From Anaerolineae bacterium (GTDB lineage Bacteria; Chloroflexota; Anaerolineae; Aggregatilineales; J027), in NCBI GenBank assembly GCA_019913005.1, contig JAIOHL010000345.1, positions 1 through 64,000 of the forward strand: a stretch of DNA of 64,000 nt, in the 5' to 3' direction. The notes below the pieces were generated by a model. The model saw only the letters and a list, made by a program, of their open reading frames with translations, was not told the origin of the DNA and did not search any database. The position numbers were made by a program, and so were the translations under genes. This document shows positions 1-64,000 of the stretch, piece after piece. Position 1 is the first letter of the stretch; each line of letters starts with the position of its first letter.

Positions 1-13
1 GGAGGTGGAACCC

Positions 14-50
14 CATCCCTAGCCCTTCCCCTAACAACGGGAAGGGGATG
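14..50. repeat. GC-rich inverted repeat at the left edge
   Basis: An 8-bp perfect stem (bases 23-30 with 39-46, loop 31-38) is nested in a second possible pairing of 14-19 with 45-50. It lies directly after the stop of the small gene ending at 54 and could form the 3' end of that transcript, although no T-run follows on the minus strand. The ten bases CCTTCCCCTA recur after secA near 12954, so it may belong to a dispersed intergenic repeat family. This is inference from two copies only. Confidence 0.4.
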
Positions 51-53
51 AGG

Positions 54-233
54 TTAGTGCTTGGCCCCGATGGTGGGGAAGAAAAAGAGCATCCAAGAAT
101 CTTTGTCCCATGAGTAATGGAGAGGGGCACCGGCGACATCAAACCCGCGATCCCCGACGGGACGTGACCAGAGAACGATCCAGAGTTTGCCGTCGGCCTT
201 GAAGGTGGCTCCAACGGGGTAGGGGTTGTTCAC
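54..233 (-). CDS. Small hypothetical protein, 59 aa, GTG start
   Basis: I do not recognise this protein. The GTG at 231-233 overlaps the TGA stop of the upstream gene in a GTGA, and AAGGAG stands about eight bases before it, so this start is well supported. Longer readings of the same frame run back through the upstream gene and look random. The peptide is rich in aromatic residues (Trp, Tyr, Phe), with a run FFF near the C-terminus, and has no clear signal peptide or membrane helix. It is the last gene of a four-gene minus-strand cluster and is probably translationally coupled to the gene before it. No function is proposed. Confidence 0.6.
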   Translation of the reverse strand: MNNPYPVGATFKADGKLWIVLWSRPVGDRGFDVAGAPLHYSWDKDSWMLFFFPTIGAKH

Positions 234-445
234 TTTTCCTGCTCCTTGATTTCGCGGAGGGCATCGAGGGCGATGGAGAGGGCATCCACTTGGGCATAGT
301 TGCCTTTGGTTTCGCCTTGTATCTCGACCTTGCTGTTGGAGAGGCGAATGACCTGCCAGTGCCATTCGCCGGGGGCGAGGAGGCTGACGACGGCTTTATA
401 GCGGCATCCAGTGCCAGTGAAACTAAATTGACCATTGGGGTTCAC
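230..445 (-). CDS. Small hypothetical protein, 71 aa
   Basis: The family is not recognised. The start is a GTG at 443-445 that overlaps the previous gene's TGA by four bases (GTGA), the same arrangement used at its own 3' end, which argues that all three genes are real and translated in series. The N-terminal half looks like short beta strands (pattern GEWHWQVIRLSNSKVEI) and the C-terminal half like an amphipathic helix ending in EIKEQEK. It is soluble by composition. It could be a small partner of the neighbouring 231-aa and 59-aa proteins; that is inferred from gene order alone. Confidence 0.6.
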   Translation of the reverse strand: MNPNGQFSFTGTGCRYKAVVSLLAPGEWHWQVIRLSNSKVEIQGETKGNYAQVDALSIALDALREIKEQEK

Positions 446-1137
446 GCGGCACCTCCCAGACGGCGGCGGATAATCGGCTGAGGCATGGCGGCACGAGCGG
501 TACGGCGGGCCACTGGTTTGGGCGCTGGCTGCGAGGCGCTGGCAATCTGAGCCTTGAGTGTTTCGATTTCCGCCAGCAGGGGTTGCATGAAGGCCGTCAG
601 GTCGAGCTGCACGACGGCTGGCATAGGAGACGTTGGCGGCTGCGGTGGGGTCGGTGGGACAGGGGGTTGGAAATTTTCCGATACCTTGACGGGTTCGCTC
701 ACCGGCTCATCGGTAGGGGTGTCGGCAATCTCGACGGCATCCGGTTCGGTGGTGACAGCAGGTAGGCCGTTGGAGGGCAGTTTCTGTTCCCATAGATCGC
801 GTAGGGTACGATTGCGGCTGTGGTGGGTGCCGTGATAGCCCTGTGGGAGTTTATCGGCACCGGGGCGGGCCAGCGGTTGATTGAGCCATACGCGATACAG
901 CTTCACGCCGAGGTCGGTGAGTTTATATTGGTTGGGCGCGATCTCGGTGATGTACTCCGGCATGAGCGACTCAGCGTCGGCTTTGGTGGCGGGGAACTTC
1001 GCCCAAAAGCACATCTGGCGTTTGCTGTAGGCGTTGTAGCCTTGACGCAGGATATTCTGCTGGCCGTTGGACATGGCGTTGAGCAGAGCCAGCAGTTCGG
1101 CGTCGGTTCTGGTGGGGGTGGTAGTTGTCAGTGTCAT
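442..1137 (-). CDS. Hypothetical protein with winged-helix-like N-terminus and Pro-rich linker, 231 aa
   Basis: No family is recognised. Residues about 1-90 look like a compact helical domain with a C-terminal 'YKLTDLGVKLYRVWL' segment, of the kind seen at the end of winged-helix DNA-binding folds; this is a shape argument, not a match. Residues about 125-175 are acidic and then proline/threonine-rich, a likely disordered linker. Residues about 178-205 form a leucine-rich helix (AFMQPLLAEIETLKAQIASA) that could be a coiled coil, followed by an arginine-rich tail. This order would suit a nucleic-acid-binding or scaffold protein. It is the second gene of the cluster, 56 bases after the 150-aa gene, and couples to the next gene by a GTGA overlap. 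Confidence 0.6.
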   Translation of the reverse strand: MTLTTTTPTRTDAELLALLNAMSNGQQNILRQGYNAYSKRQMCFWAKFPATKADAESLMPEYITEIAPNQYKLTDLGVKLYRVWLNQPLARPGADKLPQGYHGTHHSRNRTLRDLWEQKLPSNGLPAVTTEPDAVEIADTPTDEPVSEPVKVSENFQPPVPPTPPQPPTSPMPAVVQLDLTAFMQPLLAEIETLKAQIASASQPAPKPVARRTARAAMPQPIIRRRLGGAA

Positions 1138-1193
1138 GGTGGTGTTTCCCTGCCGACCCCCATTGCTGAGGGTCGGACGAACGGGTCTCCTTG

Positions 1194-1646
1194 TTAGCTG
1201 GCTTTGGCGAAGCGACCAGCAGAACGGGCGGGGTAAGCGCGGTCTTCGCGCTCGTTGGCTTCGGCGGTGGCATCGGCCAGTTGGTCTATCAGGCCAGTGA
1301 AGAGGGAGGCGAGGGCCGTCTCTTGCAAGCCGACCATTTGAAGGCTCTCGCTGCGCAGGTCGCTCTTAAAGAGACGAATCCATGCTTCTTTGCCGTCCTG
1401 TACATAGGCGTAGGCTTCGGTGTAGAACTGGCTGTACTTGACCTGCCAATCCTTGTCCAAAATCAGACGGCGGGCGGCTTCGATTTCGACTTCGCTGTGG
1501 CTGCTGCCGAGGACGGCGGTCAGAAAACCAAAGGGGCGGTCAAACCACGCCAGATATTGATCTTGAATGCCGTCTTCACTGATGACTTCAAAGACGACTT
1601 CGATGGGGTTGAGCAGGGTGATGGTTTCGTTACAGGGGTTAAACAT
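1194..1646 (-). CDS. Hypothetical protein, 150 aa, first gene of accessory cluster
   Basis: Unrecognised. The ATG at 1644-1646 is preceded by TAAGGAG, a strong ribosome binding site. The sequence is acidic and soluble, alternating short strands and helices, and ends in a positively charged tail (SAGRFAKAS). No catalytic motif or membrane segment is visible. It heads the minus-strand cluster 54-1646 and has its own promoter-like signal about 110 bases upstream and a leader with two potential hairpins. The cluster's small unknown genes and position near the 3' end of a tRNA fit an integrated element, but no integrase is in the window. Confidence 0.6.
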   Translation of the reverse strand: MFNPCNETITLLNPIEVVFEVISEDGIQDQYLAWFDRPFGFLTAVLGSSHSEVEIEAARRLILDKDWQVKYSQFYTEAYAYVQDGKEAWIRLFKSDLRSESLQMVGLQETALASLFTGLIDQLADATAEANEREDRAYPARSAGRFAKAS

Positions 1647-1662
1647 GATACAATGCTCCTTA

Positions 1663-1725
1663 GAGGCTTGTGCCTCAACTAGGTTTTGCAGGTGGCCCCC
1701 GTGTGATTGACTGGTCTAGCGGGGG
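1663..1725 (-). promoter_or_regulatory. Leader with two hairpins ahead of the 1194-1646 gene
   Basis: Two inverted repeats lie between the predicted start of transcription and the first ATG: a GAGGC/GCCTC pair (1663-1667 with 1672-1676, four-base loop) immediately upstream of the AAGGAG site, and CCCCCG/CGGGGG (1696-1701 with 1720-1725). The first would sit beside the ribosome binding site and could limit its access. No known riboswitch class matches. Confidence 0.35.
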
Positions 1726-1752
1726 TTAACTGTTTATCGTGCGTATAATTCT

Positions 1753-1781
1753 AGTTTACGCTAGTAATAACCAAAAGTCAA
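1753..1781 (-). promoter_or_regulatory. Promoter for the 54-1646 cluster
   Basis: On the minus strand TTGACT (1776-1781) is followed after exactly 17 bases by TAAACT (1753-1758), a good sigma-70-type pair. The -10 region lies in the repeat CTAG-CGTAAA-CTAG, which could be a small operator. Confidence 0.55.
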
Positions 1782-1820
1782 GCGATTCATGCCATTTTCA
1801 GGGGATCCCCTAAAAACTGG

Positions 1821-1853
1821 GGGAAACAAAAAGCCGAGGGTGTGTCTCGGCTT
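1821..1853 (-). terminator. Rho-independent terminator after the Excalibur-domain reading frame
   Basis: A perfect 8-bp stem (AAGCCGAG at 1831-1838 with CTCGGCTT at 1846-1853, 7-base loop) is followed on the minus strand by TTTGTTT. It abuts the TAA at 1852-1854, which closes the reading frame beyond the in-frame TGA of the 2011-2820 gene. This placement suggests that the transcript, and originally the gene, ends here. Confidence 0.75.
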
Positions 1854-2010
1854 AATTGTTACAAAGGGCTTCACACGGGATACCATCGCCGTCGCGGTCT
1901 AAATCCACCTGTCCCTCATTGAAACAGGCAAATGCTTGTTCACACGAAGTCATGGCGCTGCATTTGTTGGCTCCCCCACACCCCACAGCAGTAGGTGTAG
2001 CGGGTGGTAG
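1852..2010 (-). pseudogene. Excalibur calcium-binding domain cut off by an in-frame TGA
   Basis: After the TGA at 2011-2013 the same frame stays open for 52 codons to a TAA at 1852-1854. The translation begins LPPATPTAVGCGG, a Pro/Thr linker continuing the TPAAS that ends the upstream part, and finishes with six cysteines and the signature DLDRDGDGIPCEALC, which is the Excalibur domain (a short extracellular DxDxDGxxCE calcium-binding motif). The terminator follows at once. Either the gene is newly interrupted (for example TGG or CGA mutated to TGA), or the base is a sequencing error, or TGA is read through at low level; the following codon is CTA. Confidence 0.7.
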
Positions 2011-2820
2011 TCAGCTTGCAGCCGGAGTTACAGCTTGCGGAATATCATCAAGGGCAGGGACGGCCTCGGGGGGCAAGATAAATAATGTTTCCGAACCCCA
2101 TTTAAGGCGAATTACTTTAAGGGAACGCGCACGGGAGAGTTCAAAAACTTGCCAGCCCGCCATCGTGCCGCCCTTGACAGCATCATCCAGCGGCGGATCA
2201 GTCACCACAAAATCGGCCTCATCCCACAACTCCCCGGTGTCGTCCACCAGACGAAGGTCTAATTCGTACTGATTGCAGGTATCCTTGTTGCAGGCGACCT
2301 CAAAATAAATCAGCACATAACGACTCCCGGCGGCAGGATCATCATTTAGAAAATTCATTTCCATTACTTGGTCAAGTGCATCGGGATTCAGTTGAGTAGC
2401 ACGGATTTCGCCGTCCTTGAATTTTGCCCATGTTTCAACCGTTATCGGCTTATCTTCCGAGCCAAACCCGCCATTATTGTCAATCGCATCTTTAGTGGCG
2501 GCTTTTTCCCCTTCATTGACAAGGGCAATGACGGCAAAAATTCCACCGCACACGACGACTATCCCGCAAATAACCAAAAAAATGCCTGCGAGACCCATGC
2601 CCGCGATGGTTTTTAAACATCCGCCCTTTTTCTTTTCCTCTTTGATATAAACCACTTGGGGCGCAGATTGAACATTTTGCTGGGGAGCTACTTGGTCTAG
2701 TCGAGCCAGCCATTCACGCGCCGTAGGATTATTGGGAATAGTATTGAGAATAGCGCGGGCTTGGTCATATTTCTTCTGTTTAATTAGAGACGCGGCAAGG
2801 TCGAGGTCTTCTTGAGACAT
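2011..2820 (-). CDS. Single-pass membrane protein with TPR-like N-terminus, 269 aa (truncated before Excalibur domain)
   Basis: Residues about 1-45 resemble a tetratricopeptide-type helical hairpin (KKYDQARAILNTIPNNPTA). A hydrophobic segment at about 72-100, preceded by KKKGG, is a membrane helix. The remainder, about 105-260, is a likely extracytoplasmic beta-sandwich of the DUF4352 kind, with a pair of cysteines (CNKDTC) that may form a disulfide. The frame then meets TGA and continues into an Excalibur domain, so the annotated product lacks its calcium-binding tail. The ATG has AAGGAG nine bases upstream. The gene diverges from a small XRE regulator. Function is unknown; a cell-surface sensor or wall-associated protein is a guess. 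Confidence 0.7.
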   Translation of the reverse strand: MSQEDLDLAASLIKQKKYDQARAILNTIPNNPTAREWLARLDQVAPQQNVQSAPQVVYIKEEKKKGGCLKTIAGMGLAGIFLVICGIVVVCGGIFAVIALVNEGEKAATKDAIDNNGGFGSEDKPITVETWAKFKDGEIRATQLNPDALDQVMEMNFLNDDPAAGSRYVLIYFEVACNKDTCNQYELDLRLVDDTGELWDEADFVVTDPPLDDAVKGGTMAGWQVFELSRARSLKVIRLKWGSETLFILPPEAVPALDDIPQAVTPAAS

Positions 2821-2872
2821 GAGATGCTCCTTAAGGGGATTAATTATTTGCTTGCACCGTAGACACTCTTAG

Positions 2873-2900
2873 CATATACCCTAGCGACTTGTTTTGGCAA
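2873..2900 (-). promoter_or_regulatory. Promoter for the 2011-2820 gene
   Basis: TTGCCA (2895-2900) and TATATG (2873-2878) on the minus strand are separated by 16 bases; TATGCT two bases further on gives an 18-base spacer. It lies only seven bases from the divergent XRE promoter, so one bound regulator could affect both. Confidence 0.45.
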
Positions 2901-2906
2901 ATTTTG

Positions 2907-2935
2907 TTGACAAGAATTGAGATTGGCGCTAACAT
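2907..2935 (+). promoter_or_regulatory. Promoter for the small XRE regulator
   Basis: A consensus TTGACA (2907-2912) stands 17 bases before TAACAT (2930-2935). Transcription would start near 2942, about 27 bases before the GTG start at 2969. Confidence 0.6.
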
Positions 2936-2968
2936 AAATTCAAATAGCGAACACGAAAGGTAAAGACC

Positions 2969-3247
2969 GTGAAGTGGAAACCGAAGCTCGATTTGCTTCT
3001 TATTGATAAGAGTGCGGAGCTACGGCGACGACTTGAACAACAGGAAGTCGCCGGAGAAACCGAAATTCCAGAGGCGACCATTTCGCGCTGGATGAACACC
3101 GAAGGATTTCAGAGGCTTGATGCAGATACCGTCTTCAAATTGTCGCAATATTTAGGCGTCCATTGGAGCGAGTTGGTTGAATTGGCTCCTGAGGATGAAA
3201 AAACCGAAGACCCTGAAAGCAAAACCCGCCTTGCCCCTGTCGCTTAA
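2969..3247 (+). CDS. Small XRE-family (Cro/CI-type) helix-turn-helix regulator, 92 aa
   Basis: The product has the layout of a short Cro/CI-like repressor: a helix about 12-25, a turn and recognition helix about 31-45 (IPEATISRWMNTEGFQ), and helices ending in LSQYLGVHWSELVEL, the usual 'alpha-5' segment of this family. A 20-residue acidic tail follows. The start is GTG with GAAAGG upstream; no better ATG exists. It is divergent from the interrupted membrane-protein gene and probably regulates it and itself, by analogy with other divergent XRE pairs. It resembles the regulator at 53337-53582 in size and design, though the two are not close paralogues. Confidence 0.75.
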   Translation: MKWKPKLDLLLIDKSAELRRRLEQQEVAGETEIPEATISRWMNTEGFQRLDADTVFKLSQYLGVHWSELVELAPEDEKTEDPESKTRLAPVA

Positions 3248-3366
3248 CATCATTAGGCAGAGCGGGTTCTAAATTGTCCAAAACTGTTCTTGATGTGTGG
3301 TCAATGAACAGTGAAGCACCTTAACAATTGCATACTCAAAACTGCGCTTATGGATAAAAAAACAAG

Positions 3367-3440
<74 letters not shown>

Positions 3441-3696
3441 ATACATGATAATTTATGGTAAACAGTATTTTATCATTGAGTCCGCCTGATAGCAAGAGAT
3501 AACCCGTTCTTCAAAAAATGAGAATTTTGGTAAGACGCCAACCTGCCTACCACTTCTAATGTAACATGGGTGGAGTCAAAATATACGACCCCAAAAACGG
3601 ATAGACGCCCCTCAATTACTCATTTAGAATAGAACATTATAGCTACTTTCCCATCCACCTATCGTTGAACACCGTCACAACTGAAAGGCATTCACC
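3441..3696. other. Intergenic region, nothing recognised
   Basis: These 256 bases between tRNA-Val and the EamA gene contain no convincing reading frame, hairpin or consensus promoter pair. They must hold the promoters for the divergent tRNA and transporter genes. Confidence 0.4.
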
Positions 3697-4620
3697 ATGA
3701 AGCAGTGGGCGCAGTTTTGGGCTTTAGCATTAATTTGGGGGTCATCATTCCTTCTCATCAAAGTTGCTGTTGATGAAGTCGGAGCATTTCCGTTGGTGTC
3801 GGTGCGCTTGGGGGTAGCCGCCATCATTTTTATGGCCTATATGATTGCAACCGGGCGCAAATTTCCATCGGAACGCAAAGACCAGTTGGCGCTACTGTTT
3901 GTCGGAATTTTTAACACCGCCGTCCCGTTTTTCCTCATTTCATGGGGCGAAACCGAAATTGACAGCGGTTTGGCGACGGTGCTAAATTCGACTGTGCCCC
4001 TCTCCACACTCATTATTGCGCATTTTGCCCTTGCCGATGAAAAACTCAATCGGGCCAAAGTTACGGGATTAGTGGTTGGCTTCTTGGGGGTATTTGTGTT
4101 GGCCTCGCGCAGTATCGGGGAAAGCAGTGGGTCACTGTTGGGGCAGGGCGCGGTTTTGCTGGGTAGTGCTTCCTATGCTGTTGCTGTCAATGTTCTCCGT
4201 CTGCGATTGCGCCATATGGATCAGTATGCGGTGGCAGGATGGAGTGTGGTTATTGGTGCGGTAGCAATTATCGCGGCGACCCTACTCACCGTTCACCCCT
4301 TACCTAATCCAGCCGAAATTGACACGGTAGCGATTTTGGCAATGCTGACACTAGGCGTCGTGAATACCGTGCTGGCCTACTTCCTATTCTATAAACTGAT
4401 TAAAGAATGGGGCGTGCGTGCTTCGCTGGTGACCTATGCCATGCCACCTATCGGGGTGACACTGGGCTTTTTACTTCTAGATGAAAAGATAGATTGGCGC
4501 TTAATTGTCGGTGCGGCCCTCATTCTGTTTGGCATTGTGGTGGCAAAAGCACAAAAGCCGATGACCCTACTAATTCCGGTGCGAACCCGTTTGGCGGGGT
4601 TATTGGGAGTTGGGCGTTAA
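3697..4620 (+). CDS. EamA/DMT-superfamily transporter, 307 aa
   Basis: The protein is a ten-helix inner-membrane carrier made of two EamA repeats (about residues 5-135 and 145-285). The first repeat opens with the family hallmark ALIWGSSFLLIKVAV, and the second ends with LLLDEKIDWRLIVGAALILFG, the typical last two helices. Length is normal for the family. Members export amino acids, metabolites or drugs by exchange with protons; the substrate cannot be read from the sequence. The ATG at 3697 begins the first membrane helix directly. It stands 68 bases ahead of a sugar-kinase-like gene on the same strand and may share its transcript. Confidence 0.9.
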   Translation: MKQWAQFWALALIWGSSFLLIKVAVDEVGAFPLVSVRLGVAAIIFMAYMIATGRKFPSERKDQLALLFVGIFNTAVPFFLISWGETEIDSGLATVLNSTVPLSTLIIAHFALADEKLNRAKVTGLVVGFLGVFVLASRSIGESSGSLLGQGAVLLGSASYAVAVNVLRLRLRHMDQYAVAGWSVVIGAVAIIAATLLTVHPLPNPAEIDTVAILAMLTLGVVNTVLAYFLFYKLIKEWGVRASLVTYAMPPIGVTLGFLLLDEKIDWRLIVGAALILFGIVVAKAQKPMTLLIPVRTRLAGLLGVGR

Positions 4621-4688
4621 TAGTGCGGAGAATTGTGTGAGGCGGTACAATCATTGCCCATAAATCTGTTCATTCTAGGAAAAGTGTT

Positions 4689-5678
4689 ATGGGTTATATG
4701 ATTGGGGTTGACGGCGGCGGTACCGGAACCGTCGGCGTATTAACTGAAGAAGATGGCACGATTATTCATTCTGTCACCGGGCCAGCCTCAAATTACCATG
4801 CAGTAGGCCGTGATAGTGCCCAAGCCGCCCTTCATCAAGTAGTCAAAGACCTGCTTCAAGGTGCAGGCAAATCCTTAAGTGACTGCAAAGTGGCGGTTTT
4901 TGGTATTGCCGGGTTGAACAACGCCGATGATACCGTGATGTACCAAGAGATGATGCGCCCACTCGGTTTGGGTGGCGAAGTCATCATGGAAAACGACATT
5001 GTAATCGCATGGGCCGCCGCGACTGCCTGTCAACCGGGGGCAGTGGTCATTGCTGGAACCGGGGCATCCGCTTTTGGGGTGAATGCCAAAGGCGAACGAC
5101 ATAAAACACTTGGTTGGGACTATATCCTTGCCGATCAAGGTAGCGGTTATTCCATCGGCCTTGCGGGGTTAAAAGCCGCCATTAAGGTTTGGGATGGGCG
5201 CATTGAGAAATCGCTCATTTTGCAGGCCATGTTAGATCACTATCAATTAAAATCCGCTGAAGAAATGTTGATCTTGGCCTATAGCCCTCAATTTGGTAAA
5301 CCTGAAATTGCCAGCTTTGGGCGTGAGATTGCCGCTTGTGCCGAGGCCGGGGACGAAGTGGCCCAAGCTATTTTGCGGTGGGCAGGCGAAGAATTAGCCC
5401 AATCGGTGGTCGCGGTGATTAAGCGACTGGGGATGCAAAAAGATGCGTTTGTCTGTGGATTGGTCGGCGGTACATTTCGCGCTGGCCCGCACCTGTTGAA
5501 TCCATTTACCAATGGCGTTCATGCGGTTGCACCCAAAGCGACCATCGAACCCGTCCGTTTTCCGCCCGTTGTTGGCGCAATCTTGATGGCACATTATACA
5601 CACGGTTCGTTGACGCCTGCGGTATTGGAAGAGCTTCAGCGTAACGATAACCAAATTGCCCGCTGGAAATCATCGTAG
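4689..5678 (+). CDS. BadF/BadG/BcrA/BcrD-type ATPase, probable N-acetylglucosamine kinase, 329 aa
   Basis: A soluble actin-fold (ASKHA) kinase. The phosphate-1 loop IGVDGGGTGTVGVL is at residues 5-18, the phosphate-2/adenosine region GAVVIAGTGASAFGVN near 118, followed by GWDYILADQGSGYSIG, a signature of the N-acetylglucosamine kinase branch of this Pfam family. Related proteins phosphorylate amino sugars with ATP, often in recycling of peptidoglycan. The ATG has a weak purine-rich site (GGAAAAG). The next gene, a glycosyltransferase, begins nine bases downstream, so the two are probably co-transcribed. Activation of 2-hydroxyacyl-CoA dehydratases, another role in the family, is less likely without such enzymes nearby. 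Confidence 0.85.
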   Translation: MGYMIGVDGGGTGTVGVLTEEDGTIIHSVTGPASNYHAVGRDSAQAALHQVVKDLLQGAGKSLSDCKVAVFGIAGLNNADDTVMYQEMMRPLGLGGEVIMENDIVIAWAAATACQPGAVVIAGTGASAFGVNAKGERHKTLGWDYILADQGSGYSIGLAGLKAAIKVWDGRIEKSLILQAMLDHYQLKSAEEMLILAYSPQFGKPEIASFGREIAACAEAGDEVAQAILRWAGEELAQSVVAVIKRLGMQKDAFVCGLVGGTFRAGPHLLNPFTNGVHAVAPKATIEPVRFPPVVGAILMAHYTHGSLTPAVLEELQRNDNQIARWKSS

Positions 5679-5687
5679 AATCATCCC

Positions 5688-6806
5688 ATGCAAATTGGCA
5701 TTCTCATCCCCGGCTTTTCGGCGGATGAAAGCGACTGGTGTATTCCGGTCTATCTGAATCTGGTGCGCGAATTGGCCCGTCACCATCAGGTACGGGTCTT
5801 TCCCATCCGCTATCCCTATACCCAAGTCCCCTATACGGTTTATAACGCCCTCGTGCTTCCGACTGGCGGCGGTTCATATACACGTGGCTTGGCGCGTTGG
5901 CGTGTTTTACGACGTACCCTAGCCTTGATTGAAGCCCAACATGCCCTGCGGCCCTTTGATGTATTCCATGCGGTTTGGGCCGATGAAACAGGTGTGGTGG
6001 CGAATTGGGCAGGCGAAAAATTAGGCATCCCGACGGTGGTTAGCATCGCGGGGGGGGAATTGGTCGGCTTCCCTGATATTGATTATGGACTACAAAATGG
6101 GCGCGTCACCCGCCGTTTGGTAGAACGAGCATTAATGGGAGCTACGCGCATCGTTGCTCCCTGTGATTACTCCATCCTGATGGCGCTGGATAAATTGCCA
6201 TCAGAAAGGGGCGAGGTACTCCGGAAAGTGCCGTTGGGAGTGGACGCGGATTTATTTAAACCGCCTGCCCAAGAATTAGATTGGCGACCCCGCGAATTTT
6301 TGCATGTTGGGTCGCTGGTGCCGATTAAAGACCAAGTGACACTGCTTCACCTGATTGCCAAGCTGCCCAATGCGACGCTGGATATTGTGGGGGACGGCCC
6401 ACTGTATCCACAATTAGAAGCCTTGACGCATGAACTCGGCATTGCGGATCGGGTGGTGTTTCATGGCGCAGTATCACATGAAAAATTACCCGCCTACTAT
6501 CAAGAAGCCCGCTTTTTGTTGATGACCTCCCGCCACGAAGCCTTTTGTATGGCGGCGCTTGAAGCACTGGCATGTGGGGCGGGGGTGATTGGGACAGCCG
6601 TTGGAGTATTGCCCGAAATCGGCATGACTGCGCCAGTTGGAGATGTGACGGCTTTGCAGGAAATCGTGATTGGGCGGACACGCAAACATGCCCAATTGCA
6701 GCGGGCACGCTATCGCATGTTGGTCGAGACAACCTATACCGTCAAACATATGGCGGATGGCTTGGTGGAGGTTTATGAGGAGGCGTGTGCCGATTTTGAA
6801 AAATGA
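5688..6806 (+). CDS. Glycosyltransferase family 4, 372 aa
   Basis: A GT-B fold retaining glycosyltransferase. Residues 1-175 form the acceptor-binding domain and open with MQIGILIPGFSADESDW. The C-terminal nucleotide-sugar domain begins near residue 200 (FLHVGSLVPIKDQVTLL) and contains IVGDGPLYPQLE and the catalytic EX7E segment EAFCMAALEALACG near 285. No signal peptide is present; it acts at the cytoplasmic face of the membrane. Donor and acceptor cannot be deduced. It follows the sugar-kinase-like gene by nine bases. The gene end meets the minus-strand Lrp-type gene with 21 bases between stops. Confidence 0.9.
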   Translation: MQIGILIPGFSADESDWCIPVYLNLVRELARHHQVRVFPIRYPYTQVPYTVYNALVLPTGGGSYTRGLARWRVLRRTLALIEAQHALRPFDVFHAVWADETGVVANWAGEKLGIPTVVSIAGGELVGFPDIDYGLQNGRVTRRLVERALMGATRIVAPCDYSILMALDKLPSERGEVLRKVPLGVDADLFKPPAQELDWRPREFLHVGSLVPIKDQVTLLHLIAKLPNATLDIVGDGPLYPQLEALTHELGIADRVVFHGAVSHEKLPAYYQEARFLLMTSRHEAFCMAALEALACGAGVIGTAVGVLPEIGMTAPVGDVTALQEIVIGRTRKHAQLQRARYRMLVETTYTVKHMADGLVEVYEEACADFEK

Positions 6807-6827
6807 CCCGCCTCCAACAAAAAATCG

Positions 6828-7058
6828 CTATTGGATCCAGCGGGCGACCTTTGAATCCGTCCCCAGTACCTCTGGCACTTCGACGATTTTGTCAATCACT
6901 GTGTCCATCGAAGCAATATCCTCGCCCTCGACAATCGCAATAACATCCGGTGTCCCAAAAAGCGCGTCGGCTTTAACCACACCCGGAATTGTGCGAATGG
7001 CTTGCACAACTTTGCGGGGATGTTGGGTGGTAATGAAGATATAGGCCCAAACTTTCAT
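6828..7058 (-). CDS. Stand-alone Lrp/AsnC ligand-binding (RAM) domain protein, 76 aa
   Basis: The whole protein is one alpha-beta sandwich of the Lrp/AsnC effector-binding type: it starts MKVWAYIFITTQHPRKVVQAI and contains DALFGTPDVIAIVEGED, the typical 'tG.yDliaiv' strand-helix pattern. No DNA-binding helix-turn-helix precedes it. Such short forms are common and are thought to bind amino acids or to mix with full-length Lrp proteins in octamers. It is 73 bases downstream of the hydrolase gene on the same strand. Confidence 0.85.
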   Translation of the reverse strand: MKVWAYIFITTQHPRKVVQAIRTIPGVVKADALFGTPDVIAIVEGEDIASMDTVIDKIVEVPEVLGTDSKVARWIQ

Positions 7059-7131
7059 CAGTGCCTTCCCATCAGTGAGTGAGAATAGAGGGTTGTTGTA
7101 GTACGGATGTTCTTGTGTTTGAAGGGTATAT

Positions 7132-7809
7132 CTAGGCCGAATACAATTCCTGAAGGTAATTTTTGACTACTGACAGCCGATAATACCCATAGTGGTCGCA
7201 GTCCGGCACGATGAATAATCTCCCCTGCGGCAAGGCGCGATATAGTTCCAAAAAATCCTCTGCTGATACCACCGGGTCACGATCCCCACCAATGAGATGC
7301 ACGGGAAAATTGAGATGCTGAAAATCGGCCAGTTGAAAATCCCAACCAATGGAACTGCCTTTTTCGGGGTCGAAGACTGTTTTGACAATGCCAGTGCGTG
7401 TTTCGGGTGGGCCTGCCAGAATTGCCATTTGTTCAGGTGTGGGACGGCGATGATTGGCCCCAATCATGACCAATGACTTAAAACGTTCGGGCACTTCGAC
7501 GGCTAACCCCAACAGCACCGCCGCTCCCAAGCTGTAGCCGATAGCATGAATTGAATCTAGCTTTAGGGCGTCTAAAAATTTCCGCATATCGGCAATCAGG
7601 CGGGGCATATGATAATCCCCCGCCGGGTTGGGGGTGTTGCCGTGCCCACGCTGGTCAGGGGCAAGGACGCGATAGCCGCCACTTTTGGGAAATGTCCAAC
7701 TCATGAGCTTGCCGCGTGCAGTGGTGGCGTGTAGTGCCAGTAGGATTTCTGGCCCGCCGGGTTGTTCTTCGTAGTAGAGAGGCAAATCATCTAATTGGAT
7801 GGTTGGCAT
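7132..7809 (-). CDS. Alpha/beta-fold hydrolase, 225 aa
   Basis: A soluble serine hydrolase. The nucleophile elbow is GYSLGA near residue 93, the acid is probably the Asp of GGDRDPVV near 175, and the catalytic His that of DCDHYGYY near 203. The early RVLAPDQRGHGNTPNP segment is the usual 'PDlrGhG' strand of epoxide-hydrolase and ester-hydrolase relatives. The protein is shorter than most (cap region reduced). Substrate is unknown. It is transcribed away from mutM; 91 bases separate the two starts. Confidence 0.87.
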   Translation of the reverse strand: MPTIQLDDLPLYYEEQPGGPEILLALHATTARGKLMSWTFPKSGGYRVLAPDQRGHGNTPNPAGDYHMPRLIADMRKFLDALKLDSIHAIGYSLGAAVLLGLAVEVPERFKSLVMIGANHRRPTPEQMAILAGPPETRTGIVKTVFDPEKGSSIGWDFQLADFQHLNFPVHLIGGDRDPVVSAEDFLELYRALPQGRLFIVPDCDHYGYYRLSVVKNYLQELYSA

Positions 7810-7900
7810 ATGGTTTCATACTCTTGCTGAGTTGTTAAAAGGCCTGTACATTTATGTAAAATGTAGGCTAAATTCAGATACAATAAATCATAGTGGTCAA

Positions 7901-8719
7901 ATGCCAGAATTACCAGAAGTAGAAACTGTAGTACGGGGTGTCCGTCCAAATTTGGAGGGGCGCACTATCACCGATGTATGGCTAGATTGGCCGCGTGGTT
8001 TGATCGGGCCAGCCCCAGAGGTTTTTATTGAACGCCTCAAGGGTCAGCGCGTCCAGAGCATTGCCCGACGCGCCAAATATATCGTCATTCGGCTGGATGC
8101 AGATTATCTGTTGATCCACCTTAAGATGACAGGGCGTTTATATGTCGTGCCCGATGATTTTGAAGAGCACGCCGACCAGTGGGTACATTTCAAATTTCAG
8201 TTAGACAATGCCCATCAACTCCGTTTCTCGGATTCGCGCAAATTTGGGCGAGTCTATCTAACTGAAAACGCAGAAGAGGTAACCGGGGCACTTGGCCCAG
8301 AGCCGTTATCGGATGAATTTACGGTAGACGTTTTTAGGGAACGGCTGTCCAAACGTAAGGGAACAATTAAGCCCTTGCTGTTAAATCAGGCGTTTGTCGC
8401 CGGGGTGGGGAATATCTATGCCGATGAATCACTCCATATCGCCCATATTCTCCCCACACGCAAGGCCGAATCGTTGACCCCATCCGAAGTAGACGCCCTC
8501 TGGCAGGCTATTCGTCAAGCGCTGGCAAATGGCCTTGAGCGTGAAGGGGCGAGCGTCAACTGGTATCGTAAACCAGATGGCAGCAAAGGTAGCGCCCAAG
8601 AGAGTTTGTTTGTCTATGGGCAAACAGGTCAAGTGTGTAGAACCTGCCAACAGGCAGTAATTGAAAAAATCGTCGTAGGACAGCGTGGGACTCATTTTTG
8701 CCCCAACTGTCAAAAATAG
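7901..8719 (+). CDS. mutM: Formamidopyrimidine-DNA glycosylase (Fpg/MutM), 272 aa
   Basis: The enzyme removes 8-oxoguanine and ring-opened purines and cuts the abasic site by beta,delta-elimination. The start must be the ATG at 7901 because the catalytic N-terminal proline is residue 2: MPELPEVETVVRG, with Glu3 also catalytic. An upstream in-frame extension to 7799 would block this. Lys in LIHLKMTGRL and the helix-two-turn-helix with NQAFVAGVGNIYADE are in place. The C-terminal zinc finger has C-x2-C and C-x2-C (CRTCQQ and CPNCQK). Length is typical. The following gene starts 16 bases later. Confidence 0.96.
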   Translation: MPELPEVETVVRGVRPNLEGRTITDVWLDWPRGLIGPAPEVFIERLKGQRVQSIARRAKYIVIRLDADYLLIHLKMTGRLYVVPDDFEEHADQWVHFKFQLDNAHQLRFSDSRKFGRVYLTENAEEVTGALGPEPLSDEFTVDVFRERLSKRKGTIKPLLLNQAFVAGVGNIYADESLHIAHILPTRKAESLTPSEVDALWQAIRQALANGLEREGASVNWYRKPDGSKGSAQESLFVYGQTGQVCRTCQQAVIEKIVVGQRGTHFCPNCQK

Positions 8720-8735
8720 GCGGCTTTGAAACAGT

Positions 8736-9848
8736 ATGCAAGGTGATTCTTCGTTCAATGATTTCTTAACACAGGGGCCAATTATCCGGCTGGCAATTAC
8801 CACCTGCTTTTTTGGTTTGTTGTGGTTAAGTGCTGTATTTATGGTTAATCGGCGCAGTGCGGAACGACGACGTCGTAAGCAAGAGGGCTTACCCCCATTG
8901 CCGAACGCATTTACCCAACTTACGAGTGCCCTTCGGCGGGTGAGTCAAAATTCTGTTACTCCGATGCAACCGCAGACGGCCAGTGCCTCGGCAGGCTATG
9001 CTTCTAAAGTGCCACTGCCCGACCTCAATATGTTGACGGGTGACCTGCCCGAACCGGACTTCGATAATTTTGTGGCGATGGTAGATCAGATCCAACAAGC
9101 GCCACCTGCTGTCGCACCCAAACCCACCAGTTCATTCGCTGCGCCTGATACTCAAGAAGGTGAATTTGAGGAAATTAAGATGACCAATCAATCTTCTGGC
9201 AATGAATTCGTCGGCAATGACCCCCGTCGCAGCACCAGCACGATTTATATTGCTGGCAATAACGAAATCCCAGCCGATGCGGTTGAGGTCATGCGGGTGT
9301 GGCGGGATGTCAGTGATGGCTCACTCATTATCCAGATGAACAGCAAAGTCTTTCAGACAGTGGGTGAGATGCAGGATCGCGGTCTAGCCAAGCGTTTTAT
9401 CAGTCTTGTCCGTGATTTAACCCAAATGGCGCGGGTCGGCGCTCAGGCGGTTGGGTTACCTGTTCCCAATTTTGATTCAACGGCCTCGGTTGTTTCGGAA
9501 CAGGGGGCATGGGCCGCACCCAAAACACCCGTCAATTTACCTACATCTACTAGCCCGCGCCCCAGCCAAGATTATTCCACTATGGAACCGCCATTAATCG
9601 TGACGGGTTTGGATCAAGCCCCGCCTGCCAATAATACGATTGCTGGACAAATTGAGGAACTGCTGCAATATCGTTTGATGCAAAATCCAATGTTCCAACA
9701 CCGCAGCATTCACGTTCGTGCCAATCCTGATAACACCATTCGGATTGAGGCCGACGGACGTACCTATCAGCATGTGGATGAGGTGGTGGATGTGGATGTG
9801 CGTGAATTCATCCAATCGGTGATTCGTGAATGGGAAGCCCGCCAATAA
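8736..9848 (+). CDS. Hypothetical membrane-anchored protein, 370 aa
   Basis: A single membrane helix lies at about residues 17-37 (LAITTCFFGLLWLSAVFMVN) and is followed by RRSAERRRRK, so the rest is probably cytoplasmic. Residues about 45-160 are Pro/Gln/Ser-rich and likely disordered. A compact domain at about 165-230 (STIYIAGNNEIPADAVEVMRV) and a C-terminal domain at about 290-370, with VDVREFIQSVIREWE at the end, are folded by appearance. The two domains share the theme of a short strand meander and helix. I recognise no family. It is 16 bases after mutM, and a clear terminator follows it. Confidence 0.65.
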   Translation: MQGDSSFNDFLTQGPIIRLAITTCFFGLLWLSAVFMVNRRSAERRRRKQEGLPPLPNAFTQLTSALRRVSQNSVTPMQPQTASASAGYASKVPLPDLNMLTGDLPEPDFDNFVAMVDQIQQAPPAVAPKPTSSFAAPDTQEGEFEEIKMTNQSSGNEFVGNDPRRSTSTIYIAGNNEIPADAVEVMRVWRDVSDGSLIIQMNSKVFQTVGEMQDRGLAKRFISLVRDLTQMARVGAQAVGLPVPNFDSTASVVSEQGAWAAPKTPVNLPTSTSPRPSQDYSTMEPPLIVTGLDQAPPANNTIAGQIEELLQYRLMQNPMFQHRSIHVRANPDNTIRIEADGRTYQHVDEVVDVDVREFIQSVIREWEARQ

Positions 9849-9888
9849 CGTGGTGGATGTTTTCCAATCTTAGTTGGTACTCCACAGC

Positions 9889-9919
9889 ACCGCTGACATA
9901 CACCAGCGGTGTTTTTATT
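9889..9919 (+). terminator. Rho-independent terminator
   Basis: A perfect 8-bp stem CACCGCTG (9889-9896) and CAGCGGTG (9905-9912) with an 8-base loop is followed by TTTTTATTTT. It ends the mutM/8736-9848 transcript. Confidence 0.88.
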
Positions 9920-9977
9920 TTCGGTGACGGGCCGGGAAATTTCTAATACGATTCAAGTCTTATGACTGGAAGGGCTA

Positions 9978-9986
9978 TGTTATAAT
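9978..9986 (+). promoter_or_regulatory. Extended -10 promoter for secA
   Basis: TGT directly before a consensus TATAAT (9981-9986) makes an extended -10 element. The best -35 is weak (TCTTAT at 9959-9964, 16-base spacer). Transcription would begin near 9993, leaving a leader of about 73 bases. Confidence 0.55.
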
Positions 9987-10065
9987 TTTTCGGTGCGCTT
10001 TTTGCCGAACATCGTTGTATTTATCAAGAGCGCCATCCCTTAAAATAAGTGAGTGCGGGAATTCT

Positions 10066-12915
10066 ATGGTGAAGAAACTTATCAAGTCAATCTTCGGGGA
10101 TCCAAACGAAGGAAAACTGAAGCGTTACCGCCAAAAGGTTGAAGAAATCAACGCACTGGAACCCCAGTTGCAGAAAGAATCTGACGAGCAGTTACGCCAA
10201 CGATCACTCAAACTGCGTGAAAAACACCAAGCTGGCACACCATTGGATGATTTGCTGGTAGAGGCTTTTGCGTTGGTACGCGAAGCCAGTCGCCGCACCA
10301 TTGGCCTGCGTCATTTTGATGTGCAGTTGATTGGGGGTATGGTGCTGCATGAAGGCAACATTGCGGAAATGCGCACGGGGGAGGGGAAAACACTGGTCGC
10401 CACCCTGCCGCTCTATCTTAATTCACTGGCTGGACGTGGTTCGCATCTGGTCACTCCCAACGACTACCTCTCTAAAGTAGGGTTGCAGCAAATGGGGCCG
10501 ATTTATCATTTCCTCGGTGTTTCGTCGGGGGTGATTCAAAGCAGTGCCCAACAGCGGGGGTCGTTTCTCTATGACCCGGATTTCCATAGCAATGATGAGC
10601 GCTATGAAAATTTGCGCCCTGTGACCCGTAAGGACGCCTATAATGCCGATGTTACCTATGGCACGAACAACGAGTTTGGCTTCGACTATTTACGCGATCA
10701 TATGGTGCGTGACCTGCGTGAAAAAGTGCAGCGCGGGCATTACTTTGGCATCGTGGATGAAGTAGACAATATTTTGATTGACGAAGCCCGTACCCCTTTG
10801 ATTATCTCCGGTACGGCCTCCGCCCCATCTGATTTGTATCAATTGTTCGCCAAAATCGTGAAACCCCTAAAACCCTCATCTGACGCTTCGGTGGAAAATG
10901 AAGAACCCGACGGTGATTACGTTTTGGATCAGCGTACCAAAGGCGTCTATCTGACCGAGCAGGGCGTTGAAAAAGTGGAACGAGCTTTCAAAACATCGGG
11001 CCGGATGGTGGGGGATAATCTTTATAGCCCCGATAACGCCGATGTGATTCCTTATCTCGATAATGCCCTGCGTGCCAATGTCGCCTATGAAATTGACCGG
11101 GATTACATCGTGGATGAGGGCGGCCAAGTCGTCATCGTAGACGAGTTCACTGGACGTTTGATGCACGGGCGGCGCTTCTCGGAAGGGTTGCATCAGGCGA
11201 TTGAAGCAAAGGAAAATGTCGAAGTCCAGCGCGAAAACGTCACCCTCGGCACAATTACCTTCCAAAACTATTTCCGTATGTACGAGAAATTGGCGGGTAT
11301 GACAGGTACGGCTATGACCTCACTGGCCGAATTTCGCCAGATTTATAACTTGGATGTGGTCGCCATTCCCACCCACCGTCCTGTTATCCGTAACGATAAC
11401 CAAGACGTGATTTATATGACTGAGGCCGCCAAATTTAATGCGGTGGTCGAGGATATTCGAGAGCGTCAGCAGCAGGGTCAGCCTATTCTGGTGGGCACGG
11501 TAGCGATTGAAACCAGCGAACACCTCAGCAAATTGCTGAAAAAGGCGGGTATTGAACATACTGTCCTCAATGCCAAGCAGCACTTCCGTGAGGCCAATAT
11601 CATTGCCCAAGCGGGCCGCCCCGGTGCGGTCACGATTGCGACCAATATGGCGGGGCGTGGGGTTGATATTTTGCTCGGCGGCAACCCAGAAGGGATGGCA
11701 CGTGCCGATTTACAAAGTCAAGGGCTTGATCTGACCCAGCTTGAGCCAGAAGTATGGAATGCGACACTCGAAAAAGCCAAACAACAAGCTGCCCGTGACC
11801 GAGCAGTTGTTTTGGAGGCCGGAGGATTGTATGTATTGGGTACAGAACGCCACGATGCCCGTCGTATTGACAATCAGTTACGTGGTCGTGGGGGACGGCA
11901 GGGTGACCCCGGTGAAAGCTGTTTCTATCTCAGCCTTGAAGATAACTTGATGAAACGCTTCGGGGCAGAACGGGTGCGCGGCTTTATGCAGTGGGCCGAT
12001 ATCCCCGAAGACCAACCGATCCAGCACAGTTGGATTAGTAAATCCATTGAACAGGCCCAAGAGCGTGTAGAAGCCTATTATTTCGATATTCGCAAGCGCG
12101 TTTTGGAATATGACGATGTGGTCAACAAGCAGCGTCAGGCCATGTATAAACAACGTGACGAAATTTTGACCGCTGACCCGGCCACATTGCGCGAGAAAAT
12201 TCACCAACTGGTCGCCACTGAAATTGGGGAGTTTTGCAAGACGTATCTGGTGGGCGAACGCGATGAATGGGATTTGGATGAAGTTTATCGTCAAGCTCTA
12301 ACCATTTACCCTGTCCCGCCGGAAATCACACCCGAAGTTCTTGAGGTCCAGAACAGCGCCGAAGATATTGAAGTTCTACTCCTCAAAGGTGCGCTGCAAG
12401 CCTATGACCGCAAGACGGAAGAACTGGGTGGGCCAGAAAATATGGCACAGGTGGAGCGTCAGGTCATTTTGCAGGCGATGGATTCTCTGTGGGTGCGTCA
12501 CCTAACAGACCTTGATGTCCTACGCGAAGGTATTGGTCTGCAAGCCATTCGCCAGCGTGACCCACTGGTGGAATATAAGATTGAAGGTTTCCGTATGTGG
12601 CAAGACCTTCAAAACGAAATTCAATCTACGCTTGTTCGGAATATTTTCCGTGTCGAGATGGCTCGTCGCCTAGAACAAAAGGTCTCGAATGTGCGTGAAG
12701 GCCAGCAAATGGTAGACGCATCGAGTGTTAGGACAAACGCGCCAACCTCAGCACCTGAACCCACTCGCGCTACTAACCGACCGGGCCGAAATGATCCCTG
12801 CTGGTGTGGGAGTGGCAAGAAATATAAACACTGCCATTACGAATCTGACCAGCAAGACCGCCAGCCTGTTGCTCGTACACAAACCAAATCAGCCCCACCA
12901 AGCCGCCGCCGTTAA
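10066..12915 (+). CDS. secA: Protein translocase motor subunit SecA, 949 aa
   Basis: SecA drives preproteins through the SecYEG channel with ATP. The start at 10066 gives MVKKLIKSIFGDPNEGKLKR, a normal SecA N-terminus; an upstream reading to 10015 is not family-like. Walker A is in MRTGEGKTLVATLP near residue 105, the DEAD-like motif VDEVDNILIDEARTPLI near 230, and the second ATPase domain contains GTVAIETSEHLSKLLKK and TNMAGRGVDILLGGN. The C-terminal zinc-binding tail CWCGSGKKYKHCHY (for SecB or phospholipid contact) is present. Length is slightly above average owing to an insertion in the preprotein cross-linking region. It has its own promoter and is followed by a GC-rich inverted repeat. 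Confidence 0.97.
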   Translation: MVKKLIKSIFGDPNEGKLKRYRQKVEEINALEPQLQKESDEQLRQRSLKLREKHQAGTPLDDLLVEAFALVREASRRTIGLRHFDVQLIGGMVLHEGNIAEMRTGEGKTLVATLPLYLNSLAGRGSHLVTPNDYLSKVGLQQMGPIYHFLGVSSGVIQSSAQQRGSFLYDPDFHSNDERYENLRPVTRKDAYNADVTYGTNNEFGFDYLRDHMVRDLREKVQRGHYFGIVDEVDNILIDEARTPLIISGTASAPSDLYQLFAKIVKPLKPSSDASVENEEPDGDYVLDQRTKGVYLTEQGVEKVERAFKTSGRMVGDNLYSPDNADVIPYLDNALRANVAYEIDRDYIVDEGGQVVIVDEFTGRLMHGRRFSEGLHQAIEAKENVEVQRENVTLGTITFQNYFRMYEKLAGMTGTAMTSLAEFRQIYNLDVVAIPTHRPVIRNDNQDVIYMTEAAKFNAVVEDIRERQQQGQPILVGTVAIETSEHLSKLLKKAGIEHTVLNAKQHFREANIIAQAGRPGAVTIATNMAGRGVDILLGGNPEGMARADLQSQGLDLTQLEPEVWNATLEKAKQQAARDRAVVLEAGGLYVLGTERHDARRIDNQLRGRGGRQGDPGESCFYLSLEDNLMKRFGAERVRGFMQWADIPEDQPIQHSWISKSIEQAQERVEAYYFDIRKRVLEYDDVVNKQRQAMYKQRDEILTADPATLREKIHQLVATEIGEFCKTYLVGERDEWDLDEVYRQALTIYPVPPEITPEVLEVQNSAEDIEVLLLKGALQAYDRKTEELGGPENMAQVERQVILQAMDSLWVRHLTDLDVLREGIGLQAIRQRDPLVEYKIEGFRMWQDLQNEIQSTLVRNIFRVEMARRLEQKVSNVREGQQMVDASSVRTNAPTSAPEPTRATNRPGRNDPCWCGSGKKYKHCHYESDQQDRQPVARTQTKSAPPSRRR

Positions 12916-12933
12916 TTCATTCAATCCACTTGT

Positions 12934-12962
12934 AGGGGAGGGTGGGATACTCGCCTTCCCCT
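12934..12962 (+). terminator. Possible terminator or dispersed repeat after secA
   Basis: A 9-bp stem with one G-U pair (12934-12942 with 12954-12962) lies 19 bases after the secA stop. No T-run follows, so termination efficiency is doubtful. It shares CCTTCCCCTA with the inverted repeat at the left edge of the window. Confidence 0.4.
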
Positions 12963-13093
12963 AGCCAAAACCCTCATCATATGGAAATGGTTGCATTTTT
13001 CAAACATCATAGGCGACCATCAAAAAGCCGCTATAATTGACTTAATCTAGGGTGTAATAGCGGATTTAACGTGGAAACTAGGATTAGGTGGTG

Positions 13094-13471
13094 ATGGGGA
13101 GTAATCAAGAGGAACTGACGAGCCGCTTGATGGATGATATAGACCCTGACTTATTGGAGTTTATCCAGTTACGGGTCAATACATTTATCAAATGGGATTT
13201 GGTGCAGTTTTTTCACCGTAATCCGCATACCACTGATTTGCCCAACCAAATTGCCCAATATATTGGACGCGACCCCCGTATTGTTGCGCCAGAACTCAAA
13301 GCACTAGCGGCATCCGGTGTATTACATGAAGAAGAACTTCAAGGGATGCGCATTTATACCCTCACTCCTGATGACGACATGCGTCAACGCATTGCCCGGT
13401 TTGTAGAGGCTTGTGAGGATCGCCAATTTCGCCTCAAAGCCATCTATCATGTCATTAAAGGGCTGCATTGA
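13094..13471 (+). CDS. Winged-helix-like protein preceding KaiC-like ATPase, 125 aa
   Basis: The middle region, about residues 35-85, reads as a winged helix: FIKWDLVQFFHRNPHTTDLP, a recognition helix IGRDPRIVAPELKALAASGVL and a beta wing around MRIYTLTP. Proteins of this type usually bind DNA, and in Chloroflexota small winged-helix proteins often stand beside KaiC/RadA-like ATPases; this context link is from general knowledge. GTG codons at 13088 and 13091 are possible starts, but the ATG at 13094 has AGG at a better distance. The TGA stop overlaps the ATG of the next gene by one base, so the two are translationally coupled. Confidence 0.7.
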   Translation: MGSNQEELTSRLMDDIDPDLLEFIQLRVNTFIKWDLVQFFHRNPHTTDLPNQIAQYIGRDPRIVAPELKALAASGVLHEEELQGMRIYTLTPDDDMRQRIARFVEACEDRQFRLKAIYHVIKGLH

Positions 13472-14280
13472 TGACACCTAGTATCCCAAATTTGCCCCGA
13501 TTGGCAACTGGTATCAGTGGTTTGGATGATATGCTGCAAGGCGGTTTTTTGCCCCGCACCGCCAATTTGATTGAAGGCGCTCCCGGTACAGGCAAAACCA
13601 CGCTGGGGATGCAATTTATCCATCACGGCATTGCGACGGATAATGAAGCGGGACTGATTTTGACCTTTGAGGAATTTCCTATCCATTATTATCGGGACGC
13701 ACTGGGTTTTGGCTGGGATTTTCAACACTATGAAAAAGAAAACCGCCTACGGGTGGTCATGACTAGCCCCGAAGTCACCCTGAGTGATTTGCAGCGCCTC
13801 GGTGGGATTTTGGAAGCACACGCCTCCCAAATTGGCGCACGCAGGGTTTTGATTGACAGTATCAGTCATTTTGAGCGTATCAGTAGTGATCCAGTGACAC
13901 TCCGCACGCTGGTTTATCAGTTTATCAATGTCCTCAAGCGTTTGGGCCTGACTGCTGTTTTGACCCGTGAAAATCCGGCCCTGTTGGGTGAGACGCCAGA
14001 GGATGAAGAAGACCTTGCGTTTATTGCCGACAGCTACATTATGCTGCGCTACGTGGAGATTGAAAGCGCCCTTGCCAAAGCTCTCTTGGTACTAAAGCAG
14101 CGCGGCAGCAATCATGCCCGTGACATTCGGCAGTATCAAATCGGTGCATCTGGCATTGTGGTGCAAGAGCCGTTTGAAGGGGCACAGGGCGTGATGAGCG
14201 GCAGTCCGGTGATGACCATGCGAGACGCTTTCCAAAAAGCATTTTCTGCATCCAAACATCGTCCGCCAGAAAAGTCATAG
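13471..14280 (+). CDS. KaiC-like RecA-superfamily ATPase, 269 aa
   Basis: A single KaiC/RadA-type domain. It opens LPRLATGISGLDDMLQGGFL, the family's entry motif, followed by Walker A EGAPGTGKTTLGMQF near residue 30 and Walker B RRVLIDSISHFE near 128. Circadian KaiC has two such domains and phosphorylation sites; this single-domain form is of the 'KaiC-like signalling ATPase' type found in archaea and many bacteria, where it is linked to signal transduction. The ATG overlaps the previous stop. Two small membrane proteins and a GAF-rich histidine kinase follow, suggesting one signalling unit. DNA-repair (Rad55-like) function is the alternative. Confidence 0.85.
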   Translation: MTPSIPNLPRLATGISGLDDMLQGGFLPRTANLIEGAPGTGKTTLGMQFIHHGIATDNEAGLILTFEEFPIHYYRDALGFGWDFQHYEKENRLRVVMTSPEVTLSDLQRLGGILEAHASQIGARRVLIDSISHFERISSDPVTLRTLVYQFINVLKRLGLTAVLTRENPALLGETPEDEEDLAFIADSYIMLRYVEIESALAKALLVLKQRGSNHARDIRQYQIGASGIVVQEPFEGAQGVMSGSPVMTMRDAFQKAFSASKHRPPEKS

Positions 14281-14287
14281 GTGAACC

Positions 14288-14581
14288 TTGAGCCTAAATT
14301 TAAACCAAATTCTTTTATTTATTGGGTGGTTTGCCGGAACGGGCCTAATTTATATATTGGCTCTGATTGCTCGATTTTATGAGATCAATTCGGGTGAAAA
14401 GACCTACTACCGCTTTTTTGCAGCACCTCCCATTGTATTTGGCGCGGCGACAGCGCGTTATTCAAGTTTGGATCAATGGGGTGGCGATTGGCTTGGGGAT
14501 GTATTACTCTTTGCAGGGGGGGCGGTCTTATTAGGGTTGTGTTATCATCTGTATCATCGCATGACCAGTGGACGACCATAA
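14288..14581 (+). CDS. Small membrane protein, 97 aa
   Basis: Two strongly hydrophobic segments are visible, about residues 7-28 (LLFIGWFAGTGLIYILALIA) and 66-86, with a polar loop containing YEINSGEKTYYRFF between them. No family is recognised. The start is a TTG eight bases after the KaiC-like gene's stop, with GGTGA upstream; no ATG lies early enough to include the first helix. It belongs to a tight group of five genes ending in the histidine kinase and could be the membrane part of the signalling unit. Confidence 0.6.
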   Translation: MSLNLNQILLFIGWFAGTGLIYILALIARFYEINSGEKTYYRFFAAPPIVFGAATARYSSLDQWGGDWLGDVLLFAGGAVLLGLCYHLYHRMTSGRP

Positions 14582-14585
14582 ACCT

Positions 14586-14924
14586 ATGAAAGTCCTCACA
14601 CTTCTAAGTTCTCTTGCTCCTATTGCCATCACCATTATGCTGGTCATCTTTGCCGAGTTAAGCCGTCGGTTGGGGGCAGTTGTCAAAACGGCTCCGTTGT
14701 ACCGATGGTTCTATGTCGCGGCGGTACTGACATTTTGTAGTTCGGTGGTGCGACTCCTCAGCATTGAGTTTTCACAGCGAGATTTTGAATATTCAACTGG
14801 GCAGGAAATTGCTGCCTACGCCTATGCGTTCCCGCTGATGATGGGCTTGCTGCTGGCTTTATGGGTTGCATGGCGCTATTGGGGATGGCTGATATATGCA
14901 GGAGAAGGAGACTCCCCAGCATAA
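14586..14924 (+). CDS. Small membrane protein, 112 aa
   Basis: Three membrane segments are likely: about residues 7-25, 41-62 and 83-105. The ATG at 14586 begins MKVLTLLSSLAPIAI and is preferred over a GTG at 14568 that would overlap the previous gene. It resembles the 97-aa neighbour in general design (short helices joined by polar loops with an RWFY or YYRFF motif), but I cannot show homology. It lies 50 bases before the histidine kinase. The two may act as receptors or anchors for the KaiC-like ATPase and kinase; this is inference from position. Confidence 0.6.
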   Translation: MKVLTLLSSLAPIAITIMLVIFAELSRRLGAVVKTAPLYRWFYVAAVLTFCSSVVRLLSIEFSQRDFEYSTGQEIAAYAYAFPLMMGLLLALWVAWRYWGWLIYAGEGDSPA

Positions 14925-14973
14925 GGCATCGTAAAAAATCGCTCAGAGAATTTAGGTCTTTATTGGTAATGAT

Positions 14974-17568
14974 ATGACCGCTCCAAAATTTGTGTCGAAA
15001 GGTGTCTATCCTACATCCACTGCCGTCGTGCTTTTGGCGGATGTGAGCGGCATCATCCACTTTGCCACTGAAGATATAGATCAATTATTAGGTATTTCGG
15101 GGGCAGAAGTCATCGGTAAATCCCTTTTTGATCTGATGCCGCCAGAAAAACAAGCACCAAGCCGCCACGAATGGTCAACGTTCGTTCAGCATGTTTTGGC
15201 TGAAGGACATCGTGCCCACAATTTTCAGACGATTTTGGTCGAAGGCGCTGGCAAAGCTTTGCGGGTTCGTCTGAAGGTGACTCCCGTAGCTAATCGAGAT
15301 GAATTGTTGGTGCAGATCGAAAGTGAAACCAGCAACCTTGAACATGCCCAAACCATTGCCCTGCAAAAAGTGATTTCTGCGATCACAACCCTCGATATTC
15401 GGGAAATATTAGAGCTGATCTTGGATCAGGTGACCTTTTTTATCCCATCTGATGGCGCGGTCATTGTGGTTGAGGTCAACGATGATTTGCATCTGGTCAG
15501 CGAACGGGGCTATTACGCATGGAAAGGGATTCATTCAGGGTACCCCTCGGCGGAAGTTATGCGTGCGGAGACCACCCAAATTTTGCGCGAAACTCGCCAG
15601 CCCTTGATTATTGATGATTGCCAAAACGACCCACGCTGGCAGGTGTTGGGGGCTGAACCCTCCATCGCAAGTTGGTTAGGCGTGCCGCTCGTCTTCCGGG
15701 ATACCTTTTTGGGGATGCTGCATCTCTATTCGTCAACGGCCCATTCATTTAATCAGAACGATGCCAAGCTCGCCATGAGTTTTGCCGAAGAAGCAGCGGT
15801 TGCCATTCACAACACGCGGTTGTACGAAGAAGCCCAATCGCGTGCCCAAATGCTTGAAACCCTCAATGATCTGGGGGTCGCGGTGAGTCGTTTGGATTTG
15901 CACGGGGTCTTGGAAATTGCCTATCAAAAACTGAGTCAGGTGATGGACACCCGCAGTTTTTATATTGGTGTTTATAATCCGGAAACGCGCCAATTTTGGC
16001 TAACGCAGACGTATGATGATGGTCAGCGCATTGACGACCTTGTGACGCCGATTGAAGAAGAAACGGGCTTAGTGGGATGGGTATTTCATAACCGCAAACC
16101 ACTAATTATCCACGACGACAATCAAGACGTCTATCCGATTCCGCCGATTACCTATGGTGGGGATACACGTAGCCTTGTCATTTTGCCATTGATGGTGCAG
16201 GATGAATTTGTTGGCGTGATTTCGGTACAGAGCTATATGCCGAATCGTTTTAATGAACAGGATATTGCGGTGCTGCAATCCGTCGCCAGCCCCTTAGCGA
16301 TTGCTATTCGGAATGCCCAACTGTATGAAAATGCCAAGCGTCGCCTAGCCGAAGTTTCGGCACTCCATGAGTTGGCACGAACTGTCACCAGCACCACCAG
16401 CACCGAGTCCATTAGTCAAATGGTCGTCAACAGCCTTCATGCGATTTTTCAATGTCAGGCGAGTGCGCTTTTGTTAGTTGAGGGTGATGAAGTGATTCTC
16501 AAGGCATCATCCGGCATCGCACCCGAATACATTCCACTCGCACGTTGGAAAATTGGTGAAGGGGTGGCGGGCAAAGTCGCCGCAACAGGCCAAACAATGT
16601 ATATTCAAGACACCCAAGCAGTTCCCGATTTTATCTATTTAGAGCCAACTTTGCGTTCAATGTTGGCTGTGCCGTTAAATTTCAACGATCAGGTGATCGG
16701 GGTGCTGTCTATTGATAGCGATACGTCCCATGCCTTTACGGCTGACCATGAGCGCGTCTTGAATATTGTAGCCGCACAGGTCGCCGCCGCGATTGAAAAT
16801 GCCCGCCTTTTACAGGAGACCCGCCAGCGAACGGCTGAATTAGAAGATGCCTATCGCCGATTGCAGTCGCTGAACGAATTTCGGGAAGAGTTGGTACACA
16901 ACATCAGCCACGATTTGCGATCTCCGATGACGTTTGTCAAAGGTTACATTGAACTCATGCGGGAACTCATGCTTGGCCCGCTGACCGATGAACAGAACAA
17001 CGCGCTGGAAGTGATTGACCGAAAGTCGGACGCGATGCTGCGGTTGATCAATGAAATATTGAAGATGAAGGATATTCGCCCTGATACACTTGAATTGGTC
17101 GAGGCCGATCTCTGTGACATTGTTCAACAGCATATTGAGCAGGCGCGGATGTCCTATGCGGATAGCGGCGTTATTTTTGAGCCTGCCCCTCGGCAAGACC
17201 CTCTGATGGTGCGCGTTGATTTAGATAAAGTGGATCGGGTATTGGAAAATTTGGTCGCTAATGCGGTCAAGTTTTCTCATGCGGGCGGACATGTACGCAT
17301 CTATTGTGAGCCAAGCGAAGATCGTCGTCATGGACGGGTGATCGTGCAAGATGAAGGTATCGGGATTCCCAGTGATAAATTAAATTACGTGTTTAAACGG
17401 TTTTTTCAGATAGATACTCCCGATGGTACACCTTTGGAAAGTGGTATCGGCATTGGCCTCTCCATTGTGAAACAGATTGTAGAGGCGCATGATGGCAAAA
17501 TCGAAGTAGAAAGCGAAGTGAGTAAGGGCAGCAAATTCTGGTTCACCTTGCCGCTTCGAGAAAGGTAA
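14974..17568 (+). CDS. Multi-GAF sensor histidine kinase (PAS-GAF-GAF-GAF-HisKA-HATPase), 864 aa
   Basis: A cytoplasmic hybrid-free sensor kinase without membrane helices. A PAS-like domain occupies residues about 15-110, then three GAF domains follow at about 130-285, 295-455 and 465-615, each ending in the [13 protein letters not shown] or [14 protein letters not shown] helix. A short coiled coil leads to the HisKA domain with H-box [18 protein letters not shown] near 645. The catalytic domain has N-box [12 protein letters not shown]1 DEGIGIP, F-box FKRFFQ and G2 [14 protein letters not shown] domains bind small ligands such as cyclic nucleotides, haem or bilins; the chromophore Cys of phytochromes is not evident. 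No response regulator is adjacent, so its partner must be elsewhere (a receiver protein lies at 31373). Confidence 0.92.
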
Positions 17569-17577
17569 ACGAGAGCA

Positions 17578-18651
17578 GTGGCGTTTGAAGTGACGGCTGC
17601 CATTCAGCGCGATTCCGAGACTTGGCAGGCGCTCAAAGCGATGCCGAAGATTGAACTCCATCGCCATTTGGAGGGGTCTATTCGGCTGGATACGTTGGTC
17701 GAGGTTGCCAAGCAGTATGATATTCCGCTGCCTGCTTATGATGTGGATGGGTTGCGCCCCCATGTCCAAGTCACTCGTGATGACCCACCGACCCATCAAC
17801 GATTTTTGAGCAAATTTAGTATCCTGCGGCAATTTTTTGTGGCTGAGGAAGTGATTCGACGGGTCGCCTGTGAAGTCGTGGAAGATGCCGCCGCCGATAA
17901 CATCCGTTATATGGAACTGCGCTTCACCCCGTTTGCGCTGGCAAAATGTATGGATTTCCCACTGGCCGATGTTATGACATGGGTCAATGAAACGGTGAGC
18001 GAAACCGCCGCTAAACTGGGGGTTCAAGTGAACCTGATTGTCGCCATGAACCGGCATGAAAGTGTTGCGATTGGGGAACAAATGATGCGGCTCGCTGTAG
18101 ATTTCTTGGGACGTGGCGTGACGGCAGTAGATTTGTGTGGCAACGAGGCAGGCTACCCCGCCGACCCCTTTACCGCACTTTTTTTAGAGGCCCATCAAGC
18201 AGGCTTGGGAGTGACGATCCACGCGGGTGAATGGGCTGGCGCGGAAAACGTAATCTATGCAATTGACCAACTCCATGCTCGCCGCATTGGACATGGGGTG
18301 CGTGCCATTGAAGATTCTTTTGCGCTTCAATTAGCGCGGGACTACGACGTTTGTTTGGAAGTTTGTCCGACCTCTAATTTGCAGACAGGTGTAGCGGCCT
18401 CGGTTGAACAGCATCAGTTGTTGAACCTGCGTTCGTTGGACCTCAATGTCACCCTCAATACCGATGACCCGACGGTAAATAACACTACTCTGACTGATGA
18501 GTATGCGCTGGCGGTGCAAGGACTAGGCTTCCCTATTGAATACCTTCAGCAGTGTATTCTCAATGCCGTGCAAGGGGCATTTTTGTCACCCAATGAAAAA
18601 GCAGCCCTTGAAGCTGAATTCAGAACGGCCTTTAATGGGCAGGTGTTATAA
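17578..18651 (+). CDS. add: Adenosine deaminase family, 357 aa
   Basis: A TIM-barrel metal-dependent deaminase that converts adenosine (or a related aminopurine nucleoside) to inosine plus ammonia. Zinc ligands and active-site residues are in MPKIELHRHLEGSIR near residue 22, TIHAGEWAGAENV near 213, RRIGHGVRAIED near 232 and NTDDPTVNN near 298. The start is GTG with GAGAG upstream; the protein's first 20 residues are a modest extension before the conserved core. It is nine bases after the kinase gene. Adenine or N6-modified adenosine deaminase activity cannot be ruled out. Confidence 0.9.
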   Translation: MAFEVTAAIQRDSETWQALKAMPKIELHRHLEGSIRLDTLVEVAKQYDIPLPAYDVDGLRPHVQVTRDDPPTHQRFLSKFSILRQFFVAEEVIRRVACEVVEDAAADNIRYMELRFTPFALAKCMDFPLADVMTWVNETVSETAAKLGVQVNLIVAMNRHESVAIGEQMMRLAVDFLGRGVTAVDLCGNEAGYPADPFTALFLEAHQAGLGVTIHAGEWAGAENVIYAIDQLHARRIGHGVRAIEDSFALQLARDYDVCLEVCPTSNLQTGVAASVEQHQLLNLRSLDLNVTLNTDDPTVNNTTLTDEYALAVQGLGFPIEYLQQCILNAVQGAFLSPNEKAALEAEFRTAFNGQVL

Positions 18652-18697
18652 TTTCCAGCATTAACGAGACCTTAGAAATTCCCCGCAAGGATTGCGC

Positions 18698-19576
18698 ATG
18701 TTCCAATTAGATCATGGTGCTTTTACTGTTCATGTGTTGAGTGATGGCGAAGTGAAGGTGGATTGTGGTGGCCCTTTTGGGCTTGTGCCGCGTGTGTTAT
18801 GGAGTCGCTATCAGACGCCTGATACCAACCACATGCTGCCCATGTGCCTCAATAATCTGTTGATTCAGGCGCACGGTAAAAATATCTTGGTAGATGTTGG
18901 GCTAGGCAGCAAATTAACTCCTAAAATGGTAGCCCAATGGCAGTTGACACATCCCATCGGTACATTGATTGAAGGACTGGCACGAGTGGGCCTAAAACCC
19001 GAAGACATTGACTTAGTGATTAACACCCATTTTCATGCCGACCACGCAGCGGGGAACACCATTTTGGGCGAAGGCGGTCAAATCTTGCCCACTTTCCCAA
19101 ATGCCGAACATGTTGTCCAGCGCCGTGAATATGAAGATGCGATGCGCCCTAATGAACGTACTGCGGCCACCTATATTGCCGCGAATTTTGAGCCGCTAAT
19201 CAAAAATGGGCAGATGCGACTTTTGGAAGCGGATACTGAAATTTTGCCGGGGATTTGGGGCGTGGTGACACCCGGCCACACCCCTGGTCATATGAGTGTG
19301 GTGATTGACAGTGGCGGCGATCATTTATTGTTTGCCTGTGATCTTGCCACCTACGCGGTGCATTTTGAAAAATTGGGCTGGATGACCGCCTATGATATTG
19401 AGCCGCTGGTGACGCTGGAGACCAAACGCAAATGGCAGGAGTGGGCATGGGAAACCAACGGGATTATAATTTTTCCGCATGATGTCACCCTGATGGCGGC
19501 CCGCCTCAGTCAAGACGAGGCCGGAAAACCCAAACTCATTCCATTGACTGAAGCCGAGGGCGCTTGCTATTCTTGA
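18698..19576 (+). CDS. MBL-fold metallo-hydrolase, 292 aa
   Basis: A metallo-beta-lactamase-fold hydrolase with the complete metal set: INTHFHADHAAGN (HxHxDH) near residue 110, VTPGHTPGHMSV near 193, CDLATYAV near 211 and FPHDV near 262. The ATG at 18698 has AAGGA eight bases upstream and is preferred over a TTG two codons earlier. It resembles the quorum-quenching lactonase/AttM-like branch by length and spacing, but many such proteins hydrolyse other esters or lactones. No signal peptide. It is 46 bases after the deaminase gene. Confidence 0.88.
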   Translation: MFQLDHGAFTVHVLSDGEVKVDCGGPFGLVPRVLWSRYQTPDTNHMLPMCLNNLLIQAHGKNILVDVGLGSKLTPKMVAQWQLTHPIGTLIEGLARVGLKPEDIDLVINTHFHADHAAGNTILGEGGQILPTFPNAEHVVQRREYEDAMRPNERTAATYIAANFEPLIKNGQMRLLEADTEILPGIWGVVTPGHTPGHMSVVIDSGGDHLLFACDLATYAVHFEKLGWMTAYDIEPLVTLETKRKWQEWAWETNGIIIFPHDVTLMAARLSQDEAGKPKLIPLTEAEGACYS

Positions 19577-19623
19577 AGCATTGCATCGAACATTTAGCCT
19601 AGTCTAAAGAAAGTCAGCCATCC

Positions 19624-20415
19624 ATGCAGTCAAACGGTTTTTATGTTCCAAAACGTGTTATGGTCATTATGGCCCACCCCGATGATATTGAGTTCTCCTG
19701 TGCCGGAACGATTGCCCGTTGGGTCAAAGGCGGGGCGAAGGTCTGTTATGTCTTGGTCACGAGTGGGGACGTCGGGATTGCCGATTTAACTCTGACCCGT
19801 GAGCAAGCCCGCGATATTCGAGAGGTTGAGCAAAGGGCCGCTGCCGCCAAAGTGGGGGTCGAAGAAGTGGTCTTTTTGCGCGAACCCGATGGCATGTTGG
19901 TGAACACGCTCGACCTTCGCAAACGCTTGGTGCGCGAAATTCGCCGGTACAAACCAGATGTGGTCATATGCCAAGACCCCACAGCCTTTTTTGTCTCCAA
20001 TACCTACATCAATCACCCCGACCATCGTGCGGCAGCAGCAGCAGCGGTGGATGCGGTATTCCCAGCGGCGGGTCAACCCCATATTTTTCAGGAATTAGAA
20101 GCCGAAGGCTTGTCGGCACATAAGGTCAAAAAGGTATATGTTTCGACGTGGCGCGAAGCCGATACCTATGTCAACATCAGCGACACGATTAATCTAAAAA
20201 TTGAAGCCCTGTTTGCCCACAAGAGCCAGATGGATGAGATGATTCGTCAGGGTCGTGGTAAATTGGAAGATATTGGCAAATGGGTGCGGGATTGGTCATC
20301 CGAACGGGGGCAGGGCAAAGAGATGGCCTATGCGGAATCCTTTAAAGTGGTGACACTGGAAGAAGATGCGCCAGAACAAGTCACTGAAGGCGCGATTGTT
20401 GAAACGAATAGTTAA
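19624..20415 (+). CDS. PIG-L family (LmbE-like) deacetylase, 263 aa
   Basis: A zinc-dependent N-deacetylase. The metal-binding signature [14 protein letters not shown] is at residues 16-29, and the third ligand His lies in [13 protein letters not shown] near 139. Known members deacetylate N-acetylglucosaminyl lipids, mycothiol or bacillithiol precursors (MshB, BshB) and their conjugates. Length matches those enzymes. Whether the organism makes a GlcN-based thiol is not shown in this window. The ATG follows GAAAG after 48 bases of spacer from the MBL gene. Confidence 0.9.
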
Positions 20416-20472
20416 CGAACTGGGCGGTAGCCATGCCGCCTAATCATTATTTCTACTGGGACGACTGATTTT

Positions 20473-21603
20473 ATGACTGATACTCCATCATCCCCACTCC
20501 CGCCGAGCCACGACCCCGATGGTATTGATTGGTTGAATCAGTCTGCCCCATTGAATCGGCCTTTAAATCCGTCCGGGGTACGTCCAACATCCACCTCACC
20601 GCCGAGCGAAGAACCGGAGTTGGTAATGGAGGATGATCTGCCCCGCCCACGCCGCCGTGTGCCGATGGGTGCCCCGGATGTGAAAGTGCCTCCCTCTGCT
20701 GAGGAAATTCGCCGTGTCCGTCGTGCTCAACGCGAGGCTCAAAAACGGTATCAAAAGGAACACGAGCCACGTGGGAGCATGGCGCGGGTACTTTGGCAGA
20801 CCACCCGGATTTTTGCGATGACCTCCGTCGCGGCCCTGTTGATGGCGACAATTTTTTCCTATTGGACACCGGATGATTTTCTATCGCCTGAGTTCCGCGA
20901 AAAGATGCGGGTGGTCAATACGACACAGCAGGCGGGTTCACCATTGACGCTGGCAACCCCACTGCCTACCCAAGAAACGGTGGTGCGGGTTGGAATTATT
21001 GCGGGCCACAGCGGGCCACCCCAAGATCCCAGTTTTACCGAAGACCCCGGCGCTGTATGTGATGAAAACAACGATGGAGTAGCCGAACTGCGTGAATTGG
21101 ACATTAACACGGAGGTTGCTCGGTTGGTGGTCAATAAGTTATTGGCGCAGGGCTATGAAGTGGATTTGATGCAAGAATTTGACCCGCGCCTGCATGACTA
21201 TCGGGCAGCGGCCTTGCTTTCGATTCACACCAATGACTGTCGCAATTATGGTTTGGAGGCATCCGGCTATAACGCAGTGGGGCCAGCCGAGCGTGTCTTA
21301 CGGGGTATTGACGAGGCCTTTGTCAACTGCGTGATAGATGAATATGGGCGGGTAACCGGATTACCCCGCCACACAGGGGTAACGGTTGACATGACGTCCT
21401 ATCATAATTTCAATGAAGTTTCGATAGACACTCCGGCGGTGATTATTGAGCTTGGTTTTATGTACATGGATCGCCAGATCGTCACCAATCAGCGCGATAT
21501 ATTGGCAGAGGGTGTGTTTCAAGGATTGATGTGTTTCCTAGAACCAGAAAATCGAGCGGGTTCCGTTCCTCCAACGCCGCCACCCGCGACGGTAATTCCT
21601 TAA
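20473..21603 (+). CDS. N-acetylmuramoyl-L-alanine amidase (amidase_3) with membrane anchor, 376 aa
   Basis: A cell-wall hydrolase that cleaves between MurNAc and L-Ala. The first 105 residues are Pro/Arg-rich and cytoplasmic. A membrane helix follows at about 115-133 (IFAMTSVAALLMATIFSYW). The zinc amidase begins near 173: VGIIAGHSG supplies the first His, the Glu in ELRELDINTEVARLVV the second ligand, LSIHTNDC the third, and VIIELGFM the catalytic Glu. It is thus anchored outside the membrane. The N-terminal cytoplasmic extension is unusual for this family. The 3' end is 14 bases before the glutaredoxin gene. Confidence 0.85.
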   Translation: MTDTPSSPLPPSHDPDGIDWLNQSAPLNRPLNPSGVRPTSTSPPSEEPELVMEDDLPRPRRRVPMGAPDVKVPPSAEEIRRVRRAQREAQKRYQKEHEPRGSMARVLWQTTRIFAMTSVAALLMATIFSYWTPDDFLSPEFREKMRVVNTTQQAGSPLTLATPLPTQETVVRVGIIAGHSGPPQDPSFTEDPGAVCDENNDGVAELRELDINTEVARLVVNKLLAQGYEVDLMQEFDPRLHDYRAAALLSIHTNDCRNYGLEASGYNAVGPAERVLRGIDEAFVNCVIDEYGRVTGLPRHTGVTVDMTSYHNFNEVSIDTPAVIIELGFMYMDRQIVTNQRDILAEGVFQGLMCFLEPENRAGSVPPTPPPATVIP

Positions 21604-21617
21604 AGATCGAGGGTGGT

Positions 21618-21989
21618 ATGCGACAATTGGTCATGTATGTGCGGCGTAATTTTTGCCCCTATGTTGGGATAGCACGCCATGTTTTGGACGAACTCGGCGT
21701 GCCCTATCATCAAATTGATATTGATATTGACCTTGCTGCGCGGGAACGGGTGATCGAATGGACAGGCTTTTTGTCTGTGCCGACTTTAGTGGTTGCTGAA
21801 ATAGGGAAGGTCGTGCCCTATGAACCGCCGACGTATCTGCCACGCGGTCACAGCCCACGCGGGATTGACCGGGGTTCGATAATTACTGAGGCTACTGATT
21901 CTGAACTCACCCGCTGGTTAAATAAGCATGGCCTGATTCCCGATGATGCCGCCGAAATGAAAGATGCCCTTGACCGGGGGGCGGATTAG
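21618..21989 (+). CDS. Glutaredoxin-like protein, 123 aa
   Basis: A thioredoxin-fold protein with YVRRNFCPYVGIARHVLDEL at residues 7-26; CPYV replaces the dithiol CPYC, so it is of monothiol type. The cis-Pro loop is LSVPTLVVA. The C-terminal half, residues 75-123, extends past the usual glutaredoxin fold. Start: ATG at 21618 after GGGTGG; a longer frame overlaps the amidase and looks random. It probably reduces or glutathionylates (or handles another low-molecular-weight thiol), although a role in iron-sulfur assembly is also known for monothiol forms. Confidence 0.82.
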   Translation: MRQLVMYVRRNFCPYVGIARHVLDELGVPYHQIDIDIDLAARERVIEWTGFLSVPTLVVAEIGKVVPYEPPTYLPRGHSPRGIDRGSIITEATDSELTRWLNKHGLIPDDAAEMKDALDRGAD

Positions 21990-22014
21990 GTGATAAGATT
22001 CATTTAATTCAATA

Positions 22015-22098
22015 GCCGAAATGGCGGAATTGGCAGACGCGCTACGTTCAGGGCGTAGTTCCTTTACAGGAGTCTGGGTTCGACTCCCAGTTTCGGCA
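22015..22098 (+). tRNA. tRNA-Leu (anticodon CAG)
   Basis: An 84-base class II tRNA: acceptor GCCGAAA/TTTCGGC, anticodon stem CTACG/CGTAG with loop TTCAGGG (anticodon CAG, reading CTG), a long variable arm TTCCT-TTAC-AGGAG, T-stem CTGGG/CCCAG with TTCGACT, and discriminator A. CCA is not encoded. Confidence 0.95.
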
Positions 22099-22110
22099 CT
22101 GAAATAAATC

Positions 22111-22140
22111 AATCCGGTTTTTAGCCGGATTTTTTTGTTT
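22111..22140 (+). terminator. Rho-independent terminator after tRNA-Leu
   Basis: AATCCGG (22111-22117) and CCGGATT (22125-22131) form a 7-bp stem with a 7-base loop, followed by TTTTTTGTTTT. It lies 13 bases past the tRNA. Confidence 0.88.
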
Positions 22141-22159
22141 TCTGGGAGGGATGACTTTT

Positions 22160-22882
22160 ATGACTCATCATGCGCCATTAATCATCGGGCTAGGGGATTA
22201 TGGGTTTTCAAGAATACGTTTTGCTGAAGATGTTGAAAAACTCGGGCGGCGAAATTTGGTTGCTTATGTATCAACATATCCTTCATCGGTAGAACAGTGG
22301 TTTCCCTATCCACCCGCCGAAAGAAGACGTTTATTAGATGCGTGGTTCAAGGAAAAATTCGAGCAAATTCAGACGGAAGTGACTCTCCGAAATATTAAAC
22401 AACTGAAACGCCGGAGTTATAACTTTTTCAGTTGCGAATTGGATGCTACCGAACTACCAAAACTGCTTGCAATAGATGGCATTACGTTGGTCATGATTCG
22501 GGAAATTGAAGGCCTCAAGCCTGTCAAACAGCGTAAACGTAAGCGTCTTGAATGGTATGCAGTAAAAGCTCGCTTTGTGATTCAGGTAGAAGGCCAAACG
22601 GATGGAATGCAATCTTTTGAGGAGCGCATTGTTTTAGTGAAAGCCTATGATTTCGAGGATGCTAAAAAACGGGCCATGCCAGAATTTCTAGCTTATGGTC
22701 ATATTTACTTGAATTCCTATGGTGAAATGGTGACATGGCGCTTTGAATCGGTTTTGGAAATCTACGATACATCTATTGAAAACTTCGATCCGAAGGGCAC
22801 CGAAGTTTATTCAACGATGGGGAAAAGGCGGATGCGACCCGAATATGAGTGGCATCCGTTACGCGACCAAGAGAGAGACTAG
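22160..22882 (+). CDS. DUF4288 protein, first of a tandem pair, 240 aa
   Basis: The C-terminal part, about residues 125-220, matches DUF4288 as I know it: LEWYAVKARFVIQVEGQ, an 'EERIVLVKAYDFEDAKKRA' helix-strand, then YLNSYGEMVTWRFESVLEIYD. The N-terminal 120 residues are not recognised; they contain WFPYPPAERRRLLDAWF and a segment ELPKLLAIDGITLVMIR that ends just before the DUF. The protein ends in RRMRPEYEWHPLRDQE, shared almost exactly with the next gene. The ATG at 22160 is chosen because GGGAGGG ends nine bases before it; an ATG at 22151 is too close. DUF4288 has no established function. Confidence 0.75.
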   Translation: MTHHAPLIIGLGDYGFSRIRFAEDVEKLGRRNLVAYVSTYPSSVEQWFPYPPAERRRLLDAWFKEKFEQIQTEVTLRNIKQLKRRSYNFFSCELDATELPKLLAIDGITLVMIREIEGLKPVKQRKRKRLEWYAVKARFVIQVEGQTDGMQSFEERIVLVKAYDFEDAKKRAMPEFLAYGHIYLNSYGEMVTWRFESVLEIYDTSIENFDPKGTEVYSTMGKRRMRPEYEWHPLRDQERD

Positions 22883-22884
22883 AG

Positions 22885-23637
22885 ATGGATAACCTACAGC
22901 AGGACAGATCACCCCAAATACCAATGGCATTATTAGGCCGTGCAGAATATGGTCTTGAGTCTGTGAAGGATATTGAAGAGCTTGGGGAACGCCTTATCAA
23001 CCTAGATGTTTATCTCTACCCAGTGGACGAAGAACAATTTTTCCCATTATCTCCCGAACAACGTACACAGGCTATTCAGAATTGGGTCGAAAATGTCTAC
23101 AGAGAAATTGAAAAAGCTGTGCCTCTCAGAAAAGTCAAAATCGAATGGCGAACCAGAAGAAAAAAATCATGGGGTTTTGAATGTGAAATACTTCCGGTTG
23201 ATTTACTGACATTGATGAAGCAACCCCATATTCGATATCTAAGAATTGTTTCTGTTGATGGTCTGAAACCCAAGAAAGTTCGAAAAAACAGAAAACTTGA
23301 ATGGTATGCCGTTAAAGCTCGCTTTATTTGTCAGGTCGAAGGCCAAACAAAGGGATCGCTGTTATACGAAGACAGAATTCTTCTGCTTAAAGCATATAAT
23401 TTTGAGGATGTCGAAAAGAGGGCACAGAAAGAGTTCGATGCGTATGCCCATTCCTATCTAAATGGGGATCAGGAAGTGGTGCGCTGGCAATTTGAGGAGG
23501 TGTTGGATATCTACCACACCTTTATTGAGAAGATTGACCCAGCAGGAATGGAAGTATATTCCGAATTTGGACGGCGGCGGATGCGACCCGAATATGAGTG
23601 GCATCCGCTGCGGGACCAAGAGGAAAAGACGGAGTAG
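22885..23637 (+). CDS. DUF4288 protein, second of a tandem pair, 250 aa
   Basis: A paralogue of the preceding gene along its whole length: the same N-terminal pattern (LGRAEYGLESVKDIEELGERL, then FFPLSPEQRTQAIQNWV), the segment IRYLRIVSVDGLKPKK, the DUF4288 core LEWYAVKARFICQVEGQ, and the ending RRRMRPEYEWHPLRDQE. Overall identity is moderate but end and core are strongly kept. The start at 22885 follows the first gene's stop by two bases, so they are one transcript. Base composition is visibly more AT-rich than the flanking housekeeping genes. Its stop faces the minus-strand permease gene at a distance of three bases. Confidence 0.75.
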   Translation: MDNLQQDRSPQIPMALLGRAEYGLESVKDIEELGERLINLDVYLYPVDEEQFFPLSPEQRTQAIQNWVENVYREIEKAVPLRKVKIEWRTRRKKSWGFECEILPVDLLTLMKQPHIRYLRIVSVDGLKPKKVRKNRKLEWYAVKARFICQVEGQTKGSLLYEDRILLLKAYNFEDVEKRAQKEFDAYAHSYLNGDQEVVRWQFEEVLDIYHTFIEKIDPAGMEVYSEFGRRRMRPEYEWHPLRDQEEKTE

Positions 23638-23640
23638 GAT

Positions 23641-24612
23641 TTATTCCACCTCGTAAGCCTGACCGACGTGGGCTGGGGGCCGCGCCCGCCCCACAAATCC
23701 TGCCAGCACAATGACAGTGACGGCGTAGGGAATTAAGGCCACCAATTGATGCGGCACGACGATGCCAAAAAATTGCAGTTGGCTTTGCAGGGCCGTCAAA
23801 AATCCGAATAATAATGCTCCCATCAATGCGCCAACCGGATGCCATTTGCCAAAAATCATCACCGCCAGCGCGATAAACCCTTTACCCGCCGTCATGCCAC
23901 GTTCAAAAACCCCAACGTCCGCTAGTGTCAGGTATGCCCCTGCCAGCCCTGCCAATGCACCACTGAAAAACAAATTGGTGTATTGCAGGCGATAGACATT
24001 GATACCCAGTGTATCGGCGGCGCGAGGATTTTCACCAATCGAACGGGTACGCAATCCCCAAACGGTACGGAAGAGGGCAAACGCGATAAAGCCGACAATC
24101 ACAAACGTCAAATAGGTGATGATGTCTTTATCAAACAGCACCGCGCCGACATTGTAGAGGAAATCACCTTTTTCCCACGGATTGGAGATGAGTGGGGGGA
24201 TTTTACCTTTGGTTTCGGTCTGGGCATTATAAAAATAGCCTGTCACACCCGCCGCCAAAATATTGACCACCGTCCCGCTGATAATGTGGTCAACCTTGTA
24301 GCGTATACAGAGGAGGGCATGAAATAAGCCCATCAGCCCACCTGTTAAAACACCCACCAAAACGCAGACACCCAGTCGCATATTATCATCGGCAAAGGTC
24401 GAAATATCCGACCCGCTGAGATACGAATTCATCATGTAGCCCGAAAAGGCCGCCATCAACATCATGCCTTCGATGCCAATGTTGACAATGCTGGAGCGTT
24501 CGCTGAGAAGGCCGCTTTGTGAGCCAAGCGTAATCGGGATGGCTTGTCGAATCGTCGCGTTTAAGGTGGCGATCACCGCTCCCGTCGTGATGGTAATACC
24601 CAAAATATCCAT
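23641..24612 (-). CDS. ABC transporter permease, nucleoside/BMP type (second permease), 323 aa
   Basis: An integral membrane subunit of the BPD_transp_2 family with about nine or ten helices. The cytoplasmic coupling segment RTRSIGENPRAADTLGINVY near residue 190 and the GLAGAYLTLADVGVFERGMTAGKGFIALA stretch region are typical of the shorter partner in nucleoside importers (as in NupQ/YufQ). It forms a pair with the permease at 24638-25828, from which it is separated by 25 bases. No ATP-binding or lipoprotein (BMP) gene adjoins, so the rest of the importer is encoded elsewhere. Confidence 0.88.
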   Translation of the reverse strand: MDILGITITTGAVIATLNATIRQAIPITLGSQSGLLSERSSIVNIGIEGMMLMAAFSGYMMNSYLSGSDISTFADDNMRLGVCVLVGVLTGGLMGLFHALLCIRYKVDHIISGTVVNILAAGVTGYFYNAQTETKGKIPPLISNPWEKGDFLYNVGAVLFDKDIITYLTFVIVGFIAFALFRTVWGLRTRSIGENPRAADTLGINVYRLQYTNLFFSGALAGLAGAYLTLADVGVFERGMTAGKGFIALAVMIFGKWHPVGALMGALLFGFLTALQSQLQFFGIVVPHQLVALIPYAVTVIVLAGFVGRARPPAHVGQAYEVE

Positions 24613-24637
24613 AACTATTTCCTTGAATAAGTGCCTT

Positions 24638-25828
24638 TTATCGCTGACCCCAACCGGTACTCAATTTTTGTCCACCTTTGCCACTGACCCGTACACGATA
24701 CAACCAGCGGATAATCTGTGGCGCGGCAATAAACATCAAAATAAGGGCTTGGATTACTAGAATCAATTCTGGCGCGACCCCGGTACGCTGCATACGAGTC
24801 GTTCCTTGATCCATCGAGCCGAACATAAAGGCCGAGAACATAATCCCGATGGGGTTATTGGACGCCAGTAGCGATACGGTGATGCTGTCGAACCCCAAAC
24901 CAAGACTTTGATTGGCTTCGTAATACCCGTTGATACCCAATGTCTGGACAGCGCCCGCCAGCCCTGCCAAACAGCCCGCAATCGCCATTGTCGAAATCGT
25001 CATCCGCTTGACGTTCACCCCGGCATACTGTGCGGCAGAAGGATTCAGGCCGACCATGCGGAGTTCAAAGCCAAAGGTGGTGCGATTGACTAGCAGCATA
25101 ATCAAAATAGCAGCGGCGACGGCAATAAATAGGCCGATATTTAAATTTGGCACCGATGGCGGCGGCACTTCAAATACAACGGGCAGGCGGGCCGAGTCGA
25201 GGACAGGCTTCGTCCGTGAAATTGCACCGCTGTTGGGATCTGCTAATGGGCCAGCAGGAATTTTGCCATCGGCGCTGCCTAATGAAATCATCCATTCGGC
25301 GATACGGCTGGCGATAAAATTAAACATGATGGTCGTGATAACTTCGTGAGCGCCGGAATAGGCCTTTAAAGCGCCCGGAATCGCACCCCACAGCGCCCCA
25401 GCGAGAGCGGCTGCGCCCATTGCCAAAATGATATGCAACCAGCTTGGCAATCCACTAAAGGCATAACCTGCCCATGCTGCTGCAACCGAGCCGACAATCA
25501 GTTGCCCCTGTGCGCCGATGTTAAATAGGCCACCTTTGAACGCGAAGCCAACTGCTAGGCCAGAAAGGATCAGTGGCGACGTTTTAAGCAGGCTTTGTAC
25601 AAGGCCGCGTGGTTCTAACCAAGCTCCTTCGACCAAACCTGTATAGGCGGCAATAGGATCACGGCCTGCCAGCAGAATCATCACTGAACCGACCAAGATG
25701 GCGGTTAAGATTGCCAGCGCCGGAATCAAGAGAGTATTAGACAAATCGCGGAGACTGTTGACAATTTTGGTGACTATTGAGGGGACTGGCGGCCCTTTGA
25801 CAGCACCGGATTTGGCGATAGTTGCCAT
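24638..25828 (-). CDS. ABC transporter permease, nucleoside/BMP type (first permease), 396 aa
   Basis: The larger permease of the pair (as in NupP/YufP). The first helix is at about 33-53; GAQGQLIVGSVAAAWAGYAF near residue 110 and the coupling loop MVGLNPSAAQYAGVNVKRMT near 255 are characteristic of the family. Together the two permeases would carry nucleosides or related compounds into the cell with an ATPase and a BMP-type binding lipoprotein. A purine source would suit the adenosine deaminase at 17578, but they are not in one operon. A long hydrophilic N-terminus precedes the first helix. Confidence 0.88.
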   Translation of the reverse strand: MATIAKSGAVKGPPVPSIVTKIVNSLRDLSNTLLIPALAILTAILVGSVMILLAGRDPIAAYTGLVEGAWLEPRGLVQSLLKTSPLILSGLAVGFAFKGGLFNIGAQGQLIVGSVAAAWAGYAFSGLPSWLHIILAMGAAALAGALWGAIPGALKAYSGAHEVITTIMFNFIASRIAEWMISLGSADGKIPAGPLADPNSGAISRTKPVLDSARLPVVFEVPPPSVPNLNIGLFIAVAAAILIMLLVNRTTFGFELRMVGLNPSAAQYAGVNVKRMTISTMAIAGCLAGLAGAVQTLGINGYYEANQSLGLGFDSITVSLLASNNPIGIMFSAFMFGSMDQGTTRMQRTGVAPELILVIQALILMFIAAPQIIRWLYRVRVSGKGGQKLSTGWGQR

Positions 25829-25896
25829 TACAATGAATCCTTGTAAGAGTATTTTTGTGATTAAAGCGCGTTTTGATTATAGCGTCTTTTTTACGC

Positions 25897-26385
25897 TTAT
25901 TTCCCCGACATCAAATATTCCAACAGCATTTGTAAGGCTGCTTCGGCGCTTGCCTCTTTATTGGCGACTCGATCTCCCTCCCATACAAACCGCCGCACAA
26001 GGCTGAAATCAGGGGTGCTGAGTCCAATATACGTGAGGCCAACAGGTTTTTCGGCTGTGCCCCCATCTGGCCCAGCGATGCCCGTAATCCCAATACCAAT
26101 TTGCGAACCAAGCGCTGCCCGAACCCCGCGTGCCATCGCCGCCGCAACCTGTTCACTCACTGCGCCAAAAACATTCAGGGTATGTTCTTGTACGCCGAGC
26201 AGCGAATGTTTAGCGGCATTGGAATAGGCCACGATACCACCCGTAACATAGGCCGAACTGCCCGGCACATTGGTGAGGCGGTGCAGCAGTAATCCGCCTG
26301 TACAGGATTCTGCGGCTGCAAACATCAAATTTTGCTCCCGCAGGCGCTGTCCGACTTCAAATTCCAAAGACTGATTGGAAGACAC
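25897..26385 (-). CDS. pncC: Nicotinamide-nucleotide amidohydrolase (CinA C-terminal domain), 162 aa
   Basis: A stand-alone PncC/CinA-C enzyme that hydrolyses nicotinamide mononucleotide to nicotinate mononucleotide and ammonia, for NAD recycling. The signature AAESCTGGLLLHRLTNVPG is at residues 23-41, then YVTGGIVAYSNAAKHSLLGV and GIGITGIAGPDGGTAEKPVG, all strongly conserved. Length fits the stand-alone form. The start is GTG at 26383-26385 with AAGGA upstream, four bases after the stop of the FHA gene, so they share a transcript. Confidence 0.93.
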   Translation of the reverse strand: MSSNQSLEFEVGQRLREQNLMFAAAESCTGGLLLHRLTNVPGSSAYVTGGIVAYSNAAKHSLLGVQEHTLNVFGAVSEQVAAAMARGVRAALGSQIGIGITGIAGPDGGTAEKPVGLTYIGLSTPDFSLVRRFVWEGDRVANKEASAEAALQMLLEYLMSGK

Positions 26386-26389
26386 GCAC

Positions 26390-27082
26390 TTATTCCTTGT
26401 CTATAAGGCGAAACAGCATGGTCGTCTCTCCCATCACAATGACCGAGCCATCCTGCAAAATCTTGGGGTCTTGAATGGGACTGCCGTTCACGAGGGTACC
26501 GTTGGCGCTGTTTAAGTCGGTCAAATACCAAGTGTTATCTGTTAGGTGCAGACGCGCATGAGGACGTGAGACGGCCTGATCTTGCAAAATAATGTCCCAA
26601 TTGGCGCTGCTCGTCGCTCGCCCAAAGGTCATTTCTTCTTTCATTACGGGGATTTCGAGGCCCTCTTGCGCCCCAGATGTAATTTGAATGATGGGGCGTC
26701 CGCCACCCAAACGGGGCCGAATGAGCGTACCCGTCTTGATAGCAAATTCTTCTTCCTCAGCGGTTACTACTGCGGAGTAACGCAGGGTTGGCACAAACAG
26801 TCGGATCACATCACCGTGTGCCAGCGGAAAAGGGTCAGTGATTTTCTGGTCATTTACAAACACGCCATTTGCACTGCCCAAATCCGATATGAGAAACAGG
26901 CCATGCCGATAGCTAATCACCGCATGATGACGCGAGACATGACGTTCTGGGATGCTGACATCGTTATCGGGATTCCGTCCAATTTGCACTGTTGCCCCTT
27001 CAGTGAGGACGAAATCACGTAACTGCCCTGTAACGGGATCATCCCATGAGATTTTAGCAATGCCTTCCGATGCTTCAGCCAT
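26390..27082 (-). CDS. Protein with two FHA domains, 230 aa
   Basis: Two forkhead-associated domains, which bind phosphothreonine peptides, fill the protein. The first, about residues 20-100, has VQIGRNPDNDVSIPERHVSRHHAVI with all the consensus Arg, Ser and His residues; the second, about 130-220, has MTFGRATSSANWDIIL, SRPHARLHL and NSANGTLVNG. No catalytic domain is present. It probably recruits proteins phosphorylated by a Ser/Thr kinase not in this window. It is divergent from the DnaB-like ATPase gene across 245 bases and is co-transcribed with pncC. Confidence 0.92.
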   Translation of the reverse strand: MAEASEGIAKISWDDPVTGQLRDFVLTEGATVQIGRNPDNDVSIPERHVSRHHAVISYRHGLFLISDLGSANGVFVNDQKITDPFPLAHGDVIRLFVPTLRYSAVVTAEEEEFAIKTGTLIRPRLGGGRPIIQITSGAQEGLEIPVMKEEMTFGRATSSANWDIILQDQAVSRPHARLHLTDNTWYLTDLNSANGTLVNGSPIQDPKILQDGSVIVMGETTMLFRLIDKE

Positions 27083-27327
27083 AATGATTTATCAGATCTT
27101 TTTTGGGGATTGAATCGCTCGTCTATCCTGACAAGTATACAACCCACGCCCTTTCCAAACAAACCTTTGCGTTATTTTAAGTAGGGTTTTCTATTCAAAC
27201 AATATTTGACTCTTGTTAAGGGTTCGTTTCAATCTGTGGGGTTAAATTGCGCTTCGTTTCCTAGAAATGTAAAATCGAGGACAATATCGTGATTGTTATT
27301 TGATGAGATACAAAGGCGTGCCATTTT
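27083..27327. promoter_or_regulatory. Divergent intergenic region, FHA gene / DnaB-like gene
   Basis: This AT-rich stretch has no reading frame. It must contain both promoters. A TTGACT at 27207-27212 lacks a good -10 at the right distance, so I cannot name a start site. Confidence 0.3.
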
Positions 27328-28584
27328 ATGGAAACCAGACGTTTTGATGACGAGCCGCCGCGCAATGACCATAGCACTCAACCCTTATTCGAGCAGAGTG
27401 ACCCTATAACACCGCCCGTCCCCCAGAGAATCGCTGTTCCTCCTGCCGAGCCAAGCACGCCTACCAGTGTGGAAACTTCTCCCCGTGCCACACGCAGCCG
27501 TACTAATGCGCCATCTGCCAGCAACGCTTCCGCCCCCAGCCGTAACACGGCTCATATGCCCCGCACATTAGCACAGGTGCTCAATGAAGCCAATGATATG
27601 GTAGTGCGTGGGGATTTGTCGGAATTTATGCCATTGCCAACGGGATTTGATCCACTGGATGGCATGATTGGTGGCGGTCTGCGTAAAACGGAATTGATAC
27701 TGCTGGGTGGAGCACAGGGGATTGGTAAGACGATCTGTGCGCTGCAAATGGCCCGCAATATTGCGATGCGGTCTGACCAATATGCGTTTTATCTGTCCTA
27801 TGAACATACCGAAACGCATTTGATGAATCGGTTGATGTGCCTTGAAAGCATCAACCCCCCCGAAGTGGATTTAAATAATGGGGTACGCCTCAAAGATTTG
27901 CATGACGTGATTATTGCCGAAAAAGCTAAGTCTACTTTGCGTGGACGTGGCGAGGCAATGTCGCTGCAAACCATCTTGCGCGAAAACCCCAAGACTTCCA
28001 TGCCATTAGCCCGGATGAATCGTTATGCGGATCGCTTGATTTTGGTCAAAGCCAGCCCAGTTGTCACCACCTTGCGGGCTATTCGGGAAATGACCCAGCG
28101 GCTTGTCCAAGCAACAGGTGGCAACGTAACGGTGTTTATTGACTACCTACAAAAAATTGCCATCCACCCCGAACGGGCTTCAGATGAAGGTGAAAAAGTT
28201 ACGATTATTGTCGAGGGCTTGAAAGATATGGCATTGGCACTCGGTGTGCCCGTGATGGCAATCGTGGCGGCTGATCGGGAAGGGCTAAAATCTAACCGAT
28301 TACATCTCTACCATCTGCGTGGGAGTTCGGCGCTAGATTATGAATGCGACATCGCCATCATCATGAATAACAAATATCATGTGCTGTCCAAAGATGAGGT
28401 GTCGTTTAACCCCTATCAAGCCCGTCAATTCCGCGAGTGGGTGGTCTTTACAATTGAAAAGAATCGGGCCGGACGTGCTATGCAAGATATGGAATTTCAT
28501 CTGCACGCGCCCTATTTTGCTTTTGACCCTCGTGGCGAGCGTGTCCGTCAGCAGTTGATTGATGATAAGTTGGTCATGGACTAG
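27328..28584 (+). CDS. DnaB-like RecA-fold ATPase lacking the DnaB N-terminal domain, 418 aa
   Basis: Residues 1-85 are Pro/Thr/Ser/Arg-rich and probably disordered, replacing the helical N-terminal domain of replicative DnaB. From about residue 88 the DnaB C-terminal fold follows: PTGFDPLDGMIGGGLRKTEL, Walker A LLGGAQGIGKTICALQ, LSYEHTETHLMNRLM, Walker B VTVFIDYLQKIA, and a C-terminal segment with HLRGSSALDYECDIAIIM. This would be an ATPase, possibly DNA-translocating, but loader and primase contacts of DnaB would be missing. A KaiC/RadA-type role is the alternative. It stands alone between the FHA gene and a terminator. Confidence 0.82.
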   Translation: METRRFDDEPPRNDHSTQPLFEQSDPITPPVPQRIAVPPAEPSTPTSVETSPRATRSRTNAPSASNASAPSRNTAHMPRTLAQVLNEANDMVVRGDLSEFMPLPTGFDPLDGMIGGGLRKTELILLGGAQGIGKTICALQMARNIAMRSDQYAFYLSYEHTETHLMNRLMCLESINPPEVDLNNGVRLKDLHDVIIAEKAKSTLRGRGEAMSLQTILRENPKTSMPLARMNRYADRLILVKASPVVTTLRAIREMTQRLVQATGGNVTVFIDYLQKIAIHPERASDEGEKVTIIVEGLKDMALALGVPVMAIVAADREGLKSNRLHLYHLRGSSALDYECDIAIIMNNKYHVLSKDEVSFNPYQARQFREWVVFTIEKNRAGRAMQDMEFHLHAPYFAFDPRGERVRQQLIDDKLVMD

Positions 28585-28611
28585 GGGTAAGTAGACGGTG
28601 ATTTTTGGAAG

Positions 28612-28643
28612 GGGCGGGGAACAAAAACCCGCCCTTTTTGTTT
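28612..28643 (+). terminator. Rho-independent terminator
   Basis: GGGCGGG (28612-28618) and CCCGCCC (28628-28634) form a 7-bp stem with a 9-base loop, followed by TTTTTGTTT. It ends the DnaB-like transcript, just before the convergent nitrilase gene. Confidence 0.87.
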
Positions 28644-28650
28644 GGATGAG

Positions 28651-29463
28651 TTAGATGTTATAGTGTTCAGGTCGACGATTTTCGAGGACAGGAATTTGCT
28701 GGCGAACGGCATCTACCTTGTTTAGATCAAGGTCAACGCTGACAACGGCTTCCCCTTCGCCAACTTCGACGACGGTTTCACCCCAAGGGTCAACAATCAT
28801 GGAATGTCCACAGAAATGAGCGCCATATTTGCCGGATACCTCGTCATAATCGTCTATACCAATCCGATTGACCGCGACTATATACATTTGATTTTCAATG
28901 GCACGGGCGCGAACGAGGGTGCGGAAATGTTCAAGACGTGGATGCGGCCATTCACATGGTACAAAAACGACCTTTGCCCCTTCGACGGCATAACGCCTAA
29001 ATAATTCGGGGAAACGCAGGTCGAAGCAAATAGCAAAGGCGCTCTTTCCCCACGGCAGATCGAGCGTGAGGGTCGCCTCACCGGGGGTCAGCCATTTATC
29101 CTCATCCATGAGTGGGAATAAGTGGAGTTTGCGATACGCCCCCATAATCCCGCCAACTGGGGAAACGACAGCGGTGGTATTGGAAACCCCCAAGCCGCGT
29201 TTTTCTAGCATAGAGCCTAAGATGAAAATCCCATGTTGTTTGGCTAGGGCTACAACCTGTGCAAATAGACCGCCGCTAAGTGAACTGGCAAATGTTTTGG
29301 CCTGATCCAGCGCGTAGCCGCTGTCCCATAACTCAGGCAGTACCACCACTTGCCCGCCTTGACGTTTGGCCTCCGCCGTAATTTCTTGTACGCTGGTCCA
29401 ATTTACGCGGGGATTCCCTTTGCGTACATCAAATTGCCCGATACTGACTCTTAGTACAGTCAT
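28651..29463 (-). CDS. Carbon-nitrogen hydrolase (nitrilase superfamily, omega-amidase-like), 270 aa
   Basis: The Glu-Lys-Cys triad is complete: Glu in VVLPELWDSGYAL near residue 43, Lys in GAYRKLHLFPLMDE near 112, and Cys in AFAICFDLRFPELFR near 146. The last motif is typical of the omega-amidase/Nit2 branch, which deaminates alpha-ketoglutaramate and related acids. The protein is cytoplasmic. Exact substrate is not certain. It is 72 bases downstream of the shikimate-kinase-like gene on the same strand. Confidence 0.9.
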   Translation of the reverse strand: MTVLRVSIGQFDVRKGNPRVNWTSVQEITAEAKRQGGQVVVLPELWDSGYALDQAKTFASSLSGGLFAQVVALAKQHGIFILGSMLEKRGLGVSNTTAVVSPVGGIMGAYRKLHLFPLMDEDKWLTPGEATLTLDLPWGKSAFAICFDLRFPELFRRYAVEGAKVVFVPCEWPHPRLEHFRTLVRARAIENQMYIVAVNRIGIDDYDEVSGKYGAHFCGHSMIVDPWGETVVEVGEGEAVVSVDLDLNKVDAVRQQIPVLENRRPEHYNI

Positions 29464-29535
29464 GCGTCAATTTCTCCGAAAATCGTATGAGTTTCTGGAA
29501 GTAGGTAAAAACCTTGCTTCATTGTACCCGATTTG

Positions 29536-30072
29536 CTAAAGGTCGGCTTGCTCCATCCAAAACTGAATGGCCCGCTCGGTGACGGCCTCAATGGATAATC
29601 CAGTAGTGTCCAGATGGGGCAGAGGTAGTTCCAGTACGCCCCGTTCGCGTTTTAGCCGACTGAGGGCAATCGAGCGCGTTTCAGGATTATGAAACCGTGC
29701 CCCTTGTACGACATGCAGCCGCCGCAAGATTTCATTGAGGGCTGCTGTCAAACACAATACTGGGCCTGTCGAACGGAGCTTCTCTAAATTGGCGGGTTGA
29801 AGCAACGTTGGGCCGTTCACACAAATCACTGAACTGCGGATGACCACCAGTTCATTCACAATATCGGCCTCAAGGGTTCGCAGCCGCGATTCGCCAAACA
29901 GTGCCCGGATGTTTTCGGCAGACTGGCCCTCGCGCAGTTCAATCTCATTTTCCAGATCGTACAAGGGGATATTCAGTTGATTAGCAATGAGACGCCCCAC
30001 TGCCGTTTTGCCAACCCCCATGTGACCGGTCAGGACGAGATTGCGATAGGGGACACGATTAATAACAGGCAT
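29536..30072 (-). CDS. Shikimate-kinase-like P-loop protein, 178 aa
   Basis: The P-loop LTGHMGVGKTAVGRLI at residues 14-29 and the following YDLENEIELREGQSAENIRA place it in the AroK family. Several substrate-binding residues seem changed: the second Asp of the usual DxD pair is Glu, and the lid region RFHNPETRSIALSRL differs from the canonical RPLL pattern. It may phosphorylate shikimate poorly or act on another substrate. No other aromatic-pathway gene is nearby. It begins six bases after the HAD phosphatase gene. Confidence 0.72.
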   Translation of the reverse strand: MPVINRVPYRNLVLTGHMGVGKTAVGRLIANQLNIPLYDLENEIELREGQSAENIRALFGESRLRTLEADIVNELVVIRSSVICVNGPTLLQPANLEKLRSTGPVLCLTAALNEILRRLHVVQGARFHNPETRSIALSRLKRERGVLELPLPHLDTTGLSIEAVTERAIQFWMEQADL

Positions 30073-30078
30073 GGACTG

Positions 30079-30843
30079 TTAATTCTCACGCCAGCCGGGA
30101 AACCAATTGTCCAAGATGGGAAACAAGTCATGCAGGGTGGAAATCTCCGCATCTGGCACAATCGTTCCATTGATCTGACCCGGCACATGATGACGCGGGG
30201 TGCGCCAAACCCCTTTCATCCCAGCTTGCTGTGCTCCTACAATATCGGCCTCAGTAGAATCTCCCACAAAAACGGCCTCCTCGGGGGTAGCCCCCACTTG
30301 GCGCAGGGCTTCTTCAAAAATAGCCGGGTGGGGTTTCAGATAACCAATATCGGCGGCGGAGATGCGGCATTCTATCAGATAGTCCATCAGGCCAAAGGCC
30401 ACTAGTTCGCGCTCACGTAGTCGAATCGGCTGATAGGCATTGGTGACTAAGCCTAATCGCAGGCCGTTTTCACGTAGATAAGGCAGCACTTCAAGCGCAT
30501 CTGGGAAGACCTCGACACCGGGGAATGGCTCCCAGTCATAGGCATCCAAGAGGTAATCGGCCTTGAGATTGTCATATGGTACGCCGAGGGTGACACAGGC
30601 CTGCACCAGTACGTCACCCAGATGGGGCGCACGGAAGGTGTTTTTGGCATCGTTCCACTCGCGCATAGTCAACAGCCAAACGGTGTCGAAAAATTTTTCA
30701 GCACTTTCGAGGGGGTGAATTTGATTCGTAACGTAGTCGTAGACTTGGCGTAGGTGATAGCGGTCAAAATCTACCCATTCTTGGCTGCGACCACTCCAGT
30801 CAATGAGGGTATCATCCAGATCAAATAAAATTGCTTTTAGCAT
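30079..30843 (-). CDS. HAD-superfamily hydrolase, 254 aa
   Basis: All four HAD motifs are visible: motif I LFDLDDTLIDWSG at the N-terminus, motif II GLVTNAY near 137, the Lys of GYLKPHPAIFEEALRQ near 170, and motif IV EAVFVGDSTEADIVGAQQAG near 190. An inserted helical cap sits at about 20-110. Members dephosphorylate small metabolites such as phosphoglycolate, or act on pyrimidine nucleotides. It is the first gene of the minus-strand run with the shikimate-kinase-like protein and probably the nitrilase. Confidence 0.9.
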   Translation of the reverse strand: MLKAILFDLDDTLIDWSGRSQEWVDFDRYHLRQVYDYVTNQIHPLESAEKFFDTVWLLTMREWNDAKNTFRAPHLGDVLVQACVTLGVPYDNLKADYLLDAYDWEPFPGVEVFPDALEVLPYLRENGLRLGLVTNAYQPIRLRERELVAFGLMDYLIECRISAADIGYLKPHPAIFEEALRQVGATPEEAVFVGDSTEADIVGAQQAGMKGVWRTPRHHVPGQINGTIVPDAEISTLHDLFPILDNWFPGWREN

Positions 30844-30882
30844 AGGCTTGGGGTGGGGTTCATTCCTTACAACTTGGGCGAT

Positions 30883-30925
30883 AAAGAAAATTGCCTAGCC
30901 GAAGGACGTATCCCCCGCTAGGCAA
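30883..30925 (-). terminator. Rho-independent terminator after the HU gene
   Basis: TTGCCTAGC and GCTAGGCAA (30917-30925 and 30891-30899) form a 9-bp stem with a 17-base loop. On the minus strand it is followed by TTTTCTTT. It is 26 bases past the HU stop. Confidence 0.85.
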
Positions 30926-30950
30926 CTCCGTAATCTCCACTATGGGTAGA

Positions 30951-31232
30951 TTACTTCTTGGGTGCAACTGCTTTCTTCAGTTCAGCGCCAGCGGAGAACG
31001 CGGGACGCTTGGTGGCAGGAATTTGCACCTTTTCCTTGGTACGTGGGTTGACACCCGTGCGTGCCTTGGCTTGACGCACTTCAAACGAGCCAAAACCCGT
31101 AAGAACGACCTTGTCACCCTTCTTGAGTGCTTCGGTAACTACGTCCAGCACGGCCTTGACGACCTTCTGAGCCTCACTTTTCGGGATGCCTGCCTCTTGG
31201 GCTACAGCAGCGATAAACTCAGTTTTGTTCAT
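30951..31232 (-). CDS. hup: HU-family DNA-binding protein, 93 aa
   Basis: A histone-like dimeric DNA-bending protein. It begins MNKTEFIAAVAQEAGIPKSE, has the dimer-core pattern VVLTGFGSFEVRQAKAR, the DNA-binding arm with GVNPRTKEKVQIPA (the intercalating Pro is in the expected place) and ends AGAELKKAVAPKK. Length is standard. It has its own promoter and terminator and is monocistronic. Confidence 0.97.
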   Translation of the reverse strand: MNKTEFIAAVAQEAGIPKSEAQKVVKAVLDVVTEALKKGDKVVLTGFGSFEVRQAKARTGVNPRTKEKVQIPATKRPAFSAGAELKKAVAPKK

Positions 31233-31287
31233 CGAAATCTACTCCTTAGATTGAGATGTTTGGTCGATTTGTGCGCCAGATAATTGC

Positions 31288-31315
31288 ATTTTACGCATCT
31301 ATCAGGTTTTTGCAA
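31288..31315 (-). promoter_or_regulatory. Promoter for the HU gene
   Basis: On the minus strand TTGCAA (31310-31315) and TAAAAT (31288-31293) have a 16-base spacer. An AAGGAG ribosome binding site follows before the ATG at 31232. Confidence 0.6.
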
Positions 31316-31372
31316 GTCCAAAATCCCCTAAACCTCCCTATTTTGCGGGTTTTTCCAAAAATCAGCCAAAAA

Positions 31373-31744
31373 CTAATCACTTTCTAACGCCGTTTTAATC
31401 GCATTGATGATTTCGATGGGGCGTACCGGCTTGGTCAAAAACAAGTCAACGTTATATTTCAACGCTGCCTCTCGAAAGTTGGGATACGCCGTAATCACTA
31501 CCAACCGGGTTTTTTCCATTGCGGGGTTCTGTCGAAGCAGTTGTAATAGGGTTGGGCCACCCATGTGTGGCATCATCATATCTAAAATGATGACATCGGG
31601 GACAAAATCGGCTGTTTTTTGAATTGCATCTGCCCCATCAGAGGCTTCCACCACCTGATAATTTTCCCGCTCTAGAGTTTGCCGATAGATCATCCGTAGT
31701 TCAGCGTCATCTTCCACAATAAGGATAGTGGGTTGGTCTGCCAT
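31373..31744 (-). CDS. Stand-alone response-regulator receiver protein, 123 aa
   Basis: A CheY-like receiver domain with no output domain. The acidic pair is in LIVEDDAELRM, the phosphoacceptor Asp in VIILDMMMPHMGG near residue 56, Thr in VVITAYPN and Lys in FLTKPVRPIE. All are intact, so it should accept phosphate from a histidine kinase. No kinase adjoins; the orphan multi-GAF kinase at 14974 is one possible partner within the window, with no direct evidence. Confidence 0.95.
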   Translation of the reverse strand: MADQPTILIVEDDAELRMIYRQTLERENYQVVEASDGADAIQKTADFVPDVIILDMMMPHMGGPTLLQLLRQNPAMEKTRLVVITAYPNFREAALKYNVDLFLTKPVRPIEIINAIKTALESD

Positions 31745-31866
31745 CGCATTCTTGCCTCATCCCTAAACCAATACTACTTAAGATCATACTGACTACAAAT
31801 CCTGTAAGCAAGTCTACTAAAAAACTTCTAGGTTGGGTTGGAATTTCGTTTTGCGCTTTGCCAATC

Positions 31867-32322
31867 CTAGGGTTTAAGCCGACAGTGCATTTGCGGGATA
31901 AAGCGGCCTTCAAAAATCGGAGATGGGCGATGACCAGTGGTTGTAGCACCCAGTTTATGATAGAACGGCTCGGCATTGGGGTCGGCTTCAAAGACGATGC
32001 TATCCATCCCCTTTGCTCGTGCGAATTGGGTTACATAGTCGAATAGAATTTTGCCATACCCCCGTCCAATCATGTTTGGCTCAATGAATAGATCTTCCAA
32101 ATACACGTCATCAGGTCGTTGGTAGAAATGGCAAAATCCAATGATCTGACCTTCATCTTCCAAAACATAAACTTGGCGGGTAATGATTTGTTCAGCCGTA
32201 ATTTGCAGCGTATCACGGGCTAGTTCCATAAACTCAGTGCTGTATCCCCAATAGGCTTTGGATCGCCGCATTAATTCGGTCAAAATGCCAGCTTCATCGG
32301 GGCTGGCCTGTCGAATGTTCAT
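31867..32322 (-). CDS. GNAT-family N-acetyltransferase, 151 aa
   Basis: A GCN5-related acetyltransferase. The acetyl-CoA loop is in FIEPNMIGRGYGKILFDYV (RGYG is the R-x-x-G-x-G type signature), preceded by the strand DDVYLEDLF. The end FYHKLGATTTGHR is motif B. The acceptor is unknown. It begins three bases after the arginase gene and closes the DUF1028-arginase-GNAT operon, so an amino-acid or guanidino compound as acceptor is possible, though this is only context. Confidence 0.87.
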   Translation of the reverse strand: MNIRQASPDEAGILTELMRRSKAYWGYSTEFMELARDTLQITAEQIITRQVYVLEDEGQIIGFCHFYQRPDDVYLEDLFIEPNMIGRGYGKILFDYVTQFARAKGMDSIVFEADPNAEPFYHKLGATTTGHRPSPIFEGRFIPQMHCRLKP

Positions 32323-32325
32323 CGC

Positions 32326-33264
32326 CTACAAAATCCGCTGACCAAATAGACTGGCAGCCAGTTCCACTGCGATTTTGGCTGTGCGGTTGCGATCATCCAA
32401 AATGGGGTTGATTTCAACAATATCCATTGTGCGGACTTTGCCTGAATCCGCCAATATCTCCATCAACAAGTGCGCCTCCCGATAACTCAACCCTCCCGGT
32501 ACAGGTGTCCCCACCCCCGGTGCAATTTCTGGGTCGAGACCGTCCAAGTCGAGGCTGATATGCAAATATTTAAATTGTTGCAGGCGTTGGAGCGCTTGAT
32601 AAATCACTGACGCGATACCGAGTTCATCAATTTGGCGCATGGTAAACACCCCAACGCCGCCCTTGCGCAGTCGGCCTTGTTCTTTGGGATCAAGATCACG
32701 CAGGCCAATCATCACCACCTGCTCTGGTTGCAATTTGGGGCCGGGGGCACCGATGTCGGTTAGTTCGGGTGGGCCATCTCCCAAAAGGGTAGCGACACTC
32801 ATGCCATGAATATTGCCAGATGGGGATGAATGGGGGGTGTTGATGTCGCCGTGTGCATCAATCCACAATACCCCGGCAGGCTCATGATGCACCACCCCCG
32901 ACACCGTGCCAATGCTAATGCTGTGGTCGCCACCGAGGAAAATGACCCGTTCATGAGCGTCTACACAGGCGGTAGTGCGGTTATAGACCATGCTGCATAC
33001 ATGGGCGACTTCGGGTAAAAAATAGGCTCGCTCGTCGGTTTTGAGGCTGGTTTCGACGGGCAATGTATCATGCATCTGCTCGGCTTGGGCCACTTCGATA
33101 TTGCCACCGTCATGTACTTCATATCCGAGTTGTTCCAAACGAGGCTGCAATCCGGCGTAGCGTACCGCGCTCGGCCCCATATCTACCCCGCGCCGATTCT
33201 GGCCTAAATCCATTGGCACGCCAAAAATGCGAATCGTATTATTCAGTTTTCCATTGTTCATCAT
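32326..33264 (-). CDS. rocF: Arginase, 312 aa
   Basis: The ureohydrolase fold with both manganese sites: FLGGDHSISIGT (first His/Asp set) near residue 110, WIDAHGDINTP near 135 and HISLDLDGLDPEIAPGVGTP near 238. The spacing and length, and the early RRGVDMGPSAVRYAG motif, are those of arginase rather than agmatinase. It splits arginine to ornithine and urea. It starts three bases after the DUF1028 gene, with weak ribosome binding site, suggesting coupling. Confidence 0.93.
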   Translation of the reverse strand: MMNNGKLNNTIRIFGVPMDLGQNRRGVDMGPSAVRYAGLQPRLEQLGYEVHDGGNIEVAQAEQMHDTLPVETSLKTDERAYFLPEVAHVCSMVYNRTTACVDAHERVIFLGGDHSISIGTVSGVVHHEPAGVLWIDAHGDINTPHSSPSGNIHGMSVATLLGDGPPELTDIGAPGPKLQPEQVVMIGLRDLDPKEQGRLRKGGVGVFTMRQIDELGIASVIYQALQRLQQFKYLHISLDLDGLDPEIAPGVGTPVPGGLSYREAHLLMEILADSGKVRTMDIVEINPILDDRNRTAKIAVELAASLFGQRIL

Positions 33265-33267
33265 GTT

Positions 33268-34158
33268 TTACTGCTGCGCGAAACGTTCACGGATAAATTC
33301 CAATACGACTCGATCTAACAATTCGGGATGTTTATCCAGCGACCAGCGTTCCTCTAAATTTTCGACGCCGCAAAATGCCCAGAAAGCAGCACGAGTGGTT
33401 TCATCCCACTGCCCATCAAGATTGCCCTTAAAATAGCCTAGCCGCTTGAGCACGGTTTGGATTTCGGTGGCAATATTTGAGTCTATCGGGAGTAAATCCT
33501 CGGCCTTGGGTGTGCCGAAAAAGAAGTGATGCAGCTTGACCAACTTTACTAAGCGGTTGACCGGATCGGGGTCATCATCTACACGCAAATCGAGATAATA
33601 CTCGTTGTTGCCACCATAACCGCCGTTGGGTTTGACCACATACACCGCCGCCGCTTGTTTACCGCGACTATCCCCACCCACCGTGTCGCCTGCCAATAGC
33701 GCCGCCACCAATCGGTCAGCCAGTTCGCCTTTGGTCGTTTCAAATGCCTCCGCCATTGCGTCGAGGGTATTACCACCTATCAAAATATTGCCCTGACAGG
33801 TATAGTTCTTGCCGATTTTGTGTCCAGCCCACCCATTACATTCCCCACCTGTGTAAGCCGCAGCCCCGCCATTTTTATCCACCAATCCAATTTGCCGATG
33901 GGCATGATTGGGGTCGCCCGCCAGCAATTTTTCGAGGGTCTGTTCGGCGCTTAGTCCACTTGCCATCATCGCCAAGCCTTCCGGCCCATAGGTGACATTG
34001 GCGAGTGCTTGGGTGGCGACAGCGCCCGCATTGACTTGTGCCCACGCGACAACCGCCCCCGCCGCCAAAAATTTGCTTGCCACCGCTACCCCCCATGCGT
34101 GTTCCGTCGGGTCAAAAGCGGCAATGCTATAGGTACTCACATAAATCCGACGCATCAT
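33268..34158 (-). CDS. DUF1028 protein (putative Ntn-hydrolase fold) with C-terminal peptidoglycan-binding-like domain, 296 aa
   Basis: Residues 1-210 match DUF1028: YSIAAFDPTEHAWGVAVASK, then VVAWAQVNAGAVATQALAN, GLVDKNGGAAAYTGGECNGWAG and GNILIGGNTLDAMAEAF. The family is thought to be Ntn-hydrolase-like. The C-terminal 75 residues contain ATEIQTVLKRLGYFKGNLDG, a peptidoglycan_binding_1-like three-helix repeat seen in some members. The first gene of the operon, it has AAGGAG seven bases before the ATG. Joint presence with arginase and an acetyltransferase suggests nitrogen or amino-acid scavenging; function not established. Confidence 0.85.
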   Translation of the reverse strand: MMRRIYVSTYSIAAFDPTEHAWGVAVASKFLAAGAVVAWAQVNAGAVATQALANVTYGPEGLAMMASGLSAEQTLEKLLAGDPNHAHRQIGLVDKNGGAAAYTGGECNGWAGHKIGKNYTCQGNILIGGNTLDAMAEAFETTKGELADRLVAALLAGDTVGGDSRGKQAAAVYVVKPNGGYGGNNEYYLDLRVDDDPDPVNRLVKLVKLHHFFFGTPKAEDLLPIDSNIATEIQTVLKRLGYFKGNLDGQWDETTRAAFWAFCGVENLEERWSLDKHPELLDRVVLEFIRERFAQQ

Positions 34159-34273
34159 GGGCGATCTCCTTTTGTAACCACTACTTTCGATAAATGCCTA
34201 TAGTTTTATGAATGCAGACCCGCTATTATACCGCGTTTAGGTTTTCGAGAATTTTTACCCGACGAGGGGCTGA

Positions 34274-34978
34274 ATGGACGATAAAAAACCGCAAGATTAT
34301 AAAGTCAGCGTGATTATTCCCTGTTATAACGAAGTCAAGACGATCCAAGATGTGCTGCATCGAGTGATGGCTGTTGAAGAAGCGGACGAGATTATTATTG
34401 TGGATGATGGCTCGACGGATGGGACTCGTGATCTTTTGCCGTCCCTCGAAAATGAATTGGTGCGGATTGTGCTGCATCCTCACAACATGGGCAAGGGCGC
34501 GGCGGTACGTACCGGGTTTAAAGAGGCGACAGGCGATATTATCCTGATTCAGGACGCCGACCAAGAATACGACCCGCGTGAATATGCCACCCTGCTCAAG
34601 CCTATTCGTGAAGGCATTGCAACGGTGGTCTATGGGTCGCGGTTTTTGGGTGGCCCCCGCAAAGCGATGTTTTTCTGGAATATGGTTGCCAACCGAACGT
34701 TAACATTGGTTACGAACCTGCTCTATAATTCTATCATCAGTGACATGGAGACCTGTTACAAAGTATTCCGCGCCGATGTGATTAAAAATATTGAATTGCA
34801 CTCCAATCGTTTTGAAATCGAGCCTGAAGTCACCGCCAAAGTCTTGAAACGCAAAATTCGCATCTATGAAGTGCCGATTTCCTATAATGGGCGTGAATGG
34901 AATGAAGGCAAGAAAATCAAATGGTATGATTTTTTCATTGCCTTGTGGACGTTGTTCCGGTATCGCTTTACAAATTAG
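34274..34978 (+). CDS. Glycosyltransferase family 2, DPM1-like, 234 aa
   Basis: A GT-A fold inverting glycosyltransferase of the dolichyl- or polyprenyl-phosphate mannose synthase type. It starts with [18 protein letters not shown], then [16 protein letters not shown], the DxD motif [14 protein letters not shown] near residue 95 and a C-terminal QxxRW-equivalent [20 protein letters not shown]. No membrane helices. It would make a polyprenyl-phosphate sugar that the membrane-bound GT39 protein next door could use; the two are 21 bases apart. Confidence 0.9.
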
Positions 34979-34999
34979 CCTTGCATTAAGGCTTTTAAG

Positions 35000-36460
35000 A
35001 TGAAGCGCCGTCAAGCAGCCCTCTGTTTGAACGTGCTGCTGTTGCTGATTGGGGCTGGGTTACGTTTTCAATATCTGGTAGATGATGAACCTCTGCATCC
35101 CGATGAAGCCCTATTTGCAACATTGGGGCGGCGCATGGTGCAGCAGCAAGATTGGCTGTTAAGCGACGCAACGACGGATAAACCCCCATTGACCTATCTT
35201 CTGGTGGGGGTGAGCCTCGCTGGGGTGGGGCAGAGCGAATTTGCGGCCCGTCTGCCCTCAGTTCTTGCCAGCCTCATTGGAGCCGCAGCCTTTTTCGCCC
35301 TGATCCGCCGACTATCCAAGCACACCCCTACCGCCCATCTCGGCCTATTGTTGTACATCTTATCCCCCGTTGAAATCGCGTTTGCCCCGACCATCTTCCA
35401 AGATACCTTGATGCTCGCCTGCGTACTGCTGTCGGCGGTGTGGGCCACCCATCAAAAATGGGGCTGGGCGGGAGCACTGTTGGGCTTGGCGTGGGTCATG
35501 AAACCGACGGGGCTATGGGGGCTGCCATTGGTCATCGGCATCGGGATTTTTACCTCACCTGTGTGGTCATCGGAAAATGCCACTCCCATTCCGCTGAGTC
35601 GCATTTTTGGTCATACCAAGCGATTTATTTTGGGGGTATTACTCATCCTTGTACCTGTTCTGGCGTGGGATATGGCCCGCCCGCAGCAAAGTTTTGTGAC
35701 GCTTGGCGGTTATAACAACAATCCGGGGCGCTTGGTACGCACGGATGAGATTGGATCACGCGCCGAGGCATGGCGGCACTTAATGGCGGATGCGTTCGGT
35801 GGCCCAATCATTGGGATAGCGATTTTCTCTATCGTAGTGGGTTGGCTCATTTTCACCGCCCAAAAACGCCGTCCCGCCCGCTGGATAAGCTGGAGTATCG
35901 CGTTATTTCTGGTGTGGTATCTGGGTCTCTATTGGCTGGTGGCGTTTAGTATCCGCATCCGCTATCTGCTGCCAATTATGCCCTTTATCTTGCTCTTGGT
36001 GATTCTGGCGATTGGGGAATGGGCCTCACGCGGGCAATGGAGAGTGTGGCTCAGTGCCATTGGTATCATTTTATTGATGGCCCATCCAGCTTTAAGGGCA
36101 CGACCTCTCAGCCGCGAACCCCAAGATTTTGATTTGCAGGGGATTGATGAACTTGCTGATACGCTCAATCGGGATTTTGCAGGCCGCATCGTCTATGATT
36201 ATTGGTTGGGTTGGGAATTGGGCTGGTATTTGGGGGAAGATACCGACGTGTGGTTGGTTTATTTCTCCACCCCCGAAGAACTGGCGGCGCATTTGCAAAC
36301 GGAGACCGGGGCACGATATCTGGTCACCCCGAATGAAGAATTAGCACAGATGTGGGTCTATTTGTTGAATTTAAAAAATGCGCAGACCAGCCCTATCCGT
36401 TATATCCATAATTTTGTGATTTATGAGGTTATGCCGCCGCTCAAATCTCCGCCAGAATGA
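35000..36460 (+). CDS. Glycosyltransferase family 39 (ArnT/PMT-like) membrane protein, 486 aa
   Basis: About eleven membrane helices in the N-terminal 370 residues, then a soluble C-terminal domain. The first periplasmic loop contains LHPDEALFATLGRRM, the acidic motif (here DE) that serves as base in GT39 enzymes, and the following KPPLTYLLVG is typical of ArnT/PMT relatives. It would transfer a sugar from polyprenyl phosphate to an extracytoplasmic acceptor. The GT2 gene upstream supplies a likely donor. The 3' end overlaps the convergent mgtE gene by 20 bases. Confidence 0.85.
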   Translation: MKRRQAALCLNVLLLLIGAGLRFQYLVDDEPLHPDEALFATLGRRMVQQQDWLLSDATTDKPPLTYLLVGVSLAGVGQSEFAARLPSVLASLIGAAAFFALIRRLSKHTPTAHLGLLLYILSPVEIAFAPTIFQDTLMLACVLLSAVWATHQKWGWAGALLGLAWVMKPTGLWGLPLVIGIGIFTSPVWSSENATPIPLSRIFGHTKRFILGVLLILVPVLAWDMARPQQSFVTLGGYNNNPGRLVRTDEIGSRAEAWRHLMADAFGGPIIGIAIFSIVVGWLIFTAQKRRPARWISWSIALFLVWYLGLYWLVAFSIRIRYLLPIMPFILLLVILAIGEWASRGQWRVWLSAIGIILLMAHPALRARPLSREPQDFDLQGIDELADTLNRDFAGRIVYDYWLGWELGWYLGEDTDVWLVYFSTPEELAAHLQTETGARYLVTPNEELAQMWVYLLNLKNAQTSPIRYIHNFVIYEVMPPLKSPPE

Positions 36461-37808
36461 GCCGCGCCAGCATAAAATAAATCAATAAGCCAGTCGCATC
36501 TACCAATGTACTCATCACTGGCCCGGAAATGACAGTAGGATCAATTTTCACCCGTGCCGCCGTGATAGGCAGCATCACCCCCATGAGATTGGCCCAGATG
36601 ACGACTACGAGTAAAGCCAGAGCGAGGGTGATTGCCAGATGGGGGGTGTTACCCCATGCCGCTGATAAGGCAAAACTCGCTACTGCCATCAACAAACCTA
36701 ACCATGCCCCAGTTAAAAATTCACGCCCAACAACCCGCCATGTGTCCTCAAAACGGACTTCGTTCATCGCTACCGCCCGAATCATGGTGGCTGTCATTTG
36801 TGACCCAGCGTTTCCGCCTGTTCCAATCAGCAATGGCACGAAGAATGAAAGGGCGACGACGCTCTCTAAATCGGCCTGAAAGATTCCCATGATTGATGTG
36901 GTGAACTGGGCAGTCAAAAAAAGTAATAACAGCCAGCCGACCCGCTTACGTACCATTATCCAGATAGGAGTGCTGAAATATGACCCTTCAAGTGGTTGTG
37001 AACCCCCAAAGCGTTGGGCATCTTCCGTAAACTCGTCATTGATAACGTCAATCACATCGTCGTGGGTCACAATGCCCATTAGTTTGCCATTTGGGTCTAC
37101 CACTGGCACGGCAAAAAAGTCATATTGTGACACAACTCGCGCCACTTCTTCCTGATCGGTATCTATCGTAACCGTAATGACCGAAGTTTGCATAATCTGG
37201 GCCAATTGTTCTTGGGGTTGAGCGGTCAATAATTTCCAGATTGGGATAATGCCCACCAATTTGCCTTCGGTGTCTACCACATAAAGGTAGGCCAGTGTTT
37301 CTACCGATAAATCAATACTGCGCAAATACTCTAACGTTTGTGCAATCGTCCAATCCTTGACTAATCGGACGATATTGGTTGCCATCAAACGTCCGGCGGT
37401 GTCTTCCTCATAGGCCAGCAGTTTTTCAACCTCAATGGCTTCGGCTGGAGTCATCAGGGCGATAATGGCTTCGGCTTGCTCTTCGTCAATTTCCGATAGG
37501 ATTTCCGCCGCGTCATCCGAGGGCATGGCCTCCAATAAATCGGCTAATTTGTCATCGGACAGGGCTTCGACCAGTTCTTGCAGGGTATCAGTGCGTGCCT
37601 CATCCAATACTTCGGCGGCGACATTCAGATGCAAACTCTCGAATACTTTGAGGCGGTGGGCGTCATCTAACATTTCTAGCAGGTCGGCAATATCCGCTGG
37701 ATGTTCCTGTTTGAGAAATAGATCTACCTCGCTGAATTTTTCGGCATCTAATAATTCAACAAGGTGTTCAAAAGTCTCGGTGAGATCGTAATTTGCTTTA
37801 GATGACAT
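36441..37808 (-). CDS. mgtE: Magnesium transporter MgtE, 455 aa
   Basis: All three MgtE parts are present: the N-terminal superhelical domain (residues about 10-130, repeats such as HPADIADLLEMLDDAHR and EAMPSDDAAEIL), two CBS domains (about 135-262, with FFAVPVVDPNGKLMGIVTHDD), and five membrane helices (about 285-455, with GTGGNAGSQMTATMIRA as a signature). The cytoplasmic domains close the channel when magnesium is sufficient. Length is normal. The CBS-to-membrane linker helix is intact. Confidence 0.95.
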   Translation of the reverse strand: MSSKANYDLTETFEHLVELLDAEKFSEVDLFLKQEHPADIADLLEMLDDAHRLKVFESLHLNVAAEVLDEARTDTLQELVEALSDDKLADLLEAMPSDDAAEILSEIDEEQAEAIIALMTPAEAIEVEKLLAYEEDTAGRLMATNIVRLVKDWTIAQTLEYLRSIDLSVETLAYLYVVDTEGKLVGIIPIWKLLTAQPQEQLAQIMQTSVITVTIDTDQEEVARVVSQYDFFAVPVVDPNGKLMGIVTHDDVIDVINDEFTEDAQRFGGSQPLEGSYFSTPIWIMVRKRVGWLLLLFLTAQFTTSIMGIFQADLESVVALSFFVPLLIGTGGNAGSQMTATMIRAVAMNEVRFEDTWRVVGREFLTGAWLGLLMAVASFALSAAWGNTPHLAITLALALLVVVIWANLMGVMLPITAARVKIDPTVISGPVMSTLVDATGLLIYFMLARLILAEI

Positions 37809-37840
37809 ACCCTATCCGCCTAATGGTCAAGTGGTCGAAT

Positions 37841-37871
37841 AAATAGGAAGGGCGGTGTGTTGAGCCGCCCT
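37841..37871 (-). terminator. Possible weak terminator after the M20 peptidase gene
   Basis: A 7-bp stem AGGGCGG/CCGCCCT (37849-37855 with 37865-37871) lies between the M20 stop and mgtE. On the minus strand it is followed by TTCCTATTTATT, not a pure T-run, so it may also be part of the mgtE leader. Confidence 0.5.
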
Positions 37872-37912
37872 CCCGAAAGCATCAGTTTGTAAGGTGTGCC
37901 ATAGATTTGGGC

Positions 37913-39289
37913 CTACTTTTTGTAATTGGGCAGCAGGCGATAAAACTCAATGGCCGTTTGCATACCCAAGCGGAACTGTTCCAACGAGAATTTCTCATTG
38001 GGGGCGTGCAGGCGGTCATCCGGTAGGCCAAAACCCATCAAAATCACTGGAATTCCCAACGCTTCACGTAGCATCATTACGGCAGGAATCGAGCCGCCCT
38101 CCAGTGTAAAAATGGGTGCTTTGCCAAAGGAATGCTGATACGCTTCCACCGCAACCTGCATAGCGGGGGCATTCGGGTCAACCACAATCCCCGGCTCCCC
38201 ACGTTTAAAGGATACTTCGCTGCGAACGGTGGGTGGGGTATGAGCCGCGACATGTCGTTCAATAGCTGCAAAGACTTTTTGTGGATTTTGATTCGGCACG
38301 AGTCGGCAGGTAATTTTAGCAGTGGCTTTGGCGGGGATAATCGTTTTGCTGCCGTCGCCCGTATAACCCCCAAATAAGCCATTTACTTCAATCGTCGGAC
38401 GTGCCCCCGTGCGCTCCTTTAATGTGAAATCAGGGTCGCCCCAGATGGCTGGTGCGTTCGTTTCGGCTTTCCACATCGCTTCGGTGAAAGGCACATGCGC
38501 GATGCTTTCGCGTTCGTCAGGGGTCAATACCCGCACATCATCTAAGAAACCGGGGACGGCAATGCGACCCTGTGCGTCATGCAGCGAGGCCACAATCCGG
38601 CTGATGGCATGGGTCGGATTATCCACCGTTCCACCATAGGCACCCGAATGCAGGTCATGATCTGGCCCGGTGACATAAATTTCCAGTTCGACCAAGCCAC
38701 GCAGCCCATAGACAATCGTCGGCGTTCCCGTTGCAATCATGCCAGAGTCGGACACCAGCCCCACATCAGCCTTGAGCAGTTCCACATGGGATTGGATAAA
38801 AGGCCGCAGATGAATCGAGCCAACTTCTTCTTCACCTTCCAACATAATTTTGAGATTGACCGGGAATGTGCCCGTCGTTTTCATCACCGATTCAAAGGCT
38901 TTGAGGTGGATAAACACCTGCCCTTTGTCATCTGCGGTGCCGCGCCCATAAATTTTGTCGTCCATAATGACTGGTTGGAAGGGTTCAGTATGCCACCCGT
39001 CTTTCAATTCGGCAGGCTGCACATCGTAATGCCCATATAGAATGGCTGTTGGGGCGCTGCTACCTGCACCAAGCCATTCCGCATAGACCACCGGATGACC
39101 TTCTGTTTCTAAGACTTCAGCGCGGGTCATGCCGAGGCTCAAACAATGCGCGGCGGCCCATTCCGCAGCTCTCTGTACATCGGCTTTGTGTTGAGGTTGG
39201 GCGCTGATACTCGGAATGCGCAAAAATTCGGTCAATTCACGCAGAAACTTATCCTGATTTTCGAGTGCATATTCAAATGGCGTCGTCAT
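37913..39289 (-). CDS. M20/M25/M40-family metallo-dipeptidase, 458 aa
   Basis: A two-zinc peptidase of the carnosinase/DapE group. Metal ligands are His in ILYGHYDVQPAE near residue 87, Asp in YGRGTADDKGQ near 120, Glu in MLEGEEEVGSIHLRP near 153, Asp in GLVSDSGM and His near the C-terminal PDDRLHAPNEKF. A lid/dimerisation domain occupies about 195-355. It cleaves small dipeptides, with substrate breadth. No signal peptide, so it is cytoplasmic. Confidence 0.93.
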   Translation of the reverse strand: MTTPFEYALENQDKFLRELTEFLRIPSISAQPQHKADVQRAAEWAAAHCLSLGMTRAEVLETEGHPVVYAEWLGAGSSAPTAILYGHYDVQPAELKDGWHTEPFQPVIMDDKIYGRGTADDKGQVFIHLKAFESVMKTTGTFPVNLKIMLEGEEEVGSIHLRPFIQSHVELLKADVGLVSDSGMIATGTPTIVYGLRGLVELEIYVTGPDHDLHSGAYGGTVDNPTHAISRIVASLHDAQGRIAVPGFLDDVRVLTPDERESIAHVPFTEAMWKAETNAPAIWGDPDFTLKERTGARPTIEVNGLFGGYTGDGSKTIIPAKATAKITCRLVPNQNPQKVFAAIERHVAAHTPPTVRSEVSFKRGEPGIVVDPNAPAMQVAVEAYQHSFGKAPIFTLEGGSIPAVMMLREALGIPVILMGFGLPDDRLHAPNEKFSLEQFRLGMQTAIEFYRLLPNYKK

Positions 39290-39350
39290 AAAATCTACTT
39301 TCTGTTGTTAGGTCATCGCAGAAATTCACTCATTCTGCTCCTAAATACGA

Positions 39351-40367
39351 TTAAACGTTGAACCCCTCTAATGATTTTTGCCACATTTCCTGTCTTTCGC
39401 CGGACACATAGGGGAAATAATAGCCAATGCGATCCAGTAACCCCGTATAGCGTTCTTTGACCTTATGCGGTAGTTCGTCATATGTCCCGATCACGGCACA
39501 TTTTTCTAACATGGCATCGCTGATTTTTTCGTACATTTCCATCCAGCGGCCCGTGCGGGACATAGTGTTGAGTTCTTCATGCAAATCACCCCAGCCGTGA
39601 TGATCCATGACGGTGCGATAGGTGGGGGTGCTGGCATAAAAGGCGATTTGGCTCTTGACCATCGCTTTCTGATTTTCAATTTCTTCGGCATCCTTGCCCG
39701 TCACCACAAAAATGGCACAGGTGAGGGCAACATCGCTCCGGCTCCGGCCCGTTTTCCCTGCGCCGATTTCGACATTTGGAATAACCATATCGCGCAGATA
39801 GTCGGCAGTGTGGAAGGGATGCACATGGAAGCCCTGACACAATTCACCCGCCAATTGGCAAAGATAGGTATTGACGCCCGCGATGTAAATGGGGATGTCG
39901 GGGTGTTCAATGGCGCGTGGTTGGAAAAAGGGTGTCATCAAGGTGTGCTGATAAAATTCGCCACGATAATTCAGGGGGGTATTGTGTTGCCAGCAGTCCC
40001 AGATAGCCCGTATCGCCAGAATATAATCACGCAGGCGAGGGCCGGGACTGTCCCAGATGGCGCTAAAACGTTTGGTGATATGCGGCTTCACCTGTGTCCC
40101 TAAACCCAAAATAAAACGTCCTTTGCTTTGTGCCGCCAAATCCCATGCAGTATGGGCCATCACCATCGGACTGCGCGGAAAAGCGACGGCGATGGCGGTA
40201 CCGAGTTCGATCTTTTGGGTGGTATAGGCTGCTAGGGACAGCGGAAAAAAAGGATTATACATGGTTTCGGATGTCCAAATCCCGTTAAAGCCCATTCCCT
40301 CTAGCTCTTGGGCGGTTTCGGGCACGGTATTCAGATCATCCGGCATGATGGTGACATCAAATTTCAT
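39351..40367 (-). CDS. F420-dependent LLM-class oxidoreductase (TIGR03617-like), 338 aa
   Basis: A luciferase-like TIM barrel that probably uses coenzyme F420. The N-terminus MKFDVTIMPDDLNTVPETAQ, GFNGIWTSETMYNPFFPLSLAA and ELGTAIAVAFPRSPMVMAHTA match the family that I know as TIGR03617. The start at 40367 is preferred; a longer frame to 40436 adds 23 residues that are not family-like and would collide with the divergent gene's promoter. Implies that the organism makes F420, as several Chloroflexota do. Substrate unknown. Confidence 0.87.
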   Translation of the reverse strand: MKFDVTIMPDDLNTVPETAQELEGMGFNGIWTSETMYNPFFPLSLAAYTTQKIELGTAIAVAFPRSPMVMAHTAWDLAAQSKGRFILGLGTQVKPHITKRFSAIWDSPGPRLRDYILAIRAIWDCWQHNTPLNYRGEFYQHTLMTPFFQPRAIEHPDIPIYIAGVNTYLCQLAGELCQGFHVHPFHTADYLRDMVIPNVEIGAGKTGRSRSDVALTCAIFVVTGKDAEEIENQKAMVKSQIAFYASTPTYRTVMDHHGWGDLHEELNTMSRTGRWMEMYEKISDAMLEKCAVIGTYDELPHKVKERYTGLLDRIGYYFPYVSGERQEMWQKSLEGFNV

Positions 40368-40451
40368 AAAAGTTTTTCTCGCAATCTGTATTTTTAACAA
40401 GCCCCGTTGATTATAACAATAGATGGCTATAATCATCAGCGGTTTATCTCA

Positions 40452-41258
40452 ATGGATTGGAGAAGCATCCCTGTGATTGATTTTTCGCACATTCGTGGCG
40501 TCATTCTGGATATGGATGGGGTCATCTGGCGCGGCAGTGAGATTTTACCCGGTGTGCCGGATTTTTTTAGATGGTTGGATGCGTATAGTATCCCCTATGT
40601 GTTTGCCACCAATAACAGCACCCGCACGCCCGAAATGTATGCCGAGCGTATCAGCGGCTTGGGGATTAAGGTCGAAATCTCCCAGATCATCACCTCGCCA
40701 TTGGTGACGGCCCGCTTTCTGCGTGACCAATATCCCAACGCCTCCAAAGCCTATGTGGTGGGCCAAGAGGGGATATATGCTGCGCTGCGTGGGGTAGGAT
40801 TGGAAATTGTGGAAGATGTGCAGGCCGATTTTGTGGTAGTAGGGTTGGATCGCACCTTGACCTATGCCAAATTGCAAGCCGCGTGTTATCAGATTCAGCG
40901 CGGGGCGTTGTTTGTCGGCACGAATGGCGATGTCACCCTACCCGAACCCGACGGCTATATCCCCGGCGCAGGTAGCATTTTGGCCCTCTTGCAAACCGCG
41001 ACCAAGCAACCACCTTTGATTATGGGCAAGCCCGAAAAGCCGATGTTTGAATATGCCCTCGGTGTGTTGGGGACTGCCCCCGCCGCGACGTTGATGGTTG
41101 GGGACCGGGTTGAGACCGATATATGGGGAGCAAAACGCGCCGGGTTGTCCAGCGCGTTAGTGTTAAGCGGAGTCACTGATGCCGGGGATTTCGGCGAGTA
41201 TCAACCCGATGCCATCTATCAAGATTTGGTTGATCTACAAAATCACTGGCTGACCTAA
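40452..41258 (+). CDS. HAD-IIA phosphatase, NagD-like, 268 aa
   Basis: A HAD hydrolase with C2-type cap. Motif I is GVILDMDGVIWRG near residue 14, motif II VFATNNSTRTPEMYAERI, the Lys in LIMGKPEKPMFEYAL, and motif IV LMVGDRVETDIWGAKRAG near 220. NagD and 4-nitrophenylphosphatase relatives act on nucleotides, phosphoglycolate or sugar phosphates. The ATG at 40452 leaves the expected 13 residues before motif I; the frame is open further up but not needed. The 3' end overlaps the bactofilin gene's end by four bases (convergent). Confidence 0.9.
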   Translation: MDWRSIPVIDFSHIRGVILDMDGVIWRGSEILPGVPDFFRWLDAYSIPYVFATNNSTRTPEMYAERISGLGIKVEISQIITSPLVTARFLRDQYPNASKAYVVGQEGIYAALRGVGLEIVEDVQADFVVVGLDRTLTYAKLQAACYQIQRGALFVGTNGDVTLPEPDGYIPGAGSILALLQTATKQPPLIMGKPEKPMFEYALGVLGTAPAATLMVGDRVETDIWGAKRAGLSSALVLSGVTDAGDFGEYQPDAIYQDLVDLQNHWLT

Positions 41259-41953
41259 TCTTCTTTGACGGTTTCACCTACCACGACTTCAATATCGTCA
41301 TCATCTTTATCAGTCTTGGGGGTCTTGTCGGCTTTGCGCTTTTTAGGTTCTTTCACCTCATCGTCGGCTTTTTCCTCTGTCGCCGCCACTGGTTCGGTTG
41401 GGGATTCGTCAACTACCTGAGCCTCCGCTACCGCCTGAATTTCTGGTTTTTCGTCCTTTACTTCAGGTGGCGTACCGGGTTCGGGCAGTGAGGCGGGTTC
41501 AAAACTTTGGATAGAGGCGTCGTGGCGCACCATTGTGATCTTGCCGTCAATAAAAGCGCCTTCCTCAGTCGTGATGGCGGTGGCGTGGATGTCGCCCCAT
41601 ACGCGGCTGGTTTTCAGCAGTTGGACTTTGTTGCCCGACACATTACCACGTACCGCTCCGGCGATGACCACATTCCGGGCATTGATGTCGGCGGTGACTT
41701 TGCCGGTTTCGCCAACCAAGACATTGCCTTCAATTTCCAAGGTCCCCTCAAACGTGCCATCGAGCCGCACATTAGCTTGACTGCGGAGTTCACCGCGCAG
41801 GGTTGAATTAGCACCCAGTACCGTCTCAAAACCGACGGGTTGGCGGGGTGTGCCACCCGATGGGGTGCTTGGTGTGGATGAAGCCGCAGGCGTTGTGGTC
41901 TGCGGAGATGGTTCTTGTGGGGTGTTTCGGCGTCCACCAGTAAAAAAGGACAT
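41255..41953 (-). CDS. Bactofilin-family polymer-forming protein, 232 aa
   Basis: The core at residues about 45-145 is a right-handed beta-helix of bactofilins: ETVLGANSTLRGELRSQANV, RLDGTFEGTLEIEGNVLVGE, VIAGAVRGNVSGNKVQLLKT and ATAITTEEGAFIDGKI. Short Pro/Thr-rich N-terminus and a long acidic/lysine-rich C-terminal tail (about 150-232) flank it. Such proteins polymerise without nucleotide beneath the membrane to shape cells or localise enzymes. Its divergent neighbour is ruvB, with 151 bases between. Confidence 0.92.
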   Translation of the reverse strand: MSFFTGGRRNTPQEPSPQTTTPAASSTPSTPSGGTPRQPVGFETVLGANSTLRGELRSQANVRLDGTFEGTLEIEGNVLVGETGKVTADINARNVVIAGAVRGNVSGNKVQLLKTSRVWGDIHATAITTEEGAFIDGKITMVRHDASIQSFEPASLPEPGTPPEVKDEKPEIQAVAEAQVVDESPTEPVAATEEKADDEVKEPKKRKADKTPKTDKDDDDIEVVVGETVKED

Positions 41954-42104
41954 GCTTGCGCCTCCTTGCCTTTACATTACTTCGAATGATACCCAGCCCA
42001 AGCCATTTCTGCTAATTATATTACGTCAAAATTTCAAGTCTGGATTGCAGTGACGGCCTGCCCTCCGTTATACTACACCTGTTCTAATACAACAGGAAAC
42101 CGCT

Positions 42105-43145
42105 ATGACCCAAGATGATCGCCCGATAGATGGCAAACGGCAGTCTAATGATTCAGTCAAATTAGATTATGCCCTGCGCCCCCGCAGCCTGAGCGAATAT
42201 ATCGGTCAGGAGCGTGTGATTGAAAATTTGAAAGTCTTGATCGAGGCTGCCAAATCCCGTAAGGAGGCGCTCGATCATGTGCTGTTTTATGGCCCGCCCG
42301 GCTTGGGAAAGACGACCCTCGCTAATGTGCTGGCGAATGAAATGGGGGCGAATCTCAAAACCACTGCTGGCCCAGCCATTGAACGCACCGGTGATCTCGC
42401 GGCGATTTTGACCCATCAACGCGCCTCGGATGTGCTGTTTATTGACGAAATCCACCGTTTAGGACGCCCAGTTGAGGAAGTTCTCTATTCCGCGATGGAA
42501 GATTTTGTTTTGGATATTGTCATCGGCAAAGGGCCTGCCGCCAAAAATGTCCGCCTCAAACTGCCACGTTTTACCGTCGTTGGCGCGACCACCCGCCTTG
42601 CTTTGTTGACCGCCCCCCTGCGAGATCGGTTTGGGGCTGTGTTCCGCATGGATTTTTACAGCATGGCGGCGATGGAAATGATTATTGAACGGGCCGCCGA
42701 CAAACTCAAAATTGAAGCCCAGCCCGAAGGCGTTACCGAAATCGCTCAACGGTCACGGGGGACACCGCGTGTGGCCCTGCGCTTGTTACGTCGCACACGC
42801 GATTATGCCCAAGTGCGTGGAGCAGGCATCATCTCCCAAGAAATCGCCGACGAGTGCCTCAGCGGTCTATTGGAAATTGACCCGCTTGGCTTAGATGATA
42901 TTGACCGCCGCGTGCTGTTGACGATCATCAAAAATTTCAATGGTGGCCCGGTCGGTTTAGAGACCATCGCCGCATCTATCAGTGAAGAGGCCGATACGAT
43001 TGAAGATGTGATTGAGCCGTTTTTGCTCCAACTTGGCTTTTTGGAGCGCACCCCACGCGGACGAGTTGCTACCCGCCGCGCCTATGAGCATCTCGGCCTA
43101 GTGGACAATCGGCCCACCAGTATCCAACAACCGCCATTGTTTTGA
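42105..43145 (+). CDS. ruvB: Holliday junction branch migration helicase RuvB, 346 aa
   Basis: An AAA+ ATPase with Walker [19 protein letters not shown] near residue 62, Walker [18 protein letters not shown] near 112, sensor 1 [14 protein letters not shown], Arg finger region [16 protein letters not shown], and the winged-helix domain ending with [19 protein letters not shown]. With RuvA it moves Holliday junctions in recombination repair. Length is typical. ruvA is not adjacent. It is followed by DUF2905 and queA, a widely conserved order. Confidence 0.97.
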
Positions 43146-43156
43146 GCGAAAGGGTC

Positions 43157-43402
43157 ATGAAAATGGAACTCGCATCGGTTGGAAAACTGTTGATCGTTTT
43201 GGGTGTGGGGGCAGTGTTGGTTGGTGGCCTCTTTTTGCTGTTTAGCCGCATCCCCGGCCTCCGCAATTTGGGTCATTTCCCCGGTGATGTACGGGTGCAG
43301 GGCCAAAATTTCGCCTGCTTTTTCCCAGTGGTCAGCATGATTTTATTGAGTATCATCTTGACGATTGTTTTGAATGTGATTGTGCGCCTATTTAATCGTT
43401 AG
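43157..43402 (+). CDS. DUF2905 small membrane protein, 81 aa
   Basis: Two membrane helices at about 8-28 and 52-75, joined by a short loop with SRIPGLRNLGHFPGDVRVQG, which is the DUF2905 signature (RIPGLGrLPGDi). Start: ATG at 43157 after AAAGGGT; an ATG two codons later is equally possible. Function unknown. In many bacteria it lies in the ruvB-queA operon, as here. Confidence 0.9.
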   Translation: MKMELASVGKLLIVLGVGAVLVGGLFLLFSRIPGLRNLGHFPGDVRVQGQNFACFFPVVSMILLSIILTIVLNVIVRLFNR

Positions 43403-43408
43403 AGGGCT

Positions 43409-44518
43409 ATGAAACTCACCGATTTCGATTATCATCTGCCGCCGGAACGTATTGCCCAACATCCTGCCGAACCGCGTGATTCATCCCGCCTGTTAGTGTT
43501 GCATCGTGATACAGGCCAGCGTGACCACCGCATTTTCCGCGATTTACCAGAATATCTGCGCCCGAATGATGTGCTGGTGCTGAATCAAACCCGCGTCATT
43601 CCGGCCCGCCTACATGCCATCAAAGCCCAGACAGGTGGGGCAGTCGAAATTTTGCTGCTACGCCAACTCGAACGTGAGGGGCGACGCTGGGAAGCGTTGG
43701 TGGGTGGCAAGCGGGTCTTAACCGATACCATTCTAAAATTGACCCACGATGGCAAGGAATTAATTGCTACGGTGGTCGGTGAGGAGGATGGCGCGAAACG
43801 CATTATCGAATTTTCCGAACCCGTCCATCCATTTTTGAACAAATTGGGCGAGATGCCGCTGCCGCCGTATATCACCGCGCCGCTAGATGACCCCGAACGC
43901 TATCAAACGGTATATGCTCGGCGTGAAGGGTCGGCGGCTGCTCCGACGGCTGGCCTACATTTTACCGGGGACTTGCTGTTCAAAATTCAGGAAATGGGCG
44001 TCAAACTTGCCTACTGCACCTTGCATATTGGCCTTGATACATTTGCCCCCGTCAAAGAGGAAAATGTTGCTGACCACAAAATCCACCGCGAATATGCCGA
44101 ACTCAACGCTGACAATGCCCGTATCATCAACGAGGCTAAATTAGCCGGAGGGCGGATTATCCCGGTTGGCACAACCAGCGCCCGTACCCTCGAAACCGCC
44201 GCGATTCGTTCCGCCGCGTTTGGCTCGGAAATGAACGACCCCGACAGTATCCAGCATACGCTAAATAATCTCGCCGAAAATATCTGTCCTTGGCGTCCGG
44301 TGGCGGCGATTCAGGAAGAAACCGACCTATTCATCACCCCCGGTCATCGTTTTAGGGCGGTTGACGCGATGGTGACGAATTTTCATCTGCCCAAATCCAC
44401 ATTGGTGATGATGATTAGCGCGTTGGTGGGGCGGGAAAAATTGCTGGCGAGCTATCAAGAGGCGATTGCGATGGAGTATCGCTTTTTTAGCTTCGGGGAT
44501 GCGATGTTGATTGTGTAG
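43409..44518 (+). CDS. queA: S-adenosylmethionine:tRNA ribosyltransferase-isomerase QueA, 369 aa
   Basis: The enzyme transfers and isomerises the ribosyl group of SAM onto 7-aminomethyl-deazaguanine in tRNA, the penultimate step of queuosine synthesis. Conserved blocks are DFDYHLPPERIAQHPAEPRD at the start, RVIPARLHAIKAQTGG, EGSAAAPTAGLHFTGDLL and AVDAMVTNFHLPKSTLVMM near the end. Length is slightly longer than average. It is six bases after DUF2905. Confidence 0.96.
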   Translation: MKLTDFDYHLPPERIAQHPAEPRDSSRLLVLHRDTGQRDHRIFRDLPEYLRPNDVLVLNQTRVIPARLHAIKAQTGGAVEILLLRQLEREGRRWEALVGGKRVLTDTILKLTHDGKELIATVVGEEDGAKRIIEFSEPVHPFLNKLGEMPLPPYITAPLDDPERYQTVYARREGSAAAPTAGLHFTGDLLFKIQEMGVKLAYCTLHIGLDTFAPVKEENVADHKIHREYAELNADNARIINEAKLAGGRIIPVGTTSARTLETAAIRSAAFGSEMNDPDSIQHTLNNLAENICPWRPVAAIQEETDLFITPGHRFRAVDAMVTNFHLPKSTLVMMISALVGREKLLASYQEAIAMEYRFFSFGDAMLIV

Positions 44519-44521
44519 GGT

Positions 44522-44790
44522 CTATTCGTCGTACACTTCTTTGCGATGTCCTAGATTTTCGACGGTGATAACCCGTTCTTCGCGGTTGAGGCTATATAAC
44601 ACGCGATAGTCGCCCACACGCAATTTGTATAAGCCGCTGAGATTGCCTGTTACGCCAAGTGTTTTACTTCATCGGCGTTGGAAGCGAGACGTTCTAATTT
44701 CTCAAGAATAGGAATGGCAATGGTTTTGTCTAATTTCTTGATAATCCTGACAGCTTTTTCAGAATATTCGAGCGCATATGCTTCAGGCAT
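44522..44790 (-). pseudogene. RelE/ParE-type toxin with a frameshift
   Basis: From the ATG at 44788-44790 the frame reads MPEAYALEYSEKAVRIIKKL and onward for 46 codons, then stops at TAA after VKHLA. If one base is added near 44659-44665 the frame continues LGVTGNLSGLYKLRVGDYRV, then LYSL to HRKEVYDE and TAG at 44522-44524. The two parts together form an 89-aa RelE-like mRNA interferase with the usual ending. A four-base homopolymer (TTTT on the plus strand, 44662-44665) is at the site. The start overlaps the antitoxin stop by eight bases. It is either a decayed toxin or a sequencing indel. Confidence 0.8.
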
Positions 44791-45001
44791 CTAACCCTAA
44801 CTCGCTCATGAGTTGTTGATGACTGACCGTGCGGCGATTTTCGCGTTGGGCTTTGAGTAATTCTTCCACAACTTCAGGGCGTAATTCTAGGCCTACATCA
44901 GGGTCGCCCCCGCTGACTTCAACCAGCAATTCCAGCATGATTTCGCGCAGCATATCGCGTAATTCGTTCACCGTTAAATCCCGCACATATTGGGTTTCCA
45001 T
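44783..45001 (-). CDS. Antitoxin of a RelBE-type pair, 72 aa
   Basis: An acidic, helical small protein: METQYVRDLTVNELRDMLRE at the N-terminus and a C-terminal end RRTVSHQQLMSELGLDA. It lies directly before, and overlaps by eight bases, the RelE-like toxin, which is the standard toxin-antitoxin arrangement. The DNA-binding fold is not evident, so type is uncertain (RelB or Phd/YefM-like). Start ATG at 45001 has GGAGAGG seven bases upstream; an in-frame ATG at 45019 lies upstream of that site. Since the toxin is frameshifted, the antitoxin may now be unneeded. Confidence 0.75.
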   Translation of the reverse strand: METQYVRDLTVNELRDMLREIMLELLVEVSGGDPDVGLELRPEVVEELLKAQRENRRTVSHQQLMSELGLDA

Positions 45002-45109
45002 CGCATACCTCTCCATCATTGTCCACTTTTTTAGTGTAGCATGTTTCGATTGACCAACACAACGAAATAGCGAAAAACCGCCGTTTGCTATACGTCAGCC
45101 ACGCAAAAG

Positions 45110-45139
45110 TTGGTCGGTGTAAGCCTATTTCTGTATAAT
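45110..45139 (+). promoter_or_regulatory. Promoter for the formiminotransferase-cyclodeaminase gene
   Basis: TTGGTC (45110-45115) and a consensus TATAAT (45134-45139) have an 18-base spacer. Transcription would begin near 45146, 35 bases before the ATG, with AGGGGG in between as ribosome binding site. Confidence 0.55.
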
Positions 45140-45180
45140 TTGCGCGTTTTTGGGAACAATAACCACAGTTAGGGGGTGGC

Positions 45181-46776
45181 ATGAGGCCGTTAGTAGAGTG
45201 CGTGCCAAATTTTAGTGAGGGGCGACGACCAGAGGTAGTAGACGCTATCCTTCAGGCAATGAAACGCGCCGGGGCCGTCCATATTTTGGATGTCAGCAGC
45301 GACGCCGATCATAACCGCACCGTTGTCACAATGGTGGGCCTGCCCGATGAAATTGAGCGAGTCATGTTTGTCGGGATTCGCACCGCGTCGGAGTTGATTG
45401 ATTTGGATTTCCATGCAGGCGAACATCCGCGTTTTGGAGCAACCGATGTTGTGCCGTTTATCCCGATTCGGGATGTTTCGATGGATGAATGTATCGAGAT
45501 GGCAAAACGTTTGGGTAAGCGGGTCGGTGAGGAATTGAATATCCCCGTTTATCTATATGAAAGCGCCGCGACCCGGCCTGATCGGGAAAATCTGGCCCAT
45601 ATTCGCAAAGTGAAATTTCAATATGAGCAGCTAAAAACTGCGATTGGCTCCGACCCGCGCTATGTGCCGGATTTTGGGCCAGCCGCTGTCGGTTCAGCCG
45701 GGGCGACGATTATTGGCGCTCGTCCGCCGTTGATCGCCTTTAATGTCTATCTGACCACCGGGGATGTCGAAATCGCCAAAAAAATCTCACTCGCCATTCG
45801 GGAATCTGGCGGTGGGTTGGCCTTTGTCAAAGCCAATGGGTTTTTGGTGGATGGCAAAGCACAGGTCAGCATGAACCTGACCAATTATGAAAAGACTCCT
45901 ATCTTCCGTGTGGTCGAAATGATCCGCCGCGAAGCCCAACGCTATGGGGTCGGGATTCTATCGAGTGAATTGGTCGGCCTCGCTCCCGAAGCAGCTTTGG
46001 TCGAAAGTGCCCGCTGGTATCTACAATTGGATGGTTTTAAACCCGACCAGTTGTTGGAAACCAAGATTTCAATGGCGGAACAAGTGCCTGCGCCTTTCGC
46101 CTATGAAGAACCACCCGTGCCGGAGGATTCAACGGCGAATTTCGCGGTAGTCACGATTCCCCAAAGCCGCCGTCCCTCCGAATTTGTGGAGGCAGTTGCA
46201 GCGGCCAATGCAACACCGGGGGGCGGGGCGGTGGCGGCTCTCGCGGCATCACTGGCGGCGGCCCTGTCCGAAATGGTAGCGGGTTTGACCATTGGTAAGA
46301 AAAAATATGCCGAAGTTGAAACTGAGATGCAGGCAATTGTCAAAGCGGGGCAGGAATTACGTGAGCGTTTATTGGATGATGTTGTCAATGATGTCAGTGC
46401 CTTTGACGCCTTGATGACAGCCTTCCGAGTGCCAAAAGATGACCCCCAACGAGCTGCCTTAATTCAGGAGCGTACACGCGGGGCGATTGATGTGCCATTG
46501 CGCGTCTGTCGTATGGCCTTTGATACCCTGCAATTGGTTGAACGGGTGGCTGCATTAGGCAACACCAACGCGGCGACGGATGCGACAGTCGGAGCACATA
46601 TGGCAATGGCGGCGCTCGAAGGTGCGGCATTGAATGTGCGGGTGAACCTGCTAGGATTGGAAGACGTGGAATTGGCAGCCCATTTGCGCGGCGAACTCAG
46701 CCAGCTTTTGGAGCAGGCCCATGCCATCCACGCCCAGACCATTCAAGCGGCAGTGACCCGCGTTGGATTGATTTAA
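45181..46776 (+). CDS. ftcD: Bifunctional glutamate formimidoyltransferase / formimidoyltetrahydrofolate cyclodeaminase, 531 aa
   Basis: Two enzymes of histidine degradation in one chain. Residues 1-300 are the transferase: MRPLVECVPNFSEGRRPEVV, VSSDADHNRTVVTMVG, DFHAGEHPRFGATDVVPF and GSAGATIIGARPPLIAFNVY. Residues about 335-531 are the cyclodeaminase: ANATPGGGAVAALAASLAAA and GNTNAATDATVGAHMAM. They pass the formimino group from formiminoglutamate to tetrahydrofolate and then form 5,10-methenyl-THF. The fused form is known from animals and some bacteria; others have separate proteins. No hut genes are adjacent. Confidence 0.95.
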   Translation: MRPLVECVPNFSEGRRPEVVDAILQAMKRAGAVHILDVSSDADHNRTVVTMVGLPDEIERVMFVGIRTASELIDLDFHAGEHPRFGATDVVPFIPIRDVSMDECIEMAKRLGKRVGEELNIPVYLYESAATRPDRENLAHIRKVKFQYEQLKTAIGSDPRYVPDFGPAAVGSAGATIIGARPPLIAFNVYLTTGDVEIAKKISLAIRESGGGLAFVKANGFLVDGKAQVSMNLTNYEKTPIFRVVEMIRREAQRYGVGILSSELVGLAPEAALVESARWYLQLDGFKPDQLLETKISMAEQVPAPFAYEEPPVPEDSTANFAVVTIPQSRRPSEFVEAVAAANATPGGGAVAALAASLAAALSEMVAGLTIGKKKYAEVETEMQAIVKAGQELRERLLDDVVNDVSAFDALMTAFRVPKDDPQRAALIQERTRGAIDVPLRVCRMAFDTLQLVERVAALGNTNAATDATVGAHMAMAALEGAALNVRVNLLGLEDVELAAHLRGELSQLLEQAHAIHAQTIQAAVTRVGLI

Positions 46777-46789
46777 ACAAGGATTTTGT

Positions 46790-47956
46790 GTGGGGATGTT
46801 CAAAAGTCGGACGTTTCATCGCGGGTTAAGTTTAACATTGTTAGTGCTGGCGATGGCTTATATAGGATATGCGTTAAGCGGGTGCAGTTCATCGGATAAT
46901 GGAACGGAAGCACCTCCGGTAGAAGCAACTCAGAATTCATTGGCGACGGCGATTGCTTTGCAGGCCCAAGCCACTACTCAACCGACTGCCACAACGGTGG
47001 TGGTTGGGGTCAACAAACCAAGCGCCACCCCTACGGCATCACCTAGCCCGACGGGCCAACCGACTTCTGAATCTTCCCCCACGCCCTCGGCGACGGCGAC
47101 CCTGCCCGCCACCTTTGACCCCAACGAAGCGGCTTCCAGTTCGGGAATTGCCACCGCGATTGCCATGGCCCAAACCATCACAGGCGACCATTTTTGGCTG
47201 TCGCGGCCCTTCTTCACCGAAAGCGGGGTGATTGATTACGCCGAGCGTATTTATGACTATGGCTCAACGAACGTGGGCCAGTTGCGGCCTCATTATGGGA
47301 TAGATTTTGTAAATCCCTTTGGGACACGGGTTTTGGCAGCGGGTGATGGCGTGGTGTTTTTTGCTGGAGATGATTTTGACCAAAAACGCTTCGGCCCGAC
47401 CTCGAATTTTTATGGCAACACGGTTGTCATTCAACACACTCATCTTGATGAAAAAGGCCAGCCCTTTATCTACTACACCCTATATGGACATCTCTCGGCT
47501 GTTCATGTCGTGACCGGGCAATCCATTCGGCGTTTTGACCCGATTGGGCAGGTGGGGCAGACGGGTGTGGCGATTGGCCCGCATCTGCATTTGGAAGTAC
47601 GTATTGGTGACCCTTATAGCTATGGCTCAACCTATAACCCGCAGTTGTGGCTGGAACCCTTTCCCAGTTACGGTGTTTTGGCGGGGCGGGTCACAGCGGA
47701 AGATGGCACGCTACTATCCGAAATCGAAATCAAAGCCGAGTCGGTCAGTAATGGGGTGATTTATCGGGCCTATACCTATGCCGACACTGATCCGGCTTTG
47801 AACAGTGATCCCTACCTGCGCGAAAATTGGGTGATGGGCGATTTGGAAGCCGGGGTGTATGATGTCAGCGTGGCCTATCTAGGGCGGATTGTGTATCAGG
47901 CCCAAGTCGCGGTCATCGCTGGCACAACCGGCTTTTTACCCGTAATCGTGGATTAG
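46790..47956 (+). CDS. M23-family peptidase with lipoprotein-like N-terminus, 388 aa
   Basis: A hydrophobic segment (LTLLVLAMAYIGYALSGC, residues about 15-32) ends in LSGC, a lipobox, so it is likely a lipoprotein facing outwards. A Thr/Pro/Ser-rich linker occupies about 40-120. The M23 (LytM) domain starts near 165: HYGIDFVNPFGTRVLAAGDG, then IYYTLYGHLSAVHV and IGPHLHLEVRIGD. The zinc ligands are His (HYGID) + Asp, and the His of HLHLE. The C-terminal 90 residues form a carboxypeptidase-regulatory-like beta domain. It would cleave peptidoglycan cross-links. The start is GTG after AAGGA; ATG at 46796 is an alternative. Confidence 0.85.
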   Translation: MGMFKSRTFHRGLSLTLLVLAMAYIGYALSGCSSSDNGTEAPPVEATQNSLATAIALQAQATTQPTATTVVVGVNKPSATPTASPSPTGQPTSESSPTPSATATLPATFDPNEAASSSGIATAIAMAQTITGDHFWLSRPFFTESGVIDYAERIYDYGSTNVGQLRPHYGIDFVNPFGTRVLAAGDGVVFFAGDDFDQKRFGPTSNFYGNTVVIQHTHLDEKGQPFIYYTLYGHLSAVHVVTGQSIRRFDPIGQVGQTGVAIGPHLHLEVRIGDPYSYGSTYNPQLWLEPFPSYGVLAGRVTAEDGTLLSEIEIKAESVSNGVIYRAYTYADTDPALNSDPYLRENWVMGDLEAGVYDVSVAYLGRIVYQAQVAVIAGTTGFLPVIVD

Positions 47957-47963
47957 GCCTAGT

Positions 47964-48791
47964 TTACCAGTGGATATTTCCTTGAAACTTCAGGAGGTTA
48001 TCTAGTCTAACCAGAATTTTTTGTAACTTGTCAGGTTCTCGATTTTCAAGCTGCAGACTAATCAACTCTGACCTTATTTGAACTACCTCTGCTTCAAAAT
48101 CTCTTCTTATTTTATCTTCATCAAAGAGTCCATACTGTATATATTTATAGGCGCTCGGCTCAGTGGAATCTGGGATTCTATCTTGTAAGTCTTGTATACC
48201 ATTGTTTGCGTCTTGAATTTCTGATTCAACGTCTTCGATGCTGCCTCTTATATCCTCAAGTAAAGAAAATATCTCTTGGTAGACTTCACTTTGCAAATCT
48301 TGGCTTCTTTTTATTTCGAGTGTTAACAAAGCTACAGACAGAGTAGAACTAAATTTATTTGGATCTAGTTGAATACTTTCAATTTGCTTTGATATGTCAT
48401 CTTTACATTTTCTTATTTCCTCTCCCCTCTCATAATCGAATCTAATGGTATGCATAGGTGCAACGTCGAATGGAAGCCTATGACCTTTCCGGATAAGGTG
48501 AATTACAGGCTTTCTCGCTGCATGACGTAATGCTAGTTCATAAAATACATTGGGATTTTGGAAAGTTAAATCTGCTATAACCAATGGCGAGTCTATGAGA
48601 TACTCAAAAATGTGTTCGGTAATTATTCCTGGTTGATGAATGTTATCGGCTCGCACTACCTTATATCCAAAGTTGCCTGCGGCTGGATGAATTAGAGTTT
48701 CCAATACGAGATCAGCATGTAGTCTTTCATCGCTACCATCTTCTCCAATAGGAGAGATCACGAAACAAACATGGTCATACTCAACAGGCAT
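47964..48791 (-). CDS. Nucleoside deoxyribosyltransferase/TIR-like Rossmann-fold protein with coiled-coil C-terminus, 275 aa
   Basis: Residues 1-130 form one Rossmann-like domain with the features of the nucleoside 2-deoxyribosyltransferase and TIR-like superfamily: VCFVISPIGEDGSDERLHA at the start, VVRADNIHQPGIITEHIFEY, PLVIADLTFQNPNVFYELAL (with the probable catalytic Glu in FYEL) and RHAARKPVIHLI. Residues about 165-270 are helical and heptad-like, a likely coiled coil. Base composition is much lower in G+C than neighbours, suggesting transfer. Proteins of this kind are often seen in phage-defence contexts as NAD- or nucleotide-degrading effectors, but this one has no obvious partner. Confidence 0.7.
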   Translation of the reverse strand: MPVEYDHVCFVISPIGEDGSDERLHADLVLETLIHPAAGNFGYKVVRADNIHQPGIITEHIFEYLIDSPLVIADLTFQNPNVFYELALRHAARKPVIHLIRKGHRLPFDVAPMHTIRFDYERGEEIRKCKDDISKQIESIQLDPNKFSSTLSVALLTLEIKRSQDLQSEVYQEIFSLLEDIRGSIEDVESEIQDANNGIQDLQDRIPDSTEPSAYKYIQYGLFDEDKIRRDFEAEVVQIRSELISLQLENREPDKLQKILVRLDNLLKFQGNIHW

Positions 48792-48826
48792 GAAAATATG
48801 CTCCTGAAAATGGTTTTTATCTGAAA

Positions 48827-50437
48827 CTACTCAAACGCCCTGAAGCGCCACTCACCGCCGACCATTGTTCCCATGACCTGCACATTCAAAATTTCAGCCG
48901 ACGGGATGTTGAACAAATCGCGGTCAAGCATCACCATATCCGCCAGATAACCGGGGGCAAGTATCCCCAAGCGAGTCTCCATATAGGCGGCGTAGGCTGG
49001 CCCTTGTGTGAACCCGACTAAGGCTTCATGCAGGCTCAGGCGTTCTTCGGGATACCACCCCTCCGGCCCCGGTGTGCCATCAGCGCGTTGACGGGTGACA
49101 GCGGCATGGATGCCACGCCAAGGATTTAAATCTTCAACCGGGGCATCTGACCCGAAGGCCAAGACCGCCCCGGCATTTAACTGCTTGCGAATGGCATAGC
49201 TGTAAGCGGCACGTTTGCCCCAATACAAATCGGCCATTTCCAAATCAGATGTGGCGTGTATTGGCTGCATGGAGGCGATGAGGTTCAGTTGTGCCAAGCG
49301 CCCTACATCGCTGGGGTGGATGATCTGCACATGCTCGATGCGGTGGCGCAGTTGTGAGCGCGATGTGCCCCTTTCTGCTTCTTCACCACGCACCGTTTCA
49401 AAAACATCCAACACATCATGCACGGCCTTGTCGCCAATCGCGTGAATCGAGGTATGCACGCCCTGTTCGCTGGCCCGACTGACCAGACTGTAGATTTCTT
49501 CCTTGTCGGTCACGCAGATGCCATAATTATCTGGTTCGTTTTCATACGGCTCAATCATCAAGGCCGTGCGCGGGCCTAATGCCCCATCCGCAAAAATCTT
49601 TAGGCCGCCGATTCGAATCCAATCATCCCCAAAACCGCTGCGTATGCCCAATTCATGCGCGTGTTCAATCCACGCCACATTCACTTGCTTGACGACCCGC
49701 ATCCCCAATTGACCACGCTCCCGCACTATTTGCAGGGCGATCATACACGAAGGATCGTCGTAATCGTGGAAACCCGTTAAGCCCTGTCGCAGCGCATGGG
49801 CTTGGGCATCCACCATATAATCGGCTAATTTTTCGGGCGTAGGGCTGGTGATATGGTCGGTCACCAGATGCAGGGCGCTGTCTTCTAATAACATCCCGGC
49901 AGGCGACCCGTCCGGCAGGCGTACAATCGTCCCGCCAAAGGGGTCATTCGTTCCCGCGTGGATATTGGCGAGTTTCAGGGCCATGCTGTTGACCCATGCC
50001 CCGTGCCCGCTGCGTTCCCCTAAATAGATGGGGTGCTGCGTTGTCACGGCGTCCAATTCACTGGCGAGTGGGTAGTCGGTTTCATGCCACGTATCCAATC
50101 GCCAGCCACGTCCAATAATCCATTCACCGGGTGGGGAGATACGAGCGCGTTCGGCAACCATCGCCAAACATTGGTCCTTGCTAGGTACATCCATCAAATT
50201 CAGGTTGCGCCGCGCCTTGCTATACCCCTCCCAATGCAAATGGGCATCGGTCAAACCGGGGATAATCACACGCCCCCCCGCATTATCTTGGCGAGTATTC
50301 GGGTCAGCCAAGCGCCGGATGCTGTCATCATCCCCCACCGCGACGATGTGTTGCCCGATAATCGCCAGTGCCGTCACGACAGGTTGGGTCGGATTCAGGG
50401 TATGGATTTTGGCGTTGTAGACAATTCGATCAATCAT
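48827..50437 (-). CDS. YtcJ-like metal-dependent amidohydrolase, 536 aa
   Basis: An amidohydro_3-family protein: the first metal motif LTDAHLHWEGYSKA near residue 62, Lys/Asp-containing GGLKIFADGALGPRTA near 275, His in HTSIHAIGDKAVHDV near 325 and HRIEHVQIIHPSD near 360, and Asp in LAFGSDAPVEDLNPW near 438. Length matches YtcJ-like enzymes, many of which hydrolyse N-acyl or formyl groups of unknown compounds. No signal peptide. The neighbouring 330-aa gene ends 12 bases upstream on the same strand. Confidence 0.9.
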   Translation of the reverse strand: MIDRIVYNAKIHTLNPTQPVVTALAIIGQHIVAVGDDDSIRRLADPNTRQDNAGGRVIIPGLTDAHLHWEGYSKARRNLNLMDVPSKDQCLAMVAERARISPPGEWIIGRGWRLDTWHETDYPLASELDAVTTQHPIYLGERSGHGAWVNSMALKLANIHAGTNDPFGGTIVRLPDGSPAGMLLEDSALHLVTDHITSPTPEKLADYMVDAQAHALRQGLTGFHDYDDPSCMIALQIVRERGQLGMRVVKQVNVAWIEHAHELGIRSGFGDDWIRIGGLKIFADGALGPRTALMIEPYENEPDNYGICVTDKEEIYSLVSRASEQGVHTSIHAIGDKAVHDVLDVFETVRGEEAERGTSRSQLRHRIEHVQIIHPSDVGRLAQLNLIASMQPIHATSDLEMADLYWGKRAAYSYAIRKQLNAGAVLAFGSDAPVEDLNPWRGIHAAVTRQRADGTPGPEGWYPEERLSLHEALVGFTQGPAYAAYMETRLGILAPGYLADMVMLDRDLFNIPSAEILNVQVMGTMVGGEWRFRAFE

Positions 50438-50448
50438 GAAAGCCCTTC

Positions 50449-51441
50449 TTATAGGGAAGAAATGGATTTCGCCACACGCAAATGACCGGGGAAATTCGGC
50501 AGATAATTAATCAGCGACTCGTATTTCCCATCGGCAAATTCATTTAAATAGCGGCGCAGCACACTCACCAAACCGGGGATAATTTTGACGCCCTTCGCTT
50601 TGTCCTGCATCAAAATGAAGGCTTTGGCTTCCTGTGGATTGACGGCCTGCTCCAAAAAGAGGGCCACCGCGCCGATGACAAACAATTCAGTAAATTGGTC
50701 GCCCCACGTCACATATTTTTCCTTAAATTCATCAGTGACGGGCAGGGGTTTTTGGGCCGCCGCTGCCACACGATCGGCATTTTGGCGCAGATAAGACAGC
50801 ATCAGCAGACGGGCATAATCGCCGAGCGCGTGGGTATACAGATGACCTGCATCCTCATCAAAGGGCCACGGGGCATTGTCTCCCCATGCGATACGGGGTG
50901 GTGTAATGCTCATTAATTCGCCGCCGATCCGTACACCCACAGACCGAGTGCTGGGGTAGGAGACGTTGGCAACAAATACTAACTGCTCCACGACCTCCCC
51001 TACAAAGGGCTGCAAGAAGGAATAAAAATTCACCTTCGAGATCAACTTCTCAGCTTCAGACCGGGCTTTTTGCCAAGCCTCATCTTCCTCTTTCCACCAC
51101 GCCTCCAGTTCGGCGACCTGATAGAAATTTTTCAACTGCTCATTCCATTTGGGCGGAACCCAACGCGGCGCATAGGGGTCTTCCATTTCGGGCCATGTCA
51201 GTTTAAGCGCATACGTGTAGAGTGCTTCTAGGGGGGCGCCTTTATCGAGCAGCACTTGAGTCGCTTCGATGGCGGGATGATGTTTATGCCGTTCAATCCG
51301 TTTAGTGGTGTTACGGGCATGAGCATGGGCACGATGGCGCTGCATTTGTTGTTCGCGTTCGGGCCATTTGGTGGCAGCCAGCACCGCCGACATCAGCCGA
51401 ACACGATCATCCACGCGAATACGAACCGGGCGTTGGGTCAT
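50449..51441 (-). CDS. Hypothetical protein, 330 aa
   Basis: No family is recognised. The N-terminal 60 residues are highly basic and His-rich (RHRAHAHARNTTKRIERHKH). A central region around residues 80-170 is aromatic, rich in Trp (ELEAWWKEEDEAW), and the rest is helical with the long segment WGDQFTELFVIGAVALFLEQ. No zinc-binding HExxH motif, no membrane helix and no signal peptide is seen. It precedes the YtcJ-like amidohydrolase by 11 bases, so the two are likely co-transcribed. Codon use resembles the housekeeping genes around it. Confidence 0.65.
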   Translation of the reverse strand: MTQRPVRIRVDDRVRLMSAVLAATKWPEREQQMQRHRAHAHARNTTKRIERHKHHPAIEATQVLLDKGAPLEALYTYALKLTWPEMEDPYAPRWVPPKWNEQLKNFYQVAELEAWWKEEDEAWQKARSEAEKLISKVNFYSFLQPFVGEVVEQLVFVANVSYPSTRSVGVRIGGELMSITPPRIAWGDNAPWPFDEDAGHLYTHALGDYARLLMLSYLRQNADRVAAAAQKPLPVTDEFKEKYVTWGDQFTELFVIGAVALFLEQAVNPQEAKAFILMQDKAKGVKIIPGLVSVLRRYLNEFADGKYESLINYLPNFPGHLRVAKSISSL

Positions 51442-51554
51442 GATTGCCTGCCTGCGAAAAACTAAGAAAACAAATAATGAAAGATAACGATGTTATTGTA
51501 TAGCACCGATAGAAGGGGAGCAAAATTCGGTGGGCGATTGGGTAGCGTCCTAAT

Positions 51555-52307
51555 TTAAGCCATACTCTCGCCGCCATCCACAAAAATCGCCTGACCGGTC
51601 ATATAGGAAGCGGCGTCTGAACAGAGGAATAAGATCACACTGGCGACCTCTTCGGGTGTTCCCAAGCGGCCTTGGGGGATACGGCCTAAATTTTCGGTGT
51701 TGGGGTATTCATCTTCGCTGTCAATGTTGGCGGGGCAGACGGCATTAATTCGTATCCCCGACGCAGCAAAAAATCGGGCGGCTTCTTTGGTAAAACCAAT
51801 CACCCCGGCTTTGCTGGCAGCATAGGCGGCACTATCGGCGCGTGGCAGGGCGATTCCGGCGGTACTAGCAAGATTGACGATGACCCCGCCACCTTCCTCT
51901 GCCATGACCCGTCCGGCAAGTTGGGTGATAAAAAACGTGCCGTTGAGATTGATGTCCAGCACCCGCCGCCAATCCCACTCATCTAATTTCATCAGGGAGG
52001 CTTTTTTCTCGACCCCCGCTGCATTAACGACTATATCAATCCGCCCGTAGGCGTCGCGCATGGCCTCAATCAATGACCCCGCCGCCAGTTTGTTGGCGAC
52101 ATCCGCGCACCAATCCGTCGCCGTGCCGCCCATCGCCCGAATTTCCTCGGCGACCTTTGCGGCGTTGTCGGGATTGATGTCATTGACGAACACGGATGCC
52201 CCGAATTGTGCCAATGTGATGGCGGTGGCCCTACCAATGCCCATGCCTGCGCCGGTCACCAACGCGGCGCGACCTGTCAAATCTACGCTAAATTTTCCAA
52301 TGCTCAA
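51555..52307 (-). CDS. Short-chain dehydrogenase/reductase, 250 aa
   Basis: A classical SDR. The cofactor motif is LVTGAGMGIGRATAITLAQ (TGxxxGxG) near residue 15, NNAG equivalent is VVNAAGVEKKASL, and the Ser-Tyr-Lys set is VNLASTAGIAL, then AAYAASKAGVIG (YxxxK). The following INAVCPANIDSE and the C-terminal MTGQAIFVDGGESMA are normal. It reduces or oxidises an unknown substrate with NAD(P). The ATG overlaps the stop of the frameshifted antirepressor-like gene by four bases (ATGA). Confidence 0.92.
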   Translation of the reverse strand: MSIGKFSVDLTGRAALVTGAGMGIGRATAITLAQFGASVFVNDINPDNAAKVAEEIRAMGGTATDWCADVANKLAAGSLIEAMRDAYGRIDIVVNAAGVEKKASLMKLDEWDWRRVLDINLNGTFFITQLAGRVMAEEGGGVIVNLASTAGIALPRADSAAYAASKAGVIGFTKEAARFFAASGIRINAVCPANIDSEDEYPNTENLGRIPQGRLGTPEEVASVILFLCSDAASYMTGQAIFVDGGESMA

Positions 52308-53216
52308 GATGTCTGCCCCTCAGATAACAACGGCCTGCCCGTCGCCAAATCCACCTGCAAAAATTGGCTGGTGGCTTGGGCTTGGATGCCAATCAGGGCC
52401 GCCACTTGTTTGACAATATCACGCGCCTCCTCCCATGACAACTCCGTTTCATCGCCCAACTTTTGCGCGGCAACTTCTTCGGCAATGCCTTGATAGGTCA
52501 GGGCGAGGGTGGGTTGATTATCGCGCAGGCTGGCTTTTTTGGGCAGGTCGAGTTCATCCTTGAGATAAGCTGCTGTTCGTCCCCACAGCCCCTGATAAAT
52601 ATCATCGGTGGCGACGGCATAGTGCATCTGGGTCAACACTTCATAGACCGCCGCTTTGAGGGCCGAGGTAAATTTGGCGCGTTTAACCTTACCCGCCAAC
52701 CGTGCGCTAATCCATCGGTCATCCTTCCCGCGTCGGCGGGTAGGCTTCAATCGCGGCGTCAATCGCTTCATCCGGGTCAATCGCGCCAGAGGTAATGACG
52801 GTTTCGGGTTCAAGGCGCACGGCATCCACAAATGCCCCGGCTTCCGATAGAAATTTTTGGATGGCGGAAAGCTGTGGACGGGCCTTCGTCGCGCGTAAAT
52901 ATTGCGCTATCAAATAAAGCCCTTTATCATCAGTAAAATCCATTTGGTAGGTCTTGCCATCTGAAGCAACATACGGCAGTGGTTGGATTGAATCCATCAA
53001 GTGGATGTTTTCGGTGTGATTTCGCTTTAAGTCGGCCCAAATTTGCTTAGGCTTGGATGCACCCGTTAGACCTGCAATCCAGTCTTGAATGGCATAGACA
53101 TAAATACCCAGATTGTTCTGATGATGTTGCAACAGAAATTCCCATTTATTTGCTACCAATAACGGAAGGGGTAAATCTTCCTCTGGTATATTTTGAATAA
53201 CAGGTAGTGGTGACAT
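52304..53216 (-). pseudogene. BRO-N/antirepressor-like (DinD-like) protein, frameshifted
   Basis: Two frames together make one protein. The first, 52719-53216 (165 aa), has the BRO/antirepressor N-terminal pattern PKQIWADLKRNHTENIHLM, then KTYQMDFTDDKGLYLIAQYL and KFLSEAGAFVDAVR, and stops with TGA after AYPPTREG. The second frame resumes at the same place with KDDRWISARLAGKVKRAKF and DDIYQGLWGRTAAYLKDELD, ending 52304. Related proteins that I know continue directly from an 'AI-aYrxxG-DxWI-xRl-G-v-R-xFt-aL' segment to 'IYxGLW-RT-a', which this joint recreates if one base is removed at the run GGGAAGG near 52726-52732. Either a decayed gene or a sequencing error. Confidence 0.75.
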
Positions 53217-53239
53217 AAAAAATTCTCTCCAAAGAATTT

Positions 53240-53275
53240 GTTTCGATTAAGCAACAATTGTACCACTATCGAAAC
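53240..53275. promoter_or_regulatory. Concentric palindromic operator between antirepressor-like and XRE genes
   Basis: GTTTCGAT (53240-53247) and ATCGAAAC (53268-53275) are perfect arms around a second palindrome ACAATTGT (53254-53261) with exactly the same centre. The inner palindrome overlaps the -10 of the minus-strand promoter and one outer arm lies in its spacer, as expected for a repressor operator. The likely binder is the XRE protein encoded at 53337. Confidence 0.65.
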
Positions 53276-53285
53276 AGAAGGTCAA
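53257..53285 (-). promoter_or_regulatory. Promoter for the antirepressor-like gene
   Basis: On the minus strand TTGACC (53280-53285) and TACAAT (53257-53262) stand exactly 17 bases apart, five of six consensus positions in each. It overlaps the palindromic operator. Confidence 0.7.
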
Positions 53286-53336
53286 TAAAAATCTATTCCG
53301 CCGAAGATAGAATCGCGGAGGTAGTTGTAATTTGCC

Positions 53337-53582
53337 ATGCCATTACACAATAAATTTCTATTCTTGCTCACAGAAAAAGAGCGCCGAGAACAACGAAACA
53401 TCAGCCTCAATGAGGTATCTCGTAGTACAGGTGTCGCCGTCAGTGTTTTAGCACGATGGTTTAAAAATGATGTATCGCGTTTTGATGGTCATGTGATTGA
53501 AGCCCTGTGTGAATACTTTGAGTGTGATTTGCCCGACTTGCTTTATATTGATCGAGGCCAAACCATCGAACACACTGGATGA
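53337..53582 (+). CDS. Small XRE-family (Cro/CI-type) regulator, 81 aa
   Basis: A minimal helix-turn-helix regulator: first helices LLTEKERREQRNISLNEVSR, recognition helix TGVAVSVLARWFKNDVSRF near residue 30, and the family's end segment IEALCEYFECDLPDLLYID. The ATG at 53337 follows GGAGGT. It is divergent from the frameshifted antirepressor-like gene, 120 bases away, across a symmetrical operator. The design recalls a phage-type switch between repressor and antirepressor. It resembles the regulator at 2969 in length and outline. Confidence 0.85.
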   Translation: MPLHNKFLFLLTEKERREQRNISLNEVSRSTGVAVSVLARWFKNDVSRFDGHVIEALCEYFECDLPDLLYIDRGQTIEHTG

Positions 53583-53688
53583 TAGCCGCGTTATAATCCC
53601 CAACCTTAACGATGTTCTAAGACACAGCGGGGTAGAATGGTTTACAATAGTGACCTAATCATTTCTGCCCAAAAGTAGAAGGCCGCGA

Positions 53689-54351
53689 ATGACCCGAATT
53701 TTATTAGTCCGCCATGCTGTCAATGATTTTGTCAAAACGGGCCGCCTTGCCGGGTGGACGCCGGGAGTGCATCTCAATGAGGAAGGACTTGCCCAAGCCG
53801 CCGCCACCGGAAAACGCTTGGAGGATATACCCATTACCGCCATTTACAGCAGTCCCCTAGAGCGCACCGTCGAAACCGCCGAAGCCATTCTCAAGTATCA
53901 CCCATCGCTGAATCTGCAATTAGAGGAAAAAATCGGTGAACTACGTTATGGTAAATGGGAGGGCGGGGAGCTTCGCAAACTCAACCAAAAACGGCGCTGG
54001 TATACCGTGCAGCATTATCCCTCACGTATGCAGTTTCCACACGGCGAAACCATCCGCGCTGCTCAATCACGGGCGGTTGAGGTGATGGAAAAACTGGTGG
54101 AGCGTCATGAAAATGGTACTGTCGTAGTCGTTTCGCACAGTGATATTATCAAGCTGATTCTGGCTTACTACTTGGGAATGCACTTGGATATGTATCAGCG
54201 GCTAAATATTTCACCCGCCTCGATTTCGGTGTTACTCTTGGCGGAAAATCGCCCGACGGTGGATGTCATGAACGATACCAGTCATCTGCCCAAATCCGAA
54301 GAACGCCCCCAGCCCATACCCACGCCAGAATCGGCGTCACAGTATATTTAA
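53689..54351 (+). CDS. Histidine phosphatase (MSMEG_4193-like, TIGR03848), 220 aa
   Basis: A phosphoglycerate-mutase-fold phosphatase. The catalytic His is in ILLVRHAVNDF at residues 4-14, the acid-base Glu in YSSPLERTVETAEAIL near 55, and the second His in VVVVSHSDIIKLILA near 145. The insertion GRLAGWTPGVHLNEEGLAQA is typical of the MSMEG_4193 branch. With DUF3090 and SCO1664 downstream it makes a cassette which I know from Actinobacteria (for example around the Rv2133c-Rv2135c locus). Substrate unknown. Confidence 0.9.
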   Translation: MTRILLVRHAVNDFVKTGRLAGWTPGVHLNEEGLAQAAATGKRLEDIPITAIYSSPLERTVETAEAILKYHPSLNLQLEEKIGELRYGKWEGGELRKLNQKRRWYTVQHYPSRMQFPHGETIRAAQSRAVEVMEKLVERHENGTVVVVSHSDIIKLILAYYLGMHLDMYQRLNISPASISVLLLAENRPTVDVMNDTSHLPKSEERPQPIPTPESASQYI

Positions 54352-54373
54352 CACGCTTGCCAAAGGATGCCCT

Positions 54374-54880
54374 ATGGCCTTTTCCGAAATTGAACTGAAC
54401 CCGATTGACTTTATCACACTTGGCACGGTTGGCCCCAAAGGTCGCCGCCAGTTTAACATTCAGGCTGGACAGGGGACGCAGATTGTGACGCTGACCCTCG
54501 AAAAAGAACAGGCCCGTCGCATTGCCGAAGCGATTGAAGAAATGCTGACCGATCTCTACAAACGCTTCCCAACCCTGATTCAGCGGCGTGTCAATCTTAA
54601 AGAGATGAATATGGAACTGCGTGATCCGGTTGAACCCCGTTTCCGCATTGCCCAAATTGGCCTCGGTTATGACCCGGTGCAAGACCTCATCATCATGGTC
54701 GCCCAAGAATTGATGGCGATTGAGGAAGGCGAAGACCCGGAACTGCTCCAACCGAGTGTGGTACGTTTGTGGGGACGCCGTGACCTATTTGATGCCCTTT
54801 GTCAGCATACCCTAGAAGTGGTCGAAGCAGGCCGCGCCGATCCCAAATCGAACGGGCATATCATTCATTACTGGACGTAA
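54374..54880 (+). CDS. DUF3090 family protein (TIGR03847), 168 aa
   Basis: Typical features of DUF3090 are seen: the start IELNPIDFITLGTVGPKGRR, TLTLEKEQARRIAEAI and a C-terminal CQHTLEVVEAGRADPKSNGH. In other members the last part carries cysteines that may bind metal; here only one Cys of that group remains (ALCQH). Soluble. Function unknown. It is 22 bases after the phosphatase gene, 58 bases before the SCO1664-like gene, the same order as in Actinobacteria. Confidence 0.9.
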   Translation: MAFSEIELNPIDFITLGTVGPKGRRQFNIQAGQGTQIVTLTLEKEQARRIAEAIEEMLTDLYKRFPTLIQRRVNLKEMNMELRDPVEPRFRIAQIGLGYDPVQDLIIMVAQELMAIEEGEDPELLQPSVVRLWGRRDLFDALCQHTLEVVEAGRADPKSNGHIIHYWT

Positions 54881-54938
54881 CCGAACCAAGTTTCTTTTGA
54901 GCGAGTAATGTAATCTTGAGTAGCCGGGGAACAGCATC

Positions 54939-55748
54939 ATGAGCGACGACATTCCACCCACTTCCAATGACCAACCGCAGCTACCCAATGATGTTCCACC
55001 ATCGGATGATGATGACAACCAAGTGGTGGAAATTGAACGGGTCATGAAGCTGCTGCAACGCGGCAAGATAAAACGGGGTATGGGACGTCTGCGCTGGTCT
55101 ACCAACTATACAACGGTGGTGCAGGTCAAAGACGACGAGCTTGAAACATTGGCGATTTACAAACCCCAAAACGGTGAACGTTCACTGTGGGATTTCCCCG
55201 ATGGCACATTATGTTATCGGGAAGTAGCTGCTTTCGTCGTTTCGGAAGCATTGGATTGGCGGATTATCCCGCCGACGGTACTGCGTCAAGATGGGCCAGA
55301 GGGTGTGGGATCACTGCAATTATTCATCCAGCACGACGCTGAAATCAACTATTTTTCGCTGGATGACAGTTTTGTCCCCCAATTGTTGATGATGGCCCTC
55401 TTTGATTGTTTGGTCAACAATGCGGATCGCAAGGGTGGGCATGTCTTGGTGGATGCGCGGGGCAAAATTTGGGGCATAGATCATGGCATTTGTTTCCATC
55501 CCTATCCCAAACTCCGCACCGTAATCTGGGATTTTGCTGGACAGCCGATCCCCGATGAACTGTTGCAGGATGTCAGTCGGGTAGTGGAAACCTTGTGTAA
55601 CACAGCCGATGAATTGACCATCACACTGCAAAAATTACTGGAACCGGACGAAATTGAGGCAATCAATAAGCGGGGGAACCGCTTGTTGACCACCAAAAAA
55701 TATCCACACCCCGGCCCCGGCCCAAGCTATCCTTGGCCTCCGGTGTGA
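54939..55748 (+). CDS. SCO1664-family protein (TIGR03843), PI3/4-kinase-like, 269 aa
   Basis: After an acidic, Pro-rich 35-residue start, the domain reads GRLRWSTNYTTVVQVKDDEL, ETLAIYKPQNGERSLWDFPD, REVAAFVVSEALDWRIIPPT and the catalytic-loop-like LFDCLVNNADRKGGHVLVDA (HxxxD-N like, with IWGIDHGICFHPYPKLRT as the metal site). These match the SCO1664 family, distantly related to phosphatidylinositol kinases. Whether it phosphorylates anything is unknown. Third gene of the conserved cassette. Confidence 0.9.
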   Translation: MSDDIPPTSNDQPQLPNDVPPSDDDDNQVVEIERVMKLLQRGKIKRGMGRLRWSTNYTTVVQVKDDELETLAIYKPQNGERSLWDFPDGTLCYREVAAFVVSEALDWRIIPPTVLRQDGPEGVGSLQLFIQHDAEINYFSLDDSFVPQLLMMALFDCLVNNADRKGGHVLVDARGKIWGIDHGICFHPYPKLRTVIWDFAGQPIPDELLQDVSRVVETLCNTADELTITLQKLLEPDEIEAINKRGNRLLTTKKYPHPGPGPSYPWPPV

Positions 55749-55793
55749 GGCCAACCTATTTAAATCTTTGTTTTGACTTTTAAGGAGCAATCC

Positions 55794-56729
55794 ATGTCCA
55801 TTGCGGAAGTTGCCGCTCGTATCCGTGAAAATATCCAGCAGGTGATTGTTGGCAAAACGGAAGTCATTAATCTTGCCATTGCCTGCCTATTCAGTGAAGG
55901 GCATATCTTGTTAGAAGATGTGCCGGGGACAGGCAAAACCACGCTGGCAAAAGCGATGGCCCAATCCTTAGGGTGTAGCTTCCAGCGTATCCAATTTACC
56001 CCCGACCTGCTCCCTCAAGATGTCACCGGCCTCTATTATTTCAACCAAAAACAGCAAGAATTTGAATTCCGGCCCGGCCCGATTATGACCCAAATCGTGT
56101 TGGCCGATGAAATTAATCGTGCCACGCCGCGTACCCAGAGCGCTCTGTTGGAAGCCATGCAGGAGCGCCAAGTCACGCTGGAAAACCAGACCCATATTTT
56201 GGAACGGCCCTTTATGGTCTTGGCGACCCAGAATCCAATTGAACTGGAAGGTACGTTCCCGCTACCCGAAGCCCAACTAGACCGCTTCTTGATTCGTTTG
56301 TCGGTGGGGTACCCATCCGAGGAAGAAGAAAATAAAATCCTGACCCGCTATCGTTCCAATGACCCAATGGCGACTTTGGGCGAGGTCAGCAGCCCACCCG
56401 AAATCATGGACATTGTTGGGCAAGTGCGTGAAACCCGTGTAGGGGAGGCGGTGCAAAATTATATCGTCAATACCATCCGCACCACCCGCGAGCAACCCGA
56501 ATTGGATTTAGGGGGCAGCCCACGAGCTACTCTTGGCCTCTACCGCATCAGCCAAGCATGGGCTGCCATTGACGGGCGTAATTATGTGCTGCCTGACGAT
56601 GTGAAATTCCTTGCACCCTATGTCTTGACCCATCGCGTCATGGTCAGCCCTCAAACCGTGCTGCGTGGACGGACGGCCCACGAAATTGTGGCGGATATAG
56701 TAGATTCCGTCGCCGTTCCGGTAGATTAG
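55794..56729 (+). CDS. MoxR-type AAA ATPase, 311 aa
   Basis: An AAA+ chaperone-like ATPase: Walker A LLEDVPGTGKTTLAKAMAQ near residue 40, QRIQFTPDLLPQDVTGLYYF, Walker B QIVLADEINRATPRTQSALL near 103, sensor 1 FMVLATQNPIELEGTFPLPE and the Arg finger ALLDRFLIRLS-like segment (AQLDRFLIRLSVGYP). The ATG at 55794 has AAGGAG eight bases upstream; an upstream extension to 55773 lacks one. It heads a MoxR-unknown-DUF58-DUF4129 operon that in other bacteria assembles or inserts cell-surface or metal-containing proteins. Confidence 0.93.
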   Translation: MSIAEVAARIRENIQQVIVGKTEVINLAIACLFSEGHILLEDVPGTGKTTLAKAMAQSLGCSFQRIQFTPDLLPQDVTGLYYFNQKQQEFEFRPGPIMTQIVLADEINRATPRTQSALLEAMQERQVTLENQTHILERPFMVLATQNPIELEGTFPLPEAQLDRFLIRLSVGYPSEEEENKILTRYRSNDPMATLGEVSSPPEIMDIVGQVRETRVGEAVQNYIVNTIRTTREQPELDLGGSPRATLGLYRISQAWAAIDGRNYVLPDDVKFLAPYVLTHRVMVSPQTVLRGRTAHEIVADIVDSVAVPVD

Positions 56730-56741
56730 GAGAGCGTCGTT

Positions 56742-57344
56742 ATGCCATCCATTCAAGGCCGCATCATTTTTTGTGGTGAAAACCCGGAAATGAAATTGTA
56801 TCGCCCCGGTACTGAGCAACTGGTCGCACTGGCAAGTTATTGGCGTTGCACGTTTTCACCGCATGGTATCGGCAACGCTCTGGTCATCTATGTTGAATCG
56901 GACACCCCCACTACCCCTATGCTGCAAAGCATCTATACCGATAATTTTGAGTTAGGTCGGTGGTTGGCGGATACCTTTGTCCAGCATTTTGAAGATTTTC
57001 AAGGGCGGGATTGGCCGCAAATCCAATTGACGCAGGCCCGTTTTGTTCAAGAAATGGACAGCCGCCGCTATCATCGGGTGGCGGTTTACAGCGCCAATGA
57101 CCATCTCATCTTGACGTGGGATGAGGCCCTTGCCCAACGCCTATTCCATGTGCCGCAGTTGACAACGGGATTAAATGGCGAGACGAAACATGATGTCTAT
57201 ACGGTTATCTGCCCCTGCAAAACGGGTTCGATTGTCGTCAATGGGCAGTCGGTAGAGGGGCAGGTGCGGAGTGATTTGAGCGACCCCAATTGGCCTCGCT
57301 GCACCGCTTTTATGGCTTTTTCCGAGACTTGGGTAGAAAAGTAA
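56742..57344 (+). CDS. Hypothetical protein inside the MoxR operon, 200 aa
   Basis: I recognise no family. It is soluble, mixed alpha/beta, with several aromatic and Cys residues (WRCTF, VICPCKTGSIVVNG). The start follows GGAGAG by seven bases and the previous stop by 12. It lies where operons of this type often carry accessory genes. No signal peptide. It may be a partner of MoxR or DUF58, by position only. Confidence 0.65.
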   Translation: MPSIQGRIIFCGENPEMKLYRPGTEQLVALASYWRCTFSPHGIGNALVIYVESDTPTTPMLQSIYTDNFELGRWLADTFVQHFEDFQGRDWPQIQLTQARFVQEMDSRRYHRVAVYSANDHLILTWDEALAQRLFHVPQLTTGLNGETKHDVYTVICPCKTGSIVVNGQSVEGQVRSDLSDPNWPRCTAFMAFSETWVEK

Positions 57345-57351
57345 TTTTTAG

Positions 57352-58815
57352 ATGACGTTTTTACAACAGCCTACCAGTCAGCGCGAGATCCAAATTCAGC
57401 TGGAAAAGCGCGAAGAGGAACTTAAAGAATTATCTGCCAAAGAGCATGAGCTTCGCCCCGGTGATACGGTTGGGGCGCTACTCAATCATCGCTGGGTGAG
57501 TCTGTCGGTATTGGCATTCCTCATTTCTATCGCCGCCAACAACCGCGCTTTGATGGCAATGACGGCTTTCATGCTGGTGACCATTACGATTGCATGGCTT
57601 TGGAGTCGTAATACCCTTATCAATTTGGCCTATCGCCGGAAACTGCATCATACCCACGCTTTCCCCGGCGAAATCACTGAGGTCGAAATCACCATCGAAA
57701 ACAAAAAATGGCTGCCTGTCACGTGGTTGCAAGTGCAGGATACATGGCCCACTGGCTTTCCTCCAACCCGTTCGGAGGTTATGTCCGAAAGTGAAGGCGA
57801 CCCCAACACAGGTTATCTGACGAATGCCTATGCCCTACGCTGGTATGAGCGGATTCGGCGGCGCTATGAATTAATGGCCCAAAAGCGCGGGGTATATGAA
57901 CTTGGCCCGGTCAATATGCTGTCTGGCGACCCCTTTGGCCTATTTGAGCGCCTCCGTACCTCTAAAGGGCGTGAGGACTATCTAATTGTCTATCCCGAAG
58001 TTAGATCACTCGATCAACTGGGTTTCCCACTACACGACCCTTTTGGGGATCGGAGGGTTCAGCGGCGGCTATTTGAAGACCCCCATCGTGTGATCGGTGT
58101 ACGTGACTATCAACCCCAAGACACCTTCCGCCAAATCCACTGGAAAGCGACTGCCCGTACTGGACAGATGCAAACCAAACTCTATGAACCGACACGTGGT
58201 GCAAGCATCGTTTTGGCAGTGAACATCGCCAGCTTTGAAACGCATTGGCGTGGTTTTTGGCCGGATATGACCGAATATACCTTGATGGTTGCTGCTTCGA
58301 TTGCGAAATGGGCCGTTGAACAAAATTACGCTGTCGGGCTGATTTGTAACGGAGCATTGGCCCGTTCCGACCAATCCTTTCGTGTGCAGCCGAGCCGCCG
58401 CACCGACCAATTATCCAAAATCCTCGAGGCGCTGGCCGGGGTCAATTATTTTGTCACGGCTGAGTTTGGACGATTTGTTTTGCAGGAAAGTCCGCGCCTG
58501 CCGATTGGTGCAACAATGGTCATGATTACGCCATTCATCAGTGAGATGATTGCGACTTCCAGTTTGCGCTTGCGTGACAGCGGACGCCGGGTGACGTGGG
58601 TTAATCTTGGCAAAAAGAAGCCTAACGAACTGCATAGAATCCCCATGTATCACCTACCCATTGGCTTTGATGAACCGGATGAAATGGAAGAGAATCTAAA
58701 TAATGCACTTGCGTTGGCAACCCCGTTGACGACCGATGAGAGCTATGAAACCCCCCGTCAGCGGTTCTTGCGTCAGCTTGCCGAACAAGAATCCCAAAAA
58801 ACGCAGGAGGCCTAA
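57352..58815 (+). CDS. DUF58 membrane protein, 487 aa
   Basis: Two membrane helices at about 48-64 and 69-87 (SLSVLAFLISIAAN and MTAFMLVTITIAWLWS) follow an N-terminal coiled coil (REIQIQLEKREEELKELSAK). After a beta-sandwich region, the DUF58 core with DPHRVIGVRDYQPQDTFRQI and HWKATARTGQMQTKLYEPTR near 250 leads to a von Willebrand A-like domain, of which ILAVN-SIAK elements are visible. The N-terminal coiled coil is not typical. It is seven bases after the unknown gene and two bases before the DUF4129 gene. Confidence 0.9.
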   Translation: MTFLQQPTSQREIQIQLEKREEELKELSAKEHELRPGDTVGALLNHRWVSLSVLAFLISIAANNRALMAMTAFMLVTITIAWLWSRNTLINLAYRRKLHHTHAFPGEITEVEITIENKKWLPVTWLQVQDTWPTGFPPTRSEVMSESEGDPNTGYLTNAYALRWYERIRRRYELMAQKRGVYELGPVNMLSGDPFGLFERLRTSKGREDYLIVYPEVRSLDQLGFPLHDPFGDRRVQRRLFEDPHRVIGVRDYQPQDTFRQIHWKATARTGQMQTKLYEPTRGASIVLAVNIASFETHWRGFWPDMTEYTLMVAASIAKWAVEQNYAVGLICNGALARSDQSFRVQPSRRTDQLSKILEALAGVNYFVTAEFGRFVLQESPRLPIGATMVMITPFISEMIATSSLRLRDSGRRVTWVNLGKKKPNELHRIPMYHLPIGFDEPDEMEENLNNALALATPLTTDESYETPRQRFLRQLAEQESQKTQEA

Positions 58816-58816
58816 C

Positions 58817-60349
58817 ATGTCAGCCCTTGATGGCCGAGTAGACGCGATAGGCCCGACTTTTAAATTCAAGCCCTCGCCGGTGGTTTGGCGGCGGGAAGCC
58901 ACTTATATTCTCATGGGTCTATCGCACGTCATGTGGATTTCAGTTGTTTTAATGTGGATTCACGACTTTTTTAAGAAACAGTTTGGATCAGTCCTGCCAA
59001 CTCAGATGGGGTATACACTGATTTTTGTCGGCATCAATTTTATGCCTTCGCTGCTGATGCGCCGCTACATGATGCGGATGCGAAAACCGGCCTATGCCCA
59101 ATTTCGTATGCTGCTGCTGGGCACATTCATTGGTTTGTTAATCACTGTGTCCCTTATGCCCATTCTCCGTGAAACAGGCAATAGCATAGACTTAAATTTT
59201 GTCAAAGCGTTTAGTTTTTTTGGATCACAGATTCCCATCACCTTTTTTATTGCACCATTAGTCCTGTTGTTTTGGCAGCGGGCTTTTTCACTCGGACGTC
59301 TCTATATCAACATGACCGCCGTCAGTACCCAGATGCGGATTGGGATTTTGGCCTTTTTTGTTTTCGGCGCACTGAGTTCCCGCACGGTCAGTGATCAATT
59401 TGTCGTGGTGCTGCCTTTGTTTTTTACCACCTCACTGCTCTCCACTGCCTTGTCCCGTTCGGTGAATCTCAAGGTCGAGGATGATACGCAACGTGCCCGA
59501 TTTGGCCTGACTTGGTTTGGCTTTCTCACATTGGTGGTGGTAGTGATCGTCACCATCGGATTTTTGTTTGCCATGCTGTTATCAGGTGTGGATCGAGAAA
59601 AGGCATCGTGGGTGATTACCGGGCTTTTGACGCTGATGCTGGTTATGGCGATGGTCCGTGTCGTCATCAATATGTCTATGTTTGTAGGTTGTGTGGCGTT
59701 GGCACTGGCCTTGACTATCCCCTTTGCCTATCTTGCCTCCCAAATCCTAATATCAGAGTCGGAGCAAGATAATATCGGCTCGATTGAAGGCGGCCCCATC
59801 GTAGATGAACCCGCGCAGGGCACGGGTGAAAATATTGTGGCTGACGTTTTTGATTTTGTTGGGACGGGTATCGGAATCGGCTTTGTATTATTGTGTGTCG
59901 TGCTTCCTCTATTTTTCTGGTTGATGATGTTTTTCCTGCGCGACGCTGAATTATTCTCCGACGAGGACAGCGAACTCTTAGATCGGCGCGAGATTATGGC
60001 CGATATTCGCAAAGGGCTAGGCAACCGACTGCGGCGCATCGGGGAGGCTCTAAACCTCATGCGTCAATTTGGGGGAGGGCGTGATTTATTGGCAGCTCTT
60101 TCGGTACGTTGGACATATTCTCGTATGGCAAGCCTTGCCGAAAAACGGGGTTTTCCCCGCCGCAAAGCCGAAACGCCGAATGAATACCGCCGTTCATTAG
60201 GTCGTGCGTTCCCCGGCGGTGAGACTGAAATCCGCTTGATCACCGATGCCTACGTTGCGGTACGCTATGGTGAATTGCCAGAAAGCAGTGAACAACTTAA
60301 CGCCATCCGCGATGCTTTTGAACGTCTGAAAGCGATTGAGATTCCCTAA
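58817..60349 (+). CDS. DUF4129-domain membrane protein, 510 aa
   Basis: Around nine membrane helices fill residues about 20-395, in pairs with short loops. The C-terminal soluble part, about 420-510, is DUF4129: LSVRWTYSRMASLAEKRGFP, RRKAETPNEYRRSLGRAFPG and AYVAVRYGELPESSEQL. In relatives a transglutaminase-like domain stands before DUF4129; it is not present here. Start at 58817, two bases after the DUF58 stop, is chosen since the longer frame to 58736 overlaps DUF58. Role in the MoxR system is unknown. Confidence 0.88.
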   Translation: MSALDGRVDAIGPTFKFKPSPVVWRREATYILMGLSHVMWISVVLMWIHDFFKKQFGSVLPTQMGYTLIFVGINFMPSLLMRRYMMRMRKPAYAQFRMLLLGTFIGLLITVSLMPILRETGNSIDLNFVKAFSFFGSQIPITFFIAPLVLLFWQRAFSLGRLYINMTAVSTQMRIGILAFFVFGALSSRTVSDQFVVVLPLFFTTSLLSTALSRSVNLKVEDDTQRARFGLTWFGFLTLVVVVIVTIGFLFAMLLSGVDREKASWVITGLLTLMLVMAMVRVVINMSMFVGCVALALALTIPFAYLASQILISESEQDNIGSIEGGPIVDEPAQGTGENIVADVFDFVGTGIGIGFVLLCVVLPLFFWLMMFFLRDAELFSDEDSELLDRREIMADIRKGLGNRLRRIGEALNLMRQFGGGRDLLAALSVRWTYSRMASLAEKRGFPRRKAETPNEYRRSLGRAFPGGETEIRLITDAYVAVRYGELPESSEQLNAIRDAFERLKAIEIP

Positions 60350-60498
60350 TAATTCATTTGCCCCCCATCTTTCAGGGCTTTCTTAGATAGAATATATGTG
60401 CTGGTGTCCAATTCGTGATATTATTGGAATTGTGGTAGAGTCATGTTTTGGTGCTGTTAGTTTTGCCCCAGATAGTCAACAAGTGAGGCGATAACGTT

Positions 60499-63400
60499 AT
60501 GCCCTTTATTGAAGCCCCTACAACGTTTTACATGGGTCGTCAATATGACCCTAATGCTGGTCGCTTATCAGACGATGTGGTCTATTATGATTCGCGTGAT
60601 CTCACTACCCACGCTGTCGTAGTGGGGATGACGGGCAGTGGCAAAACCGGCCTGTGCATTACCCTTTTGGAAGAAGCCGCCCTAGATGGCCTCCCGGCGA
60701 TTATCATTGATCCCAAAGGGGACATCACCAATTTGCTGCTGACCTTTCCCGAACTGCGTCCCGAAGATTTTGGCCCTTGGGTCAACGTAGATGATGCACG
60801 GCGGGCAGGGCTGGAACTCAGTGAATATTCCCGTGATATTTCGCAGCGCTGGCGTGAAGGGTTAAGCAGTTGGGGTATTGGCCCACAGCGGATTGCAGCG
60901 CTCAAGAATGCCGCTGAATTTAGCATCTACACCCCCGGTTCGGATGCAGGTTTGCCTGTCAGTATTTTGGATGCCATGCACGCCCCGCGTGAAGGTTGGG
61001 ACAGCAACGAAGAATATCACCGCGAACGCATTCGTGGAATCACCACCGCATTGTTGGCCCTTACCGGGATGAAAACGCCCAATGCTGTCAACAGCCGCGA
61101 GCACGTCCTGATTTCCAACTTATTTGAATACGCATGGCGCGGGGGCATTGACCTGAATCTGCAAGACATCATCGTGCAGGTGCAGCAGCCACCCTTTAAC
61201 AAACTCGGTGTACTGGATATTGACAGTTTCTTCCCCGAAAAAGACCGCTTCAAGCTGGCGATGGAACTAAACAACATCATTGCCTCGCCCAGTTTCCAAA
61301 GCTGGCTGCGGGGTGAACCGCTTGACCTGCAATATTTGATGTATACTCCACAAGGCAAGCCGCGCATCAATATTTTCTATATCGCCCACCTCAGCGACGC
61401 CGAACGCACGTTTATCATGACGTTGCTGCTGGAAAATATTCTGGCTACCATGCGTTCGATGAGTGGTACGACCAGCTTGCGAGCCATCTTGTACATTGAC
61501 GAGGTTTATGGTCATTTGCCGCCCTATCCCAAGAACCCGCCGACCAAAGAACCCCTGCTGCGCTTGCTAAAACAAGGCCGCGCGTTCGGGATTGGGGTAG
61601 TCTTGGCGACGCAAAACCCCGGCGACTTGGATTATAAAGGTCTCTCCAATGCCGGGACGTGGTTTATTGGTCGTTTGCAGACCGAAAACGACAAGAAAAA
61701 GGTGTTGGATGGTCTGGCGACTGTTTCCAGTGCCGAAAATCAACTCAATCTTGAAACACTAGATAAGCTGATTTCATCGGTTGATCCGCGTGTGTTTGTC
61801 ATGAACAATGTGCATGACCCCAGCGGCCCAATTTTACTGCATACTCGTTGGGCGATGTCCTATCTGCGTGGGCCACTCACCCGTGACCAAATTCGCCGCC
61901 TGATGGATCCCCAGCTACATCAATTGACTAATCAGGCCCAATACAGCCAATCGCCTTTTGCGGCTCAATCTCAATATGGACAGCCACAGTACACTGCGCC
62001 GTATGGGACTCCCGCTTATGGACAGCAACCCCAAGCCGCGCCGCCTGCCTATGGACAGCAACCACCTGCCGTTCCTAATTATGGGCAACAGCCGCCGCAA
62101 CAAGGTTTTCCGCCAGCTTATGGTCAGTCACCATCGGCCACAGGCCCACAACCAACCTTGTCACAGCCGTACACCCCTGCGCCGGGTGCTGCGGGCGGGT
62201 TTACCCCACAGCCGCCCAGCGTGCCGACCTATACGCCCCAGCAGCAATATTCGCCTGCACCTGCTGGCTCAACCCCGCCGCCGCTGTCGCTGCCAGAAGC
62301 GCCAAATACGGGTCGTTTGGGGGTCGTTCCGCCGCCGCCACCCTTGCCCGAAAACACCGGGGTCTATAACCCTGTACAATACCAACCGCCCACTGCGCCC
62401 TTCCAAAACAACACGGCTGGTATGGCCCCGACAGGTTTCATCCCGCCGCCTGCACCCTACCAAACCGGGGCATCGCCCTATGCGGGGCAGTCCTATAATC
62501 CACCTACTGCACCCTATCAGGAACCCGTCAATCCCTTTGCCCCGCCGACTGCGCCCTATCAAGGGGGTGGAGCACCTGTCGCGCCACAATCCTATACACC
62601 ACCCACCGCGCCATTTACTGGGCAAGACGCCGATTTTAATACCGGGGTGGCTGTGCCATCGTCCAGTCGGGGCAAATCTGGCAAGGCTGCTGCCAGCAAA
62701 TCCGCTGCCAGTGGCAATACTATGTCGGTGACAGGTTTTGAGCGTGATGCTGATTTGCCACCGGGTTACAGTTTTACGCCACCCGTGATTTCGTCCACCA
62801 TCAATCAGTATTATTTACCCTCGATTGTCACCTTGCAGCAGGCTATTGCGCGTTGGGAACGGCAAATGGGTCAGCGTGCCTCGCAATTTGGTGGCAATCA
62901 GGTCGTCTATACGCCCTTCTTGCTGGCACAGGTACAGGTGCGCTATCTGGATCGCCGCTCAGGGGTCAATATGGTCGAAAACTATGCCTACTATATCCCC
63001 AATTTGGATCGTGCTGGCCTGATTCAATGGGATCAATATCGTGATCGTCCGGTGATGGCGTCGCAGCTATCCGCTGCACCCTTCCAACAAGCGGCCTATG
63101 GCGAATTATCGCCCGGTATGACAGATCGGGCACGCCTGACCGCCTTAAAAAATGAAGTCGTGGATTATTTGACCCGTACTGCTGGGATGACGCTGCCCTA
63201 CAATTCCACGCTGGATATTTATGGCACACCCGGCACGGGTTTCCAAGATTTCCAGATGCGGGTGAATGCCGCTGCCCGTGAAGCCCGTGACGCCGAGATT
63301 GACAAGGTGACAGCCAAATATGAGGCCATTTTTGACCGCCTTGAGGAAAAAATCCGGCGCGAGGAACGTGAACTGCGTACTGATAAACAAGCGCTGCAAG

Positions 63401-64000
63401 ACTTGGGTCAGGAAGAATTGTTCACATTGGGCGAGGCCGTCGTCAGCTTGATGCGTGGTCATACGGCTTATACGCTGTCTCGTGTCAGCCGCGCCCGTCG
63501 TTATAAAGGTCAGGCCAAAGGCGATGTGGTGGAAAGCGACGCCGTCATCCGCGAAGTTGAAGCCGAGATGGACGCCGCCCAACAGCGTTTTGAATATGAA
63601 TTGCAGCAAATCAACGCCAAGTGGAAACAAATCGCGGGTACGGTTGAAGAAGTTCGCGTAACGCCCTACAAGAAGGATATTTATCCTGAATTGTTCGGTA
63701 TTTGTTGGATGCCCGAATATCTGTTGGACATCAACGGAATGCAAGCCAAATTGAAGGCATGGGAAAACAGCACCAATCGTAACCGTGCTGTTGATGCGCC
63801 GCAAAATATGGCTTCTAGTGGTGGATATGGACAGCAGGGCTATGGTGGGCCAAATACCCAACAATATTTGACCTCCCCTCAACAAACCTATCCCCAGCAA
63901 ACGTATCCTCAACAGCAGGGTGGCAATTACCCGCAGCAGGGATACGATCAAGGTTATGATCAGGGGTATGGTCAGCAGGGCCAAGACCAATATTACGACG
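60499..64000 (+). CDS. Very large HerA/DUF87-like ATP-binding protein with disordered linker (partial at the right edge)
   Basis: The frame is open from ATG 60499 to the window end (1167 codons, no stop). Residues about 1-470 are a HerA/VirB4-type ATPase: VVGMTGSGKTGLCITLLEE (Walker A, near 43-50), IIIDPKGDITNLLL, SILDAMHAP, Walker B ILYIDEVYGHLPP near 332 and GVVLATQNPGDLDYKGLS (sensor-like) near 372. About 475-740 is a Pro/Tyr/Gln-rich linker with repeats such as YGQQP and PPTAPYQ. About 750-1090 is a folded domain with a coiled coil (EAIFDRLEEKIRREEREL). From about 1105 a second YGQQG/YPQQ-rich tail starts and continues past 64000. Function unknown; ATP-driven DNA or protein translocation is likely from the family. 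Confidence 0.85.
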   Translation, partial: MPFIEAPTTFYMGRQYDPNAGRLSDDVVYYDSRDLTTHAVVVGMTGSGKTGLCITLLEEAALDGLPAIIIDPKGDITNLLLTFPELRPEDFGPWVNVDDARRAGLELSEYSRDISQRWREGLSSWGIGPQRIAALKNAAEFSIYTPGSDAGLPVSILDAMHAPREGWDSNEEYHRERIRGITTALLALTGMKTPNAVNSREHVLISNLFEYAWRGGIDLNLQDIIVQVQQPPFNKLGVLDIDSFFPEKDRFKLAMELNNIIASPSFQSWLRGEPLDLQYLMYTPQGKPRINIFYIAHLSDAERTFIMTLLLENILATMRSMSGTTSLRAILYIDEVYGHLPPYPKNPPTKEPLLRLLKQGRAFGIGVVLATQNPGDLDYKGLSNAGTWFIGRLQTENDKKKVLDGLATVSSAENQLNLETLDKLISSVDPRVFVMNNVHDPSGPILLHTRWAMSYLRGPLTRDQIRRLMDPQLHQLTNQAQYSQSPFAAQSQYGQPQYTAPYGTPAYGQQPQAAPPAYGQQPPAVPNYGQQPPQQGFPPAYGQSPSATGPQPTLSQPYTPAPGAAGGFTPQPPSVPTYTPQQQYSPAPAGSTPPPLSLPEAPNTGRLGVVPPPPPLPENTGVYNPVQYQPPTAPFQNNTAGMAPTGFIPPPAPYQTGASPYAGQSYNPPTAPYQEPVNPFAPPTAPYQGGGAPVAPQSYTPPTAPFTGQDADFNTGVAVPSSSRGKSGKAAASKSAASGNTMSVTGFERDADLPPGYSFTPPVISSTINQYYLPSIVTLQQAIARWERQMGQRASQFGGNQVVYTPFLLAQVQVRYLDRRSGVNMVENYAYYIPNLDRAGLIQWDQYRDRPVMASQLSAAPFQQAAYGELSPGMTDRARLTALKNEVVDYLTRTAGMTLPYNSTLDIYGTPGTGFQDFQMRVNAAAREARDAEIDKVTAKYEAIFDRLEEKIRREERELRTDKQALQDLGQEELFTLGEAVVSLMRGHTAYTLSRVSRARRYKGQAKGDVVESDAVIREVEAEMDAAQQRFEYELQQINAKWKQIAGTVEEVRVTPYKKDIYPELFGICWMPEYLLDINGMQAKLKAWENSTNRNRAVDAPQNMASSGGYGQQGYGGPNTQQYLTSPQQTYPQQTYPQQQGGNYPQQGYDQGYDQGYGQQGQDQYYD

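Follow-up and report, generated by a model that had tools for sequence, protein, structure and literature searches.

A protein of 1178 amino acids, encoded on the forward strand from position 60499 of the window (the whole stretch of 64,000 nucleotides that was analysed), is a member of an unnamed family within the FtsK-HerA superfamily. The protein consists of four parts: an ATPase core (residues 1-475), a linker (476-745), a folded domain (about 746-1095) and a tail (1096-1178). The family is widespread, and the libraries searched give it neither a name nor a function; the form that linker and tail take here is a lineage-specific elaboration of this conserved ATPase family. On balance we lean towards reading the protein as a cytosolic motor ATPase whose coiled-coil domain is tethered by a long, disordered, motif-bearing linker, a design similar to that of FtsK that would have been reached in a different family.

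The reading frame is open through the edge of the window and closes 12 codons past it, at contig position 64035 (contig C264, 71370 bases), such that the protein ends in ...QYYDDPGYQQGGGNW. The original prediction, which saw the frame no further than position 64000, had allowed for an end caused by an error just beyond it; the stop is an ordinary one, common to related species, and three of these reproduce the frame, so that a frameshift or end-of-frame artefact is ruled out. The description of the protein as giant was overstated, as nearly all relatives compared measure 787-1188 residues.

ATPase core and its place in the superfamily

The core (60499..61923, forward strand), which had been described as intact, indeed carries both Walker motifs undamaged: Walker A (GMTGSGKTG, residues 43-51; 60625..60651) is invariant in 32 of 32 aligned relatives, and Walker B (AILYIDEV, residues 329-336; 61483..61506) contains the catalytic DE at residues 334-335, with both D334 and E335 invariant. 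In an alignment with 31 relatives from several phyla, the identity of the core ranges from 50 to 99%. Two Pfam families match it above their cut-offs (DUF87 at 33.1 bits, cut-off 23.2; HerA_C at 23.3 bits, cut-off 22), and a fold search with the model of a full-length relative retrieved HerA (E 3e-10) and DndH-C (E 4.5e-10), with VirB4 and SIR2-HerA also matched. Walker A, Walker B with its DE, and a RecA-like fold of the HerA/FtsK type together place the core in the FtsK-HerA superfamily.

The protein differs from each of the known systems with which it was compared. HerA, of the HerA-NurA end-resection pair, has a RecA-like core of matching fold, but no HAS barrel was found ahead of the core here: the P-loop begins at residue 43, and two strands come before it in the relative's model. 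The protein therefore is not HerA proper; it also scores far under the HerA equivalog cut-offs (18.6 of 970 bits for NF040819 and 21 of 800 for NF040937), and its gene is not beside NurA, the single NurA found in the genome being on contig C92. YjgR/DUF853 (PDB 11kk) is likewise a HerA-like ATPase with a P-loop near its N-terminus and matches the sequence around Walker A; the match, however, covers 42-44 residues at the P-loop, and a chain of 503 residues leaves no room for this linker and the second domain. CedB, VirB4 and MADS subunit 8 give weak profile matches over the core that lie far under the curated cut-offs where these exist (38.6 of 700 bits for the CedB equivalog), and their partner genes are absent nearby.

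For the linker, FtsK is the nearest precedent. E. coli FtsK is an FtsK-HerA motor with a long, disordered linker rich in Pro and Gln (FtsKL), the length of which depends on the lineage (PMC5357621); the linker of FtsK is about 125 to 650 residues long and binds divisome proteins (PMC5357621). In FtsK a membrane domain stands at the N-terminus, and this linker connects it to a motor that lies at the C-terminus and has a gamma domain; in the ATPase described here the motor is N-terminal. The N-terminal transmembrane domain of FtsK/SpoIIIE was not found: a Kyte-Doolittle scan of 19-mers detected no transmembrane-like segment, its maximum (1.67) being inside the core beside the P-loop, and hydrophobic segments outside the core are absent. 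The FtsK_SpoIIIE domain is below its cut-off (17.8 of 24 bits), and the gamma (winged-helix) C-terminal domain was not found, no Pfam match to such a domain being seen down to E 0.1 over residues 1-1167. Without a transmembrane segment or a detected gamma domain the protein is not FtsK, and the long Pro/Gln-rich linker is a likeness of design between the two, and not one of position or of descent. The lack of a transmembrane segment also leaves the suggestion that the ATPase might span an envelope unsupported. The same genome encodes a separate FtsK-type protein (contig C338) and a stronger DUF87 protein (C28).

Linker, tail and C-terminal domain

The proposal that the linker leads to a second, folded domain containing a coiled coil has held up. 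Residues 746-1095 (62734..63783, forward strand) comprise a beta-rich part, which carries an antiparallel coiled-coil hairpin, in an AlphaFold model built on a 33-sequence alignment (pLDDT 87.2). The two helices of the hairpin, assigned by DSSP on the model, are of 72 and 58 residues and correspond to residues 915-986 and 990-1047 (model residues 180-251 and 255-312; 63241..63639). The identity of the domain to relatives is 19-98%, so it is more diverged than the core, and the alignment indicates that it is kept across phyla. Searching it by profile and by structure, as had been proposed, yielded this confident coiled-coil model but no assigned Pfam family or fold: for the window member no Pfam match rose above cut-off, scattered coiled-coil families being the only hits; Foldseek against the PDB returned nothing below E 0.001; and the matches from VIA-align were generic coiled coils confined to the hairpin (model residues 170-318), leaving the beta part unaligned.

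The linker between the two folded parts (61924..62733, forward strand), which is predicted to be disordered, is 270 residues long and consists chiefly of Pro (62, 23%), Ala (36, 13%), Gln (32, 12%), Gly (27, 10%) and Tyr (19, 7%), with ten charged residues. Measured over 60-residue stretches, it is the richest in P, Q, Y, G, T, S, A and N among the window's open reading frames of at least 200 residues. It contains YGQQ units at residues 507, 518 and 528 (62017..62091) and PPTAPY/F units at residues 630, 668, 682 and 701 (62386..62616). The tail occupies 63784..64000 of the window and extends to the stop at 64035; its 83 residues include 22 Gln, 17 Gly and 12 Tyr. The recurring PPTAPY and YGQQ units of the linker and the YPQQ/YGQQG tail were thus described correctly, and the repeats exceed those of composition shuffles: the linker has 22 repeated 5-mers (shuffle mean 1.5, maximum 11 in 1000 shuffles) and the tail 31 repeated 4-mers (shuffle mean 2.4, maximum 13). 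At the DNA level tandem repeats are weak, so the linker is not a simple slippage array, and a tandem-repeat artefact is ruled out. In-frame YGQQP was found only in the ATPase gene in the 7.6-Mb assembly, where three of the six DNA matches are in this gene and three in short spurious frames.

A table of 59 proteins revealed that the linker varies about 15-fold in length among relatives (18-290 residues) while both folded parts persist. Outside the order linkers are of 18-60 residues (one of 70) and most of these proteins have no long tail; within the order they are mostly of 70-290 residues and Pro-rich linkers are general, the lengthening having taken place within the order. A Tyr/Gln-rich linker together with a long tail was found in family f1 of the order only, and most strongly in the genus of the window genome, and no other family among those compared has a tail of such length; linkers of relatives in other families are mainly of Pro, Ala, Ser and Thr. 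The original prediction required a linker composition conserved among relatives: Tyr/Gln richness is kept in the genus and roughly in f1, but it is not a trait of the whole protein family.

A short motif, PPPx[ST]LP[E/D/G], is the most widely common feature of the linkers and was absent from those first listed. A motif scan placed two copies in the linker described here, PPPLSLPE at residues 593-600 (62275..62298, forward strand) and PPPPPLPE at residues 611-618 (62329..62352, forward strand). Searched for as PP-x(1-3)-LP[EDG], with [TA]PPPx[ST]LP[ED] as its typical form, it matched 42 times across 24 linkers, where shuffles gave 0.67; because related species do not supply independent linkers, this contrast is inflated and overstates significance. 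In families f1, f4, f5 and f8 the long linkers contain one to four copies, one of six f2 proteins has the motif, and the one f3 protein does not; copy number and surroundings vary between families. The Tyr/Gln part of the linker, which the original prediction picked out, is therefore the lineage-specific one and the Pro-Leu-Pro-acid motif the more widely common one. The motif was not found in any short-linker relative among the 59 proteins, and being missing from these, from most f2 proteins and from the sole f3 protein tabulated, it cannot be essential to the function of the core. The pattern matches 10 times genome-wide and its reverse 8 times, which rules out a role as a genome-wide docking code; the only other long frames of the genome that contain it are one of FHA type (L056) and one of NB-ARC/TPR type (L058), both named by eye.

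Possible roles of the linker

In the model that we favour, the core would form a ring (presumably a hexamer) that probably moves along or handles DNA, as its fold suggests. The coiled-coil domain would sit on a long disordered tether rather than be packed closely on the ring, and the linker may allow it to contact a partner or some second site as the ring operates. PPPxxLPE motifs may serve as docking sites for a partner or for the protein itself, and in f1 the Tyr/Gln expansion and the tail may add weak multivalent contacts. Should the motif prove to bind a partner, this protein would place the ATPase family in its pathway. The role of long disordered linkers in motor ATPases is a question raised by FtsK, and the series of linkers described above (18-290 residues, with and without the motif, the Tyr/Gln units and the tail, between constant domains) is a ready-made test set for it.

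Alternatively, the linker might be mainly a passive spacer that grew by gain of repeats, its composition fixed by what stays soluble and disordered. Its length is free to vary among relatives, even between close species (10 residues are absent in L007/L026), and elsewhere the same end domains are joined by linkers of 18-60 residues; we nonetheless think this rather unlikely, since the PPPxxLP[EDG] motif recurs in four families and dN/dS of the linker is low where it can be measured (0.037 between the window's own copy and L025, and 0.065 against L026). Against L027 dS is saturated and no ratio is computable, while the ratio of 0.049 between L026 and L027, with dS near 3, carries little weight; in the linker, the three comparisons with the own copy have 1, 10 and 18 gap columns. 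For the tail, comparisons within the genus gave 0.03, 0.045 and 0.08, and for the core 0.012-0.026. Where dS is measurable, linker and tail are thus under purifying selection on amino-acid identity or on composition, and this selection is weaker than that on the core by a factor of about two to three. Such selection argues that they are neither a sequencing error nor the product of free drift.

The possibility that Tyr/Gln/Pro linker and Tyr/Gln/Gly tail self-associate, gathering the ATPase into condensates, was raised by the original prediction, and the sequence offers something in its favour: 19 Tyr and 8 Phe in 270 nearly uncharged linker residues, 12 Tyr and 22 Gln in the tail, and a composition that purifying selection has kept in the genus. 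Sticker chemistry of the FUS kind, however, is between Tyr and Arg, and the two Arg of the linker restrict such contacts; Tyr/Gln richness with a tail is moreover limited to one family of the order, and we regard condensation as unlikely. Still more doubtful, in our view, is a combined history in which a motor family with an evolvable linker and a conserved PPPx[ST]LP[E/D/G] docking motif was expanded, in one Chloroflexota lineage, into a linker and tail of Tyr/Gln stickers that cluster the motor. If true, such a clustering motor would be a new example of an ATPase that gained condensate-forming sequence through lineage-specific expansion.

Gene neighbourhood and distribution

Within the genus, the ATPase gene is preceded by genes for MoxR, DUF58 and DUF4129 proteins and followed by a lipoprotein-like gene and gltX. 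Outside this genus the MoxR-DUF58-DUF4129 order is kept in G009 alone, and there partly, and functional coupling to these genes is accordingly rejected. Upstream of MoxR in the window, a phosphatase-like gene (of histidine-phosphatase type by eye), a DUF3090 gene (105 bits) and a PI3/PI4-kinase-like gene (38.5 bits) lie in a row at 53689-55748 (forward strand). On the reverse strand, at 52719-53216, an open reading frame of 165 residues matches PDC-S13, a candidate-defence model of PADLOC, with 38.4 bits along some 80 residues.

Of 61 genomes of the order, 17 have a gene of the PLD superfamily just upstream of the ATPase gene and on its strand (directly adjacent in 14). Its product has two PF13091 domains (E 2e-48) and, by eye, an N-terminal membrane anchor or lipoprotein-like signal, from which it could be proposed that the ATPase and this anchored protein form a DNA-processing unit at the envelope. 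We consider this proposal quite improbable: in the window genome the PLD gene is on a different contig (G000:C13:20775-21935), beside its own small partner gene, and G015, G038, G042, G050 and G057 have it although no ATPase was found in them. We read the adjacency as ancestral gene order, and as a functional hint that is at most weak. The PLD gene, which is single-copy in most genomes of the order and in several of them follows a small gene that matches no Pfam family, was recorded at L098:5213-6813 and at L101, L103, L106, L109, L111, L112, L117, L120, L121 and L134.

A defence ATPase akin to MADS subunit 8 or to the HerA of Sir2-HerA systems is very improbable, even with mad8 (61.9 bits) as the top PADLOC match, followed by several HerA models, and SIR2-HerA among the fold matches, given that no other MADS or Sir2 gene was detected among the 10 neighbours scanned (the other mad8 match, at 18.7 bits, is the MoxR ATPase) and that the family is present in 28 of the 33 genomes sampled from the same class and matches no record of the phage collection, unlike patchy, mobile defence islands.

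In the sample of the phylum, 3 of 218 genomes of other classes also carry the family. Relatives were identified in Anaerolineae and other Chloroflexota, a Zixibacterium, Woeseiaceae and another gammaproteobacterium, Acidimicrobiia and other actinobacteria, and an acidobacterial assembly; the plasmid collection contained distant matches only, and no paper about the family came up in searches of the literature. The assembly that contains the window measures 7.6 Mb in 365 contigs with 3% contamination, and its four sampled congeners are much smaller (4.9-5.6 Mb). In the acidobacterial assembly (B22D1T2, L050:5878-8352) the ATPase gene is split into two open reading frames, 5878-6618 and 6622-8352. 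In G010, G039, G044, G052 and others, the C-terminal part of the ATPase match contains at least one in-frame stop; these are probably matches that overrun the natural end of the gene.
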